NCBI RefSeq assembly: GCF_003967175.1
Contig: NZ_AP018553.1
Span: forward strand, 1,723,982 to 1,787,981
Direction of reading: 5' to 3'
DNA length: 64,000 nt
DNA from: Sulfodiicoccus acidiphilus
GTDB taxonomy: Archaea > Thermoproteota > Thermoprotei_A > Sulfolobales > Sulfolobaceae
The notes below the pieces were generated by a model. The model made no database searches, was not told the DNA's origin, and saw only the letters and a list, made by a program, of their open reading frames with translations. Positions 1-64,000 of the stretch are shown piece after piece. The translations under genes were made by a program, and so were the position numbers. Position 1 is the first letter of the stretch. The number at the start of each line of letters is the position of its first letter.

Positions 1-160
1 TTCGACAGATCAACGTGAGGTGCCAACAAGGACATTTTAGTCGGTCTTCGGCCCGTATGCGAGACACTGTATTACCCGTGGGAAATCGAGGGGTTCTCCG
101 AGGAGGACGGCCTCGGGACCTCCGCCTTGTAGGGTCACGGTAATCCTCTGACGCCGAACG

Positions 161-172
161 TAAATATATTAA
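161..172 (+). promoter_or_regulatory. possible TATA element upstream of the CARF operon
   Basis: An A/T-only stretch (taaatatattaa) stands in GC-rich DNA. Transcription would start near position 197 and give a leader of about 150 bases before the csx1 start. No other gene lies between. The remaining sequence of 1-347 shows nothing recognisable. Confidence 0.35.
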
Positions 173-347
173 GGGGAGGGAGACAAAGAAAAATGTGTCT
201 TTCATGGGAGAGAGACCCCTGAACCGAAGTACGAGGGTCAACCTAAGGGGGGAGGCAGACGATCGGCCTCTTTCTTTAAGGAGGGCGAAAAGAAGTGGAC
301 TGTGGACGAAAGTCCTCACTGCGAGTGTTGTGACGGGGTGACTGACC

Positions 348-1718
348 TTGAGTGAAGCGAAGAGGGTCCTGTTGGCTACGTGGGGTCTGCCGAAGGGTTG
401 GAGGTGCGTCAGGTACGCCCTGCTCGAAAACCCCCCGGGGAAGTGGAAGAGGAGGGAGAGGGAACACATGTGCGTCGACGTGAAGGACGACACCTGTCTC
501 GCCAAGTCGACCTCGGTAGCCCTCGACTACTTCTCGTCCCCGGAGCTCGTTGGCGTGTTCCTCTCCTCCACCCTACTCCACGAGTACGATCTCCTGGAAC
601 GGGCCGAGGGGCGAAAGCTGGAGGACTTGGACCGGGAGTTAGGGGAGGCGGTCTTCGAGAGGTCCGGATCCGAGGAGGACTCCTGTAACGAACTCTTCGG
701 GAAATTGAAGGACGTAAAGAGGGTGAGGACTTACTGTCTCCCGGGAGTCGGGACCTTCCACACGAAGGGTGGAAACCACGCCTACGAAGGTGAGCCCGGC
801 CTGTACTTCCTCAGGGCCTACTGGGAGACGTGGAAGTTAATCGAGGAGCTGGAGGGCGAGCTGGAGCTGATAGTGGACCTTAGCCACGGGGTGAACTACC
901 AGCCCTCGCTCTTGACGGATGCGGCCGACCTGGCAGCTAGGGTCTACTCCGTCGCTAGGGTGGGGGGAGTCAGGGTCGTAGCGATCAACTCAGACCCCGC
1001 CGTCAACCCGGAGGAGGGGGCGACGGTGGGACTCAGGGTCGTCTCGTCCTACAAGGTGAAGCCCAGGACTGCCTTCTCTAGGATAACGGAGGAGGTGACG
1101 GAGAACGTCCTCTCCGGGGACCCCTGTAGGTTCCTGAAGTGGAGCGACCCGTTCCTCAGGGACAACTTCAGTAAGCTCGTCACCGCTGTCGAGGCGGGCC
1201 TCTTCCTCTCTGTCTCCCACTTCGAGGGGGAAATCCGATCTAACCTGGAGAGGTTGGAACGGAAGCTAGAGGGAGTGAGGGAAATCGCGATAGTTCGAGA
1301 ACCCGGCGAGTCGAAGGTGAAGTACGCAGGGGCCGAGGGACTCTTCAAGGAGTTGGCCTACGTTCACGCGTTCTTGAAGGCCCTGGAAAAGGCGGGGGAG
1401 TCGGAGGTGGAGGGGGAGATGAGCGACGAGGAGTTGAATCGGAAGGCTGAGGACTACGGCCAGGTGACCTCGAGGGAGTTGATCAAGTCCGAGCTAGATC
1501 GGGTCAAGGGGATGGACTTGAAAGGCGAGTGGGAGTCCTTGAGCGAGCTGCTCGAGGGCGGTTCCGAGGCAGACAGTTCCCCAAACTCGAGGAACTTGAT
1601 AGCCCACGGGGGACTTGAGAGGAACGTGACGTTGGTGAGGAGGGATGGACGACTGACGAAGTTCAGGTACAAGTCCGCGGAGGCCGTGTTGAGGGCGCTG
1701 GCGGGGGAGAGGCCGTGA
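348..1718 (+). CDS. csx1: Csx1-family CARF-HEPN ribonuclease
   Basis: A 456-residue protein of the Csx1 family (CRISPR type III ancillary RNases). In the family the N-terminal CARF domain binds cyclic oligoadenylate made by Cas10 and activates a C-terminal HEPN RNase that cuts RNA nonspecifically in the cytoplasm. The sequence shows DLSHGVNY at residues 177-184, the family's CARF signature, and the HEPN motif R-x4-H as RNLIAH at residues 415-420, with helical and charged sequence between. Length is usual for the family. The start is TTG at 348, chosen because a GGGGTGA Shine-Dalgarno element lies 6 bases upstream and the reading begins with a typical Rossmann strand (KRVLLATWG). The stop overlaps the GTG of the next gene by four bases, so the two are almost certainly co-translated. 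No cas genes or CRISPR repeats are in the window, so any cOA source must be elsewhere. Confidence 0.9.
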   Translation: MSEAKRVLLATWGLPKGWRCVRYALLENPPGKWKRREREHMCVDVKDDTCLAKSTSVALDYFSSPELVGVFLSSTLLHEYDLLERAEGRKLEDLDRELGEAVFERSGSEEDSCNELFGKLKDVKRVRTYCLPGVGTFHTKGGNHAYEGEPGLYFLRAYWETWKLIEELEGELELIVDLSHGVNYQPSLLTDAADLAARVYSVARVGGVRVVAINSDPAVNPEEGATVGLRVVSSYKVKPRTAFSRITEEVTENVLSGDPCRFLKWSDPFLRDNFSKLVTAVEAGLFLSVSHFEGEIRSNLERLERKLEGVREIAIVREPGESKVKYAGAEGLFKELAYVHAFLKALEKAGESEVEGEMSDEELNRKAEDYGQVTSRELIKSELDRVKGMDLKGEWESLSELLEGGSEADSSPNSRNLIAHGGLERNVTLVRRDGRLTKFRYKSAEAVLRALAGERP

Positions 1719-2938
1719 GGTGCGCTGTCGTACCTGTGAACAGGTCCGACTACCTCCACCCGGCCGCGTACTCGGCCGTCACGATGACGTGGGAGCTCTT
1801 CTCTCCCGGCCTGTACCTCGTGTTGTACTCTAACCACTCCAAGAGGGTAGTGGAGAGCCTGAGGGAACTACGCGACAGGTTGAACGTGAGGTGGGTGGAG
1901 TTGAACGTCACCGGGTTCAAGGTGAAGGACCTCATGGAGGAGGTGCGTAAGAGGACGCAGGACTGCGAGAGGGTTTACCTCGTTCCTTCCCCGGGGTCCA
2001 ACGTCGTGGCGACTTCCCTAGGGGTGCTCTCCAACAGCGACCCGAAGTTCGTCCTCGTCAACTACCTCTTCTCGTTCGGGGCGTGGCACTGGCTCTACTA
2101 CCCCTTCGTCCCCAGGATAGTGGAGGGCGTCGAGCTCTACCCCCAGACCCAGTTCTACAGGGGCCAGCTCCCCACCCTGGAGTTCGACAGCGGGAACGAA
2201 TACGTGAGGACCCTCACCCGCGCCGTAGCTTCTCTGAACAGAAGAACCTCCACGTCAGGCACAGAGAAGTGGTTGGAGGCGGTGATCGGCGGAACGAGGG
2301 TGTCCACGACTAAACTGGACGTGGAAGTTGGACAGGCCAAGAAGGTGTTAAAGGACGACGTAGCTGTGGAACTGTCGGGGGCGTACGAACTGAAGGTGGA
2401 GGTGGAGGGGAAGACCCTCCCCCTCAGGGAGGTGACTGTGGACCAGAGGGTCGTCGTTGACACCAACCTGATCTACTGGGGAGTTCACACCTACGAGGTC
2501 AGGAACCTGCTCCTGCCGCAGTGCTCCCTCAACGAGATCCTCGTAAAGGCGTCTGACTTCCCTCAACACTCCATAGTATTGACGACTTTCATGGCCCTGA
2601 GGGAGAGGAGCGGCTTCCTGCCCACGGAGTCCAGTCAGTGCGACGCTGTGGTCCCCAGGGCCGACCCGTACATGTTGGAGGGGACGACAGTCCTCACTGG
2701 AGATCGAAGGGCCTTCGAGCTCTGGAGAGGGTCCCCCCTGGTCAGGTACGCGAGGTTGGGTCTAGTGAAGAGGGAGGGGGTCAGGGTCGCGCTTCACGAC
2801 AGGGCGATGGCCGTGGCCAACCTCGCGGTCTACGCCTCCATGTTGGGCGTGGAGTCGAAGCTCTGCCTCGAGGGGACGGACGTTTGCGTCGACCTCGAGC
2901 AGCTCTCGAACTCCCCAGGTTCCCCGGGAAGGATGTAG
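1715..2938 (+). CDS. CARF-like sensor fused to a PIN-like nuclease
   Basis: A 407-residue, probably two-domain protein. Residues 1-150 read as a Rossmann-like CARF domain: VYLVPSPGSNVVAT at 87-100 occupies the place of the CARF ligand-binding loop. Residues about 245-390 carry a PIN-like acidic set: VVVDTNLIYWG (D249, N251), E274 in SLNEIL, D317 and TGD at 328-330. CARF-PIN fusions are a known but little-studied class of CRISPR-linked effectors; PIN domains cut RNA with bound metal. The start is GTG overlapping csx1 by four bases (GTGA), so the two form one operon and probably respond to the same signal. The linker (150-245) is not recognised. An alternative is a CARF protein with a catalytically dead PIN fold. 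Domain assignment is by motif only and more certain for PIN than for CARF. Confidence 0.68.
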   Translation: MRCAVVPVNRSDYLHPAAYSAVTMTWELFSPGLYLVLYSNHSKRVVESLRELRDRLNVRWVELNVTGFKVKDLMEEVRKRTQDCERVYLVPSPGSNVVATSLGVLSNSDPKFVLVNYLFSFGAWHWLYYPFVPRIVEGVELYPQTQFYRGQLPTLEFDSGNEYVRTLTRAVASLNRRTSTSGTEKWLEAVIGGTRVSTTKLDVEVGQAKKVLKDDVAVELSGAYELKVEVEGKTLPLREVTVDQRVVVDTNLIYWGVHTYEVRNLLLPQCSLNEILVKASDFPQHSIVLTTFMALRERSGFLPTESSQCDAVVPRADPYMLEGTTVLTGDRRAFELWRGSPLVRYARLGLVKREGVRVALHDRAMAVANLAVYASMLGVESKLCLEGTDVCVDLEQLSNSPGSPGRM

Positions 2939-4220
2939 GGTACTCGGACGAAGACCGCGGAGGTCGAGCGTCGACAGCCCGTCTCGACGCGTAGGGTGCT
3001 TCGCCTTTGACCACCGAAGGTCCAGGACTCCACCTACTCGCGGAGGCGGTCCGGGACGCGCTATGGCCTGCGACAGATGGGGGTTAGGCGACCCGCCCTC
3101 CTTTCGGCGAGTTTCGGTCCTTCGCCTTTCCCTGAGGGGACTTAGTTGAGTCCACCCCAAGGTGAGGGGTGAACTCTGCTTTCCTGAAAAGAGGAAAGCC
3201 GTTTCTCGTAATACCCTCACCACCTACGGAAGAGGGTACGTTCAGGGTTAGAAAAATTTAGTTCGTAAGGGAGGTGATAAGGCGTTATCTGTGAAAAATG
3301 GAAAATCTACTCAGGGTAATACAGGAGAGAGTTGCTTATAAACGGCCCGCGAGCCCCCGGACTCCCGTAGGGCTATAGGTGCCTCTAACCCCCCCGCCAC
3401 ATCTGAGTTCCCTCATCCACGCCGACGGGGAAGGTGAGGTGTCGCTCGGAGCGTCGCGGACCCAGCGTCAACGACCTCACCTAGGGTGAGATCTCCGAAC
3501 TGAGAAAGGAGTTCCGGCCTCCCCTCAACGTCACCCCACGACGTTCTCGCGGGTTCAGCGCGGGGGTTTCCTCGGTTTCTCTAAGGAGGGGTCACGTACG
3601 GACAGTGCCGACCTCCTGTTGGCGGCCCCTCCCTGAACGCAGTACCCTCCTCCGAGAGGCACTAGGAGACGGCAGTGCAGAATCTCTCACGGATTCATCT
3701 CCGGAAAAGAGGTGGGAGGGTCGCACCCCGCCAAACGTGGGAGGGCCCCGACGTCGGATCCCCTCGATCGCCAGCACCTTCGCGACTTCAGGGAGGGTTA
3801 GGCAGAGGCGTCGAGGATCGGAGGGACGTTGGCTGAAGCGAATTCGAACTCCACGAGGTTCGAACCTCGCCCGACGCGCGGAGACCTTCCCGCTGGCGCT
3901 CCCCGACTCCCAACAGTTAAGCTCGAGGAAGTCCCCCGCCCGACCACTCAGTACAGAATTCGTTTCGGCGAGTTAAGTCTCTCTCGTGCCGCCCCGGAGA
4001 CGCTGCCCCCCCCCCCGCCGTAACAGGAGCAGACGGAGTTAGAGTGGTTATTCGAAATCCGAGCCCTCGTGGGGGGATCGCCCTGGAGCCGAGAGGGCGC
4101 GTCCACCGGCCCGACGGCCTTCTTCCCTCCTCGTTCGACGAAGTTCAGTTTAGGGGCCCGCGCCTGGGCAGTACAGAACCCCCGGCCGTCCTCCACTTCG
4201 AAGGACTTCTAACGTCCCCA
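2939..4220. other. 1.3 kb without a recognisable gene
   Basis: No reading frame here has codon use like the neighbours. TATA-like patches (aaaaattta near 3254 and gcttataaac near 3337) precede GC-rich sequence that could be an untranslated RNA, but I see no tRNA or known RNA fold. A 16-base palindrome centred near 3862 (CGAGG-TTCGAA-CCTCG) resembles a tRNA T-arm but no other tRNA arm fits around it. Confidence 0.5.
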
Positions 4221-4230
4221 AAGCTTATCA
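4221..4230 (+). promoter_or_regulatory. TATA element, leaderless start
   Basis: aagcttatca is centred 27 bases before the ATG at 4253, the usual archaeal spacing for a leaderless transcript. Confidence 0.6.
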
Positions 4231-4252
4231 AGCTCCTTTCTCATTTCTACTC

Positions 4253-4978
4253 ATGCTGACGTCGGGGAAATTGAAGGACTACTTCTCGGGGACGGAGAGC
4301 AACGACGTCTCCTCCTTCATGAAGGAAGTTGGGGCCGAGTCGAAGTCGGTCAGGGTCGTCAACATGGACGTGTCGCTCAAGTTCTACGACTCCTCCTCCT
4401 CTGGAGTGCTGACTAGGACTCTGAGGTCGAGGATCTTCAACGTAGTCCCCATCAGGAGAGTGCAGGCCACCGTCATCTTCGGTCCGGTGGAGGACGCCAC
4501 CCTCACCGTTTACGACGTCACGGTGAGGTGGAGGAGGAAGTCGCTGAAGGGGGAGAACAAGGTCACCCCCTTCTCACCACAACGGTACGAGAGGGCCTTC
4601 ACCCTAGTGAAGGAGCTTGACGAGGAGGTCCCTCCCATGTCGACGTTCACTATGGAAGTGATGGCCCAGGCGTTCTCGGAGACGATAAAGAGGAGGGATA
4701 GGTGCCTGGAGATAGTGAGGGGACAGAGGGAGGGGAGATTGCTGGCGGGATACGTCGTCCACCCGGCGAACCCAGCCGTCAAAGTCTCCCTGGCCGTGGA
4801 GTACGCTGGTTACGACTTGGTCGACCCGCTCCTGGTCGAGGTCTTCAAGGTGGACGACCTAGGCCCGGTGAACTACAGGGTGTTGGGGAAGGCTAAAACG
4901 GAGGGCAGGTCTGTGGTCGCCACACTCCACAGACCCAAGGTTGGGTTGCACTACGCGATCTATTACGCCCTCTCCTGA
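4253..4978 (+). CDS. conserved-looking hypothetical protein, 241 aa
   Basis: I do not recognise the family. The protein is soluble, with no signal peptide or membrane segment, and alternates beta-rich stretches (residues 30-100 and 165-241) with a helical middle that includes an EVMAQAFSETIKRRDR segment. The codon use matches the genuine genes around it and a TATA element sits 27 bases upstream, so the gene is probably real and leaderless. It stands alone between two gene-poor stretches. The distance to the CARF pair (1.3 kb, own promoter) gives no reason to link it to that system. Confidence 0.7.
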   Translation: MLTSGKLKDYFSGTESNDVSSFMKEVGAESKSVRVVNMDVSLKFYDSSSSGVLTRTLRSRIFNVVPIRRVQATVIFGPVEDATLTVYDVTVRWRRKSLKGENKVTPFSPQRYERAFTLVKELDEEVPPMSTFTMEVMAQAFSETIKRRDRCLEIVRGQREGRLLAGYVVHPANPAVKVSLAVEYAGYDLVDPLLVEVFKVDDLGPVNYRVLGKAKTEGRSVVATLHRPKVGLHYAIYYALS

Positions 4979-5304
4979 GGGGAAGTTCAGACCCCCTTTC
5001 AACACGCTGGACTTCCGTCGGTCCGGGACCACGGCCGTACGAACGTCGCAAGTGAGGACGTGGTTAGAACGGGCCTCCTACACCTTCCCTCGCGAGTTAC
5101 ACGGTGGGGAGCGACGCCACACGGCGTCTACCATAATCTGGGAAGAGTGTAGTTCCTTAGTAAGACTCCCGAGTTAGGCGCTCGTCCGTAGGGTATGGTG
5201 ATCTCCCCTATCGCTCCCTCGGAACCCTGTCCACCGCGTGGAGCCCCGCGAGAGGGGCGCCGGAGACGATCCACCACTCGACTCGTCGGATTCCGAGGGG
5301 AAGC
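4979..5304. other. 326 bases with nothing recognised
   Basis: This lies between two genes that converge. No motif, repeat or remnant was recognised. Confidence 0.5.
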
Positions 5305-5904
5305 TCAAAGACCCTCCGTCCCACCGTGGACGACCCCGTACACTCCGGGCGGGGCGAACCTCCACGTGGGTCTCTCCGTGACCTCGTAGCCCACCACGGC
5401 GTAGTACCTGTGGGCTCCCTTGAAGGGGACGACGTCGCCGGGTCCCTTCGAAATCACCCTGACCCTCAAGGAGGGGTACCACGTCTCCACGCAGGTGTAC
5501 GGGACGGTGGAGACGGGACTGAGGCCGCGTATCACGTAGGACGTCCGGCCCTCCCCCGACGACGTGACCTCTACTGGTCCCGTGAACCCCTTAACCACGC
5601 CGAATATCTTCAATTCCCCGAAGGGCGAGAGCGTCAAGTAGGACGTGTGGACCTCCAGCGAGCCCTCCCTCTCCCTCGCCTCCACGTCCAGGTAGACCAC
5701 CGGGAACCTATCGGTGAAGACGTAGTACCTACCTCTCCTCTCCACCGCTCCAGTGAGGACGAGGAAGTCCAGCAACTTCACGGCCCTCTTCCCCGCCCTC
5801 CGAGACACCTCCCACCTCGTCCTGGGGACTCGAAGTAAACTCAGGAGCTCTCGCAGGTCCACGGGAGGAAGTGCAGCCCGAAGGTAAAAAAGTTTCGTGG
5901 CCAC
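5305..5904 (-). CDS. hypothetical protein with winged-helix-like N-terminus
   Basis: Up to 199 residues. Residues 16-65 look like a winged helix (two helices with RTRWEVSRRAG, then TGAVERRGRYYVF as the wing); the remainder is beta-rich and unrecognised. The longest start is GTG at 5904. However, the sequence just inside that start (aacttttttacc on the minus strand, about 5886-5897) is itself a good TATA element, and a GTG at 5862 lies about 28 bases below it. The leaderless start at 5862 (residue 15, VDLRELL) may therefore be the real one. The function could be transcriptional control, but no ligand domain or partner gene supports a specific role. Confidence 0.6.
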   Translation of the reverse strand: MATKLFYLRAALPPVDLRELLSLLRVPRTRWEVSRRAGKRAVKLLDFLVLTGAVERRGRYYVFTDRFPVVYLDVEAREREGSLEVHTSYLTLSPFGELKIFGVVKGFTGPVEVTSSGEGRTSYVIRGLSPVSTVPYTCVETWYPSLRVRVISKGPGDVVPFKGAHRYYAVVGYEVTERPTWRFAPPGVYGVVHGGTEGL

Positions 5905-6797
5905 CGGAAAGTCCCTCCCTCGAGCACGAGGAGGGTTCGGCCCAGGATAGGCGGGTTCAGGCTTTAGTTCGACGAGGCCGCGGAGGAGGCGACCTCGGGT
6001 GGGACCTCACAAAAGGAACGGACGATCCGAGCTAGGGTTCCGAAAGCGCGGAGGGTCTCCGCGACGAACGGGTCCGCGCTTTCTGGACGTGGCGAGCACG
6101 GAACGAGGGCGGGCGCAGGGTCGAAGGTCCGAAGTGCTCGGGTGGGTCAGCCTTTGGGACTCCGAGGGGGATTTCCCCCGGCTTCGGCGAAAGTAGAGGC
6201 CTCCGCCCAGGGAACGCAGGTCGACCTGCCGAAACACCTAGGGCTCACGGAACTTAGGGGTACCGAGGTACCTCGAGGACGTTGCACAGGAGGTCGAAAC
6301 TGCCTTTCACATCGACAGTGGAATTTAGAGAAGGATAAATTGAATTTATTAATAATCTTACTATAACGTCGTTTTTGTGGTCCCCGAAATTGGGACAGTC
6401 GGAACCTTCTTTCCCTTTCGCTACGTGGACTCTAGGGATCTAGCGTAAAGGAATTGGAAAGGTGGAGGGTTGGGGGATCCACGGTCGAACCGTGGCCCTA
6501 CTTCGTTCTCGCGCGGCCTGGAGGTAGACCTCGTTCCGAGCGATTTGAGCGCGTTGGTTTCCCATCCCTCCGATCCCTTCCGGATCAAGGTCGGACAGAC
6601 CTGAAGAGAAAACTATATTATGTTCCAATATAACTCTTGCTCGGATTAATATCTCAATGATTTTCTTAGATGGAACAGTTAGACGGCCCTTGAGGACGTC
6701 GCTCGGACTTCACGGAGAGGTCCCCCGGTTCGCGGTGGGGTCCCTCGGGGAGTTCTCGACTATTCGCGCTCCCAACAGCCGCGTGAAGAGGTGAGAA
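5905..6797. other. 0.9 kb without a recognisable gene
   Basis: A/T-rich islands lie at 6330-6362 and 6608-6640. A 7-bp stem with a 3-base loop (CCACGGT/ACCGTGG) sits at 6479-6495. No coding remnant is recognised. Confidence 0.45.
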
Positions 6798-6807
6798 AAA
6801 TTTATAT
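6798..6807 (+). promoter_or_regulatory. TATA element of the surface-protein gene
   Basis: aaatttatat lies just inside the longest possible reading frame (GTG at 6791). This makes the downstream GTG at 6842 the more likely translation start. Confidence 0.5.
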
Positions 6808-6841
6808 AAAGGTGATTACACGTGATGAATTAGGTGTAAGT

Positions 6842-9236
6842 GTGCCTAGTCTAGCCCTCATAATAGTGGTAGCTGTGGTGATAATCGCGGGAGTAGGAGG
6901 GACGGTCATCGTCCTCCAGCACATTTCCGTCAAACACACGATTTACACTAACGTCACGGTCCCCTCGACTCAGAATTCCTCCTCTACGCCGACCACCCAT
7001 CCCGTCTCGGGCCAGGCCTCTGGCTTGACCATACAGGTGAGCTCGGTTATAGACGCGAAGGCGCTGGCTCAGTACAGGGGTCTCGGCGGACTGAAGTACG
7101 AACTCCTCTTCGTCACGATCACCAACGACCTGAACTCGCCCACGGTCGTGACTCCTGGAGACTTCGCTCTCGTCGGAAGCGACGGCCAGACCTACAACGA
7201 AGTGGCCCTGAGCGCGTTTCAGTTCTCCACCCTCGAAACCACCCCCATACAGGCTGGACAATCCGTCAACGGCTTCCTGGCCTTCCAGCTACCCTACGGG
7301 GTTCAACCGCGCTCCCTCCAGTACAAGGGGACTACGATCTCCCTCGCTGGCGTCAAGGTGCAGTACCTCTCCGTGTTGAACGTCACCCCGGTGTTCAACG
7401 ACTCCGACGTGGTCGCTTCGTCTGGGAGTCAGGGAATGCTGATCGCTGGAGTCAACGGAGTTCCAGCCGTAATGCAGTTGGAGATCTACAACAACCACTC
7501 GTCCGTCCCCGTCGAGTTGGTAGGGGTGACGGCTCAAGGACCTGTGGAGCTGGCAAGGAGCCCGACGCTTCACGTCTCGCTCCCACCTCGCGGGAGTTAC
7601 GCGCTGACCCTCAACCTATCCCTTCCCGACTCCAGCGTCTACGGGAGCGCCGAGGTCGATGTCTTGACGTCGCTGAACTCTTCGGCCTACTCGGGGTCGG
7701 TGAGGTCCTTGGTTAACGACACGGTCTTGGCGGAACTGCAGGGGCTCACGGGACAGAGTTACCTCTCCTACAACGTAACTGTGAGTTACGACGGGGGAGC
7801 AGCTTCACGGTCCTCCCCCAGGACTTCGCGCTGGTGACCACCCAAGGAACTTACCGAGCCGAACAGGTCCAGTTGCCGGGAGTAGGGGCGGCCTACGGCA
7901 CCCCGACCGTGACTTACTCCGGAGGGGCGACGGAGACCTTGGTCTTCAAGGTACCCTCCACCGCGGTCCCCCTGCAGGTAGTGTACAACACCTCGAACGG
8001 GCTCAGAGTGTTCCAGTTCGACGCCCACGTTCCCGTGACCGGTTACGTGCTGTTCGTGAAGCAGGTCACCTCGAACTCCAACGACTCAGAAGTTCGGACC
8101 TCGATTCTACCCTCGAGCGAGGCCAACTCTCTTTACTCGGGCTCCTTCGGAGGCTACTTCTTCGTGACGGGCGAGAAGGTACCGTTCGTAGTGACCGTCG
8201 TGAACGGCCACACGGAGGTTCCGGTGGAGGTGAGTGGGATAACGTCCAACGGTCCGTTCACAGTGACGGACAACTTCTCCGGCGCCTTCGTCCTACAGGG
8301 AGACACGGAGAACTACCAGTTCTTCCTACAGCCAGGAAACGAGAGTTACTTGGGCGACGTGCATTTGACGGTGGACATCGGCTTCCACCCGAGTTTCTAC
8401 AACCTGACCGTGCTCAACTCGATAAACGCGAGCTCCTTCGGGAGTACCTGCAGTCTATAGGTGGACCTCAAGGACTCACCTTCGTGGTCTACAACGTGAG
8501 CGTGAGGTACGACGGTCCAGGATCCTTCCAGTTCTCCCCGGAGAGGGTGGTGCTGGTCACCAACCAAGGGGACTTCCGCGTCTACAACTACTCTTACTCC
8601 GGTTCCCAGTGGCCTAGCTCCTACGCCTTCATACAGAAGTCGGGAGGTTGCTCCGACACAGTCGACGACTGGATCCCCGGGGTTCCGACCTACATGTCGT
8701 TCGGTTTCATCTGTCTCGACCAGACTCCTGGGATGAACTCCTCCTCCCTGTCCACGGGTTCCTCGACGCAGGGTTACTTGGTCTTCGGCATACCCAGGGG
8801 AGCTACGCCCGAGAGCTTCGTTTACCTCACGGGGAACAACTTGACGGTGTTCAGCGCCAACGCTGCCTTCCACCCCGACGAGTACATATCAGGAGTCAAG
8901 GTGGTCATCAACATGATCAACTCTAAAGGGCAGGAGTTGACTAGCCAGGAAGTGGTCTTCGGAATAGACGGAGGCTCCCCTCAGTACGCGTTCGCTAGAG
9001 TGTTGGGTAACGGCCTCGACATAGGAGAGGGTCCCGTAGCTAAGGTCTCAGTGAACTACCCTACGGAACCTCCAATCCAATTCTCCATAGTCCGTAACCA
9101 GACCCCAGGGGGAGATGTCTTCGCCGGTTACGACTACTACGTGGCCAACCTAGTGACACAAATTAAGTTCTTGCCTTCGGATCAGAGCTATTGGAACTCC
9201 TCTGCCGTACTAACGGTGAACGTGTATTTCAGCTAA
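6842..9236 (+). pseudogene. threefold-repeat surface protein, split by two frameshifts
   Basis: Three consecutive frames (to 7837, to 8460, and 8484-9236) belong to one protein of about 800 residues. An N-terminal hydrophobic segment (SLALIIVVAVVIIAGVGG) is a signal or anchor. Three homologous modules of roughly 240-270 residues follow. Each has an N-x-T/S-rich beta sandwich with a recurring patch: TPGDFALVGSDGQTY, LPQDFALVTTQGTYR and SPERVVLVTNQGDFR. The module-end pattern NVTVSYDG/NVSVRYDG also recurs. Many N-x-S/T sites suggest a glycosylated extracellular protein. The first break is at the G run 7793-7797: one more G restores VSYDGGSSFTVLPQDF. The second is at 8440-8442: one more G restores FGEYLQS. 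The sequence does not tell real frameshifts from assembly errors. The family is not recognised; a pilus- or S-layer-associated role is a guess. Confidence 0.65.
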
Positions 9237-9256
9237 TAGGGAGATTTTACTTATAC

Positions 9257-9271
9257 TTTTTTACTTTTTTT
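9257..9271 (+). terminator. T-rich terminator after the surface-protein gene
   Basis: Two T runs (six and seven Ts) lie 20-35 bases after the stop codon, as expected of archaeal oligo-T termination. Confidence 0.55.
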
Positions 9272-9777
9272 CACGGGACCTCCTCACCTTCGAAGTCTAG
9301 ATTTCCCTTCTGTCTCCTGTTGGCCCGAATCACACCTGCGTTGGCCTTTACGAAGGCCTAGACGCCGGGGACTTCACGGTCCCTCACGGTGCACCGCTCC
9401 TAGAGGCGTGGGGGAAACCCCGAGTCCGAAGGGTTACACGAAGGGCTACGTGTTTCAGTCGTGGACTAACTCTTTCCGATGTCGCGACATGGACGTTAGG
9501 TGGTCGACACCCTTGAGGGGGAGCTTCCCACCCCGTGTTACGCCTCGTTGGAGAGGTTGAGGGCTACAGCGGAGGTTTTGAACCATCCGCGGGGCGGGCG
9601 ACGTCTGGTGAGGTGCGGGTACGACGAGGTCGGTCTATGTCCCGCCTTCCTCTACGGTCGTACCTCTCGCCTGGCCACACCTCCACGAAGAGGTCCACGA
9701 CTTCGTGGAGGACGAAACGAGATCGATTAGTCCCAGGGACCTGTTCGCTTCGACGCTCCCCTCCTACCGTTAGCTCT
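9272..9777. other. about 500 bases with no recognised gene
   Basis: The only clear structure is the hairpin at 9680-9711. The stretch ends in the TTAC target of the IS-derived element. Confidence 0.45.
9680..9711. repeat. perfect 11-bp inverted repeat
   Basis: CCTCCACGAAG and CTTCGTGGAGG pair perfectly around a 10-base loop. No T run follows, so it is not an obvious terminator. It could be a structured RNA, a protein-binding site or the relic of a coding region. Confidence 0.5.
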
Positions 9778-9781
9778 TTAC

Positions 9782-10124
9782 AAAATTCGGGGGTTGAGGG
9801 GGCGAAAAGCCTCGCCTTTCACGGGGGTGAACAGCTCCCTTGTATTTAAATACTTCTTTGTGAAATTTCTCTTAGTGATACTAACGACGCTCCTCCCCAG
9901 CTCGATCTAAGGTTTAATGGGACTGTGGGAGGAGCAACCATCGTCTCTCTTCTCCCTTAAGGGACTAGAGCTTTGCGATGAAAGTCCCCTCCTCTTCAAA
10001 TGGGAGTGGACCTCTGATCCACTCGACTGCCCACCAAACGAGACATGTAAACCCGAACCGATGGTGGGAACGACGATCCCTCTGGATGGGAACCCTCGTC
10101 CCTTCCAGGGCGGGGAGGAAGTCA
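9782..10124 (+). mobile_element. MITE-like IS200/IS605 derivative, copy A
   Basis: This 343-bp segment begins directly 3' of TTAC (9778-9781), the classic IS200/IS605 target. It starts with a left end (GGGGGTTGAGGGGGCG, then CCTCGCC and CACGGGGGTG) that resembles the left end of the intact TnpB element of this window. It ends with a right-end hairpin (cgtcccttccagggcgggg) and GTCA. No transposase or TnpB catalytic domain lies inside; the right half reads like the tail of a TnpB gene (VNPNRWWERR, then GNPRPFQGGEEVS in another frame). A second copy, aligned over its whole length, lies at 61070-61374 on the other strand. This is a non-autonomous deletion derivative that kept both ends and probably the RNA-scaffold part of the right end. 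Confidence 0.72.
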
Positions 10125-10178
10125 GCAGGCTCGAGTTGGTACCACAAAGCCGAAAAAGGGGCATTACTTCTACATTTC

Positions 10179-10850
10179 GTGGAACTTCTCCTACTCGGGC
10201 TCAAGGTGGGGAGGGAATTCAGGACCCCTGAGGACCTCGTAGAGTACGTGATGGAGGCAGACTACGAGGAGCTGACGAGGTTACTCGGCTTCGCGGAAGA
10301 AGTGAGGAGGATCTTGGGGCCCTACTTCAGGGCGAAAATCAAGGGTGCCCTCAGGGAGGTCGAGGACGAGATGAGGGAGTACGCGGAGCTAGCTCTCGAC
10401 CTACCCGTCAGCGCCTTCGTCCTGAGGAACTTCTCGAACTACGTTCCGGCGTTCCACACCTACTCCTACCTCCCCGTTCCCTTCTTGGAACAACACAGAC
10501 TGACCAGCGCGAAGCAGATCTGGAGCAACCTGTTCTTCTTCACCGCCCCGAAGGTGGAGGACCTCAAGGACCTGAGTAGATCGAAGGAGGAACTAGAGGT
10601 CCTGCTTAGGCTGGTAGTTCAAGTGTCCTCCTCTTACCTGGTCGCAACTGAGGACGCCTTCCTCGACTTCGTCAGACCTTTCGTCGCGAGGATAACGGAG
10701 GGCCGACATTTCCCCCGGGCAGTCGAGCAGCTCCTCTTCGCCGGGAGGTTCTCTGAAGCGGAGGCGTTAGTTCCCGAGGTGGAGGAGATCTGGTCCCTAA
10801 GTAAACTGAGGTGGAGGTTCAAGATCGAGGAGAAGTCGGGCGATGGATAG
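10179..10850 (+). CDS. hypothetical helical protein downstream of IS copy A
   Basis: The open frame runs back to 9978, into the IS-derived element, but its first 49 residues are element sequence. The host part starts beyond 10124 and becomes gene-like from about 10200 (REFRTPEDLVEYV). Possible starts are GTG 10179, GTG 10206 and ATG 10251; none has a clear TATA or Shine-Dalgarno element. About 200 residues are alpha-helical with many charged pairs, without signal peptide or membrane segment. I do not recognise the family. The insertion may have removed the native promoter and 5' end, leaving a truncated gene, or may have supplied a new one. Confidence 0.5.
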   Translation: MELLLLGLKVGREFRTPEDLVEYVMEADYEELTRLLGFAEEVRRILGPYFRAKIKGALREVEDEMREYAELALDLPVSAFVLRNFSNYVPAFHTYSYLPVPFLEQHRLTSAKQIWSNLFFFTAPKVEDLKDLSRSKEELEVLLRLVVQVSSSYLVATEDAFLDFVRPFVARITEGRHFPRAVEQLLFAGRFSEAEALVPEVEEIWSLSKLRWRFKIEEKSGDG

Positions 10851-11277
10851 GTCCCTAAAAAGCCCGTCCGAGCTGAAGGTGGGACCGATCGACACTCGCC
10901 TACCCAACTGGATCTGCTGTCCCCGAGGCCGCGATGTTACTTAAAACGAGGAAGAGGTGCTTGCTTGTCGAAGCTAGGTCCTCAATTTCCCTCCCCGCTC
11001 GGACCTCTAGTTCACAAAAGGGGTCTGTACTGGGGAAAGGGACTCGATTCGAGTTTCGACGTTTTCAGCGAAGCAAAAGCCTCCCCCGCCAGTTCTAGAG
11101 GACGAGGTGACTCACACCTCCTCTAAGGACTGGAGTACGGTAACGGCTGTTCCACACCACGAGGTGGCCCTCCGAGACGCTCGACAGAGGGAGGTGGACC
11201 TGAACGACGATGGGAACTGCGAAGGTCGAAAACCCCTCGGGAGAGGGAAGGAAATCGTGCCGTCTACACGACGTAAA
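10851..11277. other. about 430 bases with nothing recognised
   Basis: GC-rich sequence with one A/T patch (ttaaaacg near 10931). No gene remnant was recognised. Confidence 0.45.
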
Positions 11278-11289
11278 CGTTTAATAAAC
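11278..11289 (+). promoter_or_regulatory. TATA element of vapBC-1
   Basis: cgtttaataaac is centred about 26 bases before the vapB ATG, so the mRNA is leaderless. Confidence 0.6.
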
Positions 11290-11308
11290 AGCGCCCCAAA
11301 CTCGGATT

Positions 11309-11539
11309 ATGGGAAAGAGTGTCGTGATCTCGGTTCGAATCCCCGAGGAGTTGAAGAGGGAGTTGAGGAAATACGGTATAGACGAGACGGAGGTGATAAG
11401 GAGGGCGTTGATCGACGAGGTCAAGAAGGCTAAAGCGAAGGATTTGGAGAAAGAGACGGATCGGGTGGAGGACGTGCTTGGTAAGATCCCTGTGGACGAG
11501 GTGGTAAAGGGAATCAGGGAGGACAGGGAGAGCGGATGA
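11309..11539 (+). CDS. vapB: VapB-type antitoxin, ribbon-helix-helix
   Basis: A 76-residue antitoxin. Residues 3-45 form a ribbon-helix-helix DNA-binding fold: the strand SVVISVRIPEELKREL, then two helices with TEVIRRALIDEVKKA. The charged C-terminal tail would wrap the toxin and block its active site. Proteins of this family dimerise and repress their own operon. The gene overlaps vapC by four bases (ATGA), the usual coupling that keeps antitoxin and toxin in balance. ATG at 11309 fits the TATA element upstream. Nothing is missing compared with Sulfolobales VapB proteins of about 70-80 residues. Confidence 0.82.
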   Translation: MGKSVVISVRIPEELKRELRKYGIDETEVIRRALIDEVKKAKAKDLEKETDRVEDVLGKIPVDEVVKGIREDRESG

Positions 11540-11922
11540 TTTACGTGTTCGACACCTCCTCCATATACACGGCAGTCCTGTCCAGGAGGACGGAGGTTCT
11601 GGGGGCCAACTACACCGTCCCCCTCTCCAGGTTCGAGCTAGGAAACGTCGTATGGAAGGAAGTCGCTGTGTTCAAAAGGATAACGAAGGAGGAAGGCGAG
11701 AGGTTGTTCCGCCACTTCCTGAACGTCCTGGATACCATGAATTTGAAGGACGTGAACTACGAGGAAGTGGAGGAAATGGCCGTCGAGAGAAGGATCTCTT
11801 TCTACGACGCGTCCTACGTGTGGCTCGCTAGGGAGTTGAAGGTGCCTTTGGTCACGGAGGACGAAAAGTTGAGGAAAGCTGCGGGTGGAGTCGTGAGGGT
11901 CGTATCCTCAGGTGAGGTTTGA
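11536..11922 (+). CDS. vapC: VapC PIN-domain ribonuclease toxin
   Basis: A 128-residue PIN-domain protein, the RNase toxin partner of the preceding VapB. The four acidic positions are present: D6 in VFDTSS, the Glu of RFELGNVVW, the Asp of YDASYVWLA, and TEDEKL near residue 113. VapC toxins bind Mg or Mn at these residues and cut specific RNAs (often tRNA or rRNA) when the antitoxin is degraded. The target here cannot be read from sequence. The start codon ATG overlaps the vapB stop, so translation is coupled. Confidence 0.85.
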   Translation: MIYVFDTSSIYTAVLSRRTEVLGANYTVPLSRFELGNVVWKEVAVFKRITKEEGERLFRHFLNVLDTMNLKDVNYEEVEEMAVERRISFYDASYVWLARELKVPLVTEDEKLRKAAGGVVRVVSSGEV

Positions 11923-12576
11923 ACGGAACGGGGGAACTACGTGCGGACTGCGGGTCTCCTGCCGCGCTCTGGTCCTTCACAGTACGGAGGTAGGGGGACG
12001 AGAAGCGGGAGGTTTCACTTCGGCTTCGAGGTCTGGAACCTAGTGGAGGGGCCTGGTCAGGTACTTCTAGGTGGGCCTAAAAGGGGAGACCTCTCCTTCC
12101 GGGAAGTCGAGCTCGTGGCTGGACCTCCAGGGAGGACGTCCCAGTCAAGGGTAGGCGCGCGCTAGCGAGCTCCCCGTGAAGGGCAGCTTCAGGGAAGGCC
12201 TCACGACCTCGAGGGAATTGGTCGTAGACTTTCCTGAGCTCCACGACGACCCGGAGGTCCTCACGACGGGGAACGGGACGAAAGTCGGGGGAGAACTTAC
12301 CCCTAAGGGACGTGACTAACTTCGCGTCCAGACGTCGCTACGAAAAATTTTCTCTAGATCAAGTACAACCGTTCCTAGACGCTCCACTGAGCACGCTTAT
12401 TTCACCACCTATATATAAACTTTACATGTTACTATATTGGATTGAAATGTTACAATAATTATCGTTTTCCATTTCTGCTCAAAATTCTCGACGTCACGTG
12501 ACGGCCCGTTCACCCCCATGGCGAGACGACCTCAGTAACCGTAGTGTAACTGTACGACGAGGAGACCCACACGTCT
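11923..12576. other. 650 bases with an A/T-rich island
   Basis: The segment 12398-12475 is strongly A/T-rich and holds a textbook TATA element (ctatatataaac, about 12410-12421) reading rightward, yet no gene starts 25-40 bases later. It could drive an untranslated RNA toward the ATPase gene's 3' end. The remaining sequence is unrecognised. Confidence 0.4.
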
Positions 12577-13744
12577 TTAGTTTACGGGGGTCGTCGAGGT
12601 AACTACGACTGCGAAGAGATCACTCTCCTTCTCTCTCCTACTCGACTCCTCGGCCATCCTAACCAGATCCTCGGGTATGAGGCTCAGGTCACCGCATCCC
12701 TCGGGCGGCCTCTCCCTAAGGCTCACTGATCCCACCTTCTCGATTACCCCGCCCATCCTCTTCAGCCCCTCGGAGGCTCCCCTCTGGTTATCTGACCCAC
12801 CTTGACCTCGAAGGTCCACGTCGCTTTCCTACCCTTGACTATCACCACGTCTATGTCCTCCCTGGGGGAGCGACGAAGGGTCCCTCCGAAGTACCTCGCC
12901 AACATCTCCCCCACGTTGAACTGCAATTCCCTACCCACTGGCAATTCTCCCACTTTCCCCTCCCTCTCGCTCACCGGGTACTTGCTCTCGGCGTAAAGGA
13001 TCGGGGAGGAGACCTTGTAATTGTTCTCCTTATCCGAGGGTGGGTATCTTCTCCACCAGTCCCGTCTTCTCCAGTCTATTCAACAGGGAGGTCACCGTCG
13101 CTTCACCTCCCCTGGGTTGTATTGTCCCGGAGATCTCCCTGCTCCTTCACACTCCCTCCCCAGGAGTAGAAGCACCTTATGGTACAGGTCCGTCAGTTGC
13201 CTCGGCTCCTCCTTGAACACCTCCCCCACGAGGCCCTTGGCCATCAACACGAACTCCTTCACTCTATCGAACATCTCCCCGTAGCTGTGAACGAAGGGGA
13301 TCACCCACGGGTCCCTGAAGATGGCTAAGAGGAGGGGTCCCTCAACGCGTCCTCGTACCTTATAAGTCCTATCTCGAAGGGGGAAAGGAGGCTTAGGAGA
13401 GTGCTGTTCCTGTCGAATACCCGTTCGAGAAATCCGTAACTCGACCCCACACCCACCGGGACACCTGAGGGGCTCAGTTGGCTATCACGGTGAGGTACAC
13501 GGCCCGGAGCCTTTGGAACTCGTCGATCACCGCTGTCCCGCCCTTCCTCAGTTTGGCCTTGACCTCCTCCATCGCCCCATCCAGGGTGATCACCCTGTCG
13601 TCGAAAGCTACGACGTTGTTGACGTCGCTGACGGTCACGTAGGTTTCGAACTTCAGATTTTTTCTCACCAGGCTCTTTCCAGCCTTTCTCCTACCGTAAA
13701 TTAGGGTTCGGTTCCCGATCCCCCTGATCTCCCTATCTTCCCTT
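12577..13744 (-). pseudogene. archaeal AAA ATPase with DUF234 C-terminus, five frameshifts
   Basis: In pieces, the minus strand encodes a full-length archaeal ATPase (PF01637 type with a PF03008-like C-terminus). A Walker A (LIYGRRKAGKSLV) lies near 13700, then Walker B (TAVIDEFQRL) near 13520. The SSYGFLERVF...SLLSPFEIGLI segment follows, then HSYGEMFDRVKEF, a winged helix (TVTSLLNRLEKTGLVEK) and a nuclease-like end (DIDVVIVKGRKATWTFEVKVGQ broken into its strands). These proteins are DNA- or chaperone-linked P-loop ATPases of unclear role. At least four of the five breaks (near 13330, 13105, 13040 and 12790) are repaired by adding one base to a G/C run; the break near 13474 is different. A TATA element (atttatagttat, about 13785-13797) precedes it on the minus strand, but no standard start codon lies before Walker A. 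Confidence 0.75.
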
Positions 13745-13770
13745 CTCCTGAGATATAGTCTAATTGGAAT

Positions 13771-14221
13771 AGTCCTATAAGACCATAACTATAAATCTTG
13801 AGGAACTCCACGTGACGTTATCCAACTCGCTCCAAACAGAGACGAGGTGCTGTCGGTGAGGAAGTGGGATACGCGCAGGAGGCGGAGGAGCTTGAACTAC
13901 GCATGAGATCGTCTCAGAGCGGAGACCTGGTGGGAACCTTTTACGAGGGGCCTTTAGCTGCCCTCCTCTCCACAGGGGGATTTCACGTAGGTCTGCTCGT
14001 AAAAAGGTGCGCCTACAGCAGAATTCGCCCGTCCTCGACCTCCTTTGGTAACGATTCGAGACTACGACTTCGGGGCGAGCCCACAATGACCTTCGCTGTC
14101 CGCACCCCAGCGTTACTCGCGTCCTCTTCGCGCGTCGCGGGTCCACCGAAGTGGGCCTCGCTAGTGCAGCTGGGCGTGTCCACTTACCCTCCACTTGGGA
14201 AGTTTCCCTTCGACAGAAACT
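13771..14221. other. 450 bases between divergent genes, no gene seen
   Basis: Apart from the promoters at both edges I recognise nothing here. Confidence 0.45.
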
Positions 14222-14230
14222 GTTATATGG
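14222..14230 (+). promoter_or_regulatory. TATA element of the P450 gene
   Basis: gttatatgg lies about 25 bases before the GTG at 14251, so the transcript is leaderless. Confidence 0.6.
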
Positions 14231-14250
14231 TTGGGACTAGCAAGTGAGTC

Positions 14251-15347
14251 GTGGAGTACGATCACCTGAACCCGTATCCGTTCTACGCCTACATGAGGAG
14301 GAACAGTCCCGTGATAAGGGACGACATGGGAAACTGGCAGTTCTTCAGGTACGAGGACGTGAGGAAGATCCTGACGGACTGGTCGAGGTTCTCCTCTAGG
14401 TTCCCCATGGGCGACACGGTGCTCAGCGGCACCGTACTCAACTTGGATCCCCGAGGCACGACAAGCTCAGGGCCCTCGTGGCGGACCCCTTCTCGGCCCC
14501 CAACGTGGAGCTGTTGGAGGGTAGGGTGAGGGCCATCGTCGAGGAGCTTCTCTCCGAGGTTGGGAGGGAGATGGACGTGATCACCGACCTCGCCGTACCC
14601 CTCCCCGTGATGGTGATAGCGGACATGCTCGGTCTACCCAAAGGAGACCTTTGGAAGTTCAAGGAGTGGTCGGACGACTTAGTGGGTGTAGGTGGGAGGG
14701 ACTCCATGGGAGAGTTACTTGAATACCTTCAACGTAGGATAGAGGAGAGGAGGGCGTCCCCCAGGAGGGACCTGATCTCCGCCCTGCTGGGTTCAGTGGT
14801 GGAAGGGGAGAAGCTGACCGACAGGGAGCTCCTCGGGTTCCTGGTGCTACTGCTCGTAGCTGGGAACGAGACCACCACCAACCTGATCGGTAACTCCGTC
14901 CTGACCATGCTGGAGAGGAAGGACGTGGTCGGGAGGCTCGCCGCAGACCCCAGGCTCGTCACCACTGCGGTGGAGGAGTTCCTGAGGTACAGGTCTCCAG
15001 TCCAGGGAGTGTTCAGGGTGGCCAAGGAGGACATGAAAGTGGGGGGAGTGGAGGTCAAGGAAGGCGATATGGTATTCGCGTGGATAGGTTCAGCAAACAG
15101 GGACGAGGAGAAGTTCCAGGACCCGGACCAGTTCGTCCCGGACAGGAGGCCCAACCCTCACCTCGCCTTCGGGGCAGGAGTGCACACCTGCCTCGGCGCC
15201 CCCCTCGCAAGACTCGAGGGGAGACTGGCGCTCACCGCCTTGCTGAGGCTGTTGCCCAGGATGAAACTCTCGGAGCAGAAGTTGGAGCCCATAGGGAACT
15301 GGATCTTCCTAGGTGTGAGGCACCTGAGGGTCGAGCTTTCGTCGTGA
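14251..15347 (+). pseudogene. CYP119-like cytochrome P450, one frameshift
   Basis: Two frames (14251-14455 and about 14455-15347) together give a P450 of about 366 residues, the length of the small thermostable CYP119 of Sulfolobus. The visible features are LKFKEWSD-like FKEWSDDLVGV, the I-helix oxygen-activation motif AGNETTTN, the K-helix EEFLRYRSP, ANRDEEKF and the heme-ligand loop FGAGVHTCLGAP with its cysteine. The enzyme would be a soluble haem monooxygenase; CYP119 hydroxylates fatty acids in vitro but its native substrate is unknown. The break is at the four Cs 14449-14452: a fifth C restores LDPPRHDKLRALVADPF, which matches the family. No ferredoxin partner is adjacent. The gene has its own promoter and GTG start. 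Confidence 0.85.
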
Positions 15348-16077
15348 GGTAGGTCGCCCTGAGCGTCGTAGGGCCTGCCTTGACCCTCCAGCGATAGGGC
15401 ACTTAGGCGTCTGCCTCCTGGGTCCACTACGGCCCTCCACCGCGTTTCACGCCGGTGTGTCACCCAGGGGTCTCACCTCGTCAGGTAAGGCTCGTCCCTC
15501 GCCTCCTCAGGAAGTGGACGAAGGACACGAAGTTCGCGTCGGCCTTCAGTCGAGCTTCCTGCCCGTTGGGGTGGACCGGCGACGCAAGACGCAATTACCC
15601 TCGATCGTACTCTCGTCCACTCCCCCTGGAGTTCAGTTCATCGGGCCCCGATGCTTGAGGTCCTACGCCGGAGGGTCTTGGGAGGTCCTCGCGACCTCAG
15701 CGTGTGGACCTCCGACGGGCGCACCCTCGTAATCCTCCACCGTGCATCCGGCCGAGTTCGCGTTGAAGTGAGTTACGCCCTACTCGTGGACGGCCCACCT
15801 CGGGAGACCTACGCGACGGTCCGTGTGGGCCACTCCGTCGTCCATCAAGTAGGTCTAACTCCTAGGTGACGCTAGCAGGTCAGCATTGGTGATGAGACCT
15901 CGGCTCACGAGGGTCTCGCGACTTCAGGCGACTAGAGGACCGGACTAACTCTTTCGTGAAACTACTTTCCAGGAACGTTGGGAGAGGTTCGAGTGTGTGG
16001 GGGTCCTCATTTTTCAATCGCCCCTAGACCTGAGACGCGTTGAAGCCGAGATCTCGGGGAACCTCAGGACGACTCGC
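15348..16077. other. 730 bases with no recognised gene
   Basis: An open frame at 15651-15869 lacks family similarity that I can name and has no promoter. The rest is unrecognised. The 3' tail of the minus-strand aldolase-like gene ends at 16078. Confidence 0.4.
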
Positions 16078-17286
16078 CTACGATCCCGTTGAGGGTCGTC
16101 GAACTAGTCCACCTTGTGATTGAGGGGAGGTACTCTCCGGGCTCAGGAACGTCCACTCGAGCGTGTGAGAGACGATGGGGTGGCGTCTCCGAGGCATCCC
16201 TAAGACGAGAACTTCTCCTCGTCTCGACGGGTCCTCCAGAGCGTCTCCTCCGTCGCCGTCAATCTCACCACTTCTTCCCCTAGCGTCCACCCGCACCTTA
16301 CCTACTGCCCTTCCTCCTCGGAACGCCACGAACTCGTCCCAAAGATCCACGGTGGGGCAGACGTGCCTCGGGACTAGCACAACCCTCTCCTCCAGCCTCA
16401 GCTGGGCCGTGAGGACAGTGTGTTCCTCGGACATGGAGGCCACCGTCGCCCCGGGGTGGGAGACGACGAGCGGGTACCCTTGGTCCACGGATACCCCCTT
16501 GGTTCCCACGTCGAGGACTGCCCTGCCCCCAGAGGAACTCACTACCTGAGCCACAACGAAGGCCGACACTTCCTCCTCCCTGGCCACCCCCAACTCAACC
16601 TGGTGGGCGTCGTTGTAGACGTAAGTTCCTGGTTGGAGCTCGGTGGCCTCGGTGCCGGCCCAGAGGTGGGCAGTGGGGGTGCCCCCTACGGAGATCACTT
16701 CGACGCGCAGCCCCACGGATCCGGCCTGCCTAGAGACCTCCTCCAGCGTCCTCCATCCCCTCCTCACCTCCCACTCTCTACTCTCCGCCGATAGGGAGCC
16801 CGAGTGACCGTCGTACCCCATGAGTCCCTCTAACTTCAGGTGCCTGGCCTTGGAAATGGCCGCCAGCACGGAGCTCGCGTTCCCCGGGCTCACCCCGCAC
16901 CTGTGCATTCCCACGTCCACGTCGAGGAGTACCGGCACTTCCACCGAGAGGTCCGACGCGGCGTTCTCGAGCACCTCCACCCCCCTCACCGAGTCGACCG
17001 CCACCCCCACCCTAGATCCTAGCGAGTTCAGTTCGGCCACCCTCCTGGCCTTGTTGGACCCCAGGACTTCGTTGCTCACTAGAACGTCCCTCACTCCCCC
17101 CTTCACGAAGACCTCGGCCTCGCTCACCTTCTGTGCGCAGACTCCGACAGCCCCGGCCTCCAGCTGTAACCGGGCGAGGAGGAGGCTCTTGTGCGTCTTC
17201 GCGTGGGGCCTCAGGGCTTTGCCAGAGCTCCTGGCGAGGTACTGCATTCTCCTCACGTTTCCCTCAACCACGTCGAGGTCTACCAC
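16078..17286 (-). CDS. DSD1/D-threonine aldolase-family PLP enzyme
   Basis: An alanine-racemase-N fold with a DSD1-type C-terminus, the family of D-threonine aldolases and eukaryotic-type D-serine dehydratases. PLP binds the lysine in RPHAKTHK near the N-terminus. The metal site His-x-Cys is present as HVCPTVDLWDEF. The reaction would be cleavage or dehydration of a D-hydroxyamino acid in the cytoplasm. The usual family N-terminus would be IRGHPSLVVDLDV, but no ATG/GTG/TTG lies before the GTG at 17286. Either that GTG or an ATT at 17307 starts the protein. It follows the RidA gene by 33 bases in the same frame, fitting RidA's role in removing reactive enamines from PLP enzymes. The last 60 or so residues (after KVRVDARG) are outside the usual domain and look like read-through of a lost stop. 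Confidence 0.78.
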   Translation of the reverse strand: MVDLDVVEGNVRRMQYLARSSGKALRPHAKTHKSLLLARLQLEAGAVGVCAQKVSEAEVFVKGGVRDVLVSNEVLGSNKARRVAELNSLGSRVGVAVDSVRGVEVLENAASDLSVEVPVLLDVDVGMHRCGVSPGNASSVLAAISKARHLKLEGLMGYDGHSGSLSAESREWEVRRGWRTLEEVSRQAGSVGLRVEVISVGGTPTAHLWAGTEATELQPGTYVYNDAHQVELGVAREEEVSAFVVAQVVSSSGGRAVLDVGTKGVSVDQGYPLVVSHPGATVASMSEEHTVLTAQLRLEERVVLVPRHVCPTVDLWDEFVAFRGGRAVGKVRVDARGRSGEIDGDGGDALEDPSRRGEVLVLGMPRRRHPIVSHTLEWTFLSPESTSPQSQGGLVRRPSTGS

Positions 17287-17319
17287 GAGGGAGGGGTGTC
17301 CTCTAATTGGAGGAAGCGA

Positions 17320-17676
17320 TCAAAGGGCTGCGACCACGTCGACCTCCACCTTCACCCGCGGATCTGGGAAGGAGCACACCACGGTGGTCCTGGCTGGAGC
17401 CCCGAAGTACTCCCGAAAGATGGCGTTCATCTCAGAGAAGAAGGAGGGGTCGGAGAGGTAGACCGTGACCTTGAGCACCTTCTCCATCGAGGAGCCCGCC
17501 TCGGAGAGGGCCCTCCTCACCTTCTCGCAGGCGTTCCTGAACTGCTCCGCGAAGCTGGTCTCCCTGGAGGGATCTTGACCGGTCATACCGGAGAGGAAGA
17601 CCACCCCACCGTAAACTACGGCGTGGGAGTAGGGACCTCCCTTCGCCATTCCCTGCACGTCCACCTTCCTGATCAT
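17320..17676 (-). CDS. ridA: RidA/YjgF-family imine deaminase
   Basis: A 118-residue RidA protein, a trimeric enzyme that hydrolyses reactive 2-aminoacrylate-type imines to ketoacids. The family features are GGPYSHAVVYGGVVFLSG near the start, YLSDPSFFSEMNAIFREYF in the middle, and the substrate-binding arginine in PARTTV. The C-terminal strand VKVEVDVVAAL closes the fold. Length is normal. ATG at 17676 lies about 28 bases below a TATA element (minus strand, 17701-17708). It is the first gene of a probable two-gene unit with the DSD1-type PLP enzyme, whose intermediates RidA would clear. Confidence 0.88.
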   Translation of the reverse strand: MIRKVDVQGMAKGGPYSHAVVYGGVVFLSGMTGQDPSRETSFAEQFRNACEKVRRALSEAGSSMEKVLKVTVYLSDPSFFSEMNAIFREYFGAPARTTVVCSFPDPRVKVEVDVVAAL

Positions 17677-17700
17677 AGTATGAAGGACTGGGGTCGAGGT

Positions 17701-17708
17701 AATAAGTT
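17701..17708 (-). promoter_or_regulatory. TATA element of the ridA unit
   Basis: aacttatt on the minus strand, 25-32 bases before the ridA ATG; the transcript is leaderless. Confidence 0.55.
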
Positions 17709-18021
17709 CTGAGCTCGAGGGACCTCGTGCGTTCCTCGTCTACCCACCTCGACCTCCCTCGCGTTTGGGAGCGACGGAAAGGACTGTTCCCGACCTCGTT
17801 GCCAGGTGGGAGCCTCTGGACTGGGCGGAGGACCTAAGAGGAAAACTCGAGGGTGCGTCGAGGCCATCGACGTAGTCTCTATCTCGAAGGGGTCGAGGTC
17901 CGGAATAGCGTACAAGTAGTTCCGACCGTCCACACCGAGGGAAAAACGGGTTTCCTTCCTCGTTGCGGTCGGAGAGGAAGTGAACACTAACGACTCGAGG
18001 TCAAGGGACGGAAAAAGGAGG
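17709..18021. other. 313 bases, no gene recognised
   Basis: Lies upstream of ridA and downstream of the MFS gene; nothing recognisable. Confidence 0.4.
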
Positions 18022-19425
18022 TCACTTGTTCAACTCCTCCTCGTCCACCACCTTGTAAGTCCTCGTGTCGTATCCTATGGCCAGGCCCAGGAGTCCGGTC
18101 ACCACTCCGTAAACCGCGAGCCCGATAGTGGTCAGGACGGGGTTGAGCGTCACCGCCAGAAGTCCTATGAGGAGCCCCAGGAAGGCGGCCAGTTTGACCC
18201 AGAAGTATCCCCACCCCGCCGCAGTCCCCCTCTCCGAAGCCCCGAAGAACGCGTTTATAGAGGTCATTCCCTGGCTCGCGGGGCCTATGACGTGGAAGAA
18301 GTAGAAGGTGAACGAGAAGAGCACGAAGAGGGATAGGGGTAGGTGGAAGACGTAAGTTAGGGCGATCAGGCCGATGGAGATCCCCTCGCCCAGGGCACCC
18401 ATCACGTACTGGGACTTGGTGCCGATCCTCGGCGTGAGCCAGGCCGTCAGGTATCCACCTATCACGCCTCCTAAGTAGAACAACGCCGACGCCTCTATCA
18501 CCGCCAAGGGCCCCACCAACTTGAGAGCCAGCAAAATGTACGGTATGTAGAAGCCGTACGTGTAAAATATGAAGCTCTGTTCGAAGTTCCCGTTGAACGA
18601 GTACACTAGCTCCCTCCACTTACTGCTCTTGAATATGCTGAAGGCGCTCCTGAATCCCCTGCCCACTCGGCGAAGTTGGACGTCCACGTCGGGGACGTTG
18701 GGTAAGTCGACTCCCCACGTTCTCTTTATTATCCTCTTGGCTGACGCCAGCTTACCCTGGTACGCGAGCCAGAGCACCGACTCCGGTATCTTGCTCCTGA
18801 GCGCCAATATCCCCGCGGCGAGCACGCCTCCCACTATCATGATCACTCTCCACAGGAGCGGGTCCGTTAGCGAGTGGGTGGCGAAGTAGAACGGTACGAG
18901 TATGAACCCAATGGTGACCAAGTACATTATGTACCACTGGAGCTGCCAGAGGTTGCTCCAGAACAGTCTCTGCCTCTTTTCGAGGTACTCGAAGATGTAG
19001 GCGAACCCCGTCGCGGTGTCGGCCCCGAGGGCGAAGCCCAGCAACGTCCTAAAGACGCTGAACTCCGCTATGTTCGTGGAGATCCCCGCGAGAATGGACA
19101 TAGCGACGTAGAGGATCATGTTCAGGATGAACATGTTCCGTCTACCCACTCTGTCGTTGAGCCACCCGCCGATGACGGCGCCTATCAGGGCTCCCAGGTC
19201 CACTGTCCCTATGCCGAAGGAGATCAGGATCGCCGGCGCGGTGACGAAAGTGTTCTCCACGGACTTCGTGGCGAAGGATAGGGCGGCGAAGTCGTAGGCG
19301 TCGAGCCAGAGGGAGGCTAACGCTATTATCACGATGTACCTGGCAGTCACGTTCTTTCTCTCTAGGACGAAGTTGTAGATCTCCCTTATCCCGGACTCCA
19401 CCTGCTCCTTCTCAGGTGCAGCCAT
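18022..19425 (-). CDS. MFS transporter, 12 TM, sugar-porter-like
   Basis: A 467-residue membrane transporter of the major facilitator superfamily with twelve hydrophobic segments. The loop 2-3 motif is GGWLNDRVGRRN, and the N-terminal half has LASLWLDAYDFAALSFA, as in the metabolite/H+ symporter and sugar-porter groups common in Sulfolobales. The central cytoplasmic loop (about residues 225-265) is charged. ATG at 19425 is 29 bases from a TATA element on the minus strand (19449-19459). It is monocistronic. The substrate cannot be read; acid-driven uptake of an organic acid or sugar is usual for such genes. Confidence 0.82.
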   Translation of the reverse strand: MAAPEKEQVESGIREIYNFVLERKNVTARYIVIIALASLWLDAYDFAALSFATKSVENTFVTAPAILISFGIGTVDLGALIGAVIGGWLNDRVGRRNMFILNMILYVAMSILAGISTNIAEFSVFRTLLGFALGADTATGFAYIFEYLEKRQRLFWSNLWQLQWYIMYLVTIGFILVPFYFATHSLTDPLLWRVIMIVGGVLAAGILALRSKIPESVLWLAYQGKLASAKRIIKRTWGVDLPNVPDVDVQLRRVGRGFRSAFSIFKSSKWRELVYSFNGNFEQSFIFYTYGFYIPYILLALKLVGPLAVIEASALFYLGGVIGGYLTAWLTPRIGTKSQYVMGALGEGISIGLIALTYVFHLPLSLFVLFSFTFYFFHVIGPASQGMTSINAFFGASERGTAAGWGYFWVKLAAFLGLLIGLLAVTLNPVLTTIGLAVYGVVTGLLGLAIGYDTRTYKVVDEEELNK

Positions 19426-19448
19426 TATTGCTTAGTACTGTCTGTCAT

Positions 19449-19459
19449 GATATAAAACT
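19449..19459 (-). promoter_or_regulatory. TATA element of the MFS gene
   Basis: agttttatatc on the minus strand, centred 29 bases before the ATG. Confidence 0.6.
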
Positions 19460-19654
19460 TTCTATTAACATGTAAAATAAAGTAAACTTTGTCTTCGTCG
19501 GTCTCGACGTCGAACGTACAAGAGCTCGTGTCCTACGGCACGCAGGTACCGTGACCTTCGGGTGAGGTCCTCCTTGACCCGGACCTAACTGTCTCGAGTT
19601 CGGCCAGGAGGCCGGCGAAGGGTGCTGCAGCTATCTGACCGACCTCCACGACCC

Positions 19655-20716
19655 TCAACGTCTTTGCAACACCTCCTTGGCTATATCAACCACCTCATCG
19701 TACGTGAGGACCCTGCCGGTTGAGGCGCTCCTGTCCTTGACTCTAGAGGTGACTACTCTCATCGCCTCGTCGTCGACGCTGATTCCCCTCTCCTCCACGA
19801 TCCTCTTCACCGTTGTCCTTCCGCAGTAGACGTTGACGGAGAACTCAGCGGCCCTGAACTCCTCCGCCGTGACGTGAGTTCCAGGTGTGTGTATTGAGAG
19901 GGACTCCCCGAAGATGGGGCAGTTGGGAGGCATGAGGCTCGTTCCTAGCTCCTCCGCGATCAGCTGGTCCACCCTGGCGTACACCTCCCTCAGGGACTCC
20001 TGGTCAACTCCCACCGCGAACCCCATTTCCGATAGGGCGAAGCTGATCTCTGCTTAGTCTGCTATGCCGTTCCTCTCTCCCAACCCCATTACAGCTGCCT
20101 CTACCAGTTCGGCCCCCGCCTCTACACCCGCGAGGGAGTTCGCCACGGCCAGTCCACGATCGTCGTGACAGTGCACTGAAAGCTTGCACGAAACTGCCTC
20201 GCGCACCCGCCTCACCAAGTCTCCGTACCTCCTAGGAGTGAGTCTACCTGTCGTGTCCGGCAGTTCTATTACGTCTGCCCCAGCTCCCTCGAATTCCACC
20301 GCGGTTCTGACCAATCTCTCGTGCGAGTAGGAACTAACGTCGACTAGGCCGACCGAGAGTTCGAGGTTAGGATACCTATCCTTGGTGTACTTACAGGCCT
20401 CCAAGGCCCTCTCGTACCCACCCTCAAAGGGGAGGTGGATGGAGACGTTGGCCCCCGTCGACGCAATCGCGTCCACGTCGCTCCGCAGGGCCCTGCCCAG
20501 GCCGAAGACCTTGACGTCTGTCACTCTCCTGACGATCTCCCTCGTCGCTTCAACTTCGCTCACGTGGGCCGGCGGGTGCGCGACCACCATCCTCCTCACT
20601 CCGGCTTCCTTCGGGGCCTGGGCGATAGTTAGTTTTTCCTCTATCGAGAACATGAGTCCGGGAGTCTGCATCCCTTCCCTGAGGGTGTCGTCAGAGACCT
20701 CCACAGAGAGTCCCAC
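19655..20716 (-). pseudogene. HMGL/LeuA-family lyase or synthase with in-frame TAA
   Basis: The reading frame gives an HMGL-like TIM barrel of about 350 residues (the 2-isopropylmalate, homocitrate and citramalate synthase family). Features are DDTLREGMQTPG near the start (catalytic R and metal D), IELPDTTGRLTPRRYGDL, the metal-binding HCHDDRGLAVANSLAGVEAGA and GLGERNGIAD. Immediately after this a TAA (20054-20056) interrupts the frame. The same frame then continues (AEISFALSEMG) into a typical C-terminal part (VYCGRTTVKRIVEERGI). A single base change would explain it. The upstream start could be TTG 20737, but a TATA element at 20740-20749 on the minus strand favours GTG 20716. The substrate is not decided by the sequence. 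Confidence 0.75.
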
Positions 20717-20739
20717 GGAGTCCGTGTCGTAGTGCAACT

Positions 20740-20749
20740 AAAAACTTTC
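20740..20749 (-). promoter_or_regulatory. TATA element of the HMGL-family gene
   Basis: aaagttttta on the minus strand lies 28 bases above GTG 20716 and too close to TTG 20737 to serve that start. Confidence 0.5.
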
Positions 20750-20780
20750 CATAAGAAAGAAATATGGCGCGGATCTGTTG

Positions 20781-20792
20781 AAAGCTTATTAA
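20781..20792 (+). promoter_or_regulatory. TATA element of the broken MFS gene
   Basis: aaagcttattaa is centred 28 bases before the ATG at 20815. Confidence 0.6.
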
Positions 20793-21803
20793 GATGTGAA
20801 GATATCGAAAACTAATGGCTCAAACTAAGAGGTACGAGGGGAGCGTCGCGGATAGGTTGGAGAGGCTGCCCTTCAGTAAGTTCCACAGGAACTTCCTACT
20901 GATGTTGTCTGCTGGGGAGTGGGCCGAGTCCCTCATGCTCTTGGGTAACGGGGCCATCCTCGCCTTGCTCTCAGCGTACTACGGTCTCAAGGGGCGCTGG
21001 CGGCCTACGCTGTTCCCACACCTTTCTTCGCCGGTGAATTCGTCGGCTCACTCCTGTTTGGCTGGATTGCGGATAAGAGGGGGAGGAGGTCTGTCTTCCT
21101 CTACAACCAGCTAATCTTCGGGGCAGGAATGTTGATCGCAGGCTTCATGCCAATTTGGCAACTGGTGGCGGCTTTCGTATTCATTGGGGGGATAGGGGTC
21201 GGTGGGGAGTTTCCCTTAGTGGACAGTTACGGGTCCGAGATCTTCAGGGGAAAGCAGAGGGGAGGGAGGCTGGCGCTAATATACACGATCGCCGTTACCG
21301 CGGCGCCGTTCATAGTATACATTACGTCGCTGACTCGGGGATAGGTCCCCTCAGTAACGGCGTTGGGTTCTACTCCTTCAGGATACCGCTCTGGTTGATG
21401 GGGGCCGCGGGGTTCGCGGTCTGGGCCATAAGGCTGAGGCTCACCGAGTCTCCCCGGTGGCTTGAGGTGCACGGTAGGTACGAGGAGGCGGACAAGATAA
21501 CGAGGGAAATAGAGGAGAGGGTGATGAGGGAGAGGGGGTTACGGGAACTCCCCCGGTAGTGAGTAAGACCGACCTCAACGAGAAGCCCACGAAGTTCAGG
21601 GACCTGTTCGCCAAGGACGTGAGGACGAGGACCGTAATGATGACCATTTTTCAGATATTTCAAGTGTGGTATATTCTACGGCTTCACCACCTTCGCGCCA
21701 AGTTTGATAATCTCCAAGTACCCTCTCCACAATCCCCTGGGGTACGCGGCCGTCATATATTCTGGCTTCTTCGTGGGTAGCGTTGCGAACGTTTTCATAA
21801 TAG

Positions 21804-21900
21804 GTGAGCTACCCCGCCCTAAAGGGCGGAGCTTCCTGCTTCATAACCCCACCTTGCCAGTACGGAAGTACTGGTAGAGGGCGGAGCTCCACAGGCACTG
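21804..21900 (-). ncRNA. probable right-end guide RNA (reRNA/omegaRNA) scaffold
   Basis: By analogy with other TnpB elements, the RNA scaffold is transcribed from the 3' end of tnpB and the right end. This segment contains the terminal hairpin and a second stem (ccagtacttccgtactgg). The guide would be the host sequence below 21804 on the minus strand. The 5' boundary is a guess. Confidence 0.35.
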
Positions 21901-23038
21901 AGGGTGACTCCCACCCCGCGTTCCTAAGTATGTTCAAAGAAGCGTTGTAGTCGCGGTCAGCGACCCACCCACACTCAGGACAGACGAACACACGGTCGTA
22001 CAAAGTCAGGTCCTTCTTCACGTACCCGCACGTAGCACACGTCTTAGAAGTATACGCTGGATTTACCAACGTCGCCCGTTTACCGTATTTTCCTAGTTGG
22101 TACTCCAAGGTTCTCTTCAGCTCGTGAAAAGCGACGTCATGCAACCTCATCTTCATCTTCCTCTCCGACTTGCCAACCAGTTGTTTAACGTCTATGTCCT
22201 CCATTACTACGACGTCGTAGTGCTTAGCAAACCACCTACCTAGCTTCATGTACAGATCCTGCCTTAGGTTCTTGAGGTGTTCGTAAGCCCTAGCGAGCTT
22301 GACCTTAGCTTTGAACCAGTTGCGGGATAAGAACTTCTTTCTAGAGAGAGCTTTGTGGAGTTCCCTTAACTTTGCCAACGCCTTCTCATAAGGTTTCAAA
22401 TTAGGAAAGAAGTATCCGTCACTTGTGGTTAACAATTTCTCTATCCCGACGTCTATTGCCACTACTTTGTTCGTTTTCTCCGGTTGAGGGAACTCGACAC
22501 CCTCAACTACAAAGGAGATGTAAATCCTCTCTGAACGCGTTAGCTTAACTACTACTCGTTTGACCTTGTCCAGTGGGAAGTCCCTATGCACGACGACCTT
22601 GAACACACCGAGGTTCGACAGCCTTAACGTCACTAGTTTCTTCTTGTTCTTCCTACTCTCAGTCCTTACCTCCCTGGTTTCTACTACCTTCCACCCGCTT
22701 TGTGGGTAGACGAGGGAGTAGTACTTGTGCCTTTTCTTCTCCTTAGGGAAACGTGCTAGACCTTTGAAGAACCTATCCCTAGCCTCGTAATAACGGTCTG
22801 CGGCCTGTTGTACTACTTGCGAGTAAATCTGTTGGTAGTCCTTGTCCTGCTTCCTCAAGTCGAGGGCTAGTTGTCTCAACTCCGTTTGAGTGAGACCTTT
22901 CCCATCCCTTTGGTAGAAGTAGAGGTCCGCCCAGCGTAGGGTGTTGTACACCTCACACGCTAACTTCAACTGGGCCTTCAACGCCCTGATTGTTTGTCCG
23001 TCAGTGTATGCACGGAAACGAAACCCTACGCTGGGCAT
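21809..23038 (-). CDS. tnpB: TnpB RNA-guided nuclease
   Basis: A 409-residue TnpB, intact. TnpB proteins are RNA-guided DNA endonucleases and Cas12 ancestors that use an RNA from the element's right end. The RuvC-like triad is visible: Asp in [12 protein letters not shown], Glu in [12 protein letters not shown], Asp in [11 protein letters not shown]. The zinc ribbon is CATCGY...CPECGW. The N-terminus begins [14 protein letters not shown]. The frame is open back to 23104, but a TATA element (cttaaatattc, minus strand about 23058-23068) lies about 25 bases above ATG 23038, so that start is preferred. The C-terminal codons run into the right-end hairpin, typical of the family. All catalytic residues are kept, so this copy could still be active. 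Confidence 0.92.
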
Positions 23039-23532
23039 TAATAGAATATTTAAGGGTAGGTTGAAAAACATTTCTACAAAGGGGGCTATCCATCCCCACC
23101 TCAAAGAGGCGAGGTTTTCCGCCCCCTTTGAACCCCAAACATTATAAAGTCGAGAGGAAGTGGGGGATCATAATAACGGCCGTCCTCGCCGGGGTGTTCG
23201 GGACCCTCTTCGCAGTCGTTAACACTTTAGCTGCAGCGGTCGTCCTGGGCTTCATAACGGCCTTCCTCCTCTGGAACTTCTCTAACTTCTTCCACCAGTA
23301 CCAGGCCGAGATATTCCCCACTAGGATAAGGACGACGGCGGCGGGGTTCGTCTACGCCTGGAGCAGGATATCTACCTCCCTACTCCTACTGCTCATAAGT
23401 GCGTTTATACTACCCCACGGAGCGCTGGCAGTGTTCGAGTTCGCGTGGTTACTCATAGCAATCGTGTCCCTCGACTTAGCCCTACTGGGGCCCAGGTCCA
23501 CGGGAAAGAAGCTGGAGGAGATAGCGGTTTAG

Positions 23533-24575
23533 CCGATTCTTCCTAAAGTCACCCTTCCAAAGTTAACGTTTCTTCGCTCGACTCATCTCTCTGAGAGGAC
23601 GGGTTCGTCTACCGAAGTTGCTCGCACCCTCGAGCTGTCGGAGGAGAGTCGCTCGTGGGTTGAGGCTTTTCCTACCGTACGTAACTTCTTCCTCGACGAG
23701 GGGTTCCTCACTGGGTGCTCGCACCGTCAATTTACTGGTTGAGGCCCCACCGGAGGCTCAGGGGAGTTAGGAGGTCCTCGACTCGGCACTTGTTACGGGT
23801 TTCAGATCATCTCCGAGGTTTAGGTGCCTCGAGTACGGGGCAAGGCCAAAATGTTGGAGGGAGGAAAGTGGGAAGTGAAAATGTGGCTGAGCGAAGTCAA
23901 GTAACATGCCGCGGTAGAGGCCCGACAGATCGTCCTAACTTGGTGGATTCCCACTCGTCTCCGATGGGCCACAGTTTTCGAGGAGAGGAACTTCCCGCCT
24001 CCCCAGAGTCGATGGAAAAGTCGAGGAGTGCCGTAGACGCCTGAAGTCCCTAGTAACCAGTTCGACTTTCAGGGGAACATGGTTTTCCCGTTCGGCTCGG
24101 GGAAAGTTCCTTCCTCCTCTTAAGGGCATCCCAGTCTAACGACGCGAACTCAACCGTCCACGGAAGAAAACTTTTCGACGCACTTCGCTATAGTGGAAAC
24201 GCGCTTCAGTTGCCCTTTGGACTTCAGGTCCCCTGACTATGGTGCCTCCTCGAGACTCCACAGATTCGTCACCAACAGGACGTCGAACCTCACTCGGCGT
24301 TCGAGCTTCCCCAATATCCCAGGACATCAGTACGTCAGCAAACTACCTCGCCCCCCTGACGGTGTCCCCGGTGTTGAAAGACGAGTCGCCACCCCGGTCC
24401 TCTCGCGTGAGTCGCATGACAGATCGAAGTCCGCCACCTTCTGGAGTTCGCTTCCACAACTTCTCCTTAAGGCTTCTCCTTCCTGTCGAAAGGTCGTCTG
24501 GACCTCCTCTAGGGTCTCCTCCGTCTCGTTTTCACAGACGTCCAGTGACGCCAGCGAGTCGAGTGACGCAGGCCC
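23533..24575. other. 1 kb without an intact gene
   Basis: On the minus strand around 24250-24560 there are gene-like codons (ETEETLEEVQTTFRQEGEAL, and RFDVLLVTNLWSLEE in the same frame after a stop). They could be a decayed methyltransferase, but the similarity is too weak to call. The rest is unrecognised. Confidence 0.35.
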
Positions 24576-25777
24576 TTAGATCTTCTCGTCTCCCACGTGC
24601 TTGAGAATGAGTTTCTTGACGGCGACGGCCACGTTGTCCCACGAAGAGTGTTCCTCCAGGAAAGCCAACGTCTTCGGGTCGGACGTAACCTCCTCCCTGG
24701 ACTCCATCAACTTCAACGCCTCCTCGGCCATCCCCTTCACGTCGAACTCCCTCACGAACTTCACCGCAGGTAGCCCACCGTAGACTGAGAGAGGGCCTGG
24801 GATGTCGTATGCCACTACGGGGGTTCCGACTGCCAACGATTCCAGCACAACTAGGGAGAAGCCGTCCACGTGAGATGGATAGATGAGGACCTTGGCCTTA
24901 GAGAGGGCTTCATACAGCCTATCCCTTTCTGCGAACCCCATGTACTCGACTTCGAGGTCGTACTTTCTGACCTTCCTCCAGAAGACGTCCCTGTTCCACG
25001 AGTCGAAGAACCTCCCCGCCACAACTAGCTTAGTCCTTTTACGTCCGTTTATCAACCTCATTACCTCCGGGACCTCGTGGATCCCCTTGTCCCTGTTGAG
25101 CCTCGAGTAGAACATGACGTAGTCCTCCTTCCCCTCCCCCTGAGCGAGCTAAGTGAACTGTCGAATGCGTTGCCCGGCCTGAGCACCTCGCCTCTAAGTC
25201 TCGACATTTCTAAGGTCCCTTCGCTCACTGCAGCGAGCAACTCTGGAGGGTTCCGCCCTAGGATCCCCCTCCCCTTCCTCTTCGCCACTAGTTCGTTGTA
25301 GAGGAACCTGGTGTGGAAACCCTTCCCCGTCCTCGGGTTCACCCAGAGGAACTTGATTAACCTCCTCAGGTAGTTCAAGGAGTCCGCGTAATAAGGGGGT
25401 TCGTGGAACGTCACCCCGATTCCCCTCCTGCTCTTCTCTTTCAGGAAGAAGATGTCCCACGACGTGTGGTCGGGCTCGTAGAGGAAGTCGACCTTGAAGT
25501 TGTACAGTTTAGAGAGTCCTCGCGGGTCGTTAGCCTCACGCGTTCTCTTCCCATCCAAGATGGAGTAGAAGTCCTCCACCACAGGTATCCCGAGGGCTTC
25601 AACTCTCTTAGCTGCGTTCAGTAACTCCTCCCTAGTCCTCCTGAACACGGGGGAAGGAGGTACGTAAACCACGTCGAACCACTTGGCTAGCCTCTTCGTC
25701 ACCTCCACCGAGTGTACAGCTCCTCCGCCACCGAACCCCGGAGCCATGAACCTCTCGTAGACGATGCCCAACCTCAC
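24576..25777 (-). pseudogene. GT4-type glycosyltransferase, one frameshift
   Basis: Two frames (25777 to about 25136, and 25136 to 24576) make one GT-B glycosyltransferase of about 400 residues. The N-terminal half has MRLGIVYERF, a glycine-rich GFGGGGAVHSVEVTKRL loop and AAVSEGTLEMSR. The C-terminal half has YSRLNRDKGIHEVPEV, KLVVAGRF and the donor-binding motif HVDGFSLVVLESLAVGTPVVAYD, as in GT4 enzymes. It would transfer a sugar from a nucleotide donor to a glycan or lipid at the inner membrane face. The break is at 25136-25140: a sixth G restores LRGEGKEDYVMFYSRL. It starts with GTG 25777, about 26 bases below a minus-strand TATA element. Confidence 0.82.
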
Positions 25778-25929
25778 GAGAGTGGGTGGCTAGTCTAAGT
25801 TAAGACTCTTATCCCCCACGGAGAGTGAAGTTGGGTAAAGCCGACTGACTTCCCCCCCCACCTTCTCATTTCGAACTTGTAGGCTTCAACGTGGGTGATG
25901 GATCGACCTCACCACCCTACGGTACCCTC

Positions 25930-26400
25930 CTCGAGGCCCAGCGGGATCGAGTCCTCCAGGAGGCCCTTAAGGAGTGGAGGGGGAAGTTGTAGAGGCGTAG
26001 GTGGAGGGCTTAGCCTCGACGTGAAGATGGACGAACTTCGACGAAGTAGATGTCCTTGAGGGCTGTACGGGACAAGTACGGCCTAAGAGGGGACGTCAGG
26101 ATGGGAGCAGGTTATCGAAGTCCTTTCCTGCCTCCGCCAACCTGGAGGGCTTGAGGGGACCGGTGTGTACGTCTTCACCAACGGCACCGAAGCTTCGGCT
26201 ACCGAACTTCCGAACGCTCCTCAAGTTCTTCGAGGGAATATTGCAGGGAAAATGCGAAAGTCCACAAGCCCTCTAGAGGGTGTACCGTGCCTTCGTGGTG
26301 GGACATGGATTCGTAATATCCCCTAGCCCATTCGACGTCGTGGGGAAAAGGCAAGTGGCACGGGAGCTCTCCTTGTGGACACGGGAGCTTATTTAAGCAA
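25930..26400 (+). pseudogene. remains of a class-III aminotransferase
   Basis: Scattered plus-strand pieces in shifting frames resemble glutamate-1-semialdehyde-type aminotransferases: VYVFTNGTEAS (family F-N-S-G-T-E-A), LLKFFEGILQGK (family KFEGNYHG region), AVRDKYGLRGDV, and HGFVISPSPFDV (the usual C-terminal substrate loop). Too many breaks separate them for this to be active. Family assignment is tentative. Confidence 0.38.
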
Positions 26401-26510
26401 CGCCACGAGGTGGGGACCGGACTAAGCGGCGAGGAATACGGTTGAGGTGGCGGAAGCCCTCAATTGAGAAATAACGTCACTTCCTTCGGTCACAAAAAGG
26501 GGAGCTGGCT

Positions 26511-27209
26511 TCACAAATTTATTGTTACGCCCTGTCCTCCTCCTCCGCCAGTGGGAGGCGGCGCCTGTCTGTAGAGGGTGTGGGCAAACTGGGAGACGGA
26601 GACGTTGTGTACCCACACCCTCCCCGGTCCGTCGATCTTCACCAGGAACAGCCCCTCCCCAGAGAACAACATGGACTTTAGGCCTCCCACCCTCTCTATC
26701 CCGTAGTTCATGCCGTCGTCGAAGGCCAGGAGGTGGCCCGCTTCGACCTGGACGGACTGTCCTTGGGACAGGTTGAACGTGGACACCCCTCCCCTGGCAT
26801 GCACGAACACCTTGCCCTGCCCCGAGAAGTGGGCCAGCAGTACACCCTCTCCACCCAATATCCCAGCCCAGAACTTCCCGAGCTTCGCGGTGTATTGAAC
26901 CGAATTCTCAGCGAACAGAAAAGACGTGTGTTCCACGTTCAGCCCCGAGCTGACCTGGATGGGTACGACCCTACCTGGGAAGTAGCTCGAGAACTCGGCC
27001 ATCCCTGGGCCACTTAGCTCCACCACGAAGAAACCCCCTCCTGTCACGTCTCTCTCCAAGGAGGAGAGTAGTCCTCCCTTGGCGGTGGTCTTGAGTTGCA
27101 CCGAGGGCTCCTTGGACACCAAGTGTCCTCCCTCACCGTAGACCGACTCCCCCTGGCCCAAGTACACCCTAACGTGTTGCATGTCGTAACCTAATATCCT
27201 GTACTCCAC
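26511..27209 (-). CDS. AIM24/TIGR00266-family protein
   Basis: A 232-residue beta-rich protein of the AIM24 family (double-psi-like trimeric fold). Members occur in bacteria, archaea and mitochondria and have no firm biochemical role. Family marks are GQGESVYGEGGHLVS near the N-terminus, GGGFFVVELSGPG, VQVEAGHLLAFDDGMNYGIE, and SGEGLFLVKIDGPGRVWV. The C-terminus ends in a proline/glycine-rich tail (PPPTGGGGGQG). The start is GTG at 27209, about 25 bases below a minus-strand TATA element (27228-27238), so the mRNA is leaderless. It lies alone; the hydrolase gene upstream has the same direction but 40 bases intervene and this gene has its own promoter. Confidence 0.85.
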   Translation of the reverse strand: MEYRILGYDMQHVRVYLGQGESVYGEGGHLVSKEPSVQLKTTAKGGLLSSLERDVTGGGFFVVELSGPGMAEFSSYFPGRVVPIQVSSGLNVEHTSFLFAENSVQYTAKLGKFWAGILGGEGVLLAHFSGQGKVFVHARGGVSTFNLSQGQSVQVEAGHLLAFDDGMNYGIERVGGLKSMLFSGEGLFLVKIDGPGRVWVHNVSVSQFAHTLYRQAPPPTGGGGGQGVTINL

Positions 27210-27249
27210 GGCTTGTTTGATGTTATCTAATTTAAAAATGTACCGTATC

Positions 27250-27792
27250 TCACGAAATGGAGTCGAGATCTGCAGTCCTGATCACTGGCAGGAGCGACTT
27301 CAGGTTGGCCAGGGACCTATCGTGAGCGTCCCTGTTAAATGAGGAGACCGCGTCCTCTAACACCACCGGGAGGAATCCCAGAGCGTAGGCGTGCCTCGCG
27401 GTCGTCTCAACGCCCACCTCCGTGGAGATCCCGGCGATCAGGATCACCCTCCTCCCCGAGTTCCTCAGCAGGAGCTCCAAGTTGGTACCCACGAAGGCGC
27501 TCCAAGTGTTCTTATTGATCACTACGTCGCCCTCCCCGGGCGATACTTGGAGCTCGAGTTCCTCCTGTGAGAACTGCATCCTCCTCGTGAAGTGAGGTGG
27601 GTCGAACCCCTTGGGGAAGGGAGTGATCTTCGTGTAGATGACAGGTACCTTCCTCTCCCTGGCCCATGTGATGGCTGAGCGGAGAGACTTGAGGAACTCT
27701 TCCTCGTTGAACACTCTCTTCACGAGTCCCCTCTGGACGTCCCACACTAGGAGGACTGCCTCGCTGGACTTGAAGTTAGTCGTGGACGACAC
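27250..27792 (-). CDS. isochorismatase-fold hydrolase lacking the catalytic cysteine
   Basis: A 180-residue protein of the isochorismatase/nicotinamidase fold. The catalytic Asp (D18 in VLLVWDVQRG) and Lys (K94 in NKNTWSAF) are present, and the cis-peptide helix AGISTEVGVETTARHAYALGF is typical. The nucleophile position has Gly (G127) instead of Cys. Thiol-dependent nicotinamidases and carbamoylases need that Cys, whereas isochorismatase-type members (vinyl-ether hydrolysis) do without it. The enzyme is thus not a nicotinamidase; the true substrate is unknown. ATG at 27792. No siderophore or NAD genes are near. Confidence 0.8.
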   Translation of the reverse strand: MSSTTNFKSSEAVLLVWDVQRGLVKRVFNEEEFLKSLRSAITWARERKVPVIYTKITPFPKGFDPPHFTRRMQFSQEELELQVSPGEGDVVINKNTWSAFVGTNLELLLRNSGRRVILIAGISTEVGVETTARHAYALGFLPVVLEDAVSSFNRDAHDRSLANLKSLLPVIRTADLDSIS

Positions 27793-28205
27793 TAGTTCCT
27801 CTAGGTTGGGGAGTTAAAATTCCTTCGGCGTCCACCCAGGGTGTATGCGCTTTTCGTTCGCGTCCTCGCCCACGAAGGAGAGGCCCCAACTTCCTAATCC
27901 GCGAGTCCCATCGACGTCCGCGTTCACTTAAACCGTTCAACGACGAGGAGGTACCCAACGATCGACGGTATTCTGTTAAGGGCTGACGGGTGGAGCGGAC
28001 GGGGACGTGCCTTCGTCGCGTTCGCTGACCATTGAAAGAGGGGAGAAGGACGGACATAAACTTAGAGGGACAAGCTAAATTTTGCACTCGAACAACTCTT
28101 CTGCACCTTTGGGCTTGGAAGGGCTTTCGATTTCTCCTGAGCTATTCCCGTCGGAAACAAAACGCCACCACTCCTTGGAGGTGGAAATATCAAATGGGTG
28201 ATCAA
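27793..28205. other. 410 bases without a gene
   Basis: No remnant recognised; the right edge carries the promoter of the zinc-ribbon gene. Confidence 0.45.
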
Positions 28206-28216
28206 GTTTATATATA
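28206..28216 (+). promoter_or_regulatory. strong TATA element
   Basis: gtttatatata is centred 25 bases before the ATG at 28236; it is one of the best TATA matches in the window. Confidence 0.7.
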
Positions 28217-28235
28217 TGGTATGTAACAAAACCCC

Positions 28236-28508
28236 ATGAAGAAGTGTTCCATGTGCGAGGCGGAGTTGCCCGACGACTCTCAGTACTGTCTAGTCTGTGG
28301 TAATGAGTTCTCCCAGGCGAGCTACCAACCACCTCAGATCCAGTATCAGCCGCCCGCGTACCAACCGCAACAATACCAAACTCAGCCCGATCCCTATCAG
28401 ATTCAACAAAACGGAGTTACCTGCCCCCACTGTGGTTACGTGAACCCACCGGGGACCAAGCATTGCGGCAACTGTGGAAAGGAAATCAAGAAACACCACT
28501 TCCTGTGA
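28236..28508 (+). CDS. small protein with two zinc ribbons and a Q/P-rich linker
   Basis: A 90-residue protein with two zinc-ribbon knuckle pairs: CSMCEAELPDDSQYCLVCG at residues 4-22 and CPHCGYVNPPGTKHCGNCG at 64-82. Between them is a low-complexity linker of about 35 residues rich in Gln, Pro and Tyr with repeated QPQQYQ-like units. Double zinc-ribbon proteins of this kind are common in archaea and have no assigned reaction; they often act as adaptors. The strong promoter and leaderless start suggest abundant expression. A short lysine/histidine tail ends the protein. It stands alone before arsR. Confidence 0.85.
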   Translation: MKKCSMCEAELPDDSQYCLVCGNEFSQASYQPPQIQYQPPAYQPQQYQTQPDPYQIQQNGVTCPHCGYVNPPGTKHCGNCGKEIKKHHFL

Positions 28509-28608
28509 GCTTTCGGTTAGACGCAACTCCCGCACCTATAGGTATATTACAGGTCTTCACCTCAGCGGCGTTAGCTTTCCGTCGTCCACACCCGGGGGTA
28601 ACTTTTTG

Positions 28609-28632
28609 ATCAGTATATGAGCATACGCTGAT
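28609..28632 (+). promoter_or_regulatory. arsR operator, imperfect palindrome
   Basis: ATCAG at 28609 and CTGAT at 28628 are the ends of a 24-base imperfect inverted repeat with ATATG/CATAC inside. It lies between the TATA-like actttttg (28601-28608) and the arsR ATG at 28633, covering the transcription start. This is where an ArsR-family repressor would bind to control its own operon. Confidence 0.6.
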
Positions 28633-28959
28633 ATGACCCAGGACTACGAGGAGGTTGCTTCCCTTCTCGGCGTGCTATCCGACAGGGCTAGGCTGAGGAT
28701 ACTCTCCCTCCTCAAGGCGGACGAGCTCTGCGTGTGCGAGCTGGAGGAACTGGTGCCGGGATCCCAGTCCAACATATCTCAGCACCTCTCTAAGTTAAGG
28801 GCGTTCTGTCTAGTGACCTTGACGAAGAGGGGCCAGTGGAGCTACTACAGGCTCAGCGACAACCTCCCCGAGGTAGTTACCCAGGTGCTCAGCCTCCTTC
28901 CAGACACGAGGGAAGAGGTCTCCAACTTCAGGGCTCTGGGATCCAGGTGCGAGACCTGA
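28633..28959 (+). CDS. arsR: ArsR/SmtB-family metal-responsive repressor
   Basis: A 108-residue winged-helix repressor. The metal-binding helix carries ELCVCEL (residues 31-37), the ArsR type-1 arsenic/antimony or CadC-like site. The recognition helix follows as SQSNISQHLSKLRAF, and the wing as TLTKRGQWSYYRL. In the family, As(III) binding to the Cys pair releases the repressor from DNA. The next gene is an ArsB-type pump, and a palindrome overlaps the start, so local autoregulated arsenite response is very likely. Two more cysteines lie close to the C-terminus (SRCET) and in helix 4 (RAFCLV). Confidence 0.9.
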   Translation: MTQDYEEVASLLGVLSDRARLRILSLLKADELCVCELEELVPGSQSNISQHLSKLRAFCLVTLTKRGQWSYYRLSDNLPEVVTQVLSLLPDTREEVSNFRALGSRCET

Positions 28960-30212
28960 TCTTCGCTTATCTCCATCGCCGTCTTCTCCCTGACGCTCTT
29001 CCTGGTCACAGTGAGGCCGAGGAAGTTGCCAATAGGGTACTCGGCGCTCTTCGGTGCCCTTCTGGCTATAGTTTTGGGCATCTCGACCCTGGGAACGGTG
29101 GAGGAAGTGTGGAACATAACGTGGAACGCGACATTCACGTTCGTCGCGGTGATAGTCTCGACTCTGGTGTTCGACGAGGCCGGCTTCTTCGAGTACGCCG
29201 CGTCTAGGATCTCCAGGGCTGCTCGGGGAGCCTTTGGAGGTTCGTGATCTTGCTCATGCTCTTGGAGTCGGGGATAGCAGCGGTGTTCGCCAACGACGGA
29301 GCTGCCCTAGTTGTCACTCCCATCGTCGTTCACTTCCTGCAAAAGAACGGAGTAGAGGAGAAAGTACCCTTCCTCTTAGCCACCGAACTCATGGCTGACG
29401 CTGCCAGCGTCCCCTTCGTGGTGAGTAACCTAGTTAACGTAGTGTCGGCGACCTACTTTCACATTTCCTTCCTGTCCCACGCTCGCGTGACGTTCCTGCC
29501 CTACGTTGTCTCCACGCTCACCACGATAGGGGTGGTCTTCCTGCTCTACGGTAGGGAATTGAAGGGGAGTTACTTGATCGGGGGTGAGGAAGTCTAAGTG
29601 AGGGACGGCTTCCTTGTGAAGGTGGTTGTTCCCTTCATAGCCTTCGTTATACTCGCCTACTCGGTTACCAGCGTCGTAAACTTACCCGTGGCGTTCGTTG
29701 CCGTTCCCTCAGTTCTCGCCCTCCTCGCCCTGGGGTGGCGTAGGGGAGTGGACGTGAGGTCCATTGTTGAGGGCGCCACGTGGCAGGTAGTGTTGTTTTC
29801 CTTGGGATTGTACATCGTGGTCTTCGGGATGGGAAGGGAGGGTCTGACAGGGGTTCTGGAGTCGGCCTACGTCGACCTTAGCGCCCTCCCCAGGCCAGCG
29901 GCGTTTATGCTCTCGGGATTCCTTTCTGCCCTCCTAGCTGCTATCATGAACAACATGCCCTCGGTGATGATCAACGCGCTCGCCATAAACCGCGTCCACT
30001 CCAGCTTCCTGATTTACACCAACGTGATCGGAAACGACATAGGCCCCAAGTTCACCCCGATAGGGTCTCCGGCCACCCTCCTGCGGCTCTATACGGTTCA
30101 GAGAAAACACGGAGTCCCAATATCCGCCAAGTACTACGTGAAGGTGGGCCTGCTGACGGCCCCGATCATTCTCTTCACGACTCTGCTTTCACTCTACCTT
30201 GTTTTGGGATAG
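28947..30212 (+). pseudogene. arsB: ArsB-type arsenite efflux pump, broken
   Basis: The three frames (to 29247, 29244-29597 and 29598-30212) add up to an ArsB/NhaD-type (ArsB_NhaD superfamily) permease of about 415 residues and about ten TM segments. Landmarks are LPIGYSALFGALLAIVLGI, DEAGFFEYAASRISRAARG, the conserved FANDGAALVVTPIVV, and AAIMNNMPSVMINALAI with NDIGPKFTPIGSPATLL. One break lies at the four Gs 29225-29228 (a fifth restores ARGSLWRFVILLML). A second is an in-frame TAA at 29595-29597 with a GTG directly after it. The first TM segment (LISIAVFSLTLFLV) has no standard start; GTG 28947, overlapping arsR, needs another indel. If both half-proteins are made, the pump might still assemble, but this is speculation. 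Confidence 0.78.
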
Positions 30213-30309
30213 TGCGACCCCAAATCCTGTGAACTTGGCGTCGGGGACCTGGTCTCCCACTGGGAGGTAAAGTATACGTTTCCGGTAGACGTCCGTTCAT
30301 GTGTGGAGG

Positions 30310-30690
30310 TCGTGTACAGTGTAAGAATAGGTAAGCGTCTACGGGAGGAAGGGAAAGTACGACGTTAGGTGGAACGAGGAGATCGAGAGGTGTGTTGTGA
30401 GTAGGATAAATGGATTCGAGAAAGAGGAAGCGGTGAAAGTGATCAAGGGGAAGTCGAGGAACGTGAGGGGAGGTACGGAGAGGTCGCGAGGCTGGTGAGT
30501 GGAGATCTCCATTAGGGGATCTCCATTAGGGATGGAATTACCGTGTACGACTCCCTTTTACATACCAATTTACATAGCAATGGCCGAGGCCGTGGGACGC
30601 GAGCTCTCGACGCGGGACAATGGACGGTACGAAAGCGGTAGGAAGTACGTGAACTCTCTTCGGATCGAGTCACGTAAAAGGACGAACCCT
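30310..30690 (+). pseudogene. decayed vapBC pair
   Basis: Plus-strand pieces match a VapB antitoxin: VYSVRIGKRLREEGK, then after a shift KYDVRWNEEIERCVVSRI and FEKEEAVKVIKGKS. The C-terminal part of a VapC toxin follows: ITVYDSL, then after a shift YIPIYIAMAEAVGRELSTRDN (family YDSLYIALA...L.T.D). A 14-base perfect tandem repeat (gatctccattaggg, 30504-30531) lies at the junction. The pair is not functional. Confidence 0.55.
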
Positions 30691-30699
30691 TTCAAGGGG

Positions 30700-31142
30700 A
30701 GGTCAGAAGAGCGCCCCACTTCGGATTAGTGGATTCCCCTTCACGGACAGGTCTTGGAGGTCGCCGGGAGAACGTGGAAGTCCTTCAGTCCGCGATCCAA
30801 GGCGCCTCCGGCCGAGGTGGCGGACATGAGGGCCGTAATGGCCGAGGTGAGGGCGTTCGACACGGTCCGCTGGGACTCCAGCACCGTTGAACGCTAAGCT
30901 TGGGGACGAACGTCGATCGAGCCGACTAACGACTACGTAATCCTCGTCTCTGTCGGCACCCTACACTAGAAACAAGGTGGATTCCGGTGGTTCCTCTAGG
31001 TCAGCAAGGCTTTTACCAGAAACCCCTCCCGTCGGGGAAGGGCCTCCCGTTAACGCACAACCGGCGAGGCCAAATCGCCTACGACCGATCTCGGTGAGGA
31101 GACGCGCTCGGAGAGGACCTCCACTTAAGCGAGGAGAGAAAC
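30700..31142. other. 440 bases without an intact gene
   Basis: A short frame near 30815-30897 (EVADMRAVMAEVRAFDTVRW) has gene-like codons but no recognised family. A possible hairpin (ccctcccgtcggggaaggg) is at 31024-31042. Nothing else was recognised. Confidence 0.35.
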
Positions 31143-31152
31143 AGATTTAAGT
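31143..31152 (+). promoter_or_regulatory. TATA-like element
   Basis: agatttaagt is centred about 25 bases before the GTG at 31172. Confidence 0.5.
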
Positions 31153-31171
31153 TCTCCCCATTAGTGAGCCA

Positions 31172-32149
31172 GTGTCCTTCCTACTGCTTTACTTTCGTTC
31201 TACCTTCGCAGACGAAAAGTACGTGGCCTACGACCAGAAGGTCATCTCCTATCTCGAGAAAGTCGAGGAGAGGTGCGGGATCCACTTCGAAGTTAAGCAG
31301 GATAAGGAGGGAGGGGACTTCTACAACTCCTACCTGAGTAGGAACTCCCTAGTGACTAGGAACACCGAGGCCTTAGCGAAGGCGGGAGTGATTCGCGCCC
31401 CGTACGCGTCTACTCCGAGGAGGAAATTTAAGACCAGGAGCGGTTACGTGATCCTCTCCGAGTCCCTCCACCTCTTCAAGGGGGAGAACCTGATATGGGC
31501 CGGGAGTGGAAACCCTACGCTCGACGAAAGTGAAGACGAGGTGCTTCAGTTCCTGAGGACCTTGAGCGAGGACTGTTCCCTGGTGAATAGGCTGGAAGTC
31601 GGGACTTCCCCGAGCAGAAGTGAGGACAGAGTGATATCCGACTTCATGCGAGTCGCGATTCAAAGGGATAGGCCGGACTTGGTCCTGAAGGGAGTCAAAC
31701 AGAGCGTAAACGTCTACGATGGACTCTGGACCGGTAACCCTACCTCCCCTCAGTCACCGGTATTCGTCTCGATTCCGGACCTGGACCTCGTTGAGGTGAG
31801 CGGGTCGCGAGTCACCTGCTACGAGGCCAAGAGGGACGGGGAGCTACAGAACCTCTACGCAGCGCTCGGGGAGGCCATGCTGGATCTACTGAACCCGAAC
31901 GTGAGGTACGGTGGCTCCCCCATCGAGGAAGGAGGAGTTTGCGACGAGGTCTACATTCTCGTTCCTGAGAAGCCGAGAGACCACAGGTTCGAGAAGGTGC
32001 TGAAGTTGACGCCTGTGGGACTAGTGACGTCTGGAGGAGAAATCTTAGTGCGGGCGAAAAAGAACCCGTTCCTCAACGAAAATAAGAAGAAAGTCTTCCT
32101 AAGTAACATCAACCTGCTCGAACCCTACGTAGTGCACAGACGTACCTAG
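31172..32149 (+). CDS. hypothetical protein with a PD-(D/E)XK-like nuclease motif
   Basis: A 325-residue protein that I cannot place in a named family. Residues 200-240 read like a restriction-endonuclease core: IPDLDLVEV (D203 or D205), then a strand ending CYEAK (E218-A-K220), then a helix NLYAALGEAMLDLL with a family-like Gly-Glu. This is the D-(x)n-E-x-K pattern of PD-(D/E)XK nucleases. The N-terminal 190 residues show no known domain. GTG 31172 lies about 25 bases from a TATA element. No methylase or helicase is adjacent, so it is not part of a visible restriction system; single defence nucleases and DNA-repair nucleases are both possible. It follows a decayed toxin-antitoxin pair. Confidence 0.6.
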   Translation: MSFLLLYFRSTFADEKYVAYDQKVISYLEKVEERCGIHFEVKQDKEGGDFYNSYLSRNSLVTRNTEALAKAGVIRAPYASTPRRKFKTRSGYVILSESLHLFKGENLIWAGSGNPTLDESEDEVLQFLRTLSEDCSLVNRLEVGTSPSRSEDRVISDFMRVAIQRDRPDLVLKGVKQSVNVYDGLWTGNPTSPQSPVFVSIPDLDLVEVSGSRVTCYEAKRDGELQNLYAALGEAMLDLLNPNVRYGGSPIEEGGVCDEVYILVPEKPRDHRFEKVLKLTPVGLVTSGGEILVRAKKNPFLNENKKKVFLSNINLLEPYVVHRRT

Positions 32150-32395
32150 ACTTCGAGTCGGACGCGGAAGTCACGCCATGGTTGCCAGTTCACCGTCAGA
32201 CTAGCTAAGTGGGGCCGTGGGAAGCTCCGCAAGGCCCCGAATAGTGAGTTAAGTCGATCCCATTGAGGGGCTAAGGGAACCCGCCTGGACTCTCCCTGTC
32301 CAGACGCGATTTTCCCCACCAATCCCGGGCCAACGTTCCACACAGTTTATGATAGGGGCCACTAACTACCAACTGGAACAAAAAATAGAAAAAAC

Positions 32396-33706
32396 TCAAC
32401 TCGCTTTGGGACCCCCGACCTGGGCCGCGGGCTTAGGTGGAGTGTAGGACGGTATGAGCTCTGGTACGAACGACCTATCGGGCTTCACGAAGAACCACGC
32501 CGCCCCTCCACTGAACACGACTACGGCGAGGATCGTGAGGGCCGCCACCCAGCTCACCGCCGAGGCGACGAAGGTTATGATGAGCGGCATGGATCCTCCT
32601 AGAGCGTTCCCCCAGAGGTTGAACCAGGCCGAGTAGCTACCCGAGTACTTCCCACCCATCCTGTTGGCTATGGACCAGCTAGCTTGATGTATGGTGGCGA
32701 AGAACATGGCGAGCGATAGGAACGCCACCGCCAAGGCGGGGGAAACGGCCACAGCCCCCAGCAAAACGAACGCCCCAGATACAAGTAGGCCCACACCGGA
32801 CGGAATTGCGTACGTTCGCTGCAGTGAGGCACCTCTCACTATCGCCCTGTCCATGAGGGGACCGAATATGAGGAGACCCACTATGAAGAGCACCCAGGGG
32901 AGGGTACCCACGAGGCCTATGGAACTCTTTGAGAACCCTCTCACCTCCTCCAAGTAAAGAGGGAGGAGAGTGAGGTTCATGTAGAGGAGGGAGTCGAAAG
33001 TGCCGTGGGTCCAGCCGTAGGCCCAGAACCTCCCCGACCTCAACAGTCTTCCCCACGGGGCATTTTGCTTCAGGTTCCTGGCCCTCTCCTCCGGGTTGTT
33101 GTAGCTGCTCTTCACGCTCTCCACCTCTTTCTCCCCCACCCACCTGGCTTCCTCCGGCATGTCTCGCATCACAACGTAGTACCCCAGCGTTATGAGGAGC
33201 CCAATTATTCCGAAAATTATGAACACCCACTGCCACCCCAGGGAAAGGAGTATGACGGTGGCTGCCACGACTCCCACCAAGGCGCCTAGGGCAATACCCA
33301 CGAACTCCAAGCTAGTCGCGAGGGTGATCTCGCCCTTCTTGAGCCACCTGGAGTAGAGGTTAGTTGCAGAAGGAAACAGTGGACCCTCCCCGAAACCGAA
33401 GAGGAACCTTATTAGGAGGAACGAGATGTAGTTGAAACCTAACGTGGTGAGCATGGTGAACGCGCTCCACCACGTCATGGCGGCGGTCATCGTCTTTCTG
33501 GGGCCCACCCTCTCCGCCAATATGCCTCCTGGGATCTGCATTGCAGCGTAGCTGAGGAAGAAGATTGAGGAGATCGCCCCTATCTCCACGAGGTTGAGGT
33601 GGAACAGCTTCTCGATGGTGGTTGCTACTATCGCTAAGTTCTCCCTGTCCATGTAGGCGATGAAGGACATCAGGACCACGAACACCGTGGCCACGTGCCT
33701 TCTCAC
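32396..33706 (-). CDS. MFS transporter, ACS (anion:cation symporter)-like
   Basis: A 436-residue transporter with twelve TM segments. The N-terminus has the ACS-family motif FIAYMDRENLAIV, followed by the A-loop AERVGPRKTM and GEGPLFPSATNLYSRW, the helix-4 signature of ACS proteins (phthalate, glucarate, galactonate and similar organic anions). The start is GTG at 33706 with GGGTGATAG just before it. It is divergent from the Ldh_2-family dehydrogenase gene across a 110-base A/T-rich promoter region. Together with the dehydrogenase and the CoA-transferase it suggests uptake and breakdown of a carboxylic or sugar acid. The substrate is not fixed. Confidence 0.85.
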   Translation of the reverse strand: MRRHVATVFVVLMSFIAYMDRENLAIVATTIEKLFHLNLVEIGAISSIFFLSYAAMQIPGGILAERVGPRKTMTAAMTWWSAFTMLTTLGFNYISFLLIRFLFGFGEGPLFPSATNLYSRWLKKGEITLATSLEFVGIALGALVGVVAATVILLSLGWQWVFIIFGIIGLLITLGYYVVMRDMPEEARWVGEKEVESVKSSYNNPEERARNLKQNAPWGRLLRSGRFWAYGWTHGTFDSLLYMNLTLLPLYLEEVRGFSKSSIGLVGTLPWVLFIVGLLIFGPLMDRAIVRGASLQRTYAIPSGVGLLVSGAFVLLGAVAVSPALAVAFLSLAMFFATIHQASWSIANRMGGKYSGSYSAWFNLWGNALGGSMPLIITFVASAVSWVAALTILAVVVFSGGAAWFFVKPDRSFVPELIPSYTPPKPAAQVGGPKAS

Positions 33707-33816
33707 CCTATCACCCTTAGCTTCTAATTACCTGTTAGAATTTAAATTTTAATTATTAATAACGAGTTCAGATATTTTAGTCTGGAGTTATTAGGAGGAG
33801 GGTTAACCTGTTTCGT
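33707..33816. promoter_or_regulatory. divergent promoter region, MFS/dehydrogenase
   Basis: A 110-base A/T-rich spacer. TATA candidates are aatttaaatttt (about 33740-33751) for the transporter and gatatttta (33771-33779) for the dehydrogenase. The shared spacer makes joint control of uptake and oxidation likely. Confidence 0.5.
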
Positions 33817-34875
33817 GTGGGGGAAATCGTCGTCGGGGCGGACCTATTGAGGAAAGTGGTGACCGAGTTGCTGATCCAGCTCGGGACACCGTCCGACGTA
33901 GCGTCAATCGTGGCTGACAGCCTCGTTGAGGCTGAAGAGAAGGGAGTTCACTCCCACGGGCTGATGAGGCTAGGAGCCTATGTGGAGGAGGTGAGGAAGG
34001 GATCGCTCAACCCCGCCGGGCGTCCAACTGTGCTTAAGGAGGGAGTAGCGACAGCGGTTCTCGACGGTCACATGGGGTTCGGTCACTACGTTGCCGTAGA
34101 GGCGATGGAGATGGCCGTGACTCTCGCGTCAAAGTACGGGGTGGGGTGCGTGGGCGCCGTGAGGCTGCACCACACCGGCATGTTGGAGTTCGTCACTGAG
34201 AGAGCTGCGAGGCGGGGAATGATAGGAGTTGCCATGAACAACACAGAGCCACTCATGGTACCAGTAGGGGGAAGGAGGAGGGCGGTGGGGAACAACCCGT
34301 TGAGCGTGAGCGTCCCAAGCTCGGCCGGCCCAGTCACACTGGACATGGCACTCTCTGTCGTCGCTCTAGGGAAGGTGAGGGAGGCCCTCTTCGAAGGAAA
34401 GGAGATAGGGGAGGGTTGGGCAGTGGATGGGGAGGGCAGGCCCACAAGAGATCCCAAGGAGGCGATGTTGGGCTCACTCCTTCCCGTGGGAGGGCACAAG
34501 GGCTTCGGGCTGGCCTTCGTAGTCGACGTGCTCGCAGGAGCGTTAATAGGTGCCGCGGTGGGACCCGACGTGAAGACTTGGTCGACTCCGGGTGGGTGGA
34601 ACTCCGGGTTCTTGGCCATTTCGATAGACCCGGCCGCCTTCGTGGGAAGGGAGGAGTTGAGCGCTGCGGTGTCCAGATACGTTCGGAGGATCAAGGAAAT
34701 TCAGGGGGTCAAAGTGTACGTCCCTGGGGAGGACAGGGCGGAGAGGGCCCAGGAATCGAGGAGGTTCGGCTTAAGGATCTCCTCCAGGCTAGCGGAAAAC
34801 TTGGTTGAGCTGGCCAGAGGCACTCCAACGGGAGAGGAGCTCTCCAAGTACGTAGCGGCCCTCCGAAACCCTTAG
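33817..34875 (+). CDS. Ldh_2-family (malate/L-lactate-type) dehydrogenase
   Basis: A 352-residue NAD(P)-dependent oxidoreductase of the Ldh_2 family, which covers malate, lactate, ureidoglycolate and 2,3-diketogulonate dehydrogenases. Family marks are EAEEKGVHSHGLMRL near residue 40, HHTGMLEFVTERAA with the catalytic His region, NNTEPLMVPVGGRRRAVGNNPLS, and GGHKGFGLAFVVDVLAG. The family's non-Rossmann fold has no GxGxxG, and none is seen. Length is normal. GTG 33817 has AGGAGGAGGG 15 bases upstream, rather far for a Shine-Dalgarno element. Its neighbours suggest a 2-hydroxy or 2-keto acid substrate. Confidence 0.86.
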   Translation: MGEIVVGADLLRKVVTELLIQLGTPSDVASIVADSLVEAEEKGVHSHGLMRLGAYVEEVRKGSLNPAGRPTVLKEGVATAVLDGHMGFGHYVAVEAMEMAVTLASKYGVGCVGAVRLHHTGMLEFVTERAARRGMIGVAMNNTEPLMVPVGGRRRAVGNNPLSVSVPSSAGPVTLDMALSVVALGKVREALFEGKEIGEGWAVDGEGRPTRDPKEAMLGSLLPVGGHKGFGLAFVVDVLAGALIGAAVGPDVKTWSTPGGWNSGFLAISIDPAAFVGREELSAAVSRYVRRIKEIQGVKVYVPGEDRAERAQESRRFGLRISSRLAENLVELARGTPTGEELSKYVAALRNP

Positions 34876-34880
34876 CGGCG

Positions 34881-35945
34881 CTACCTAGAGAGCCTCATCA
34901 ACTCCTCCCCCTCGTATCCCAGTTCCCTCAACACTTCCTCGGTGTGTTCCCCAACTTTGGGGGCCCTCCCCAACTTTCCAGGTAGCGGTAACCTGGGGAC
35001 TTTAGCTCCATCCACGGACTCCCACTCCACCGCGTCGAGGAGTAATACGTCCTTAAGTTCGTGGACCGGCACAGCTGGAACGTCGGCCTCGACCAGCCTC
35101 TCCACCACGGAAGAGTCTGCTAGGTCGAACCTCTCTTGAATGGCCCTGTGGAGTTCCTCCCTGTTCCTGACCCTGTCCGCGTTAGTCCTGAACCTGGGGT
35201 CGTCGACGAGGTGTGTCAAACCTAGGAGCTGGCACAGACTCCTCCACTTACCGTCGTCGTTGACGGCGACGTATATTCTCTTCCCGTCCCCCGTGACGAA
35301 CGTCTCGTATGGGGCCCAGAAGGGGAGGGCGTCGCTCCCTCCCTGGAGGAGCCTTCCGTTCCTCTGGTAGTTTAGGAGGTAGTACCCGAGGAGTTCGGCG
35401 TCACCCTGGGCTATGCCCACTTCGTAGTAACCTGGGGCCCCGGCCAGTAGGGCCCAGAGGACAGTTACTACGCAGTTCATCGATGCCCACATGTCGGTGA
35501 TAGACGCGGGTAACCTGGCTCCACCGTTGGCCCACATCATCCCAGTCAGGGCCTCCACGAGCGTTCCGAAGGCTGGGTAGTTGGACAGCGAGCCACCGTA
35601 CCCTCTCACCGACACGTGAACCAGCCGAGGGTTGGCCTCCCTCAACTTCTCCCTCCCCAGCCCCAACCTCTCCATACTACCGGGAGAGAGGTTCTCGATG
35701 AGGACGCTGGAGGTCCTCAGCAGTCTCAGGAAAGCCTCCTTGCCCTCAGACGACTTGAGGTCCAGGACCACGGATCTCTTCCCCCTGTTGTTGAATACGA
35801 ACATGGAGTCGCCCAGTACGTCGTCGTACCTGCTCCTATCTCCTCCAGGAGGTTCCACTTTTATCACGTCGAACCCCAGGTGGGCCAGAACGAGCCCCGC
35901 GAACGGGGCAGCCACCACGTGTCCGAGCTCCACAACTCTGTGCAT
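34881..35945 (-). CDS. family III CoA-transferase (CaiB/BaiF)
   Basis: A 354-residue CoA-transferase of the CaiB/BaiF type, enzymes that move CoA between carboxylic acids through an aspartyl-CoA intermediate. Family features are VVELGHVVAAPFAGLVLAHLG at the start, VIKVEPPGGDRSR, FVFNNRGKRSVVLDLKS, and IENLSPGSMERLGLG. The Asp in ASITDMWASMN is the candidate nucleophile. It is shorter than the usual 390-400 residues, mainly in loops. It converges on the Ldh_2-family dehydrogenase gene with only five bases between stops. ATG at 35945. Substrates are unknown. Confidence 0.87.
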   Translation of the reverse strand: MHRVVELGHVVAAPFAGLVLAHLGFDVIKVEPPGGDRSRYDDVLGDSMFVFNNRGKRSVVLDLKSSEGKEAFLRLLRTSSVLIENLSPGSMERLGLGREKLREANPRLVHVSVRGYGGSLSNYPAFGTLVEALTGMMWANGGARLPASITDMWASMNCVVTVLWALLAGAPGYYEVGIAQGDAELLGYYLLNYQRNGRLLQGGSDALPFWAPYETFVTGDGKRIYVAVNDDGKWRSLCQLLGLTHLVDDPRFRTNADRVRNREELHRAIQERFDLADSSVVERLVEADVPAVPVHELKDVLLLDAVEWESVDGAKVPRLPLPGKLGRAPKVGEHTEEVLRELGYEGEELMRLSR

Positions 35946-36377
35946 GAGCTAGCTCAAGCGAAGCGGAATAAACGGGTTCCCGTTCCCCGGCGGGGAACTT
36001 CCTAGTCCCTTCGACGTCAAGAGGACTGGAGAGGCAATTGAACTCACTAAGGGAGTGGGTTAGGAAAACTTTCGGCGAAGTCGGAACGTTAGAAATAAAA
36101 GGGGACAGGGACGCCTAACTTACCCCTATCTCCAGCGGGGTGGAGGGAGTGTCGAGGGCTTCGAGGCTCCTCTCGGACGGAGTTCGCCGAGTCGAGGAGC
36201 ATAGATCTTCCCAGCTCCACTTGCTAGTCCTCCTAACTACAGATAGCTACCCTTAGACTAAGGTACCCTAGTCCTCCAACCTAAGGGTACCGCGTCTCTC
36301 AAAATCCACGTAGAATGGTTGAACGGAGAGTCCCCTAGAGGGAAGAGGAGCTTCCTAGTGGGACCGTTTCAATTGAA
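35946..36377. other. 430 bases without a gene
   Basis: A repeated GGTACC with flanking CTAAGG near 36258-36293 is the only noticeable pattern. Nothing else was recognised. Confidence 0.4.
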
Positions 36378-36797
36378 TCAAGCGCCTGGGCCCAGGTCCT
36401 CCGCTAAATCGCACGGGTCCAACCTCTCTCGGAAGTCGGAGTCGGCGCTCAACACCTTAGCTCCCAACTTCTCCGCCACCACGGCGTGGAGAGCGTCGTA
36501 GGGGGACATTCCCCTCTCCTTGCCTACGGCTATCCCCTCTACTACGTCGTCCACCGACGGTGTGTAGACCGTTAAAGGGAGGGAGAGTATGGCCTCCACT
36601 GGACTCTTGAAGTCCACGTTGAACTTCCTGAGGGAGTTTCCCACCTCTAATAGGACGAGGGTGTCCACGACCCCCTTCAGGCGGCCAGCGTAGAGGGCCG
36701 ATATCACTCTGGCGCAGCACTCCCCGTACCTCCTGTCCCCCACCTTAGCGTAGAAGAAGACGTTGCTGTCGACGAAGAGGAGCTCATCCCTCCGCAA
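36378..36797 (-). CDS. vapC: VapC PIN-domain toxin (second pair)
   Basis: A 139-residue PIN-domain ribonuclease. The acidic residues are Asp in LLFVDSNVFFYAK, Glu in VLLEVGNSL, Asp in SPYDALHAVVAEKLG and Asp in VLSADSDFRE. This arrangement is canonical for VapC. It overlaps its antitoxin gene by 14 bases and is translated from the same leaderless mRNA. It belongs to a different VapC subfamily than the pair at 11.3 kb, as the partner here is AbrB-like rather than ribbon-helix-helix. Confidence 0.88.
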   Translation of the reverse strand: MRRDELLFVDSNVFFYAKVGDRRYGECCARVISALYAGRLKGVVDTLVLLEVGNSLRKFNVDFKSPVEAILSLPLTVYTPSVDDVVEGIAVGKERGMSPYDALHAVVAEKLGAKVLSADSDFRERLDPCDLAEDLGPGA

Positions 36798-37008
36798 GCT
36801 CGTCCACCCTCTCCGGGCTCACCTCGGTGTTCGACTTCGACCCCAAAAGGACAGAGAGCGGGTCCCTCACCCTCCTCATTTTCCTCCTCAGTAGGAGCTC
36901 TTGATCGTTCAGGACCAATACCTCCACCTCCTCTCCTGGCTTGAGACCCACCCTCTTCCTGACTTCCTCGGGGATCGTGACTTGGTACTTAGCTGTCACC
37001 TTCACCAT
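36784..37008 (-). CDS. vapB: AbrB/MazE-type antitoxin (VapB)
   Basis: A 74-residue antitoxin with an N-terminal swapped-hairpin AbrB DNA-binding domain: VKVTAKYQVTIPEEVRKRVGLKPGEEVEVLVLND. The C-terminal tail (PLSVLLGSKSNTEVSPERVDELAEG) would bind the toxin. The ATG at 37008 is itself the last part of a long ATACGT palindrome, so the antitoxin very likely binds over its own start codon. A TATA-like run (ttttttaact) lies about 26 bases upstream on the minus strand. Confidence 0.87.
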   Translation of the reverse strand: MVKVTAKYQVTIPEEVRKRVGLKPGEEVEVLVLNDQELLLRRKMRRVRDPLSVLLGSKSNTEVSPERVDELAEG

Positions 37009-37027
37009 ACGTATACGTATACGTATG
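37006..37027 (-). promoter_or_regulatory. vapBC-2 operator: iterated ATACGT palindrome
   Basis: The 22 bases from 37006 to 37027 form a perfect palindrome made of ATACGT units (CAT-ACGTAT-ACGTAT-ACGTATG). They cover the transcription start and the antitoxin start codon. AbrB-type antitoxins bind such palindromes as dimers; several dimers could load in register. Confidence 0.7.
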
Positions 37028-37652
37028 GAGTTAAAAAATGTTTGATGGTGCGACAGGGAAGCTCGTTCAACCGATTCAGGGTCAGGCGAGCCACTTTGAA
37101 CTGAAGGGCAGCCTTTTCACCTCCCGTCCATGACGGGAGAGGGCCGTCAGAGGAGAGGGAGCCTCGCCCTTGAGTGCCGAGAGTAGGTCGGCGCGGACGT
37201 ACCGACGGGAACCTACTCCAGCGGACTATTCCTCTCTAACAATAACCTCCCCATACCCTACGCCCCTGGACTTGCCACTCCAACGAAGTCGGCCGGAAGC
37301 CTCTCCCAACTCGCTTCCGCGCCTCTAACGCGTAGAGTACCCACTTCACGAACTCCCTCAGGTACCCTGCGCCGCGCCTCTTCGCGATTGAACCAAGGGA
37401 GCAGTCGACCTCCCCAAAGAAGTATAGTCCTCAATCCTAGTATCGCATGGGGAGCGGACCACCTGTCCCAGTGTTGACTAAACGACGAGAACGCGCCAGG
37501 AGGGTAGGGGAATGTGTACTTTCCGTATGCCCTAGAGGGTGAACGAACTTCCTCGAAGTTCTCTGGGACCTCCAAGCGGGCGGGTTGAAGTGGTGGGACA
37601 GAAGCCTCTAGGGAGCACTAGTCCACGTCACTGCGCCTAACCTTTGAGGGAC
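37028..37652. other. 620 bases without a recognised gene
   Basis: A perfect 8-bp hairpin (CTCCCGTC-CAT-GACGGGAG) is at 37121-37139; hairpins like this are common at IS200/IS605 ends, but no other end was found here. A minus-strand frame at 37258-37575 (105 codons) has some gene-like codons but no family that I recognise and no promoter. Confidence 0.4.
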
Positions 37653-37662
37653 ACCTTTTTAC
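37653..37662 (+). promoter_or_regulatory. TATA element of the NDH-2 gene
   Basis: cctttttacg lies about 29 bases before the ATG at 37687. Confidence 0.5.
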
Positions 37663-37686
37663 GCCCTACTCGTTATCTAGTTAGCT

Positions 37687-38733
37687 ATGAAGAGGACAGT
37701 CGTACTGGGCGCCGGTTTCGCGGGAGTGGCGGCGAAGTTGCTCAACCCGTCGGCCTTGTTGATAGACTCCTCATCGCACTTCCACTTCACCCCACGCTAC
37801 GTTGAGGTGGTGGAGGGCCTCCACCCCAACTCCGCCTCCATCCCGAGGACAGTGGACCTGGAGGCCTCGGTGAAGGAGGTGAGGTTCAAGGAAAAGGTGG
37901 TGGTCACCACTGCGGGGGAAGTGAGGTACGACGCCCTGATCGTCGCCCTGGGGTTCAGTCAGGACCTCTCGAAGATAAGGGGGGCTGAGAGGTACGCCCT
38001 CAAGTACGAAACTATGGACGACGTGCTCAGGTTGAGGGAGATGGCGTCTAGGGCGAGGTCGGTGGCGATAATGGGCGGGGGACCGTTGGGAATCGAGTTG
38101 GCGGGAGCCCTCAGGGGAAAGAGAGTTTACCTAATAGAGGGCGAGGAAAGGCTCCTCCCCTTCCTGAGAGAAGAGACCTCCAACTACGCCCTGAAGTTGT
38201 TGGTGAACGCGGGAGTGGAGGTCATGTTGAAGACCACGGTGGACGAAGTTAAGGAAGGTGAGCTCGAGACCTCGCAGGGGAGACTCAAGGTCGACCTCTC
38301 CGTCTTCGCGGCCGGCTTCGCCGGGCCAGAAGTGATCCGGCGCCTGGGATTGCCAAACAAGAGGAACAGGATGTTGGTGGACAGGACCCTTCAGTCCGTC
38401 GAAGTCCAGGACGTCTACGGAGCCGGGGACTGTGCCACCTTCAAGGATGGCTGGATCCCCCAGTCGGCCCAGGTGGCCCAACAGTCCGGAGAAGTGGCGA
38501 TGAGGAACGCCATGGGTGGGGAAGTACAATTCTCGCCGAAGCAGAGGGTCGTCGTGTTCAGGGTGGGGAGGGAGTACTTCGGCGAAGTTAACGGTAGGCT
38601 GGTGAAGGGGGCAATCCCTGGAATACTCAAGGAGTTCGCACTTGGGTTGGCTGAGGCTAAGGTGAGCAGGTTGAATCGCGTCCTCTCCACTTCACCCAAC
38701 TATCGGCGCGGTTCCTCCTCAGTTACCCCTTAA
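37687..38733 (+). CDS. type II NADH dehydrogenase-like FAD oxidoreductase
   Basis: A 348-residue flavoprotein of the two-dinucleotide-fold family that includes type II NADH dehydrogenases and sulfide:quinone reductases. The FAD site is VVLGAGFAGVAAKLL at the N-terminus, the NAD site SVAIMGGGPLGIELAGAL near residue 128, and the second FAD motif DVYGAGDCATF near residue 240. No cysteine pair of SQR type is seen, so NADH:quinone reduction is more likely than sulfide oxidation. The C-terminus (residues 290-340) may form the membrane-attachment region. The 3' end overlaps the convergent membrane-protein gene by 15 bases. Confidence 0.8.
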   Translation: MKRTVVLGAGFAGVAAKLLNPSALLIDSSSHFHFTPRYVEVVEGLHPNSASIPRTVDLEASVKEVRFKEKVVVTTAGEVRYDALIVALGFSQDLSKIRGAERYALKYETMDDVLRLREMASRARSVAIMGGGPLGIELAGALRGKRVYLIEGEERLLPFLREETSNYALKLLVNAGVEVMLKTTVDEVKEGELETSQGRLKVDLSVFAAGFAGPEVIRRLGLPNKRNRMLVDRTLQSVEVQDVYGAGDCATFKDGWIPQSAQVAQQSGEVAMRNAMGGEVQFSPKQRVVVFRVGREYFGEVNGRLVKGAIPGILKEFALGLAEAKVSRLNRVLSTSPNYRRGSSSVTP

Positions 38734-39069
38734 CGTCAACCTCACCAGTTCGTTCAGGTGCATCAGGATGGAGGAGACGAAGAGCCCCACCCCCACCGGC
38801 CCCAGGAAATCCCTGAGGACAAACCCAACTATCGCCAGCGTAGTCCCAGAGACCATGAGGACCAGCTCCGCCACTATGTACTCCTCCTTCATTCGCACCG
38901 CCCTCACGAGCGGTGGGAAAACGAGGTGGGTTATTCCCACCACCATGGTTACCACGAAGCCCATGAACCACGTGAGGAAGACCGCGTCCCTTTCTGCTCC
39001 CACCAGTCCCAAGAACTCCAACAGGAGTACAGCCGAACCGGCGACTAGGAAACCGAAGGCGACTAGCAC
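38719..39069 (-). CDS. small four-TM membrane protein
   Basis: A 116-residue protein with four hydrophobic segments (about 1-22, 31-52, 66-86 and 90-108). His48 and Glu/Met residues lie in loops (THLVFPPLVRAVRMKEEY). I do not recognise the family; small haem- or quinone-linked membrane proteins look similar. The first standard start is GTG 39069, although the open frame runs a further 15 codons upstream. It lies 32 bases after the hemerythrin-like gene in the same direction, so they are probably co-transcribed and may work together, and both are tail-to-tail with an NADH dehydrogenase. Confidence 0.65.
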   Translation of the reverse strand: MLVAFGFLVAGSAVLLLEFLGLVGAERDAVFLTWFMGFVVTMVVGITHLVFPPLVRAVRMKEEYIVAELVLMVSGTTLAIVGFVLRDFLGPVGVGLFVSSILMHLNELVRLTLRGN

Positions 39070-39101
39070 GTAGGACGTGACTACCCTAGCGTAGTCCAGC
39101 G

Positions 39102-39554
39102 TTACAGCCTCACCCCCGTGAGTTCACCGTACCTCGGGAACTCCTTGAGCTTCAACACCACTCTCCTCGTCACCTCCACCGTCCTACCTTCATCTATGGG
39201 GAGGACAAACAACCTCTCCTCCTCGTTCGCGTTGTGGTCGAGGACAACCTTGACGTACCTCTCGGCCCAGTCCCTCCTCCTCTCTCTCAAGACGCCGTCT
39301 CCGTAATTCCTGATGAGCAGGTGATCGTTGGTGAAAGGCCTCGTCGCCTCAGCCGGGAAGAGCTGGAAGACGTAGTTGTCCTCTATGGGGGCGTGCCAAC
39401 CGACGATGAAACCGTGAGTTTCCTCGAGGATCTGCCATCCCACGTCGCAGTTAAGGGCCCTCAGCGCCGCCGAGAACCTCACTCTGAGGACGGCGTGTTC
39501 GAATCTGAGGAGATCGACCGGGTTCGAGAACGGGAACTTGAGGTCGCTCTTCAA
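39102..39554 (-). CDS. hemerythrin-like (HHE) domain protein
   Basis: A 150-residue four-helix protein with the spaced His/Glu pattern of hemerythrin HHE domains: LLRFEHAVLRVRF, HGFIVGWHAPIEDNYVFQLF, FTNDHLLIRNYGD and VLDHNANEEERLF. These would bind a di-iron centre, used for oxygen or nitric-oxide sensing, transport or iron storage. Length equals a single domain. The gene is followed by a small membrane protein gene. A TATA-like tatataaacg-type element (minus-strand reading of about 39600-39640) is not clearly placed, so the start ATG 39554 rests on the domain fit. Confidence 0.75.
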   Translation of the reverse strand: MKSDLKFPFSNPVDLLRFEHAVLRVRFSAALRALNCDVGWQILEETHGFIVGWHAPIEDNYVFQLFPAEATRPFTNDHLLIRNYGDGVLRERRRDWAERYVKVVLDHNANEEERLFVLPIDEGRTVEVTRRVVLKLKEFPRYGELTGVRL

Positions 39555-40200
39555 AGTCGTTCACCTCTCACGTCCTCGAGTTGAGCCGAGATCCCATTTC
39601 AGTATAAGCCCTAAAAGGTGAGGGGAAGAGATATAAACGAAAGGAGGCCAGACGTTGCTACAAGGAACTGGGCTGTCCGGGAGGGGCCAAACGACCTACT
39701 CGACGTTTCGCTGCCAGTCCCACCCCGCGAAACGTGCATACTTCATGTGAACCACATTTACGGACTTCCCACTTCCGCCTCACCTTGCCTAGCGATAGAG
39801 GGCTGAGCCCCGCGGAGACTAACGACCCTCCCGATCGCGTCTAATGCTTTATCGTACATCGTAAACTGGAGGGGGACGTTTACTAAGTGGGTCCCCGATT
39901 CGGTGAAGGGTGACGCTCAGTTCGCCTACGCTCATCGAACGGGAAGTGATATTTGAATTACGAAAGACCGTCCATCCACATGGATGGTGTTTACCACCTC
40001 CTCGACCTCAGTTTAGACGAAAATCACGCGGGATGGAGTTTCCCCTACCAGTTGTCGGGGAGAGATGCGTAATTACAAAAGACTGGAACCCTCGCCCTTC
40101 AGGCCGGGGAGGAAGTCACTTCACTTGAAATTCTTTCTACGAGGGGACTCCCCTTCCAAAGGACCTCCTCGACTTTCCCTAAGGAATCCACACCCCTAAC
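39555..40200. other. 650 bases without a gene, ends in an IS right-end fragment
   Basis: A 9-base stem (gaccgtccatccacatggatggt region, 39966-39988) and the IS fragment at 40075-40118 are the only recognisable structures. Confidence 0.45.
40075..40118 (+). mobile_element. solitary IS200/IS605 right-end fragment
   Basis: From GGAACCCTCG to GGGGAGGAAGTCAC the sequence matches the right end of the MITE-like copy A (10089-10124) nearly base for base, including the hairpin. It follows TTAC within 12 bases (40075-40078), the usual target. No left end or TnpB sequence accompanies it. Confidence 0.6.
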
Positions 40201-40791
40201 TTAAGGCGAACTCAGCTTCCTGGCCACCTCCGCGACCCTCCTCCCTAGGAACCTAGCTATGACCCTCTCCTTCTCGTCGAGCTCCTTGAGTGACGAGAGG
40301 TGGGACGCACCGTAAGGTGACCCTCCCGCTGTAGTGGACCCCACCTCCGGGATCGCGTAACCCACCGGAACTATTACCATACCGTGATGGTAGGCGAACG
40401 TGCTCATGGTGAGTACAGTGGTCTCGTGTCCTCCATGCATCGTGTTGGCCTCCGTGAAGAAGCCCACTGCCTTTCCCACTAGGGCCCCCTTTCCGAATAG
40501 CGGTCCCGTCTGATCCAAGAAGGTCTTGAGAGGTCCGGCCATGTTGCCGAACCTAGTGGGCGATCCCATGACTATCCCGTCGGCCCAGACCAGGTCGTCT
40601 AGGGTCGCCTCGGGGATATCCTTCACGGAATCTAAAGGTATCCTCATCTTCTCCACGAGTTCGGGAGGCATGGTTTCCCTGGCCCTCCTGAGTCTTACCT
40701 CAGCCCCAGACTCCTGGGCTCCCCTGTATACCTCCTTAGCCAGCTCCACTATGGAGCCGTAACCGTAAAAGAGTACCAGGACCTTCACCAT
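40201..40791 (-). CDS. wrbA: WrbA-type NAD(P)H:quinone oxidoreductase (flavodoxin fold)
   Basis: A 196-residue flavodoxin-fold protein of the WrbA/NQO type that reduces quinones by two electrons with FMN and NAD(P)H. FMN-binding loops are FYGYGSIVELAKEV (phosphate), GSPTRFGNMAGPLKTFLDQTG, and the FFTEANTMHGGHETTVLTM stretch; YGASHLSS near the C-terminus is also typical. Two ATGs compete: 40800 and 40791. A TATA-like element on the minus strand (40812-40821) sits about 25 bases above 40791, so the shorter form is preferred. The gene is monocistronic. Confidence 0.87.
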   Translation of the reverse strand: MVKVLVLFYGYGSIVELAKEVYRGAQESGAEVRLRRARETMPPELVEKMRIPLDSVKDIPEATLDDLVWADGIVMGSPTRFGNMAGPLKTFLDQTGPLFGKGALVGKAVGFFTEANTMHGGHETTVLTMSTFAYHHGMVIVPVGYAIPEVGSTTAGGSPYGASHLSSLKELDEKERVIARFLGRRVAEVARKLSSP

Positions 40792-41017
40792 GCGATACAT
40801 TTCAAGCCTGAGGTAAAAACGTCAACGCCTCACAGCTACTAACATGTTCCTGAGCTTACCGGAGGTGTTCCCTAGGGAACGTATGTTGAGATCTTGTGCG
40901 AAACCACATCCCGGACTGGCGATCAGGTCTCTCCCCCACTGGCCTCCGTTGCGGCCTCGTACCGTCTTCGAACTACTGGTTAAACGTTCCTACTCTTGAC
41001 GTTCACTATTCCTAGCG

Positions 41018-41821
41018 CTAGCGTTCCTCCGGCGCTTCGCACTCCTTGAAGAACTTCAGCTCCTCGAAGTCCCTTATACTCTCGAACAACTCGAGGAGGC
41101 CTATGATCCCAGCCTGGAGCTGACATATCTCATGCAGGGGATGGTCGGACTGTCCTAAGGTGTCGAACTTGGAGTTAAGCAAGTTTACCCAGCAGGAGTG
41201 CATTCGCAACCTATCCTGTGGGAGCTTAGAGAGGACCTCGTTGTTGGTGGAGACGGATTCCCTAACCTTCCCCCTACCCTCGTTGTATTGGCCGTGTACA
41301 TCCAACCGAAGTATGTCGGGTGCCTCGAACTGCACGGAGTCAGCCCCGGCCTCTAGGGCCAACTTAGCTTCGTTGTTCGAGATTTTTCCGACGTGGTCTA
41401 AGAAAGAGTCTAAGTTAGGGTAATGAGGTCTCACGATCTCCCTCAACGAGTTGAGGAGCGACCTATCTCTCAGCGGAACCCTTCTCTTATCCGGGTAGAA
41501 GTGCGACAGGAAACTAGGCGCGGGAATGGTCACCCTCTTGCTCACTTAGAACCTTTACAAGGCCAGCTTGATGACCCTCACCTCCGAGGATGGGCCTCGA
41601 TCGGCGACACCCCCTCCACAGTGTGGACCCTGTCTCCCGGTCAGTCCACTGAAACTCTTGCTGTCTGAATCCTGGGAGGAAACGTCACCGAAGAATACGT
41701 TCCTCCTACATTCCCCGTCGTTCACCTCGTCCACCCTGGCCTGCCTCCTCACCTCCCGATAGCTCTGGGTTCTCCTCGGTGAGTCCTTGGGGTCTAGGAA
41801 GACTTCCGCTCGTAGTTCCAA
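41018..41821 (-). pseudogene. MetE-like (cobalamin-independent methionine synthase family) gene, decayed
   Basis: Two minus-strand pieces in one frame, separated by in-frame stops near 41546-41557, resemble the COG0620 family of zinc methyl- or alkyl-transferases. The first part has RVDEVNDGECRRNVFFGD (family DGE-x-RR). The second has RVTIPAPSFLSHFY, ADSVQFEAPDILRLD, and the zinc motif RMHSCWVNL (family R-x-H-x-CWGN). It stops at residue 175 of the second part, well before the remaining zinc ligand usually seen (a Cys near the C-terminus). The protein would be inactive. In the family members use homocysteine or coenzyme M as acceptor. Confidence 0.65.
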
Positions 41822-42035
41822 GGTCCGTTTCTAAACCTAACAAAGCTGCCCAATTCAGTTTTCTTACGGCATCGCCCTCGAATGGAGATTCCAAGTTGGG
41901 TTCAGACTGGCCTGAGTGTTAGAGTCACGCCACAAGTAAACACGAGGGATCTAGTCCTAGGACGCGAAGACTGATATCGACGACTTCCCTCCAGCGGCGA
42001 ACTCAAGGGCTAGGAGAGGAAACTGGTCGGTTGTA

Positions 42036-43142
42036 CTACGTCACCTTCTCGTACTTGACTTGATAGCTCTTGAGCCTATCCCAGTCGAACTCGAGCCCGT
42101 GTCCTGGACCGTCTGGAGGAAGCGCGTATCCTTCCTCGAACCTCAGCCCCTTCCTCAGGAGGCCGCTGTCGTTGAGGTTGCTTCCTGGGAGGTGCTCGAG
42201 AAACATGGCGTTCCTCACGGCGGATAGGACCTGCACTGAGATCTCCTCGCCGAAGTGAGGCGCAACCGGGAGCCCCAGAGAGTCCGCCAACTGGGCATAC
42301 CTCATCCACTCCGTCACTCCGCCGCTCCTCAACACGTCAAGTTGAACAACATCCACACATCCTTCGGTGATGAGCTTCGTCTGTTCGTAGGAGGAGTAAA
42401 GGCTCTCCCCCGCGGCTATGGGAACCCTGAGTTTCCCCCTGAGCTCCTTGTACTCGTCCAGCAACTCGGCCTCTATGGGTTCCTCCAACCAGTAAACCAA
42501 GTCCTCCATCGCCCTTCCCCTCCTCAGGGCTTCGGTGAAGCTCCAGCCCCTGTTGGCGTCGACCATTAGTGGGTCCTTCCCGATCACTTCCCTGACCGCT
42601 CTTATCCTGGAGAGGTCCTCCTCGAGCTCAGGTTTCCCCACCTTGATCTTGAAGGCCCTGAAGCCCATCTCCTTGAATTTCTTCACGTCCTCCACCAATT
42701 CCTGGACGGTGAAGTTGAGGTCTATGGCGCTCCTGTAAGCCCTGACCTTGGGGTTCCTAGGACCTCCAAGAAGTCTGTAGAGGGGGACGTCCTGGGCCCT
42801 AGCCTCTGCGTCCCAAAGCGCTATGTCTAAGGCAGCGTAGGCTATCCTACTCACCCCCTCCAGGCCGTAGGAGTAGGTCATCGACCTGGCCTTCCTGTTC
42901 AGCGTGAGGGGGTCGAGCTCCTCCGAGGTCAAGAGCTCCTTGGCCCAGTATTCGGACAGGAGGCTGAACACGGCCCCTCCCCCTCTTCCTTGAGTGTAAG
43001 TGAAACCGACGCCCTCCACTCCTCCGTTGAAGGTGAGCTTGACTAACACCCACTCGTAGTGGGTGAACCTGGCTATGGCGTTCTCCTGGACGTGTCTGGA
43101 GGGTACCCTGTAGAGGCCTACCTCCACCGTCCTAGCTTTCAT
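42036..43142 (-). CDS. enolase-superfamily (mandelate racemase group) sugar-acid dehydratase
   Basis: A 368-residue enzyme of the enolase superfamily. The N-terminal capping domain ends near residue 120; the barrel holds the base motif FKIKVGK (K-x-K), metal ligands in MVDANRGWSF, LEEPIE and AAGESLYSSYE, and the terminal VAPHFGEEISV with its His. These enzymes abstract a proton next to a carboxylate; Sulfolobales members include gluconate/galactonate-type dehydratases of the branched Entner-Doudoroff route, but other sugar acids and racemisation are possible. ATG 43142 lies 26 bases from a minus-strand TATA element (43164-43173), so it is leaderless. It is monocistronic. Confidence 0.86.
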   Translation of the reverse strand: MKARTVEVGLYRVPSRHVQENAIARFTHYEWVLVKLTFNGGVEGVGFTYTQGRGGGAVFSLLSEYWAKELLTSEELDPLTLNRKARSMTYSYGLEGVSRIAYAALDIALWDAEARAQDVPLYRLLGGPRNPKVRAYRSAIDLNFTVQELVEDVKKFKEMGFRAFKIKVGKPELEEDLSRIRAVREVIGKDPLMVDANRGWSFTEALRRGRAMEDLVYWLEEPIEAELLDEYKELRGKLRVPIAAGESLYSSYEQTKLITEGCVDVVQLDVLRSGGVTEWMRYAQLADSLGLPVAPHFGEEISVQVLSAVRNAMFLEHLPGSNLNDSGLLRKGLRFEEGYALPPDGPGHGLEFDWDRLKSYQVKYEKVT

Positions 43143-43163
43143 AGATTTATGAGTTCAATTTGA

Positions 43164-43173
43164 CCATAAAAGC
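43164..43173 (-). promoter_or_regulatory. TATA element of the dehydratase gene
   Basis: gcttttatgg on the minus strand, centred 26 bases before the ATG. Confidence 0.6.
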
Positions 43174-43475
43174 TTTGTTAGGGGATTACTAACGACTAGG
43201 GGCGCAATCGACGATTCACCCCGTCGTTAAAGCGGAAGTCGATTAGCCGAGGAGTTCGTCTACCTCGACTGGGTTACGGAGTCAGAGGGTTCTTGGAGAA
43301 AGGGAACAGAGCCCCTTTTTGGGCTAACACCCCCTCGCACTGTCTGATCGATCTAAACCCACCACCAACAGGTTCCGAACCCTCAGTCCACAGTGAGCGG
43401 CAGAGGAACTACGCGACAAGCGCCGAGTGTGGATGACGCCATTTCACGTTTTTCTATCCATCCCACGGTAGAGTC
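43174..43475. other. 300 bases without a gene
   Basis: Nothing recognised between the dehydratase promoter and the 3' end of the AAA+ gene. Confidence 0.45.
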
Positions 43476-45038
43476 CTACATCGTGTTGGAGTTGGTCTTT
43501 ATCTCCCTAGCCGTCCTGGATATGAAGTCCACTGCCCGATGCCCAATCAGTTCCCTGTAATCCCAACTAGCCAGGAGGAGGTTATAGGCGTCGAGGTACC
43601 ACTTCTTCACCGCCGATCCTAAGTTCCCCATTTCCTTCGCAGTACTGAGCAGGTCGTCAGTGGTGAGGCGTTGGGGATTGCCTGTGGACATCTCCTTCAA
43701 GGCCAGGTTAGAACTCGTCCTCCTCACCAAGTCTATCACCTCCGAGGCCGAGGCCCACTCTGTGGCCTTGGCGAGCCTCTCTAAGTCCACGTCCGCCTCG
43801 ACCTTCATCCTCAAAATGGCCTTCTGGAAAAGGATCTTCCTCTCCTCGAAGTTCGGATGTCTGACTAGGAACCACCTTCCGAACCTCCCCCCTCTAAGTA
43901 GGGCGGTATCCACGTACCACGGGGAGTTGGTTGTTCCCACTACCACCACTTTCCCTCTCTGCCCCTCCATTGTTGAGAGGATGTGGAGTAGGGCCGAGAG
44001 GGAGTGTACAGAGTTGTCCCCCATCCTTCTCTCCCTCGCCATTCCCAGGCCATCGAGTTCCTCCAGGTCGACTATGAACGGCTCGTGTTTCTTGGCGTAG
44101 TTGAAGATCTTCTGCAGGTTCCGCTCACTCACACCGACGAAGGGACTCAGGATGGAGCTCTCCTCGATTACGACGTAGGGTATACCCAGTTCTCCAGAGA
44201 TGGCCCTCACAATGAGGGACTTCCCGTTCCCAGGTGGACCGTAAAGCAGTATTGGACTGACGGTGTCGAGACTGTACCTCTCGGCCAGGTCTGGTCTCGC
44301 CAAGGGGATCACCAAGCTCCTCCTTATCTCCTCCTTCACCTCTTCTAGTCCGACAACGTCCAAGAACTTCACTTCGGCCACCGCCGACTTTACCGACTTT
44401 ATTTCACCGTTTTCACCGTACTCGTAGAACGGGAACCCACGTTGTTGTTCTTCGTCGTCGTCGAGGTGTTCTTCGTCGTCGTCGAGGTGTTCTTCGTCGT
44501 CGTCGAGGTGTTCTTCGTCGTCGTCGAGGTGTTCTTCGTCGTCGTCGAGGTGTTCTCCTTCCCTTTCTTCTCTGCCTTCCGCCGCTTTTGTTTCCTTGTT
44601 CGAGAGCTCTTCCCCAAGTCTGAGGTAGTCCTCCGGAGTGGAGAGGCCGTCCATTGGTCCGAGTTCCTTAAGTATCATTCCAACAGTCTTGTAAACGTCC
44701 GCCGCGTCGGGCTGCTTTTCCATGAGTTGTACCAAGGAGTTGAGGACCATCATCAGGCGTTCCCTTTTATTGACTCCTTGAATTTCTGCGTTAATGGTAG
44801 CCATGCCTGCATTGAATAGGACGTCGAGACACCTGGGCTTATGGTCTGAACAGAACAGGGAGTACGCCAACCTGTAGGAGTAGTAGGACATAAGGTAGTT
44901 CCCTGACCTGAAGAGTTCGTTTCCCAACCTATAGAGAGTCTCGAGGTCGACTTCGGTACTCTGGGATCCGCTGAACTCAAATTTACACCTGCTACACTTC
45001 CCGTTCATCTCCCCGCCGCAGAAGGGGCACCGTTCCAC
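43476..45038 (-). CDS. AAA+ ATPase with zinc ribbon, helical-repeat region and acidic linker
   Basis: A 520-residue protein. Residues 4-18 are a zinc ribbon (CPFCGG...CSRC). Residues 30-145 are helical and TPR-like. Residues 162-196 are five exact copies of EHLDDDE. From 225 on there is a CDC48/Vps4-like AAA+ domain: Walker A YGPPGNGKS (266-274), pore loop SPFVGVSERN (298-307), Walker B FIVDLEELDG (321-330), sensor 1 GTTNSP (N371) and arginine finger GGRFGR (383-388). In Walker B the usual Asp-Glu pair reads Glu-Glu when aligned to LDGL, a conservative change. The combination suggests an unfoldase or remodelling ATPase with a substrate-binding N-terminus. I do not know a named family with this layout. 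ATG 45038; monocistronic, with an A/T patch (ggaaatttaaatt) about 28 bases upstream. Confidence 0.8.
   Translation of the reverse strand: MERCPFCGGEMNGKCSRCKFEFSGSQSTEVDLETLYRLGNELFRSGNYLMSYYSYRLAYSLFCSDHKPRCLDVLFNAGMATINAEIQGVNKRERLMMVLNSLVQLMEKQPDAADVYKTVGMILKELGPMDGLSTPEDYLRLGEELSNKETKAAEGREEREGEHLDDDEEHLDDDEEHLDDDEEHLDDDEEHLDDDEEQQRGFPFYEYGENGEIKSVKSAVAEVKFLDVVGLEEVKEEIRRSLVIPLARPDLAERYSLDTVSPILLYGPPGNGKSLIVRAISGELGIPYVVIEESSILSPFVGVSERNLQKIFNYAKKHEPFIVDLEELDGLGMARERRMGDNSVHSLSALLHILSTMEGQRGKVVVVGTTNSPWYVDTALLRGGRFGRWFLVRHPNFEERKILFQKAILRMKVEADVDLERLAKATEWASASEVIDLVRRTSSNLALKEMSTGNPQRLTTDDLLSTAKEMGNLGSAVKKWYLDAYNLLLASWDYRELIGHRAVDFISRTAREIKTNSNTM
44451..44555. repeat. 21-bp minisatellite, five perfect units, in-frame
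   Basis: Five identical 21-base units encode EHLDDDE five times. Perfect identity at third positions points to recent slippage expansion, and the copy number is expected to vary between strains. Confidence 0.93.
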
Positions 45039-45640
45039 TACCGTAGCACATAGTTCGGAAATTTAAATTAGATGTTGCCAATTACCTTAAGTTCTAGGCT
45101 CGGACCCTTGAGGTCGCTCGAAGTGGCCACCTTTAGCGCACCTTTCTTTAGTTCTGTGGAAGAGGGACGCTAACTTACTTCCTTAAGGGTTCGAACTTCC
45201 AGTCGCCTTCCCCTTGGAGGAATCTGTGAGCTGAACCTCCACCCCCGTCGTGTAGAGTGCGTTACGACGGAGGGAGTTGAAGTCTTCGCAGGCGAAGAGG
45301 TCCCCTCTAAATTTCAACGTTTAACCTTCGACGACGCCGAGCACTCACTCATCACCTCGGTCGAGGGCTCGATGGAACCTTGGGAGGAACTACACCCGCA
45401 TCAATATAACCTTCAATTCCAGTGAGGCCTGACGTCTCCACCCTCAAACTGAGCGGCGTGGATGTAACTCGACGCCCAGAACGGCGGACACACGGAGGAG
45501 AACCCCTTTAAGGAACAGACGCTCTACCAGTTAATTGGAACAGGCGATAGGCTCCCTCTCCTTAATTCTCAAGAAGAGACTTCCTAGGGAAGAAATCAAC
45601 CCCTCTTCCTCTCTTGGTCTTATTGAAGGACAGAGTTAGG
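45039..45640. other. 600 bases without a gene
   Basis: The left edge holds the AAA+ promoter. The rest has no recognised remnant; the right edge adjoins the deleted TnpB element. Confidence 0.45.
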
Positions 45641-46038
45641 CGTAAACCACTCCGTCCTCACGGGCGGGGCTTCGGGGTTTCCGGTACCCTTCGCGGTGCA
45701 CCTTCATCCCCCTTCGGGGTGTTTACCTACCCCCGACCCGTACCTCTCGTTGAGGCACGGGCTACGTTGATCGACGCGTTCAAGTCGCGGTTACGTACCA
45801 CACCGCACTTACGTCTGTATTCCCTTCCGTCCGTGCGGGCAACGTGCCCGCATCAGTGACAAGTTCTTGATGTTCTAGGACTACGTTTAGTTCGTGCCTC
45901 TTCTCTTCATTAGGGTTTAGGATTTTTCCTCGTATTGCTATCTTTACTTCAGCTTTCAGGGAACGTCCCAGATCTTTTCATGTCTGTTTTGATATTTACA
46001 CTTATACTCCCCGTCCTCACGGACGGGGTCTCTGGTGA
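45641..46038 (-). mobile_element. internally deleted TnpB element
   Basis: On the minus strand the element follows TTAC (complement of 46039-46042) and begins with a hairpin CCCCGTCC-TCAC-GGACGGGG (46009-46028). An N-terminal TnpB piece follows (KIAIRGKILNPNEEKRHELN, about 45880-45950), then directly the zinc-ribbon end and the last catalytic motif (YRRKCGVVRNRDLNASINVA, about 45757-45815). It ends in a right-end hairpin near 45652-45669. The middle of tnpB, including two catalytic acids, is missing. The TnpB piece is not closely related to the intact copy at 21.8 kb. Confidence 0.72.
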
Positions 46039-46063
46039 GTAAGATGAAAGATCGGGTAGTAGC

Positions 46064-47113
46064 TCAGGTGAACTCCTCCCTCGCCTTTCTCAGTATCGGT
46101 TCGACCTTCCTCGTTATGGTGTCTACGTCGAAGTGCCACTCGCCGTCCCTGCCGAAGTACTCGTAAGGGATGGTAGCGGTGAGGACGTACTCCCAGGTGG
46201 GTTTGGTGGGACTGAGGTAGAAGGTGAGGTCGTGTCCTTCGGCCACGAGTTGAGATAGGAAGGTGGTTGTGGGTAACAACTGATGCACTTGTCCCAGTGC
46301 TGCTGTGTAACACACGTCGTCTGCGCACGAGGTGAGGACGGTCGTCGGTATCCTAGAGAGCCTACCCATCAATTCTTTCGGATGGTAGACGGTGAGTCTG
46401 AACGCCGACCTGAAGAGCCATACGTTGTACCCCACCACCTGTCGTTTCTCTACGTGTTTAGTCCAGTGATACACGGCCTCCTTGAAGGGCAAACCCAGTT
46501 CGATCGCCACTTCCTTCAAGGATAGATCTGCCCTCTCTTGTCTCTTTCCTTGTAGGTTCACGTCCACCCAGTCCGGCCTTAGAAACGTTTTTGAGTTCAC
46601 TTCGTACCTCATGGGGTCCCTCTCCTCTTCCTTCATTTCCCCGAAGGTCCCGCTCTCGAAGTCGAAGTTCTCGTAATCTGGCTTATAGTAGTACCTCTCC
46701 TTGATCTCGGCAATATCGTAGGACGAGCATAGTTCGTTCTCCACTAAGTTGTTCAGGAGAGAGGTGAAGTCTCGACTGCCGTGAGGAAAGTAAACGACCA
46801 AGGAAAACCTCCTAGGCGAATTAACGTCCTTCACTACCGACGACACTATACCTCCTAGAGCGTCGTAGATGAACTTGGCACTCGCCATGGGCGAGCACGC
46901 CATGGTTACCAACGTCAAGGAAAGTCCCAGAGCTGAGGGATCGTTGACTGGAAAGACCCTCATGCCCAGATGGGTGCGCAACCAGTTAACGATGGAGGGT
47001 ACGTCGATGTCGGGGTTTTCCTTAGAGAGTTCTGTCAAGTTGTCACCGTGGACGAAAAGGGAATTGACCACCCTCAGCACTTGACTCTTCTCCACCGTTA
47101 ACACTGGGTGCAC
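46064..47113 (-). CDS. two-HTH regulator, AsnC/Lrp-like repeat architecture
   Basis: A 349-residue protein that looks like two regulator modules in tandem. Residues 5-50 and about 195-240 (LSLKEVAIELGLPFKEAVYHWTKHVEK) are helix-turn-helix segments. Each is followed by a beta-alpha-beta-beta stretch similar in layout to an Lrp ligand domain (SLTLVTMACSPMASAKFIYDALGGI, then TTVLTSCADDVCYTAALG). Between them is a long charged linker. I cannot assign it to a named family. GTG 47113 is the only standard start in the right place; a TATA element (gtctttatattc, minus strand 47147-47158) lies 40 bases above, which leaves a short leader. A 9-bp inverted repeat covers that leader, consistent with autoregulation. 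Confidence 0.6.
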   Translation of the reverse strand: MHPVLTVEKSQVLRVVNSLFVHGDNLTELSKENPDIDVPSIVNWLRTHLGMRVFPVNDPSALGLSLTLVTMACSPMASAKFIYDALGGIVSSVVKDVNSPRRFSLVVYFPHGSRDFTSLLNNLVENELCSSYDIAEIKERYYYKPDYENFDFESGTFGEMKEEERDPMRYEVNSKTFLRPDWVDVNLQGKRQERADLSLKEVAIELGLPFKEAVYHWTKHVEKRQVVGYNVWLFRSAFRLTVYHPKELMGRLSRIPTTVLTSCADDVCYTAALGQVHQLLPTTTFLSQLVAEGHDLTFYLSPTKPTWEYVLTATIPYEYFGRDGEWHFDVDTITRKVEPILRKAREEFT

Positions 47114-47139
47114 CCCACGATCATGATGATCACCCAGTG
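47102..47139. promoter_or_regulatory. inverted repeat at the regulator start (candidate operator)
   Basis: CACTGGGTG at 47102-47110 and CACCCAGTG at 47131-47139 are perfect 9-base inverted repeats 20 bases apart. The left arm lies in the first codons of the regulator gene and the right arm near the predicted transcription start. Confidence 0.6.
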
Positions 47140-47159
47140 AATTTCGAGAATATAAAGAC

Positions 47160-48178
47160 TAGAGACTAGCTTCCAGTTGGGACGACGAACTGTGAATTCC
47201 TGTGCGAGTCGTAGGACCTATCTCCGGTCTTCTGAAACTTCTGCCCCACCGTAAACTTACGTGAATCCCCAGAACGGGAAACTACGAAAGGCCTAACTTC
47301 ATTAAGGGATAAGGTTCCTGTCGACTATAAGTGCGACTGTGATTAAAGATAGTTGCGACGGGAGAAAAGAGGTATTAAGGACTCCAGGGTGAAGTAACCA
47401 TTTACAAAGTCTTTGATACTTTCAGTGCGGTAACGAAGATTCCTTTCTGTAGGGAGGCTTGATTAAGTGAGTTAAGCTAGGGACCTTAGGTTGAAAGCCC
47501 TTATCCCTATCGTTCAGAAGTTAAGGGGATCTTCTTGCCCAACCCATTAGAGGTGCACTTCTAAGTCTGATAACTGTTCACAAAGAGAACTCTCCCCTAA
47601 GAGCCTAGAGTGTATAGAAACTAGCAGAGTCAACTAAATACAAAACCACTTTTACCTAACAACCTCCTATTACTATTTAACTGTTCCCGAGCTCAGCGTT
47701 GCTTGGGGCCATCACCTTTCACCTCCTTTATTTTGGTTCCTCATGTAATATACTCGCGGAATTCATGAGTAAGCGTTTCTATCGTAGACTAAGTTAACAA
47801 GACAGGAAGGGACGGTCGCCAGAACGAAACTCTTATTAAGGAACAACTGAAAAATCTAGAATTCACTACAAGGCCATTTCGTGGTATTACGATAAAAAAA
47901 GTTTTATATAAGCAGAGGGACGGTGCCCTGAGTGAGGGACCGAAAGAAGGTTCCTCTCGGAGGTATGAGGAGAGGACGAATCCCAAACCTAGCGGGTAGG
48001 AAGGTCCAGTAAGTGGAGGCTGAAGGCTGTGCTAGAACGTAGCTCGGTCCTGGCGTTGCGAATATGGAGCCCGTCAAACAGTCGACGACGTGAGCGAAAA
48101 CAGTCTACCGGCGCTAACTTTCCAAGAGGACTCTCGGCCAAGAGGACTCTCGGCAGATGGTGAGAAGTCTCGAGGGTC
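47160..48178. other. 1 kb without a gene; possible untranslated RNA
   Basis: A very good TATA element (agttttatataag, 47899-47911) reads rightward but no credible reading frame starts 25-40 bases later. A transcript beginning near 47930 would contain GC-rich inverted patches. No known RNA family is recognised. A 16-base tandem repeat is at 48122-48153. Confidence 0.4.
48122..48153. repeat. 16-bp perfect tandem duplication
   Basis: The 16-base unit ccaagaggactctcgg occurs twice without a gap. It lies 26 bases beyond the stop of the secreted-protein gene. Confidence 0.85.
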
Positions 48179-48784
48179 TTACCTGTCCTGTACTACGAAG
48201 TGAGCAGTGACTACCTGCCCTATGAAGTTCCACGCCACAACGGTGTAGACGCCGGGAGCCAACGGCTCTGCCTCGAGGCCTGGACCAGCGAACACGCTGC
48301 TCACGTTCAGAACAATCTCCTCACGGAAAAGGGTGGTGGAGGGGCCCTTGGAGCCGTAGTTGAGGGAGACCTCGTCAGAGTGGGGAAGGAAGGTCAGACT
48401 GGACGGTGGCACCGAGAATGGGCAAAACGCGACCCAGTAGGGGTATAGCTTGAGTGGTTTCCCACCTGTGTAGTTGAGGGCCGTGTAGTAGCCCTGTAGC
48501 ACTTCCGCGCTAAGTAGGTAAGTGTCGTACTGACAAGGGTAAGGGTACCCAAAGGAAGACGCCGTTGTGGCAGGCACCGTGTAGTTCACGTCCCCTCTGT
48601 AGAACAGGGTGACGTTCACCTCCACCCACCCTCCGTATCTTACTCTGGTCGAACTTAGATCGAGGGCGAGATAGAAGAGCTTAGACTGAACGGTTCCCCC
48701 TGAGTTGACCTGGTCCCTCCAGTATGCCGAAATCACGGAGCCCGTTACGAGCAATACGACCGCTAGGATTAAAGGCCACTTCAC
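48179..48784 (-). CDS. secreted or membrane-anchored beta-rich protein
   Basis: A 201-residue protein with a clear N-terminal signal or anchor (KWPLILAVVLLVTGSVISAYW). The mature part is beta-rich with five N-x-S/T sites, and two cysteines (YPCQYDTYLL, AFCPFSV) could form a disulfide. I do not recognise the family; small extracellular proteins of this type are frequent in Sulfolobales. GTG 48784 is about 28 bases from a TATA element (minus strand 48807-48817). It is monocistronic. Confidence 0.7.
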   Translation of the reverse strand: MKWPLILAVVLLVTGSVISAYWRDQVNSGGTVQSKLFYLALDLSSTRVRYGGWVEVNVTLFYRGDVNYTVPATTASSFGYPYPCQYDTYLLSAEVLQGYYTALNYTGGKPLKLYPYWVAFCPFSVPPSSLTFLPHSDEVSLNYGSKGPSTTLFREEIVLNVSSVFAGPGLEAEPLAPGVYTVVAWNFIGQVVTAHFVVQDR

Positions 48785-48806
48785 ACAGTGAGTTCGGTCC
48801 CCTCAC

Positions 48807-48817
48807 GTATATAAGAA
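48807..48817 (-). promoter_or_regulatory. TATA element
   Basis: ttcttatatac on the minus strand, centred 28 bases before the GTG at 48784. Confidence 0.6.
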
Positions 48818-49569
48818 TTCTCCGGGTCTCCTCGGCGTGTTAAGCTCGACTCGAAGGCCTTCGTGAAGGGGGTAAGGAGATCGACGATATGACGTAAAGC
48901 GAGGCGATGTTGTGAACTCTGTGGAAGACCTGTGGACCCCCTACCTCCTCGGGTGACCTGTACTCGAGAGTAGACTGGCACCCATCTCCCTCCACAGAGC
49001 TCGACCGCCCAGAGGGGAAGTTCTAGGGTACCCTTCCTCACACGTTAGATCAGCCTGACTCCCTAGAGCTTCGGAACACACGTTATCCCTGGATTGTTGG
49101 CAAAACGACTTCATAGCACTCCCGTCCCACGAACTAGAATGGATCGAGGAAACCGTGGAGGAGGTTATGTAAAGGCTCTCAACATCTACTACGTCGCTCA
49201 GTTTAGAGGTAAATCGGTAGTCTAAGGAGCACGGGGTGAAGCTGCGGGACCGTCGACAGATCTCCACTCGAAGTCCCTCCCTTCACTGCAGCCACCGCGA
49301 GGGAGTTGGGAAGGAGTGTGGGTCGTTTCAGGGTCCCTAGTTCGGCAATACGTTAGGACTCGTAGGGCCCTACCTACTGCGACGCTCCCAAGCTCACTGC
49401 CCTCGTAGACGGTTCAAGGTTTCGAGCTCAAGAAGCCGTTTAAGGACCTCTCTGCCCTCAGTTCGTTACTCGTCCCTGAGGCTCGTCGAACGGGTGGGAC
49501 GTCCTCACTCCCGCTAGGGACGTCCAGTCAGATTTCACGCTTAGAGTGACGTCAATGTTAACCCTCCTC
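48818..49569. other. 750 bases without a recognised gene
   Basis: No frame has gene-like codons and no remnant is recognised. Confidence 0.45.
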
Positions 49570-49599
49570 CTTAATTACTCTAACAACACACCCTTAGAT

Positions 49600-50610
49600 A
49601 TGGAGTACGTTAGGTTGGGTAACTCGGGAGTCAAGGTTTCTAGGTTGTGTCTCGGTACTTGGCATCTACCCCTCACCGGGAGGAGGGATCAGTACGGGGT
49701 TTACGAGGTAGACGCAGAGGCCTCGGTAAAGGCCATGAAGGTGGCGTACGACTTGGGGATAAACTTCATCGACACGTCGAATAGGTACCACGGGGGAATG
49801 CAGAAGACCGATCTGAACCACGTGGGGAACGCGGAGAGGATAGTGGGCAAGTTCCTCTCCCAGGTGGACAGGGAGTCTGTCGTCTTAGCGACGAAAGTGA
49901 GGGGCCAAATGGCTCCGTGGCCCAACGGGGAGGGGCTCTCCAGGAAACACGTGAGGTGGCAACTGAGGGAGAGCCTGAAGAGACTCAACACCGACTACGT
50001 GGACCTGTACCAGCTCCATTGGGCCGACCCCGACACCCCTAAGGAGGAGACCCTCACCACTCTGAACTGGCTCCTCCAGGGGGGTTACGTGAACTACCTC
50101 GGGGTGAGCAACCACCCGCCCCACGAGGTGGTCGAGTTCCAAGAGATCGCGTCGAGGAGGGGAATGGAGGGATTCGTCTCTATGCAGGAACTTTACAACC
50201 TCCTAGAGAGGGGGATAGAGTCTGCTGGGCTGCCTGTGGCCAGGAGGTACGGGATGGCAGTCATGGCTTACTCGCCCCTGGCTCAGGGAGTGTTGACGGG
50301 GAAGTACTTCAAGGACGGACAATGGAACGTCCCGGCGCTCTCGAGGGCGGAGGCGGTTGAGGAGTTGAGGTCCAGGTACTTCACACAGTCCTCCGTGAAG
50401 ACCTTGACGACCCTGGAGGAGGTTGCTAGGGAGAAGGGTGCCACCGTCTCCCAGGTGGCGCTGGCTTGGCTCATAAGGAAGGGACACTCCACGGGAGTGA
50501 CGGTGATACCGATAGTGGGGGTGTCGAGCCCCAGACACGTAGAGGAGAACTTGGCTGCCTTAGAAGTGAAGCTCTCCGACGACGACATGAAGAGGTTGGA
50601 GGGGGGATGA
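49600..50610 (+). CDS. aldo/keto reductase
   Basis: A 336-residue TIM-barrel oxidoreductase of the AKR family (voltage-gated-K-channel-beta-like branch) that reduces aldehydes or ketones with NADPH. The catalytic set is D in FIDTSNRYHGG, Y in the same motif, K in VLATKVRG and H in LYQLHWAD. NADP-binding segments are MAYSPLAQGVLTGKYF and VIPIVGVSSPRHVEENL. The open frame reaches back to 49546, but a TATA element (cttaattac, 49570-49578) lies inside it, 26 bases before ATG 49600. The shorter, leaderless form (MEYVRLGNSGVKVSRL) also matches the family N-terminus. Confidence 0.9.
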   Translation: MEYVRLGNSGVKVSRLCLGTWHLPLTGRRDQYGVYEVDAEASVKAMKVAYDLGINFIDTSNRYHGGMQKTDLNHVGNAERIVGKFLSQVDRESVVLATKVRGQMAPWPNGEGLSRKHVRWQLRESLKRLNTDYVDLYQLHWADPDTPKEETLTTLNWLLQGGYVNYLGVSNHPPHEVVEFQEIASRRGMEGFVSMQELYNLLERGIESAGLPVARRYGMAVMAYSPLAQGVLTGKYFKDGQWNVPALSRAEAVEELRSRYFTQSSVKTLTTLEEVAREKGATVSQVALAWLIRKGHSTGVTVIPIVGVSSPRHVEENLAALEVKLSDDDMKRLEGG

Positions 50611-50744
50611 CGCGTACTAGGCCAGAGGTCGTTGAAGAACGCTCTAGAGGCGAGAACGCCTGCTCTTGTTCAAACTCGACGTCACACCTTCACCCTCCTT
50701 CAACTCCCGGGACCACGTCGGTTCAAGGCCAGCGACAGAGGCGC

Positions 50745-51794
50745 CTAGGGGAAGACCCCCTTGAGCGTCGCCCAGTAGAGGGACGCGAAGGCCCTCTTGA
50801 GGTCCTTGAAGGCCTTGTTTGGACCGAGAACCCTACTCCCGGAGAAGTCCATCCTGACTAGGAAACCGTCTCCTCCACCGTAGATGGCACACATTGCCCT
50901 CCCGTCGTACTTCCTCTCCTCCCATCCGTTCACCTTCGCTAAGACGTTCCAGGCCGCCACCTTGGCCTCGTAGTGCGCCTTCCCCCCTGTCTTCGGTGGG
51001 AAGGTGAGGCCGTTGGCGTCCCCGACCACGAATACGTCGTCGTATCTCCCGTACCTCAACCTCTCGTCAACGGGGATGAAGTCTCCCTTCGCGAGTTCCT
51101 TGAACTCCTTCCCCACCTTGACGGGCGGGTCCAAGAGGGCGAGGTCGTACTCCACCCTCTCCCCAGACTCGGACTCGATAGTCCTCGAACCCGTATCTAC
51201 CCTCGAGACCGTGAAGCCCCTCATCACCCTCACTCCCAGTTCCCTCGCTCTCTTCCCCAAGGCTTCCGACATAGGTCTCATTAGCTCTGGAGGGGAGGAG
51301 ACAGGGTTCAACAGCGTTACTTCGGCCTTAGGGTACCTGAGTTTGAGGGAGAAGGCCATCTCGAAAGGGGCGGCGGGGCACTTCACAACTCCCCAGTAGC
51401 CCACCACTATCTTAGTCCCTGAGAAGGAACGGATCCTTTCCCTGATACTCAAGGCCCCGTCGACGGTGTGCCAGGCAGGGAGGGGGACTTCCACGCTCTC
51501 CACTCCCGGCGCGAGTACGAGGTAGTCGTACACGATCTCCTTGTCCCCGACCAACACGGAGTGGTCCTCCACCCTCACTTTCCTCGCCCTGTCCCTCAGC
51601 ACGGGAGCCATCACCACGTCCTGTATCGGCCTCGACACGGCCAGGTCCTCTCCCAGGGCTAGGTCCAGGAGGCCAGGTTGATACACGTGTTGAGGAGAGG
51701 GATCCACCACAACGACGTCCAGGCCTTTGGAACTCAACAGGTTGGCCGTCACCGCGCCCCCGTTCCCCGCACCGACGACTACCACCCTCGCCAT
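50745..51794 (-). CDS. sulfide:quinone oxidoreductase-like flavoprotein
   Basis: A 349-residue FAD protein of the SQR/flavocytochrome c sulfide dehydrogenase family. The FAD site is RVVVVGAGNGGAVTANLL; the second FAD motif is DVFVVGDANGLTFPPKTGG. Two cysteines are in SQR-like places: VVKCPAAPFEMAF (near residue 139) and AMCAIYGGGDG (near 308). In SQR these carry the sulfur chain between sulfide and FAD while electrons go to membrane quinone; related Sulfolobales proteins of unknown substrate also exist. A GGAGGGAGG Shine-Dalgarno-like element lies just before ATG 51794, and a TATA (gtttaaatatt) about 30 bases up. The C-terminal helix would sit on the membrane. Confidence 0.8.
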   Translation of the reverse strand: MARVVVVGAGNGGAVTANLLSSKGLDVVVVDPSPQHVYQPGLLDLALGEDLAVSRPIQDVVMAPVLRDRARKVRVEDHSVLVGDKEIVYDYLVLAPGVESVEVPLPAWHTVDGALSIRERIRSFSGTKIVVGYWGVVKCPAAPFEMAFSLKLRYPKAEVTLLNPVSSPPELMRPMSEALGKRARELGVRVMRGFTVSRVDTGSRTIESESGERVEYDLALLDPPVKVGKEFKELAKGDFIPVDERLRYGRYDDVFVVGDANGLTFPPKTGGKAHYEAKVAAWNVLAKVNGWEERKYDGRAMCAIYGGGDGFLVRMDFSGSRVLGPNKAFKDLKRAFASLYWATLKGVFP

Positions 51795-51854
51795 GTGAAC
51801 TCCTCCCTCCAGTAATATTTAAACTCAACTTATAGAAAAGAACATCACGGTGAC

Positions 51855-52900
51855 TCAGGCGGTGTTCAACCCCTCAGTGACGTACTTCGCGTTCCCCTCC
51901 TCGTCGAACCAGTAGAGGGCGTCCACTGTGGTTCCAAGTACCACCTCCGAACCTTCCTTCGCCGTCCAAGAGGCCTCGGCCGTGGCAACCAAGGGGAGGT
52001 CTCCCACCCTGCAGTGGATCAACGTTTGGTCTCCCAGCGGCTCGACGAACTCCACCCTCGCTTTGAGGCTGACCTGCCCCTCACCAGGTCTGAGCCTGGA
52101 GGGCCTCACTCCCACCCTGTATTTCCCCATGGAGGGTGGGATCTCGACCCCCCTGAGGAACTGAAGGCGATCTGGGGGATCACGTTCATGGGTGGATTCC
52201 CCACGAAGGTGGCAACGAAGACGTTCCTAGGCCTATCGTAGAGCTCCAGGGGAGTGCCCACCTGTAGGACCCTCCCCTCGTTCATCACGGCCACCTTGTC
52301 CCCTAGGCTCATCGCCTCAACCTGGTCGTGAGTGACGTAGACTATGGGCACGTTTACCATCTCCTTCATCCTCTTTATCTCGGCCCTGGCCTCCACCCTC
52401 AGCTTCGCGTCTAGGTTGCTCAGGGGCTCATCCATGAGGTACACGCTAGGGTCCCTGACCATCGCCCTCGCGAGGGCCACCCTCTGGGCCTGTCCGCCCG
52501 AGAGTTGTCCCGGCCTCTTGAAGAGGAGCTGCTCTATCTTGAGTACCTTGGCCACCCTCCTCACCTTCTCGTCGATGACCTCCCTCCTCACACCTCTCAC
52601 CTTCATGTTCAGGGCGATGTTCTCGTAGACCGTCATGTGGGGGTATAGCGCGTAGTTCTGGAAGACCATGGCCACGTTCCTGTCGGCCGGAGGGACGCCG
52701 TTCACAACCTTCCCGTTCACTACTACTTCCCCCCTGTCTGGCTCCAGGAGGCCCGCTATCACCCTCAGGAGGGTGGTCTTACCGCAGCCTGACGGACCTA
52801 GGAGGACGAATATCTCACCGTCTTCGAACCTGAGGTTAACGTCGTCGAGGGCCTTAGTCTCCCCGAAGTACTTGGTGATCCCCTTGACTTCCACTACCAT
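51855..52900 (-). pseudogene. sugar ABC transporter ATPase (MalK/MsmK type), one frameshift
   Basis: The ATPase has every motif: Walker A LLGPSGCGKTTLLR, Q-loop MVFQNYALYPHMT, signature LSGGQAQRVALARAM, Walker B VYLMDEPLSNLD, and H-loop VYVTHDQVEAM. After about residue 245 the frame shifts and the remaining TOBE/regulatory domain (GKYRVGVRPSRLRPGEG onward) is in another frame (52130-51855). One more base in the six-C run 52148-52153 (plus strand) restores SSSGGVEIPPSMGKYRVGV. If the shift is real, the nucleotide-binding domain remains but loses its regulatory domain. It is the last gene of the operon SBP-permease-permease-ATPase, 4 bases after the second permease. Confidence 0.88.
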
Positions 52901-52904
52901 CTCA

Positions 52905-53738
52905 TCACCTCTTTATTCCCGTCAATGCGATGCCCTGGGTGAAGTACCTCTCGAACACCGCGTATATCAGAAGGGTCGGAATCATGGACAAAACTTCCGC
53001 AGCTGTCATCTGGTTCCAGTATATCTGGGTGCCGTTGGCCCCCTTAAAGAAGTTTATGGCCAGTGGAAGGGTGAACATGTGTTGGGACTGGAGGACTAAC
53101 AGGGGCCAGAGGAACGAGTTCCACGCCCCTATGAAGGAGAATATGGCGGTGGCAGCCATTGCGGGCCTCGCGAGGGGGGCAGCGACCTTGTAGAATATTT
53201 GGAAGGTGGAGAGACCGTCCAACCTGGCGGCGTCCTCCAGCTCGGTAGGCAAAGTGGTGAAGTACTGCCTCATGAGGAAGACGCTGAGCGCCGAGGTGAG
53301 AGAAGGAACGACGACCCCCTGGTAGCTGTTAACCCACCCTATGTTAACCATCAGTATGTACTCGGAGATCATGACCAAGGGGAACGGAACCATGAGGGTC
53401 GCCAACACCAGGTAGAAGAGGACGTCCCTCCCGGGGAACCTCAGCCTGGCGAAAGCGTAGCCCGCCAAGGAGCCCAGCAGGACGTTCCCTCCAGTAACAG
53501 CCAGTGCTATCACTACGCTGTTCAGGTACCAGACCGGGAAGTCCCCGAAGTGCCAGACGTAAAGGTAGTTGCCGAGGGTCTGCACCTTGGGAATGAGGTC
53601 GGCGGGGAGGTTGGGGAATATGTCGTCGCTGAACGACTTCACGAACATCCAATAGAACGGGATCACGTAGATTAGCGCCAGTGCCACCTGCGCGGCTACG
53701 ACGATCCACCTCAACTTGCTCGATCGGGTCACGTCCAC
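52905..53738 (-). CDS. sugar ABC transporter permease, MalG type
   Basis: A 277-residue inner-membrane permease with six TM segments, of the carbohydrate uptake (CUT1) family. The EAA loop that docks the ATPase is LEDAARLDGLSTFQIFYKVAAPLARP. The N-terminal extracytoplasmic loop (FSDDIFPNLPADLIP) is typical of the MalG side. It overlaps the MalF-type gene by 10 bases and is followed after 4 bases by the ATPase gene, so translation is coupled. Confidence 0.9.
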   Translation of the reverse strand: MDVTRSSKLRWIVVAAQVALALIYVIPFYWMFVKSFSDDIFPNLPADLIPKVQTLGNYLYVWHFGDFPVWYLNSVVIALAVTGGNVLLGSLAGYAFARLRFPGRDVLFYLVLATLMVPFPLVMISEYILMVNIGWVNSYQGVVVPSLTSALSVFLMRQYFTTLPTELEDAARLDGLSTFQIFYKVAAPLARPAMAATAIFSFIGAWNSFLWPLLVLQSQHMFTLPLAINFFKGANGTQIYWNQMTAAEVLSMIPTLLIYAVFERYFTQGIALTGIKR

Positions 53739-54622
53739 CTGCCCTCCCCTATGAACCTCCTCTGCAGGACGGTGAGCACCATTATTATGACGAAGAGTAT
53801 GAAGGAGGCAGCTGCGGCCGCCCCGAAGTTGTTGAACACGAACGCTTGGTCGTATATGTATATCAGGGGGACGTAGGTGGACGTACCGGGACCTCCGTCG
53901 GTCATTATGTAGACCTGATCGAAGAGTTGCATAGAACCTATCACCCCCAGAATAACAACCAAGAGGGTGGTGAACTTCAGGAGCGGGAAGTAGATGTACC
54001 TCATCTTCCGGAAGGCTCCCCTAACCCCGTCTATCTCCGCGGCCTCTATTATGGATCTCGGGATGGCCTGGAACCCCGCGATGTACATGACCATGAAGTA
54101 GGGGGCGGTACTGAACACGTTTAGGGCCATTATCGCGGGGAAGGCCCACGTGGTGCTGAAGAGCCAGTTAGGGCCCCTCACTCCGAACAATCCGAGGAAG
54201 GAGTTGAGGAGACCTTGGGGCGAGAACACCCATATGAAGAGGACGGACATCACAGCAGAGGAAGTGACGGCGGGGACGAACACTACCGCCCTCGTGATCC
54301 TAGTGAGCACGCCTCTACTGTTGAAGAGATAGGCCATCCCGAACGCCAGGAAGGTCTGGGTAGTGACGACCACTGCGGTGTACTCCAGGGCGTGTAACAT
54401 GGAGAGCCAGAAGAGGCCTGAGCTCGCCACCTGCTCGTAGTTCCTGAGTCCCACGAAGTAGACCACGTGAAAGAGAAGGTCGTAATGGAGTAAACTGATA
54501 ACGAAGGAGTAAACGGCCGGAAAGAGGAGAAAAATGGTAACTAAGAGTATGGAAGGTAAGACGAAGGCGTACGCGGTCAGCTTCTCCTCCCTAGGGACTT
54601 TCTCTCGTCCCAACTCACCCAC
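53729..54622 (-). CDS. sugar ABC transporter permease, MalF type
   Basis: A 297-residue permease with six TM segments and the EAA motif IIEAAEIDGVRGAFRKMRYIYFPLL near residue 205. It pairs with the MalG-type permease to form the channel of a CUT1 carbohydrate importer. The start overlaps the end of the solute-binding-protein gene by 8 bases. Length and TM pattern are usual. Confidence 0.9.
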   Translation of the reverse strand: MGELGREKVPREEKLTAYAFVLPSILLVTIFLLFPAVYSFVISLLHYDLLFHVVYFVGLRNYEQVASSGLFWLSMLHALEYTAVVVTTQTFLAFGMAYLFNSRGVLTRITRAVVFVPAVTSSAVMSVLFIWVFSPQGLLNSFLGLFGVRGPNWLFSTTWAFPAIMALNVFSTAPYFMVMYIAGFQAIPRSIIEAAEIDGVRGAFRKMRYIYFPLLKFTTLLVVILGVIGSMQLFDQVYIMTDGGPGTSTYVPLIYIYDQAFVFNNFGAAAAASFILFVIIMVLTVLQRRFIGEGRWT

Positions 54623-55970
54623 CTGCAGTGGCGTTGGATAGCACTTGGTTCGTATCGGAGACTATCTCCTGGTAGGCCTGCTGCACTGTCACGGTGCCAG
54701 CGAAGAGGTTCTCCACTACGTCGTGGACTTCGGTGTGGACGGCGTCCCAGTTGGTCGTGTTGTAGGCCCAGCCGTAGGCGAACGGGAACTGCTCCGCCAT
54801 GTATGCGGCCACCGGGTTCGCATTGATGTAGGTCTGGTTGTGAAGTATCGACAGCCTAGTGGGGAGGGCCAGTCCCTTCATCACCCACATGAACTGTCCC
54901 TCCGGCCCAGTGAAGAACTCCACGAACTTCACAGCGGCCGCTGTTTGGGCGGGAGTGAGGTGAGCATTGACTGCCAACCCCACAGTGAACAGCATGGTCC
55001 CCCTCTGGACGTCGGAGGGCATCCACTGCACTCCCCACTCTCCCGCGGAAACGTTGGAGCTGTTGCTTTCCAGCACTGGTATGGCCCAATTCCCACTTAT
55101 CACCATAGCGACTTTCCCAGTGGCGAAGTCTCCCCCAGCCCACCCAGCGGGAAGGGAAGAACTCAGTTGTGCAAGGCCGCTCTTGTACAGTCCGTAGTAG
55201 AACTCCAGGGCCTGGAGTATGGGGGTGGTGTTGGAGGGCGTGCCTGTACCCTGGGAGTTTATCCAGTTCCCACCCGCCTCGTGTATGAACGCGAGTATCC
55301 TCGCCCACGCCGGGTCTATCACAGTGGGGTAGTACCCCTGAGGTAGCTTCTGCTTGAGCACCTCGAGGTAGTGTTGGTAAGTGCTCCAGTTCCAGTTCTG
55401 AGGAGGTGGAGCGAGCCCTGCCTCAGAGAGGAGCTCTTTGTTGTAGAAGACTGCGAGGACCGAGTAGTCCTTGGGGGCCGCGTAGAGACCACCTTTGTAA
55501 TAGAATGTGTCTATAATGCTGGGTATGAAGTCGGATAGGTTGTAACTGGGGTCTGACTTCAGGTACGGCTCTAGGTTCAGGAGGTAACCGGCCGAGGCGA
55601 ACTTGGGCAACTCCGTGTTCTCCATATAGAAGACGGCCGGCCCCGTCCCCGTTGACAGTCTCGTGGCGAGGGTGGAGTAGTAGTTACCTGTAATGGGCTC
55701 GAAACTCACGTGTATGTCGGGGTTCATTTGGTTGAAGACGTCGACCATCTGGACGTCGAACTGGTACTCCTCGCCGCTGGACACCCACCCAGAGAACACT
55801 ATGTCGACTGGTTTGGCTGGGGTCGCCGAGGACCTGCTCATCACGGCGTACGCTCCCACCGCCGCCGCCACTATCACTATCGCCACGACGGCGTAGATCC
55901 ACCCCGCGATACCTCTCCGTCTCCTTCCACTGTTCCTCTTCGAGTGAAGGTTTCCCACCTTGACACCCAT
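54615..55970 (-). CDS. sugar ABC transporter solute-binding protein, membrane-anchored
   Basis: A 451-residue solute-binding protein of cluster B (extracellular solute-binding protein family 1). A basic N-terminus (KRNSGRRRRG) is followed by one hydrophobic anchor (WIYAVVAIVIVAAAVGAYAV) and a periplasm-facing lobe pair. YSTLATRLSTGTGPAVFYMENTELPKF and GKVAMVISGNWAIPVLES are typical for this family, as is the C-terminal ALPTRLS. The open frame begins at 56006, but a TATA element (55991-55998, minus strand) lies inside and favours ATG 55970, leaderless. It is the first gene of the four-gene transport operon, divergent from the glycosidase gene. Likely ligands are malto- or other alpha-glucosides, inferred from the neighbours. 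Confidence 0.9.
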   Translation of the reverse strand: MGVKVGNLHSKRNSGRRRRGIAGWIYAVVAIVIVAAAVGAYAVMSRSSATPAKPVDIVFSGWVSSGEEYQFDVQMVDVFNQMNPDIHVSFEPITGNYYSTLATRLSTGTGPAVFYMENTELPKFASAGYLLNLEPYLKSDPSYNLSDFIPSIIDTFYYKGGLYAAPKDYSVLAVFYNKELLSEAGLAPPPQNWNWSTYQHYLEVLKQKLPQGYYPTVIDPAWARILAFIHEAGGNWINSQGTGTPSNTTPILQALEFYYGLYKSGLAQLSSSLPAGWAGGDFATGKVAMVISGNWAIPVLESNSSNVSAGEWGVQWMPSDVQRGTMLFTVGLAVNAHLTPAQTAAAVKFVEFFTGPEGQFMWVMKGLALPTRLSILHNQTYINANPVAAYMAEQFPFAYGWAYNTTNWDAVHTEVHDVVENLFAGTVTVQQAYQEIVSDTNQVLSNATAGG

Positions 55971-55990
55971 CTTATTGACGTTTGAGGAGA

Positions 55991-55998
55991 ATATAAAC
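55991..55998 (-). promoter_or_regulatory. TATA element of the ABC operon
   Basis: gtttatat on the minus strand, centred 25 bases before ATG 55970. Confidence 0.65.
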
Positions 55999-56049
55999 TT
56001 TGTCATACTATACTATCCGGCTGTAGTATATTCTTTGATTGAGCAAGCT

Positions 56050-56060
56050 AAGATATATTT
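56050..56060 (+). promoter_or_regulatory. TATA element of the GH63-like gene
   Basis: aagatatattt lies about 27 bases before the GTG at 56082. Confidence 0.65.
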
Positions 56061-56081
56061 CACCTCGACGATCCCCCAAAT

Positions 56082-57776
56082 GTGAGGTTAGTCAACAAGC
56101 TGGAATTGTCGGGGAACCTGATCGCGTGCAGGTTGAACCCAGACGGACTTGGGGTGTCGGAGTTCTACCTTGGGGAGTTCGTGGAGTCGTCCTCCTTCCT
56201 AGTAGGGAATAAGGGGAGGTGGAGGAGATCCGTCTGGGATCTCGGAGGAGTGAGGAGAGAGTGGAAAGACGGAGTAGTGGAGAGCCTGACAGTCCACGGG
56301 GACTCCCTCCATTACTCGCTCTCCTCTGGGAGAGGGTCCCTCAGGGGTGAGGTCAAGCCGTCACAGTCTGGGGCTGAACTGACCGAAGTCGAAGGGGGGT
56401 TCGCGATCTCATCCGAGGGTTGGACGTTGGCCCTCGTAACTGGAGGGAAGTTGAAGGTGGGAGGCAACTCCTACGAGGTGAGCTACGACGACGGAATCGA
56501 AGTGGCGGTGGCCGGGGGAGATAGCAAAGCCCTAGAGAGGGCCAGGTCGCTTCTAGGATCAGGGAAGGATCTCGAGTCCGCTAGGAGAGAGGAGCTATCT
56601 AGGTCTCTCCAGAGGGTGTGGAACGGACATCCCCTATGGGACTACTGCTGGTACGTCATCCTCTCAAACAGAGTGAGCGTTAGACATCCCGTCCTGAGGG
56701 CCCCTTTCACTGTTCCCAGCAAATACACGTTCAGGCACCAGTGGTTGTGGGACTCGTCCTTCCACGCCGTGGTGCTCTCGCTTTACGATCCCGATCTCGC
56801 CGCCCAAGAACTGGAGAACCTCCTGACCTCTCAGAGACCCGACGGGAGGATCCCACACGAGATATTCCTCTCCAGGGCCAAGTGCAGGGACTTTTGGGGA
56901 GTGGACGACTACTCACCCCCAACCACTCAGCCACCGGTTCTCGCGGTGGCGGTGGAGAGAGTCCTGTCGGAGAAGTGGGACGACAGGTTCGCCAAGCTAG
57001 CTCTCGAGGCGTTGGTGAGTTACGACAGGTGGCTGGAGAGGAGCCGGGACGAGGACGGAGACTCCCTCTACTCTTACGTCCACCCGTTGGAGAGCGGGTG
57101 GGACGACAGCGTGAGGTGGGACGAGGTGAAGAGGGGGGAGGGTATGGAGCCTGTGGAGGCGGTGGACCTCAACTCCCTCGTCTACAAGCAGAGGAGGGTG
57201 ATCTCCTGGATAGCCAGGAAGCTCGGGGAAGAAGAACTGGCGAGGAGGTTCGAGGAGAAGGCCTCAGCGACGGGGAGAATGGTGAGGACGCTCATGTGGG
57301 ACGGAGAGAGAGGGCTGTTCTACGACCTCTTGCCGGGGCACGTGAAGTCCAGAGTGAAAACCCCTGCTGCCTTCATGCCTCTCTTCGCCGGGCTCGCCGA
57401 CGTTGAACAGGCCGAGGCCCTAGTCTCCCACATCTTCGATCCTAAGGAGTTCTGGACCCACTTCCCCCTCCCCACAGTTAGCGCCGACGACCCGAAGTAC
57501 GACCCACGGGGGTACTGGAGGGGTAGGTCCTGGGTGAACTTGGTGTGGTTCACCTACAAGGGGCTGAGGTACTATGGCTTCAGGGAAGAGGCCTCCGTCC
57601 TAGCCAGGAGGTTGGTCGATACCATGGGTACGACGTGCAGGGAGAACTACGACAGTTCAACAGGAGAGCCAATGGGGGCAGTAGACTTCGGATGGTCGAC
57701 CCTCGTGCTGGACGTAATGAGAGATGAGGGAATGGGCCAGCAGGCTGGACGTGCATTGAAGTTGGCTAGTCAGTGA
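56082..57776 (+). CDS. GH63-like (alpha/alpha)6-barrel glycoside hydrolase
   Basis: A 564-residue cytoplasmic glycosidase. The N-terminal 160 residues are beta-rich. The barrel carries FRHQWLWDSSFHAVVLSLYDP, QRPDGRIPHEIF, LESGWDDSVRWDE (candidate catalytic Asp), and YDPRGYWRGRSWVNLVWFTYKGL. These match GH63 enzymes, which cleave alpha-glucosides or mannosylglycerate with inversion. No signal peptide is seen, so substrate must be imported, in agreement with the divergent ABC importer 112 bases away. GTG 56082 is leaderless. The 3' end overlaps the next gene (opposite strand) by 11 bases. Which sugar is cleaved cannot be decided. Confidence 0.82.
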   Translation: MRLVNKLELSGNLIACRLNPDGLGVSEFYLGEFVESSSFLVGNKGRWRRSVWDLGGVRREWKDGVVESLTVHGDSLHYSLSSGRGSLRGEVKPSQSGAELTEVEGGFAISSEGWTLALVTGGKLKVGGNSYEVSYDDGIEVAVAGGDSKALERARSLLGSGKDLESARREELSRSLQRVWNGHPLWDYCWYVILSNRVSVRHPVLRAPFTVPSKYTFRHQWLWDSSFHAVVLSLYDPDLAAQELENLLTSQRPDGRIPHEIFLSRAKCRDFWGVDDYSPPTTQPPVLAVAVERVLSEKWDDRFAKLALEALVSYDRWLERSRDEDGDSLYSYVHPLESGWDDSVRWDEVKRGEGMEPVEAVDLNSLVYKQRRVISWIARKLGEEELARRFEEKASATGRMVRTLMWDGERGLFYDLLPGHVKSRVKTPAAFMPLFAGLADVEQAEALVSHIFDPKEFWTHFPLPTVSADDPKYDPRGYWRGRSWVNLVWFTYKGLRYYGFREEASVLARRLVDTMGTTCRENYDSSTGEPMGAVDFGWSTLVLDVMRDEGMGQQAGRALKLASQ

Positions 57777-59595
57777 TCTTGTAGAGTCCCCTCTCGGACT
57801 TCCCCTCAACTACCCCACCCTTAACTGTGAGGTGGAGGGAGTCCTCTCCTACCCTCAGGCCTGTGATCCTAACTTCGTCTAGCCTCACCCTCGGCCTGAA
57901 GCGAACCGTCCTCTCGACGTGATCCACCCTCATCCCTAGGAGACCCTCCATCAACGCTTGCAGTGTGGAGGCCGCCGACCAGAGCTGGAGAAAACACCCA
58001 TCTCCCCTCAAAGTCTCCGGGAACGCGCCAGGAGAGCGGGAAGAGAAGGAGTCCAAGTTCAACTTGACGATCCTCCACCCCAGCTCTCCCAGACCGTAAT
58101 TGAAGCACGCCATGGCGAAGAGGGAGTTGCCTATTTGCATGGTCACGTTCCCATCCGTCCTGACCTTCACTCCCCCCTCCCAATCGTTCAACGTCCTCTG
58201 TACGACCCTCCTCGCCCTCTCCTCACTTGCGACTCCGGCCAAGAGGGGGAGGAAGGAAACCCAGAACCCCTTCACCTCCTTCCTCCCTTCCCTCAGGGTG
58301 TCGGCGTAAGTTCCCTCCTCCTCGCTCCAGAACTGATCTATGAGTTTGGCGACCTCCTCTCCCCTCTTCACGGAGTCCGCCGCGAGTCTCACGTCTCCAA
58401 AGAGCTCGTGGAGTTCAGCGAGCTTCATGTAGGCAAGGTAGGCGAAGGTGGCTACGTCGATCTTCACACCATACCCCCTTCCCTCGTCTTCCATGACTCC
58501 CGGCCCCTCCGGTACCAACACGTCCTTTGAGAAGTAGTCGTACATCATCCTGGTGACGCCATCTAGGTGAGCCCTCACGAACTCCTCGTCGCCCGTCATG
58601 TGGTACACGTCCCATAGGTTGATCACGAGGAGAGGAGTCTCCTCGAGGTCACCGTAGTTGTAAGTCCTCCCGTTCGTCACCACCTCGTGTGGCACCCTCC
58701 ACCCGTTCCTCGAGGCCAGACTGTAGAGGAGGGAGAACGATTCCTTGGCCTCCTGGAAGAGTCCGGTTAAGAGGACGCCGGGAAGGGAGAGTGAAGTGTC
58801 GACGCCGAAGAACCAGGGGTAGTCTGGGATCCCCGCCACTAGACCTGTGCCTAGGCCAGGCTGGTGGTGGAGCGACCACAACACGTTCAGCTTAGTCCAC
58901 TCCACTAGAGTCCCTAGGGGATCGGGACTCAACTTGGTCCACCTCGTCATCGATTGGACGAGTTCCTCCTTCGCCCTCAGCTCATCCTCGTACTTCACCC
59001 GAACCTCCCCGAGGACCTTTCCCCGGCCCTCAGGTGAGGCACAGACGGTCACCAGGCTCTCCGGGGCCAGCTTAAGTTCCAACTCACCTCCTTCGACCCT
59101 CGCCTTGAGGACCGGCTCAGTCCTCACCGCCACAGCGCCGCCGAACTTCTCCTCTTCCACTAGGACGACGTCCCCAACCTCGGAGGTGACCACCCTGTCC
59201 TCCGGCCTCTCGGAGAACCAAACTGGTATAACCTGGACGTGGAGTACCAGCGAGGAACCTGCTGGGGCACCGGAGATCTTTAGGATCATGCACCCCCCTC
59301 TGGTCGAGACTAGTTCGTCCACCCTTACCACGTGGTGTCCTAGGGCCAGTACCTTCTCGACGTGGGTCCTGGAAACGAGGACGGAGAGGACCCTCACTGG
59401 GCCTCCCCACCTCACTTCGTACCCGTCCAAGGCCTTCAGTGGGGGGACCCAGAATCCACCCATCTTCCCTGGGAGGTGGAATCCGATCTTTGCGGGGGAG
59501 TTGGGCCTACCCACGAAGTAGGCTCTCAACCCCCAATCGAAGTAAGGTAAGTCCGTTCTGAGGTCCTCCTCAACCCAGGTGTCGGTGTAGATCAC
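57766..59595 (-). CDS. amylo-alpha-1,6-glucosidase-like (alpha/alpha)6-barrel glycosidase
   Basis: A 609-residue glycosidase-like protein with the layout of glycogen-debranching/GH15-type proteins. The N-terminal 230 residues form a beta domain. The barrel follows: PDYPWFFGVDTSLSLPGVLLTG, HEVVTNGRTYNYGDLEETPLLVINLWDVY and SPGAFPETLRGDG. Asp in FFGVDT and Glu in LEETP are candidate acid/base residues. There is no signal peptide. The open frame starts at 59643, but a TATA element (59616-59626, minus strand) inside it fits GTG 59595 (MIYTDTWVEED). The gene faces the TrmB-type regulator gene across a short promoter region and is probably controlled by it. Confidence 0.75.
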   Translation of the reverse strand: MIYTDTWVEEDLRTDLPYFDWGLRAYFVGRPNSPAKIGFHLPGKMGGFWVPPLKALDGYEVRWGGPVRVLSVLVSRTHVEKVLALGHHVVRVDELVSTRGGCMILKISGAPAGSSLVLHVQVIPVWFSERPEDRVVTSEVGDVVLVEEEKFGGAVAVRTEPVLKARVEGGELELKLAPESLVTVCASPEGRGKVLGEVRVKYEDELRAKEELVQSMTRWTKLSPDPLGTLVEWTKLNVLWSLHHQPGLGTGLVAGIPDYPWFFGVDTSLSLPGVLLTGLFQEAKESFSLLYSLASRNGWRVPHEVVTNGRTYNYGDLEETPLLVINLWDVYHMTGDEEFVRAHLDGVTRMMYDYFSKDVLVPEGPGVMEDEGRGYGVKIDVATFAYLAYMKLAELHELFGDVRLAADSVKRGEEVAKLIDQFWSEEEGTYADTLREGRKEVKGFWVSFLPLLAGVASEERARRVVQRTLNDWEGGVKVRTDGNVTMQIGNSLFAMACFNYGLGELGWRIVKLNLDSFSSRSPGAFPETLRGDGCFLQLWSAASTLQALMEGLLGMRVDHVERTVRFRPRVRLDEVRITGLRVGEDSLHLTVKGGVVEGKSERGLYKITD

Positions 59596-59615
59596 GAGAG
59601 AAACAACCACGTTCA

Positions 59616-59665
59616 CTTTAAAAAGGCAGACGTCAGCTTTCATCGAAGAAAAAAGCCTTTTTAGC
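59616..59665. promoter_or_regulatory. divergent promoter of glycosidase and TrmB genes
   Basis: cctttttaaag (minus, 59616-59626) and gcctttttagc (plus, 59655-59665) are back-to-back TATA elements, each 26-30 bases from its start codon. This 94-base spacer is the natural place for a TrmB operator, although I do not see the TACTTT-type TGM box. Confidence 0.55.
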
Positions 59666-59689
59666 TGCTAGAAAAAATAGTTGAAAGTC

Positions 59690-60787
59690 ATGGGTGGGGA
59701 GTTAGAGGAGTCGCTGACATACCTCGGCCTGTCCAGGAGGGAGGCATCGGTCCTGGCCTACCTCATGGAGCACGGCAGCGCCACAGCCAAGGACATGATC
59801 TCCGGGCTATCCATCCACCAACCACAACTCTACAACGTCCTCGCCTCACTTGTGAGGAAGGGCTTCGTCAACGTCCAGGAGAGCAAGCCTAAACTCTACG
59901 TTCCTGAGAGGCCCTCGGTCATACTGGAGAGGTTGGAGAGGGAATACTCGAGGAGGAAGAAGTCTATCCTGGAAGCCCTCTCCAAGGGGTCAGGAGATAA
60001 CCCCACCAGGAGGAACCTCATCTGGGTGACTAGGGGGATGGAGAGTGTTATAGACAACTCCAACTCCCTCGTTCAAGACGCCTCCAACGAACTCTACATA
60101 GAGACCACTCCACAACTCCTGAGGAGATTGTTGAGGCAATTGAGGGCTGCGTCATCCCGGGGAGTGAAGGCCTACGTCATGCTCTATCCCTCCGCTCCAG
60201 AGGACCTAGTCCAGGAGCTCAGGGAGTCGGGTGTCACCGAGGTGAGGGCGAACCAACTGGGGCAGTTCTACTTGGTGGCTCCGGACGTTGAGCAGTGCGT
60301 CTTCATGCCTAGAATGATGTCCCTCTCAGGGGAGTCCACTTCTGTTTACGGATACGTCTTCAAGGATAAGTTCATGACCCTCTTCTTCCTTCACTACTAC
60401 TTCGAGGGCTGGAGGAACTCCACCCCGGTTTTCAGGAGGGGGCTTAGGCCAGAGGACTTCCCGGTGGTTTTCTTCTCGCACAGGTTCGCCACGTGGGAGA
60501 TAATGAAGGCGTTAGAGGCCGGCCTTAGCCTGGAGGTGGAGGTCGAAGGGGAGTTCCTGAAGGGAGGGGAGAGAGCGAAGTTGAGGGGGGTGCCATCTAA
60601 AGTCAACGTCGACTCCGAGGTTATAAACTTCGAGTTGTTGGACGAGTCCTCCGGACGTAAAGTGTTGGTGGGAGGGGAGAACTCCCTCCTGGAGGACTTC
60701 TCCGCGGAGAGGATAGTGTTGAGTCTGGCGGGGGACGGGAAACCGAGGACCCAGGGAGGTCTAGAACAGATAGAAGCTGACAGATAG
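59690..60787 (+). CDS. TrmB-family sugar-responsive regulator
   Basis: A 365-residue regulator. The N-terminal winged helix (YLGLSRREASVLAYLMEHGSATAKDMI..., recognition helix IHQPQLYNVLASLVRKGFV, then a coiled linker to residue 105) is typical of TrmB proteins. The C-terminal part (about 120-340) has the TrmB-type ligand domain of beta-alpha elements; LWVTRGMESVIDNSNSLVQDASNELYIET is the usual junction. TrmB regulators repress or activate sugar transport and glycosidase genes depending on maltose, trehalose or glucose. A TTG at 59681 is also possible, but the TATA spacing favours ATG 59690. It lies beside the glycosidase and ABC genes and is their likely regulator. Confidence 0.87.
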   Translation: MGGELEESLTYLGLSRREASVLAYLMEHGSATAKDMISGLSIHQPQLYNVLASLVRKGFVNVQESKPKLYVPERPSVILERLEREYSRRKKSILEALSKGSGDNPTRRNLIWVTRGMESVIDNSNSLVQDASNELYIETTPQLLRRLLRQLRAASSRGVKAYVMLYPSAPEDLVQELRESGVTEVRANQLGQFYLVAPDVEQCVFMPRMMSLSGESTSVYGYVFKDKFMTLFFLHYYFEGWRNSTPVFRRGLRPEDFPVVFFSHRFATWEIMKALEAGLSLEVEVEGEFLKGGERAKLRGVPSKVNVDSEVINFELLDESSGRKVLVGGENSLLEDFSAERIVLSLAGDGKPRTQGGLEQIEADR

Positions 60788-61069
60788 GCGGGACTTCGAG
60801 TACTCCTCTGAGTCCAGTTTTAGATTGTCTTCCAACGGACTTCGTCGTCCCCGTGTCGGTTCGCATCTCTCGTTCGTGGGGCCATGGGTCTACCTGAGGA
60901 AGTCCCCTTCTCCACACCGTAAATTGGGAGGAATCTCCACGATGAGCGAAACGTTCACACCCCTTCCTATGCTTCGAGTCCAAGGAAGCGGGTTCGCCGT
61001 CGTACGAGAACACAACTGGGGCGACCCTTCCACCAGGACACGGATCACTCTAATGAGAAGTGCCGCCAA
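60788..61069. other. 280 bases, no gene
   Basis: Spacer between the TrmB gene and the IS-derived copy B; nothing recognised. Confidence 0.4.
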
Positions 61070-61374
61070 GTGACCTCCTCCCAGCACTGGAAGGGTTCCC
61101 CTCCTTTGGCTCGTCTTTCCCACCCTCTGTTCGGGTTCACGTCCCTGGTGGGCAGTAGAGTGGATCGGGGAGGGACCCCACTCGAAGGTGGGACTTTCCT
61201 CCGTGAAGTCCATTGAGGGAGAACGCGGTCGCCCCTCCCTCGTTTTCGTCGAAACCCCGATCGATCTGGGGGGAGGGGCGTCGTTGGCGCCAACCAGGGA
61301 AATTTAGACGGAGGGGTGGAGGGGGCTACACCCCCGTGAAGGGCGAGGGTTTCCGCCCCCTCAACCCCCAGTTT
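61070..61374 (-). mobile_element. MITE-like IS200/IS605 derivative, copy B
   Basis: The reverse complement of copy A (9782-10124) with small indels: 305 bp, directly following TTAC on the minus strand (complement of 61375-61378). The left end GGGGGTTGAGGGGGCGG, the CTCGCCC and CACGGGGGTGT blocks, an interior block (ccaacgacgcccctcccc then tcgatcg), the TnpB-tail-like VNPNRGWERR and the right end (gaacccttccagtgctggg, GTCAC) all align in order. No catalytic TnpB motif is inside. Shared interior deletions mean A and B are copies of one non-autonomous family, not two independent decays. Confidence 0.75.
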
Positions 61375-61756
61375 GTAAGAAGTTAGTGTAACTCCCCCCA
61401 TTGTACTAGGCGCGGCGGGGACGTAAGCCAAGTAGGGGTGCCTTAAGGTGTCCCCAGATCTCATGCCCATAAGCGACGTGGTAGACACGGTCATCCCGGA
61501 CATGCTCACCCAGGGAGCGCCGCCAGACCTTGGACTACACCGAACGAATAACCGATCCCTCGGGTGAAACTGTTTTGAATAGACTGAGGCAAAACGTTGG
61601 AAGTCCACGAGAGACGCCTACCTAGAACTCTAAAAGGTTAGTCCTACTCCACTTTCACCGGACCTCGAAAAAGCGTCCTGTCTCAATTCGCGTGAGAAGG
61701 GGAGGCCCTTCAGGGAGAAGCGTACTTTATATCCTTTTTTATTCCAAACTTTATTG

Positions 61757-62275
61757 ATGAGATGGGGAAAAGACGGAGGCGTAAGGGTGGGTTTCCGTGG
61801 GGGTGATCGTAACCTCTCCCATTTCCTATACGTAAACTCGGTGGAAGGCGGAACTAGGTTTCTCCGGAACGTCGACGTGAATTCCAACAGTGAAGTTCTG
61901 GTCTCGCACAAGCGGTTCTCCGCGAAATGGAAGGAGTTATTCCTCTCGCTTTCGAAAATCGCTGAACGGGTGTGTATAAAGACGACGAGACGTCAGTCAC
62001 ACTTCCGCTCTACGACAGATTCACCTTCGGGCCATATACAGACTATAGGAACCCTAGGATGGTTCAAGGTATCTAACGGAACTGTCGTAACGGCCTCAAC
62101 GATCTGCGAGTCACCAGTCCGGGATACCCAGAGTTTATTAGAAGAGTGGGATAGAGAGATTTCGGAGTTCAACTCGCCCAGGGACCAGGCCTCGCTTCAC
62201 TCAGGAACGACGAAGTCTAGTCTGAGAACCGGGGTGGAGTTGCCTCTAACCGGGAGTCCTTCACGGGGAGCGTGA
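61757..62275 (+). CDS. weak candidate gene, 172 aa
   Basis: An open frame with a T-rich TATA-like element (tatcctttttt, 61729-61740) about 24 bases before ATG 61757. The protein (MRWGKDGGVRVGFRGG... with KWKELFLSLSKIAERVCIK) is basic, has no domain that I recognise, and its codon use is less biased than neighbouring genes. It could be a real small gene of the element neighbourhood, or chance. The flanks (61375-61728) show nothing. Confidence 0.3.
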   Translation: MRWGKDGGVRVGFRGGDRNLSHFLYVNSVEGGTRFLRNVDVNSNSEVLVSHKRFSAKWKELFLSLSKIAERVCIKTTRRQSHFRSTTDSPSGHIQTIGTLGWFKVSNGTVVTASTICESPVRDTQSLLEEWDREISEFNSPRDQASLHSGTTKSSLRTGVELPLTGSPSRGA

Positions 62276-62287
62276 GGGGAGAACGCG

Positions 62288-63487
62288 ATGTCGAGCTCCT
62301 ACAGGTGGGTGGTGTTGGGGTGCTACATGGTCGTTGCGGCTGTGTCGCAGCTGCTTTGGCTCAACTTCGCCTCCATAACTACCCCCATAGTGACGGACAT
62401 TTTCGGCGTCTCGGAACAGCTGGTGGGGCTACTGTCCGCCACGTGGCCCCTCATTTTCATACCGTTCTCGGTGCCCGCCGGCCTCCTCACCGACGCGCGT
62501 GGATTCAAGGCGGCAGTGACTCTGGGCGCTAGTGTGATGGCTTTCTTCTCGGTCCTGAGGATCCTAGCTGGGAGGGACTTCTTCCTCCTCCTGGCGTTCC
62601 AGTCAGCAGCGGGAGTGGGTCAGCCCTTCGTGTACGCCGTGATCTCCAAACTCGTCACCCAGTGGTTCCCTCAGGGCGAGAGGGGGCTGGCCACGGGACT
62701 GGCCACAATAGGACAGTTCGCGGGGCTCATTGCGGCTCTCGTAGTCACTCCTCTCCTAGTCCCCACCGCGAACTTCGTCGAGTTCCAGAGAATGCTAGCA
62801 CTTTACGGCGCCGTGGCGGTAGCGGGAGCCGTCCTCTTCGTACTCCTGGCCAAGGAGAGGCCTTCCCCTGAGGAGGAGGAGAGCGTCGATCTGGCGGAGT
62901 TGAGGAAGCTCCTAGGCTCCAGGAGTTTCCTCAAGTTGGGGGCCCTATTCTTCATAGGGGTTGGGTTCTTCACAGGACTCCTCACTTGGATAGAGAGCGC
63001 CCTAGTTCCTAGGGGTATTCCCGTCACCGAGAGCGGGACAGTGGCGGCCGCAATTTTGGTGGGAGGAATTGTGGGCTCCGTCGTGATCCCTTCCCTCTCC
63101 GACAAGGTGAGGAGGAGGAAACCCTTCTTCCTGATCAACTTCGGAGTGTCGGCGGTGGCTCTAACTGTGATCTCCCTGAGCTACAGTCTCCCCGTCCTGC
63201 TGGCCTCGTCTTTAGTACTAGGCTTCTTCCTAATCTCCTCGCTACCGATAGGGTTGGACTATTCGAGTCAAATAGTGGGGGAGAGGTTGACGGGGACGGC
63301 CCAGAGCGTTATGTGGCTCCTAGCTCAGGTGGGGGCGGTGGTACTAATAGTCGCCATGGGAGCCCTGGCCAACCCCTCCCTCTTCCCCAAGAACCCATTC
63401 CTTCCCTCCCTAGTCATGGTAACTCTCCTCGACGTCTCGGCCCTGGGGATCTCTTTCACGTTGAGCGAGGTGGGGCGAGTTAACTGA
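62288..63487 (+). CDS. MFS transporter, 12 TM
   Basis: A 399-residue MFS transporter with twelve hydrophobic segments. Helix 1 has WVVLGCYMVVAAVSQLLWLNFA and the loop 2-3 region is GLLTDARGFKAA; the helix-4 stretch is AGVGQPFVYAVISKLVTQWFPQGERGLATG, as in the FLVCR/ nitrate-like MFS branch. GGGGAGAAC lies just before ATG 62288 as a Shine-Dalgarno-like element. It is followed after five bases by the FGGY kinase frame, so uptake and phosphorylation of one sugar or polyol may be coupled. The substrate is unknown. Confidence 0.82.
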   Translation: MSSSYRWVVLGCYMVVAAVSQLLWLNFASITTPIVTDIFGVSEQLVGLLSATWPLIFIPFSVPAGLLTDARGFKAAVTLGASVMAFFSVLRILAGRDFFLLLAFQSAAGVGQPFVYAVISKLVTQWFPQGERGLATGLATIGQFAGLIAALVVTPLLVPTANFVEFQRMLALYGAVAVAGAVLFVLLAKERPSPEEEESVDLAELRKLLGSRSFLKLGALFFIGVGFFTGLLTWIESALVPRGIPVTESGTVAAAILVGGIVGSVVIPSLSDKVRRRKPFFLINFGVSAVALTVISLSYSLPVLLASSLVLGFFLISSLPIGLDYSSQIVGERLTGTAQSVMWLLAQVGAVVLIVAMGALANPSLFPKNPFLPSLVMVTLLDVSALGISFTLSEVGRVN

Positions 63488-63491
63488 GGGG

Positions 63492-64000
63492 GTAGTACTG
63501 GCCTTCGACGTAGGTACGACTTCGATTAAATGCGCCGCTCTCTCTCTGAAGGACTTCGAGCCGGTGGCGCAGTCGTCGATCAGGTCCACCGTCGCTTACC
63601 CGAGGCCCGGTTGGGCTGAACAGGACCTCGAGAGGCTCTGGGAAGAACTCCTCACACTTGGTAGAAAGGTAACGGAGGAGAGGGTGGGTGAGGAAGTGAG
63701 GGGGTTGACCTTCGATGCTCACATGGCGGGGGTAGTCCCAGTGGACGAGGAGGGACTGCCATTGAGGCCAGCCATAATATGGCTCGACGAGAGGGCCGCT
63801 GGCCTTCCGAGGGAATTGTGGAGTGGCCCCCTGAAACTGCAAGGGTATTCCATCCCCAGACTAATCAAGTTCCTCAGAGTCACGGGAGGAGCTCCCAGCA
63901 GGACGGGGAAGGACGTTATATCCAAGGTCGTCTGGTTGGCTGAGAACGAGCCCCAAGTCCTCTCAAGGGCCAGGAAGCTCCTAGACGTTAAGGGGTTCCT
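63492..64000 (+). CDS. FGGY-family carbohydrate kinase, 5' part only
   Basis: The frame VVLAFDVGTTSIKCAAL (phosphate-1 motif DxGTxxxK), YPRPGWAEQDLERLWEELL and RPAIIWLDERAAGL is the N-terminal domain of an FGGY kinase (xylulose, glycerol, ribulose or erythritol kinases), which phosphorylates a sugar or polyol with ATP. It continues beyond the window. No ATG, GTG or TTG lies between the upstream stop (63462) and the first motif; the codons at the expected start are GTA GTA CTG (63492-63500), preceded by a good Shine-Dalgarno-like GAGGGG. The start may be non-standard or the sequence may have an indel. It is coupled to the MFS transporter upstream. Confidence 0.8.

Follow-up and report, generated by a model that had tools for sequence, protein, structure and literature searches.

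The locus described here raises the question of what kind of machine is encoded by a gene that joins a zinc ribbon, TPR-like helices, an acidic linker with exact repeats and an AAA+ ATPase core, and of what such a machine might act upon. The gene lies within the window, by which we mean the whole 64,000-nucleotide stretch of DNA analysed, of Sulfodiicoccus acidiphilus HS-1T, a heat- and acid-loving archaeon. The genome of this strain is a single contig of 2,353,189 bp, which is also the length published (PMC6647314); the G+C content is 57.1% for the window and 54.3% for the gene, against a genome-wide value of 51.15% given in the same paper. The answer we favour, with a probability of about 0.55, is that the product belongs to the classic AAA+ ATPases of the Vps4/CdvC-Cdc48 kind, with a single AAA domain; the gene would be an accessory one, and the enzyme would remodel or dismantle those complexes that its zinc-TPR head selects. 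Motors of this type are well known; the combination of one with a zinc-TPR head and an acidic tether is rare and unusual.

The features of the gene are collected in Table 1. The domain order of the original prediction was upheld by Pfam, by the alignment and by a model of the head, and the observation as a whole is real, was described correctly and concerns something uncommon. If transcription were driven from the putative TTTAAA element, the transcript would be nearly leaderless. Our family alignment consists of three members, namely the window protein and its relatives in archaeon HS-7 and in genome G026, each about 34% identical to the window protein; as only these three members were found, the evidence from conservation is thin.

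Table 1. Features of the gene and its upstream region, in window coordinates
Feature	Position	Strand	Basis or remark
Whole gene: zinc ribbon, TPR-like helices, acidic linker, AAA+ core, C-terminal helical tail	43476..45038	(-)	ORF, 520 aa, GTG start
TATA-like TTTAAA	45062..45067	(-)	about 26 nt 5' of the GTG start, by sequence alone
Zinc-ribbon cysteines C4, C7, C15, C18	44985..45029	(-)	invariant in 3/3 members
TPR-like helical domain, aa 32-157, six helices in model	44568..44945	(-)	phmmer, Pfam, head model, Foldseek, VIA-align
Acidic linker, aa 147-202, 55% Asp+Glu	44433..44600	(-)	boundaries hand-set; pLDDT <50 over aa 82-201
Five identical 21-bp units, EHLDDDE x5, aa 162-196	44451..44555	(-)	Tandem Repeats Finder, translation
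Classic AAA core and lid, aa 218-470	43629..44387	(-)	Pfam AAA aa 263-391; Foldseek and VIA-align matches
Walker A GPPGNGKS, aa 267-274	44217..44240	(-)	sequence
Walker B E326-E327, Glu for Asp	44058..44063	(-)	sequence, alignment
C-terminal tail, aa 472-516	43491..43625	(-)	NLGxxxKxWYxxA conserved in three members

The core is recognised by Pfam as an AAA domain with 103 bits, and its proposed CDC48/Vps4-like character was borne out by Pfam, phmmer, NCBIfam, Foldseek and VIA-align. The solved relatives found by phmmer are Cdc48/p97, whose match extends over two AAA domains (E 1e-68; 124.8 bits for the best single stretch), and archaeal CdvC/Vps4 (E 1.3e-36), whose 129.8 bits in one stretch are the best single-stretch score among the matches listed. 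In VIA-align, p97 (Z 25.5, rmsd 3.0, 276 aligned) and the Vps4 of M. sedula (Z 25.1, rmsd 2.9, 261 aligned) were tied. Structure prediction followed by Foldseek, the check suggested together with the original prediction, likewise placed the core near p97 and Vps4 and ranked TPR entries first for the head. CDC48/VAT has a similar AAA core and supplies the top-scoring curated NCBIfam model for the window protein; membership of CDC48 itself was rejected, with 147.2 bits versus a cut-off of 802.65 and a single AAA domain where CDC48 has two, and the Cdc48 N-domain is not listed by Pfam for this protein. Membership of CdvC was rejected as well (142.2 bits versus an NCBIfam cut-off of 650).

The window protein contains the pore-loop aromatic residue and its Gly, the Walker A Lys, the catalytic Glu, the sensor-1 Asn and both arginine fingers, and from these residues a remodelling machine, as had been suggested, appears to be the most likely function. 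The Glu reported in place of the Walker B Asp is indeed there, both relatives having D-E, and among the 159 AAA stretches retained by the length filter for this comparison, it occupies that position in 3. Because it is so rare, ATP hydrolysis may be slow or lost. This residue is the starting point of an alternative explanation, according to which the window copy is decaying, relaxed constraint accounts for its repeat expansion and its Walker B Glu, and the protein is no longer an ATPase. Such decay would agree with the length of the branch leading to the window copy, 1.29 changes per column where the relatives have 0.42 and 0.58, and with the confinement of the repeats to this copy. However, the 520-aa frame is intact, all other catalytic residues checked are kept, the substituted Glu is still acidic, and the zinc cysteines and the tail motif are retained; we consider decay unlikely.

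The preferred reading gives a specific role to the head. Its zinc ribbon follows the pattern CPxC...CxxC, and the invariance of the four Cys in all three members is in agreement with the domain originally proposed. The helices that follow were also predicted, and their TPR-like nature is suggested by several methods, with modest scores. Firstly, aa 33-59 match two designed proteins, one of them named TPR, in phmmer (whole-sequence E-values of 0.0026 and 0.0038, no single stretch being significant by itself), and Pfam TPR_2 is found weakly at aa 33-61 (13.9 bits versus a cut-off of 27, E 0.062). Secondly, the head was modelled by itself, since AlphaFold with the alignment of three rows gave a whole-protein model of low quality beyond the core (mean pLDDT 58); the head model of 159 aa (mean pLDDT 70.5, pTM 0.61) consists of a small beta-rich zinc knuckle followed by six helices. 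Foldseek placed designed TPR proteins first for this model (best E 0.0031, none at 0.001 or below), natural TPRs, for example that of CHIP/STUB1, appearing in the rows below at E-values no better than 0.003. VIA-align gave Z-scores of 10.5-12.8 among the matches listed (best 5a6c_A, Z 12.8, rmsd 2.8, 115 aligned), a range in which helical repeats can match by their arrangement alone, rows 2-5 being designed toroids and not TPRs. MIT was not among the listed matches of the head model in either search, although absence from these listings does not exclude it. On all of this evidence, the head is likely to be a TPR domain.

The linker contains the five perfect EHLDDDE units that had drawn attention to the gene, and these are identical at the DNA level and in frame. 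Tandem Repeats Finder reported them at 44446-44556 (period 21, 5.3 copies, 100% matches, score 222), and the 21-mer, with at most one mismatch allowed, occurs five times genome-wide, always inside this gene. The use of the same codons in all five units points to a recent expansion or to strong homogenisation. The repeats make up 35 of the 56 linker residues of the window protein and, in the alignment, were found in neither the HS-7 nor the G026 relative; since both relatives lack them, the repeats, like the Walker B Glu, are private to the window copy and not a property of the family. The original prediction had expected repeat number to vary and thereby to tune linker length. A fixed repeat number in all relatives had been named beforehand as a refuting outcome, and the count came out as zero repeats in 2/2 relatives; a putative link of repeat-driven linker length to function received no support from these two sequences. 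What the three members share is a charged linker of 51-69 aa (51 and 69 aa in the relatives, versus 56 aa here, all with hand-set boundaries) with 27-55% Asp+Glu and no common sequence; that of G026, with 36% Asp+Glu plus 23% Lys+Arg, is charged and not purely acidic. A spacer that is kept at similar length without conserved letters would fit a tether, three sequences being few. Whether the length of the tether is important in a classic AAA+ motor could be tested on these exact repeats, which provide a simple natural experiment. The repeats also hold open an antisense frame (44442-44819, (+) strand) encoding a VVVEVFF repeat, and 5 of the region's 7 terminator-like sites stem from them, all on the + strand; both are probably by-products.

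According to the reading we favour, the zinc ribbon and TPR head would dock a substrate or an adaptor, and the disordered acidic tether, about 50-70 residues long, would let the head move over the ring that the ATPase is expected to form. Threading through the aromatic pore loops, powered by ATP hydrolysis, would then unfold the substrate or dismantle a complex. The EHLDDDE repeats would represent a recent in-frame expansion in a segment in which length and acidity seem to outweigh sequence. A head of this kind enlarges the repertoire of archaeal single-AAA motors.

The gene appears to be an accessory one, patchily distributed within the family. A profile of the C-terminal 131 positions detected it in 3 of 31 family genomes with 213-226 bits, the other matches listed reaching 64 bits at most. 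Two of the three members were included among 300 sampled phylum genomes, and both stood out (next match 62 bits). In a collection of 84,980 species, 66 stretches fitted the pattern and one, that of archaeon HS-7, was confirmed, the scan being non-exhaustive, as it missed the G026 gene; a single-sequence scan of the same collection confirmed none of 59 stretches. A search with the head alone gave a match at E 0.01 in 5 of the 31 family genomes, and the matches in G018 and G027, which are weak and lie in frames with several stops, were discarded. No match was found in the single same-genus genome, which is 87% complete. An origin from a virus or a plasmid was rejected: the tail profile yielded 141 stretches in viral contigs, none of them a confirmed relative, and the G026 tail gave no match in phages, while its matches to 34 plasmid records were all incomplete and stayed below 80% coverage. 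The whole window protein matched 62 phage records (two of them Acidianus viruses) and 1323 plasmid records through the AAA core, none over 80% of the query. From a full-alignment search of viral contigs, the best 80 of 122 relatives were retained, general AAA loci serving as outgroups only. Among the papers listed in the literature searched, which included PMC7159879 and PMC11188069 and lacked most subscription journals, no description of this layout was found.

A further question is where the core belongs. Its sequence appears to lie near the CdvC/Vps4 and TPR-AAA ATPases, without firm placement. In one tree the three members group with actinobacterial TPR-AAA proteins (support 82/80), whereas in two others they stand beside CdvC, with support of 71/44, and of 43/0 once the window row was removed; the actinobacterial grouping was not rejected in the latter two (AU p 0.164 and 0.21). 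In both CdvC-adjacent trees, CdvC, the trio and the actinobacterial proteins, the last joined by a viral protein, form a group with loose support (87/79 and 74/77). A motif considered as a private mark of the trio and the actinobacterial proteins, GxSE[RK]N, was dismissed, Asn being present there in 48 of the 159 stretches, CdvC included.

The CdvC-adjacent trees suggest a second alternative, in which the protein branched off from CdvC/Vps4, with a zinc-TPR head in place of the MIT head, and serves to remodel membrane or cytoskeletal polymers. The Vps4/CdvC plan is helical head-linker-AAA, and archaeal CdvC/Vps4, found in the same archaeal order, has a helical head, a linker and a single classic AAA domain, the window protein differing from it by the TPR-like nature of the head and by the zinc ribbon. 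The trio and CdvC also have TNxPW in common, and the single-stretch phmmer score and the fit to M. sedula Vps4 given above point in the same direction. On the other hand, the tree support drops without the window row and another tree prefers the actinobacterial proteins, the score is far below the CdvC cut-off, and in the model just 7 residues separate lid helices 431-452 and 460-470, between which Vps4 has its beta domain. In addition, no ESCRT-III or cdv gene is present among the three neighbours scanned with Pfam, one of which is enolase-like and two of which are family-less. We regard this offshoot as improbable.

The closest known layout, of TPR, linker and AAA, is found on actinobacterial plasmids. 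Hence, the statement that no known family has this architecture holds only if the zinc ribbon is counted. Proteins such as those of Streptomyces sp. NBC_00158 (WP_331727751.1) and Actinomyces oris (WP_271289561.1) have a head, a linker and a single classic AAA domain as here; the Streptomyces and Actinomyces plasmid proteins measure 416-465 aa with a helical head and a linker, their core is 33% identical over 284 aa, and their tail has WxxxA as well. The head is called TPR by Pfam in NBC_00158 and by alignment in the others. The zinc-ribbon cysteines, present in the window family, are absent from the four proteins aligned; judged by this comparison, the zinc ribbon is the added part. The loci also differ. 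In 4/4 annotated actinobacterial loci the next gene abuts, coding for a TPR protein in 3 (by Pfam in NBC_00158, by annotation in A. oris and KN37) and a hypothetical protein in 1, whereas the downstream neighbour of the window gene is enolase-like and lies 334 bp off. An hhalign comparison of the trio with the actinobacterial proteins was not significant (tail E 0.022, probability 2%; head E 0.94); CdvC gave a better score with the tail of the trio (E 0.0006 over 14 columns), and a better one still with the actinobacterial tail (E 9e-6). The pair of TPR-AAA and abutting gene was seen at L161, L174, L175 and L176, further unannotated relatives occur in Nonomuraea gerenzanensis and Streptomyces nigrescens records, and 48 plasmid records were retrieved with the tail, the match covering 80% or more of the query in 10 of these. 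Vps4-like ATPases, located next to a gene encoding a TPR and 6TM protein, have been reported to have moved from archaea into bacteria (PMC11237479), and these may be related. Separately, a viral contig (L177:2728-3819) encodes an AAA protein of 363 aa, which has a short helical head and a WYxxA tail, between genes that by eye resemble virion head genes, where a motor seems unusual.

The surroundings of the relatives suggest a third alternative, namely a defence-island ATPase that would assist CRISPR-Cas or some other antiviral system, or occur alongside it, and might for instance break up viral or effector complexes. The HS-7 gene is flanked by two CRISPR arrays, 2.1 kb and 0.8 kb off, at least four arrays of one repeat family lie within 1.37-1.49 Mb of that genome, and a type III-B Cmr cassette starts about 7 kb downstream with Cmr3 (L148:17179-17982), followed by Cas10, Cmr6, Cmr1 and Cmr4. 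In G026, an eight-repeat array lies 1.8 kb from the gene and another 5.3 kb. Thus, 2/3 members are within 2 kb of an array, which would be unlikely for random genes, since Sulfolobales genomes carry two to ten arrays (PMC7694759). Furthermore, the best PADLOC matches of the three members are IetA anti-phage ATPases (92, 96 and 130 bits). IetA is a single-AAA ATPase and the best PADLOC family for the window protein; membership was rejected at 78.2 bits versus an NCBIfam cut-off of 510, and no protease is present among the three Pfam-scanned neighbours here. The window copy itself is not close to an array: the array finder detected none inside the window, the nearest published one ends 66 kb from the gene (PMC6647314), and the nearest RAMP gene is 49 kb away. 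A shared operon was rejected too, as blastp of the ORFs from about 102, 70 and 59 kb of G000, G004 and G026, respectively, showed only this gene to be common to all three neighbourhoods. Pairwise matches were limited to a 70% identical G000-G004 pair far from the gene, one short weak pair, the antisense frame of the gene, and two G000-G026 pairs of 24-25% identity in common families (ABC ATPase, flavoprotein-like). No tRNA was found in the window or in the eight neighbourhood stretches scanned. Because the association with arrays was seen post hoc, and arrays and accessory genes share variable regions anyway, we keep the defence link as possible but weak, and a defence role as unlikely. Still less probable is the more elaborate proposal of an undescribed Sulfolobaceae zinc ribbon-TPR-AAA+ family of CRISPR islands, antiviral in function, with a docking head on an acidic tether, the length of which changes by 21-bp slippage in this lineage. 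If CRISPR-adjacent placement holds in more genomes, it would hint at a motor in archaeal defence.

Some minor observations concern the neighbouring DNA. The relatives lie between CRISPR arrays within L148:3720-15548 in HS-7 and L149:2626-12317 in G026, and the same gap in HS-7 encodes a 154-aa protein (L148:7273-7737) without a Pfam, PADLOC or PHROGs family. At L149:11835-18000, a short, partly degenerate eight-repeat array lies beside small membrane-looking proteins, one of which matches a viral family of unknown function (phrog_9637, E 1.8e-9); this stretch might be an integrated element. In the window, a 349-aa protein encoded on the same strand as the gene (46064-47113) has no Pfam, PHROGs or PADLOC family, and a 16-bp unit forms a perfect head-to-tail pair at 48122-48154.
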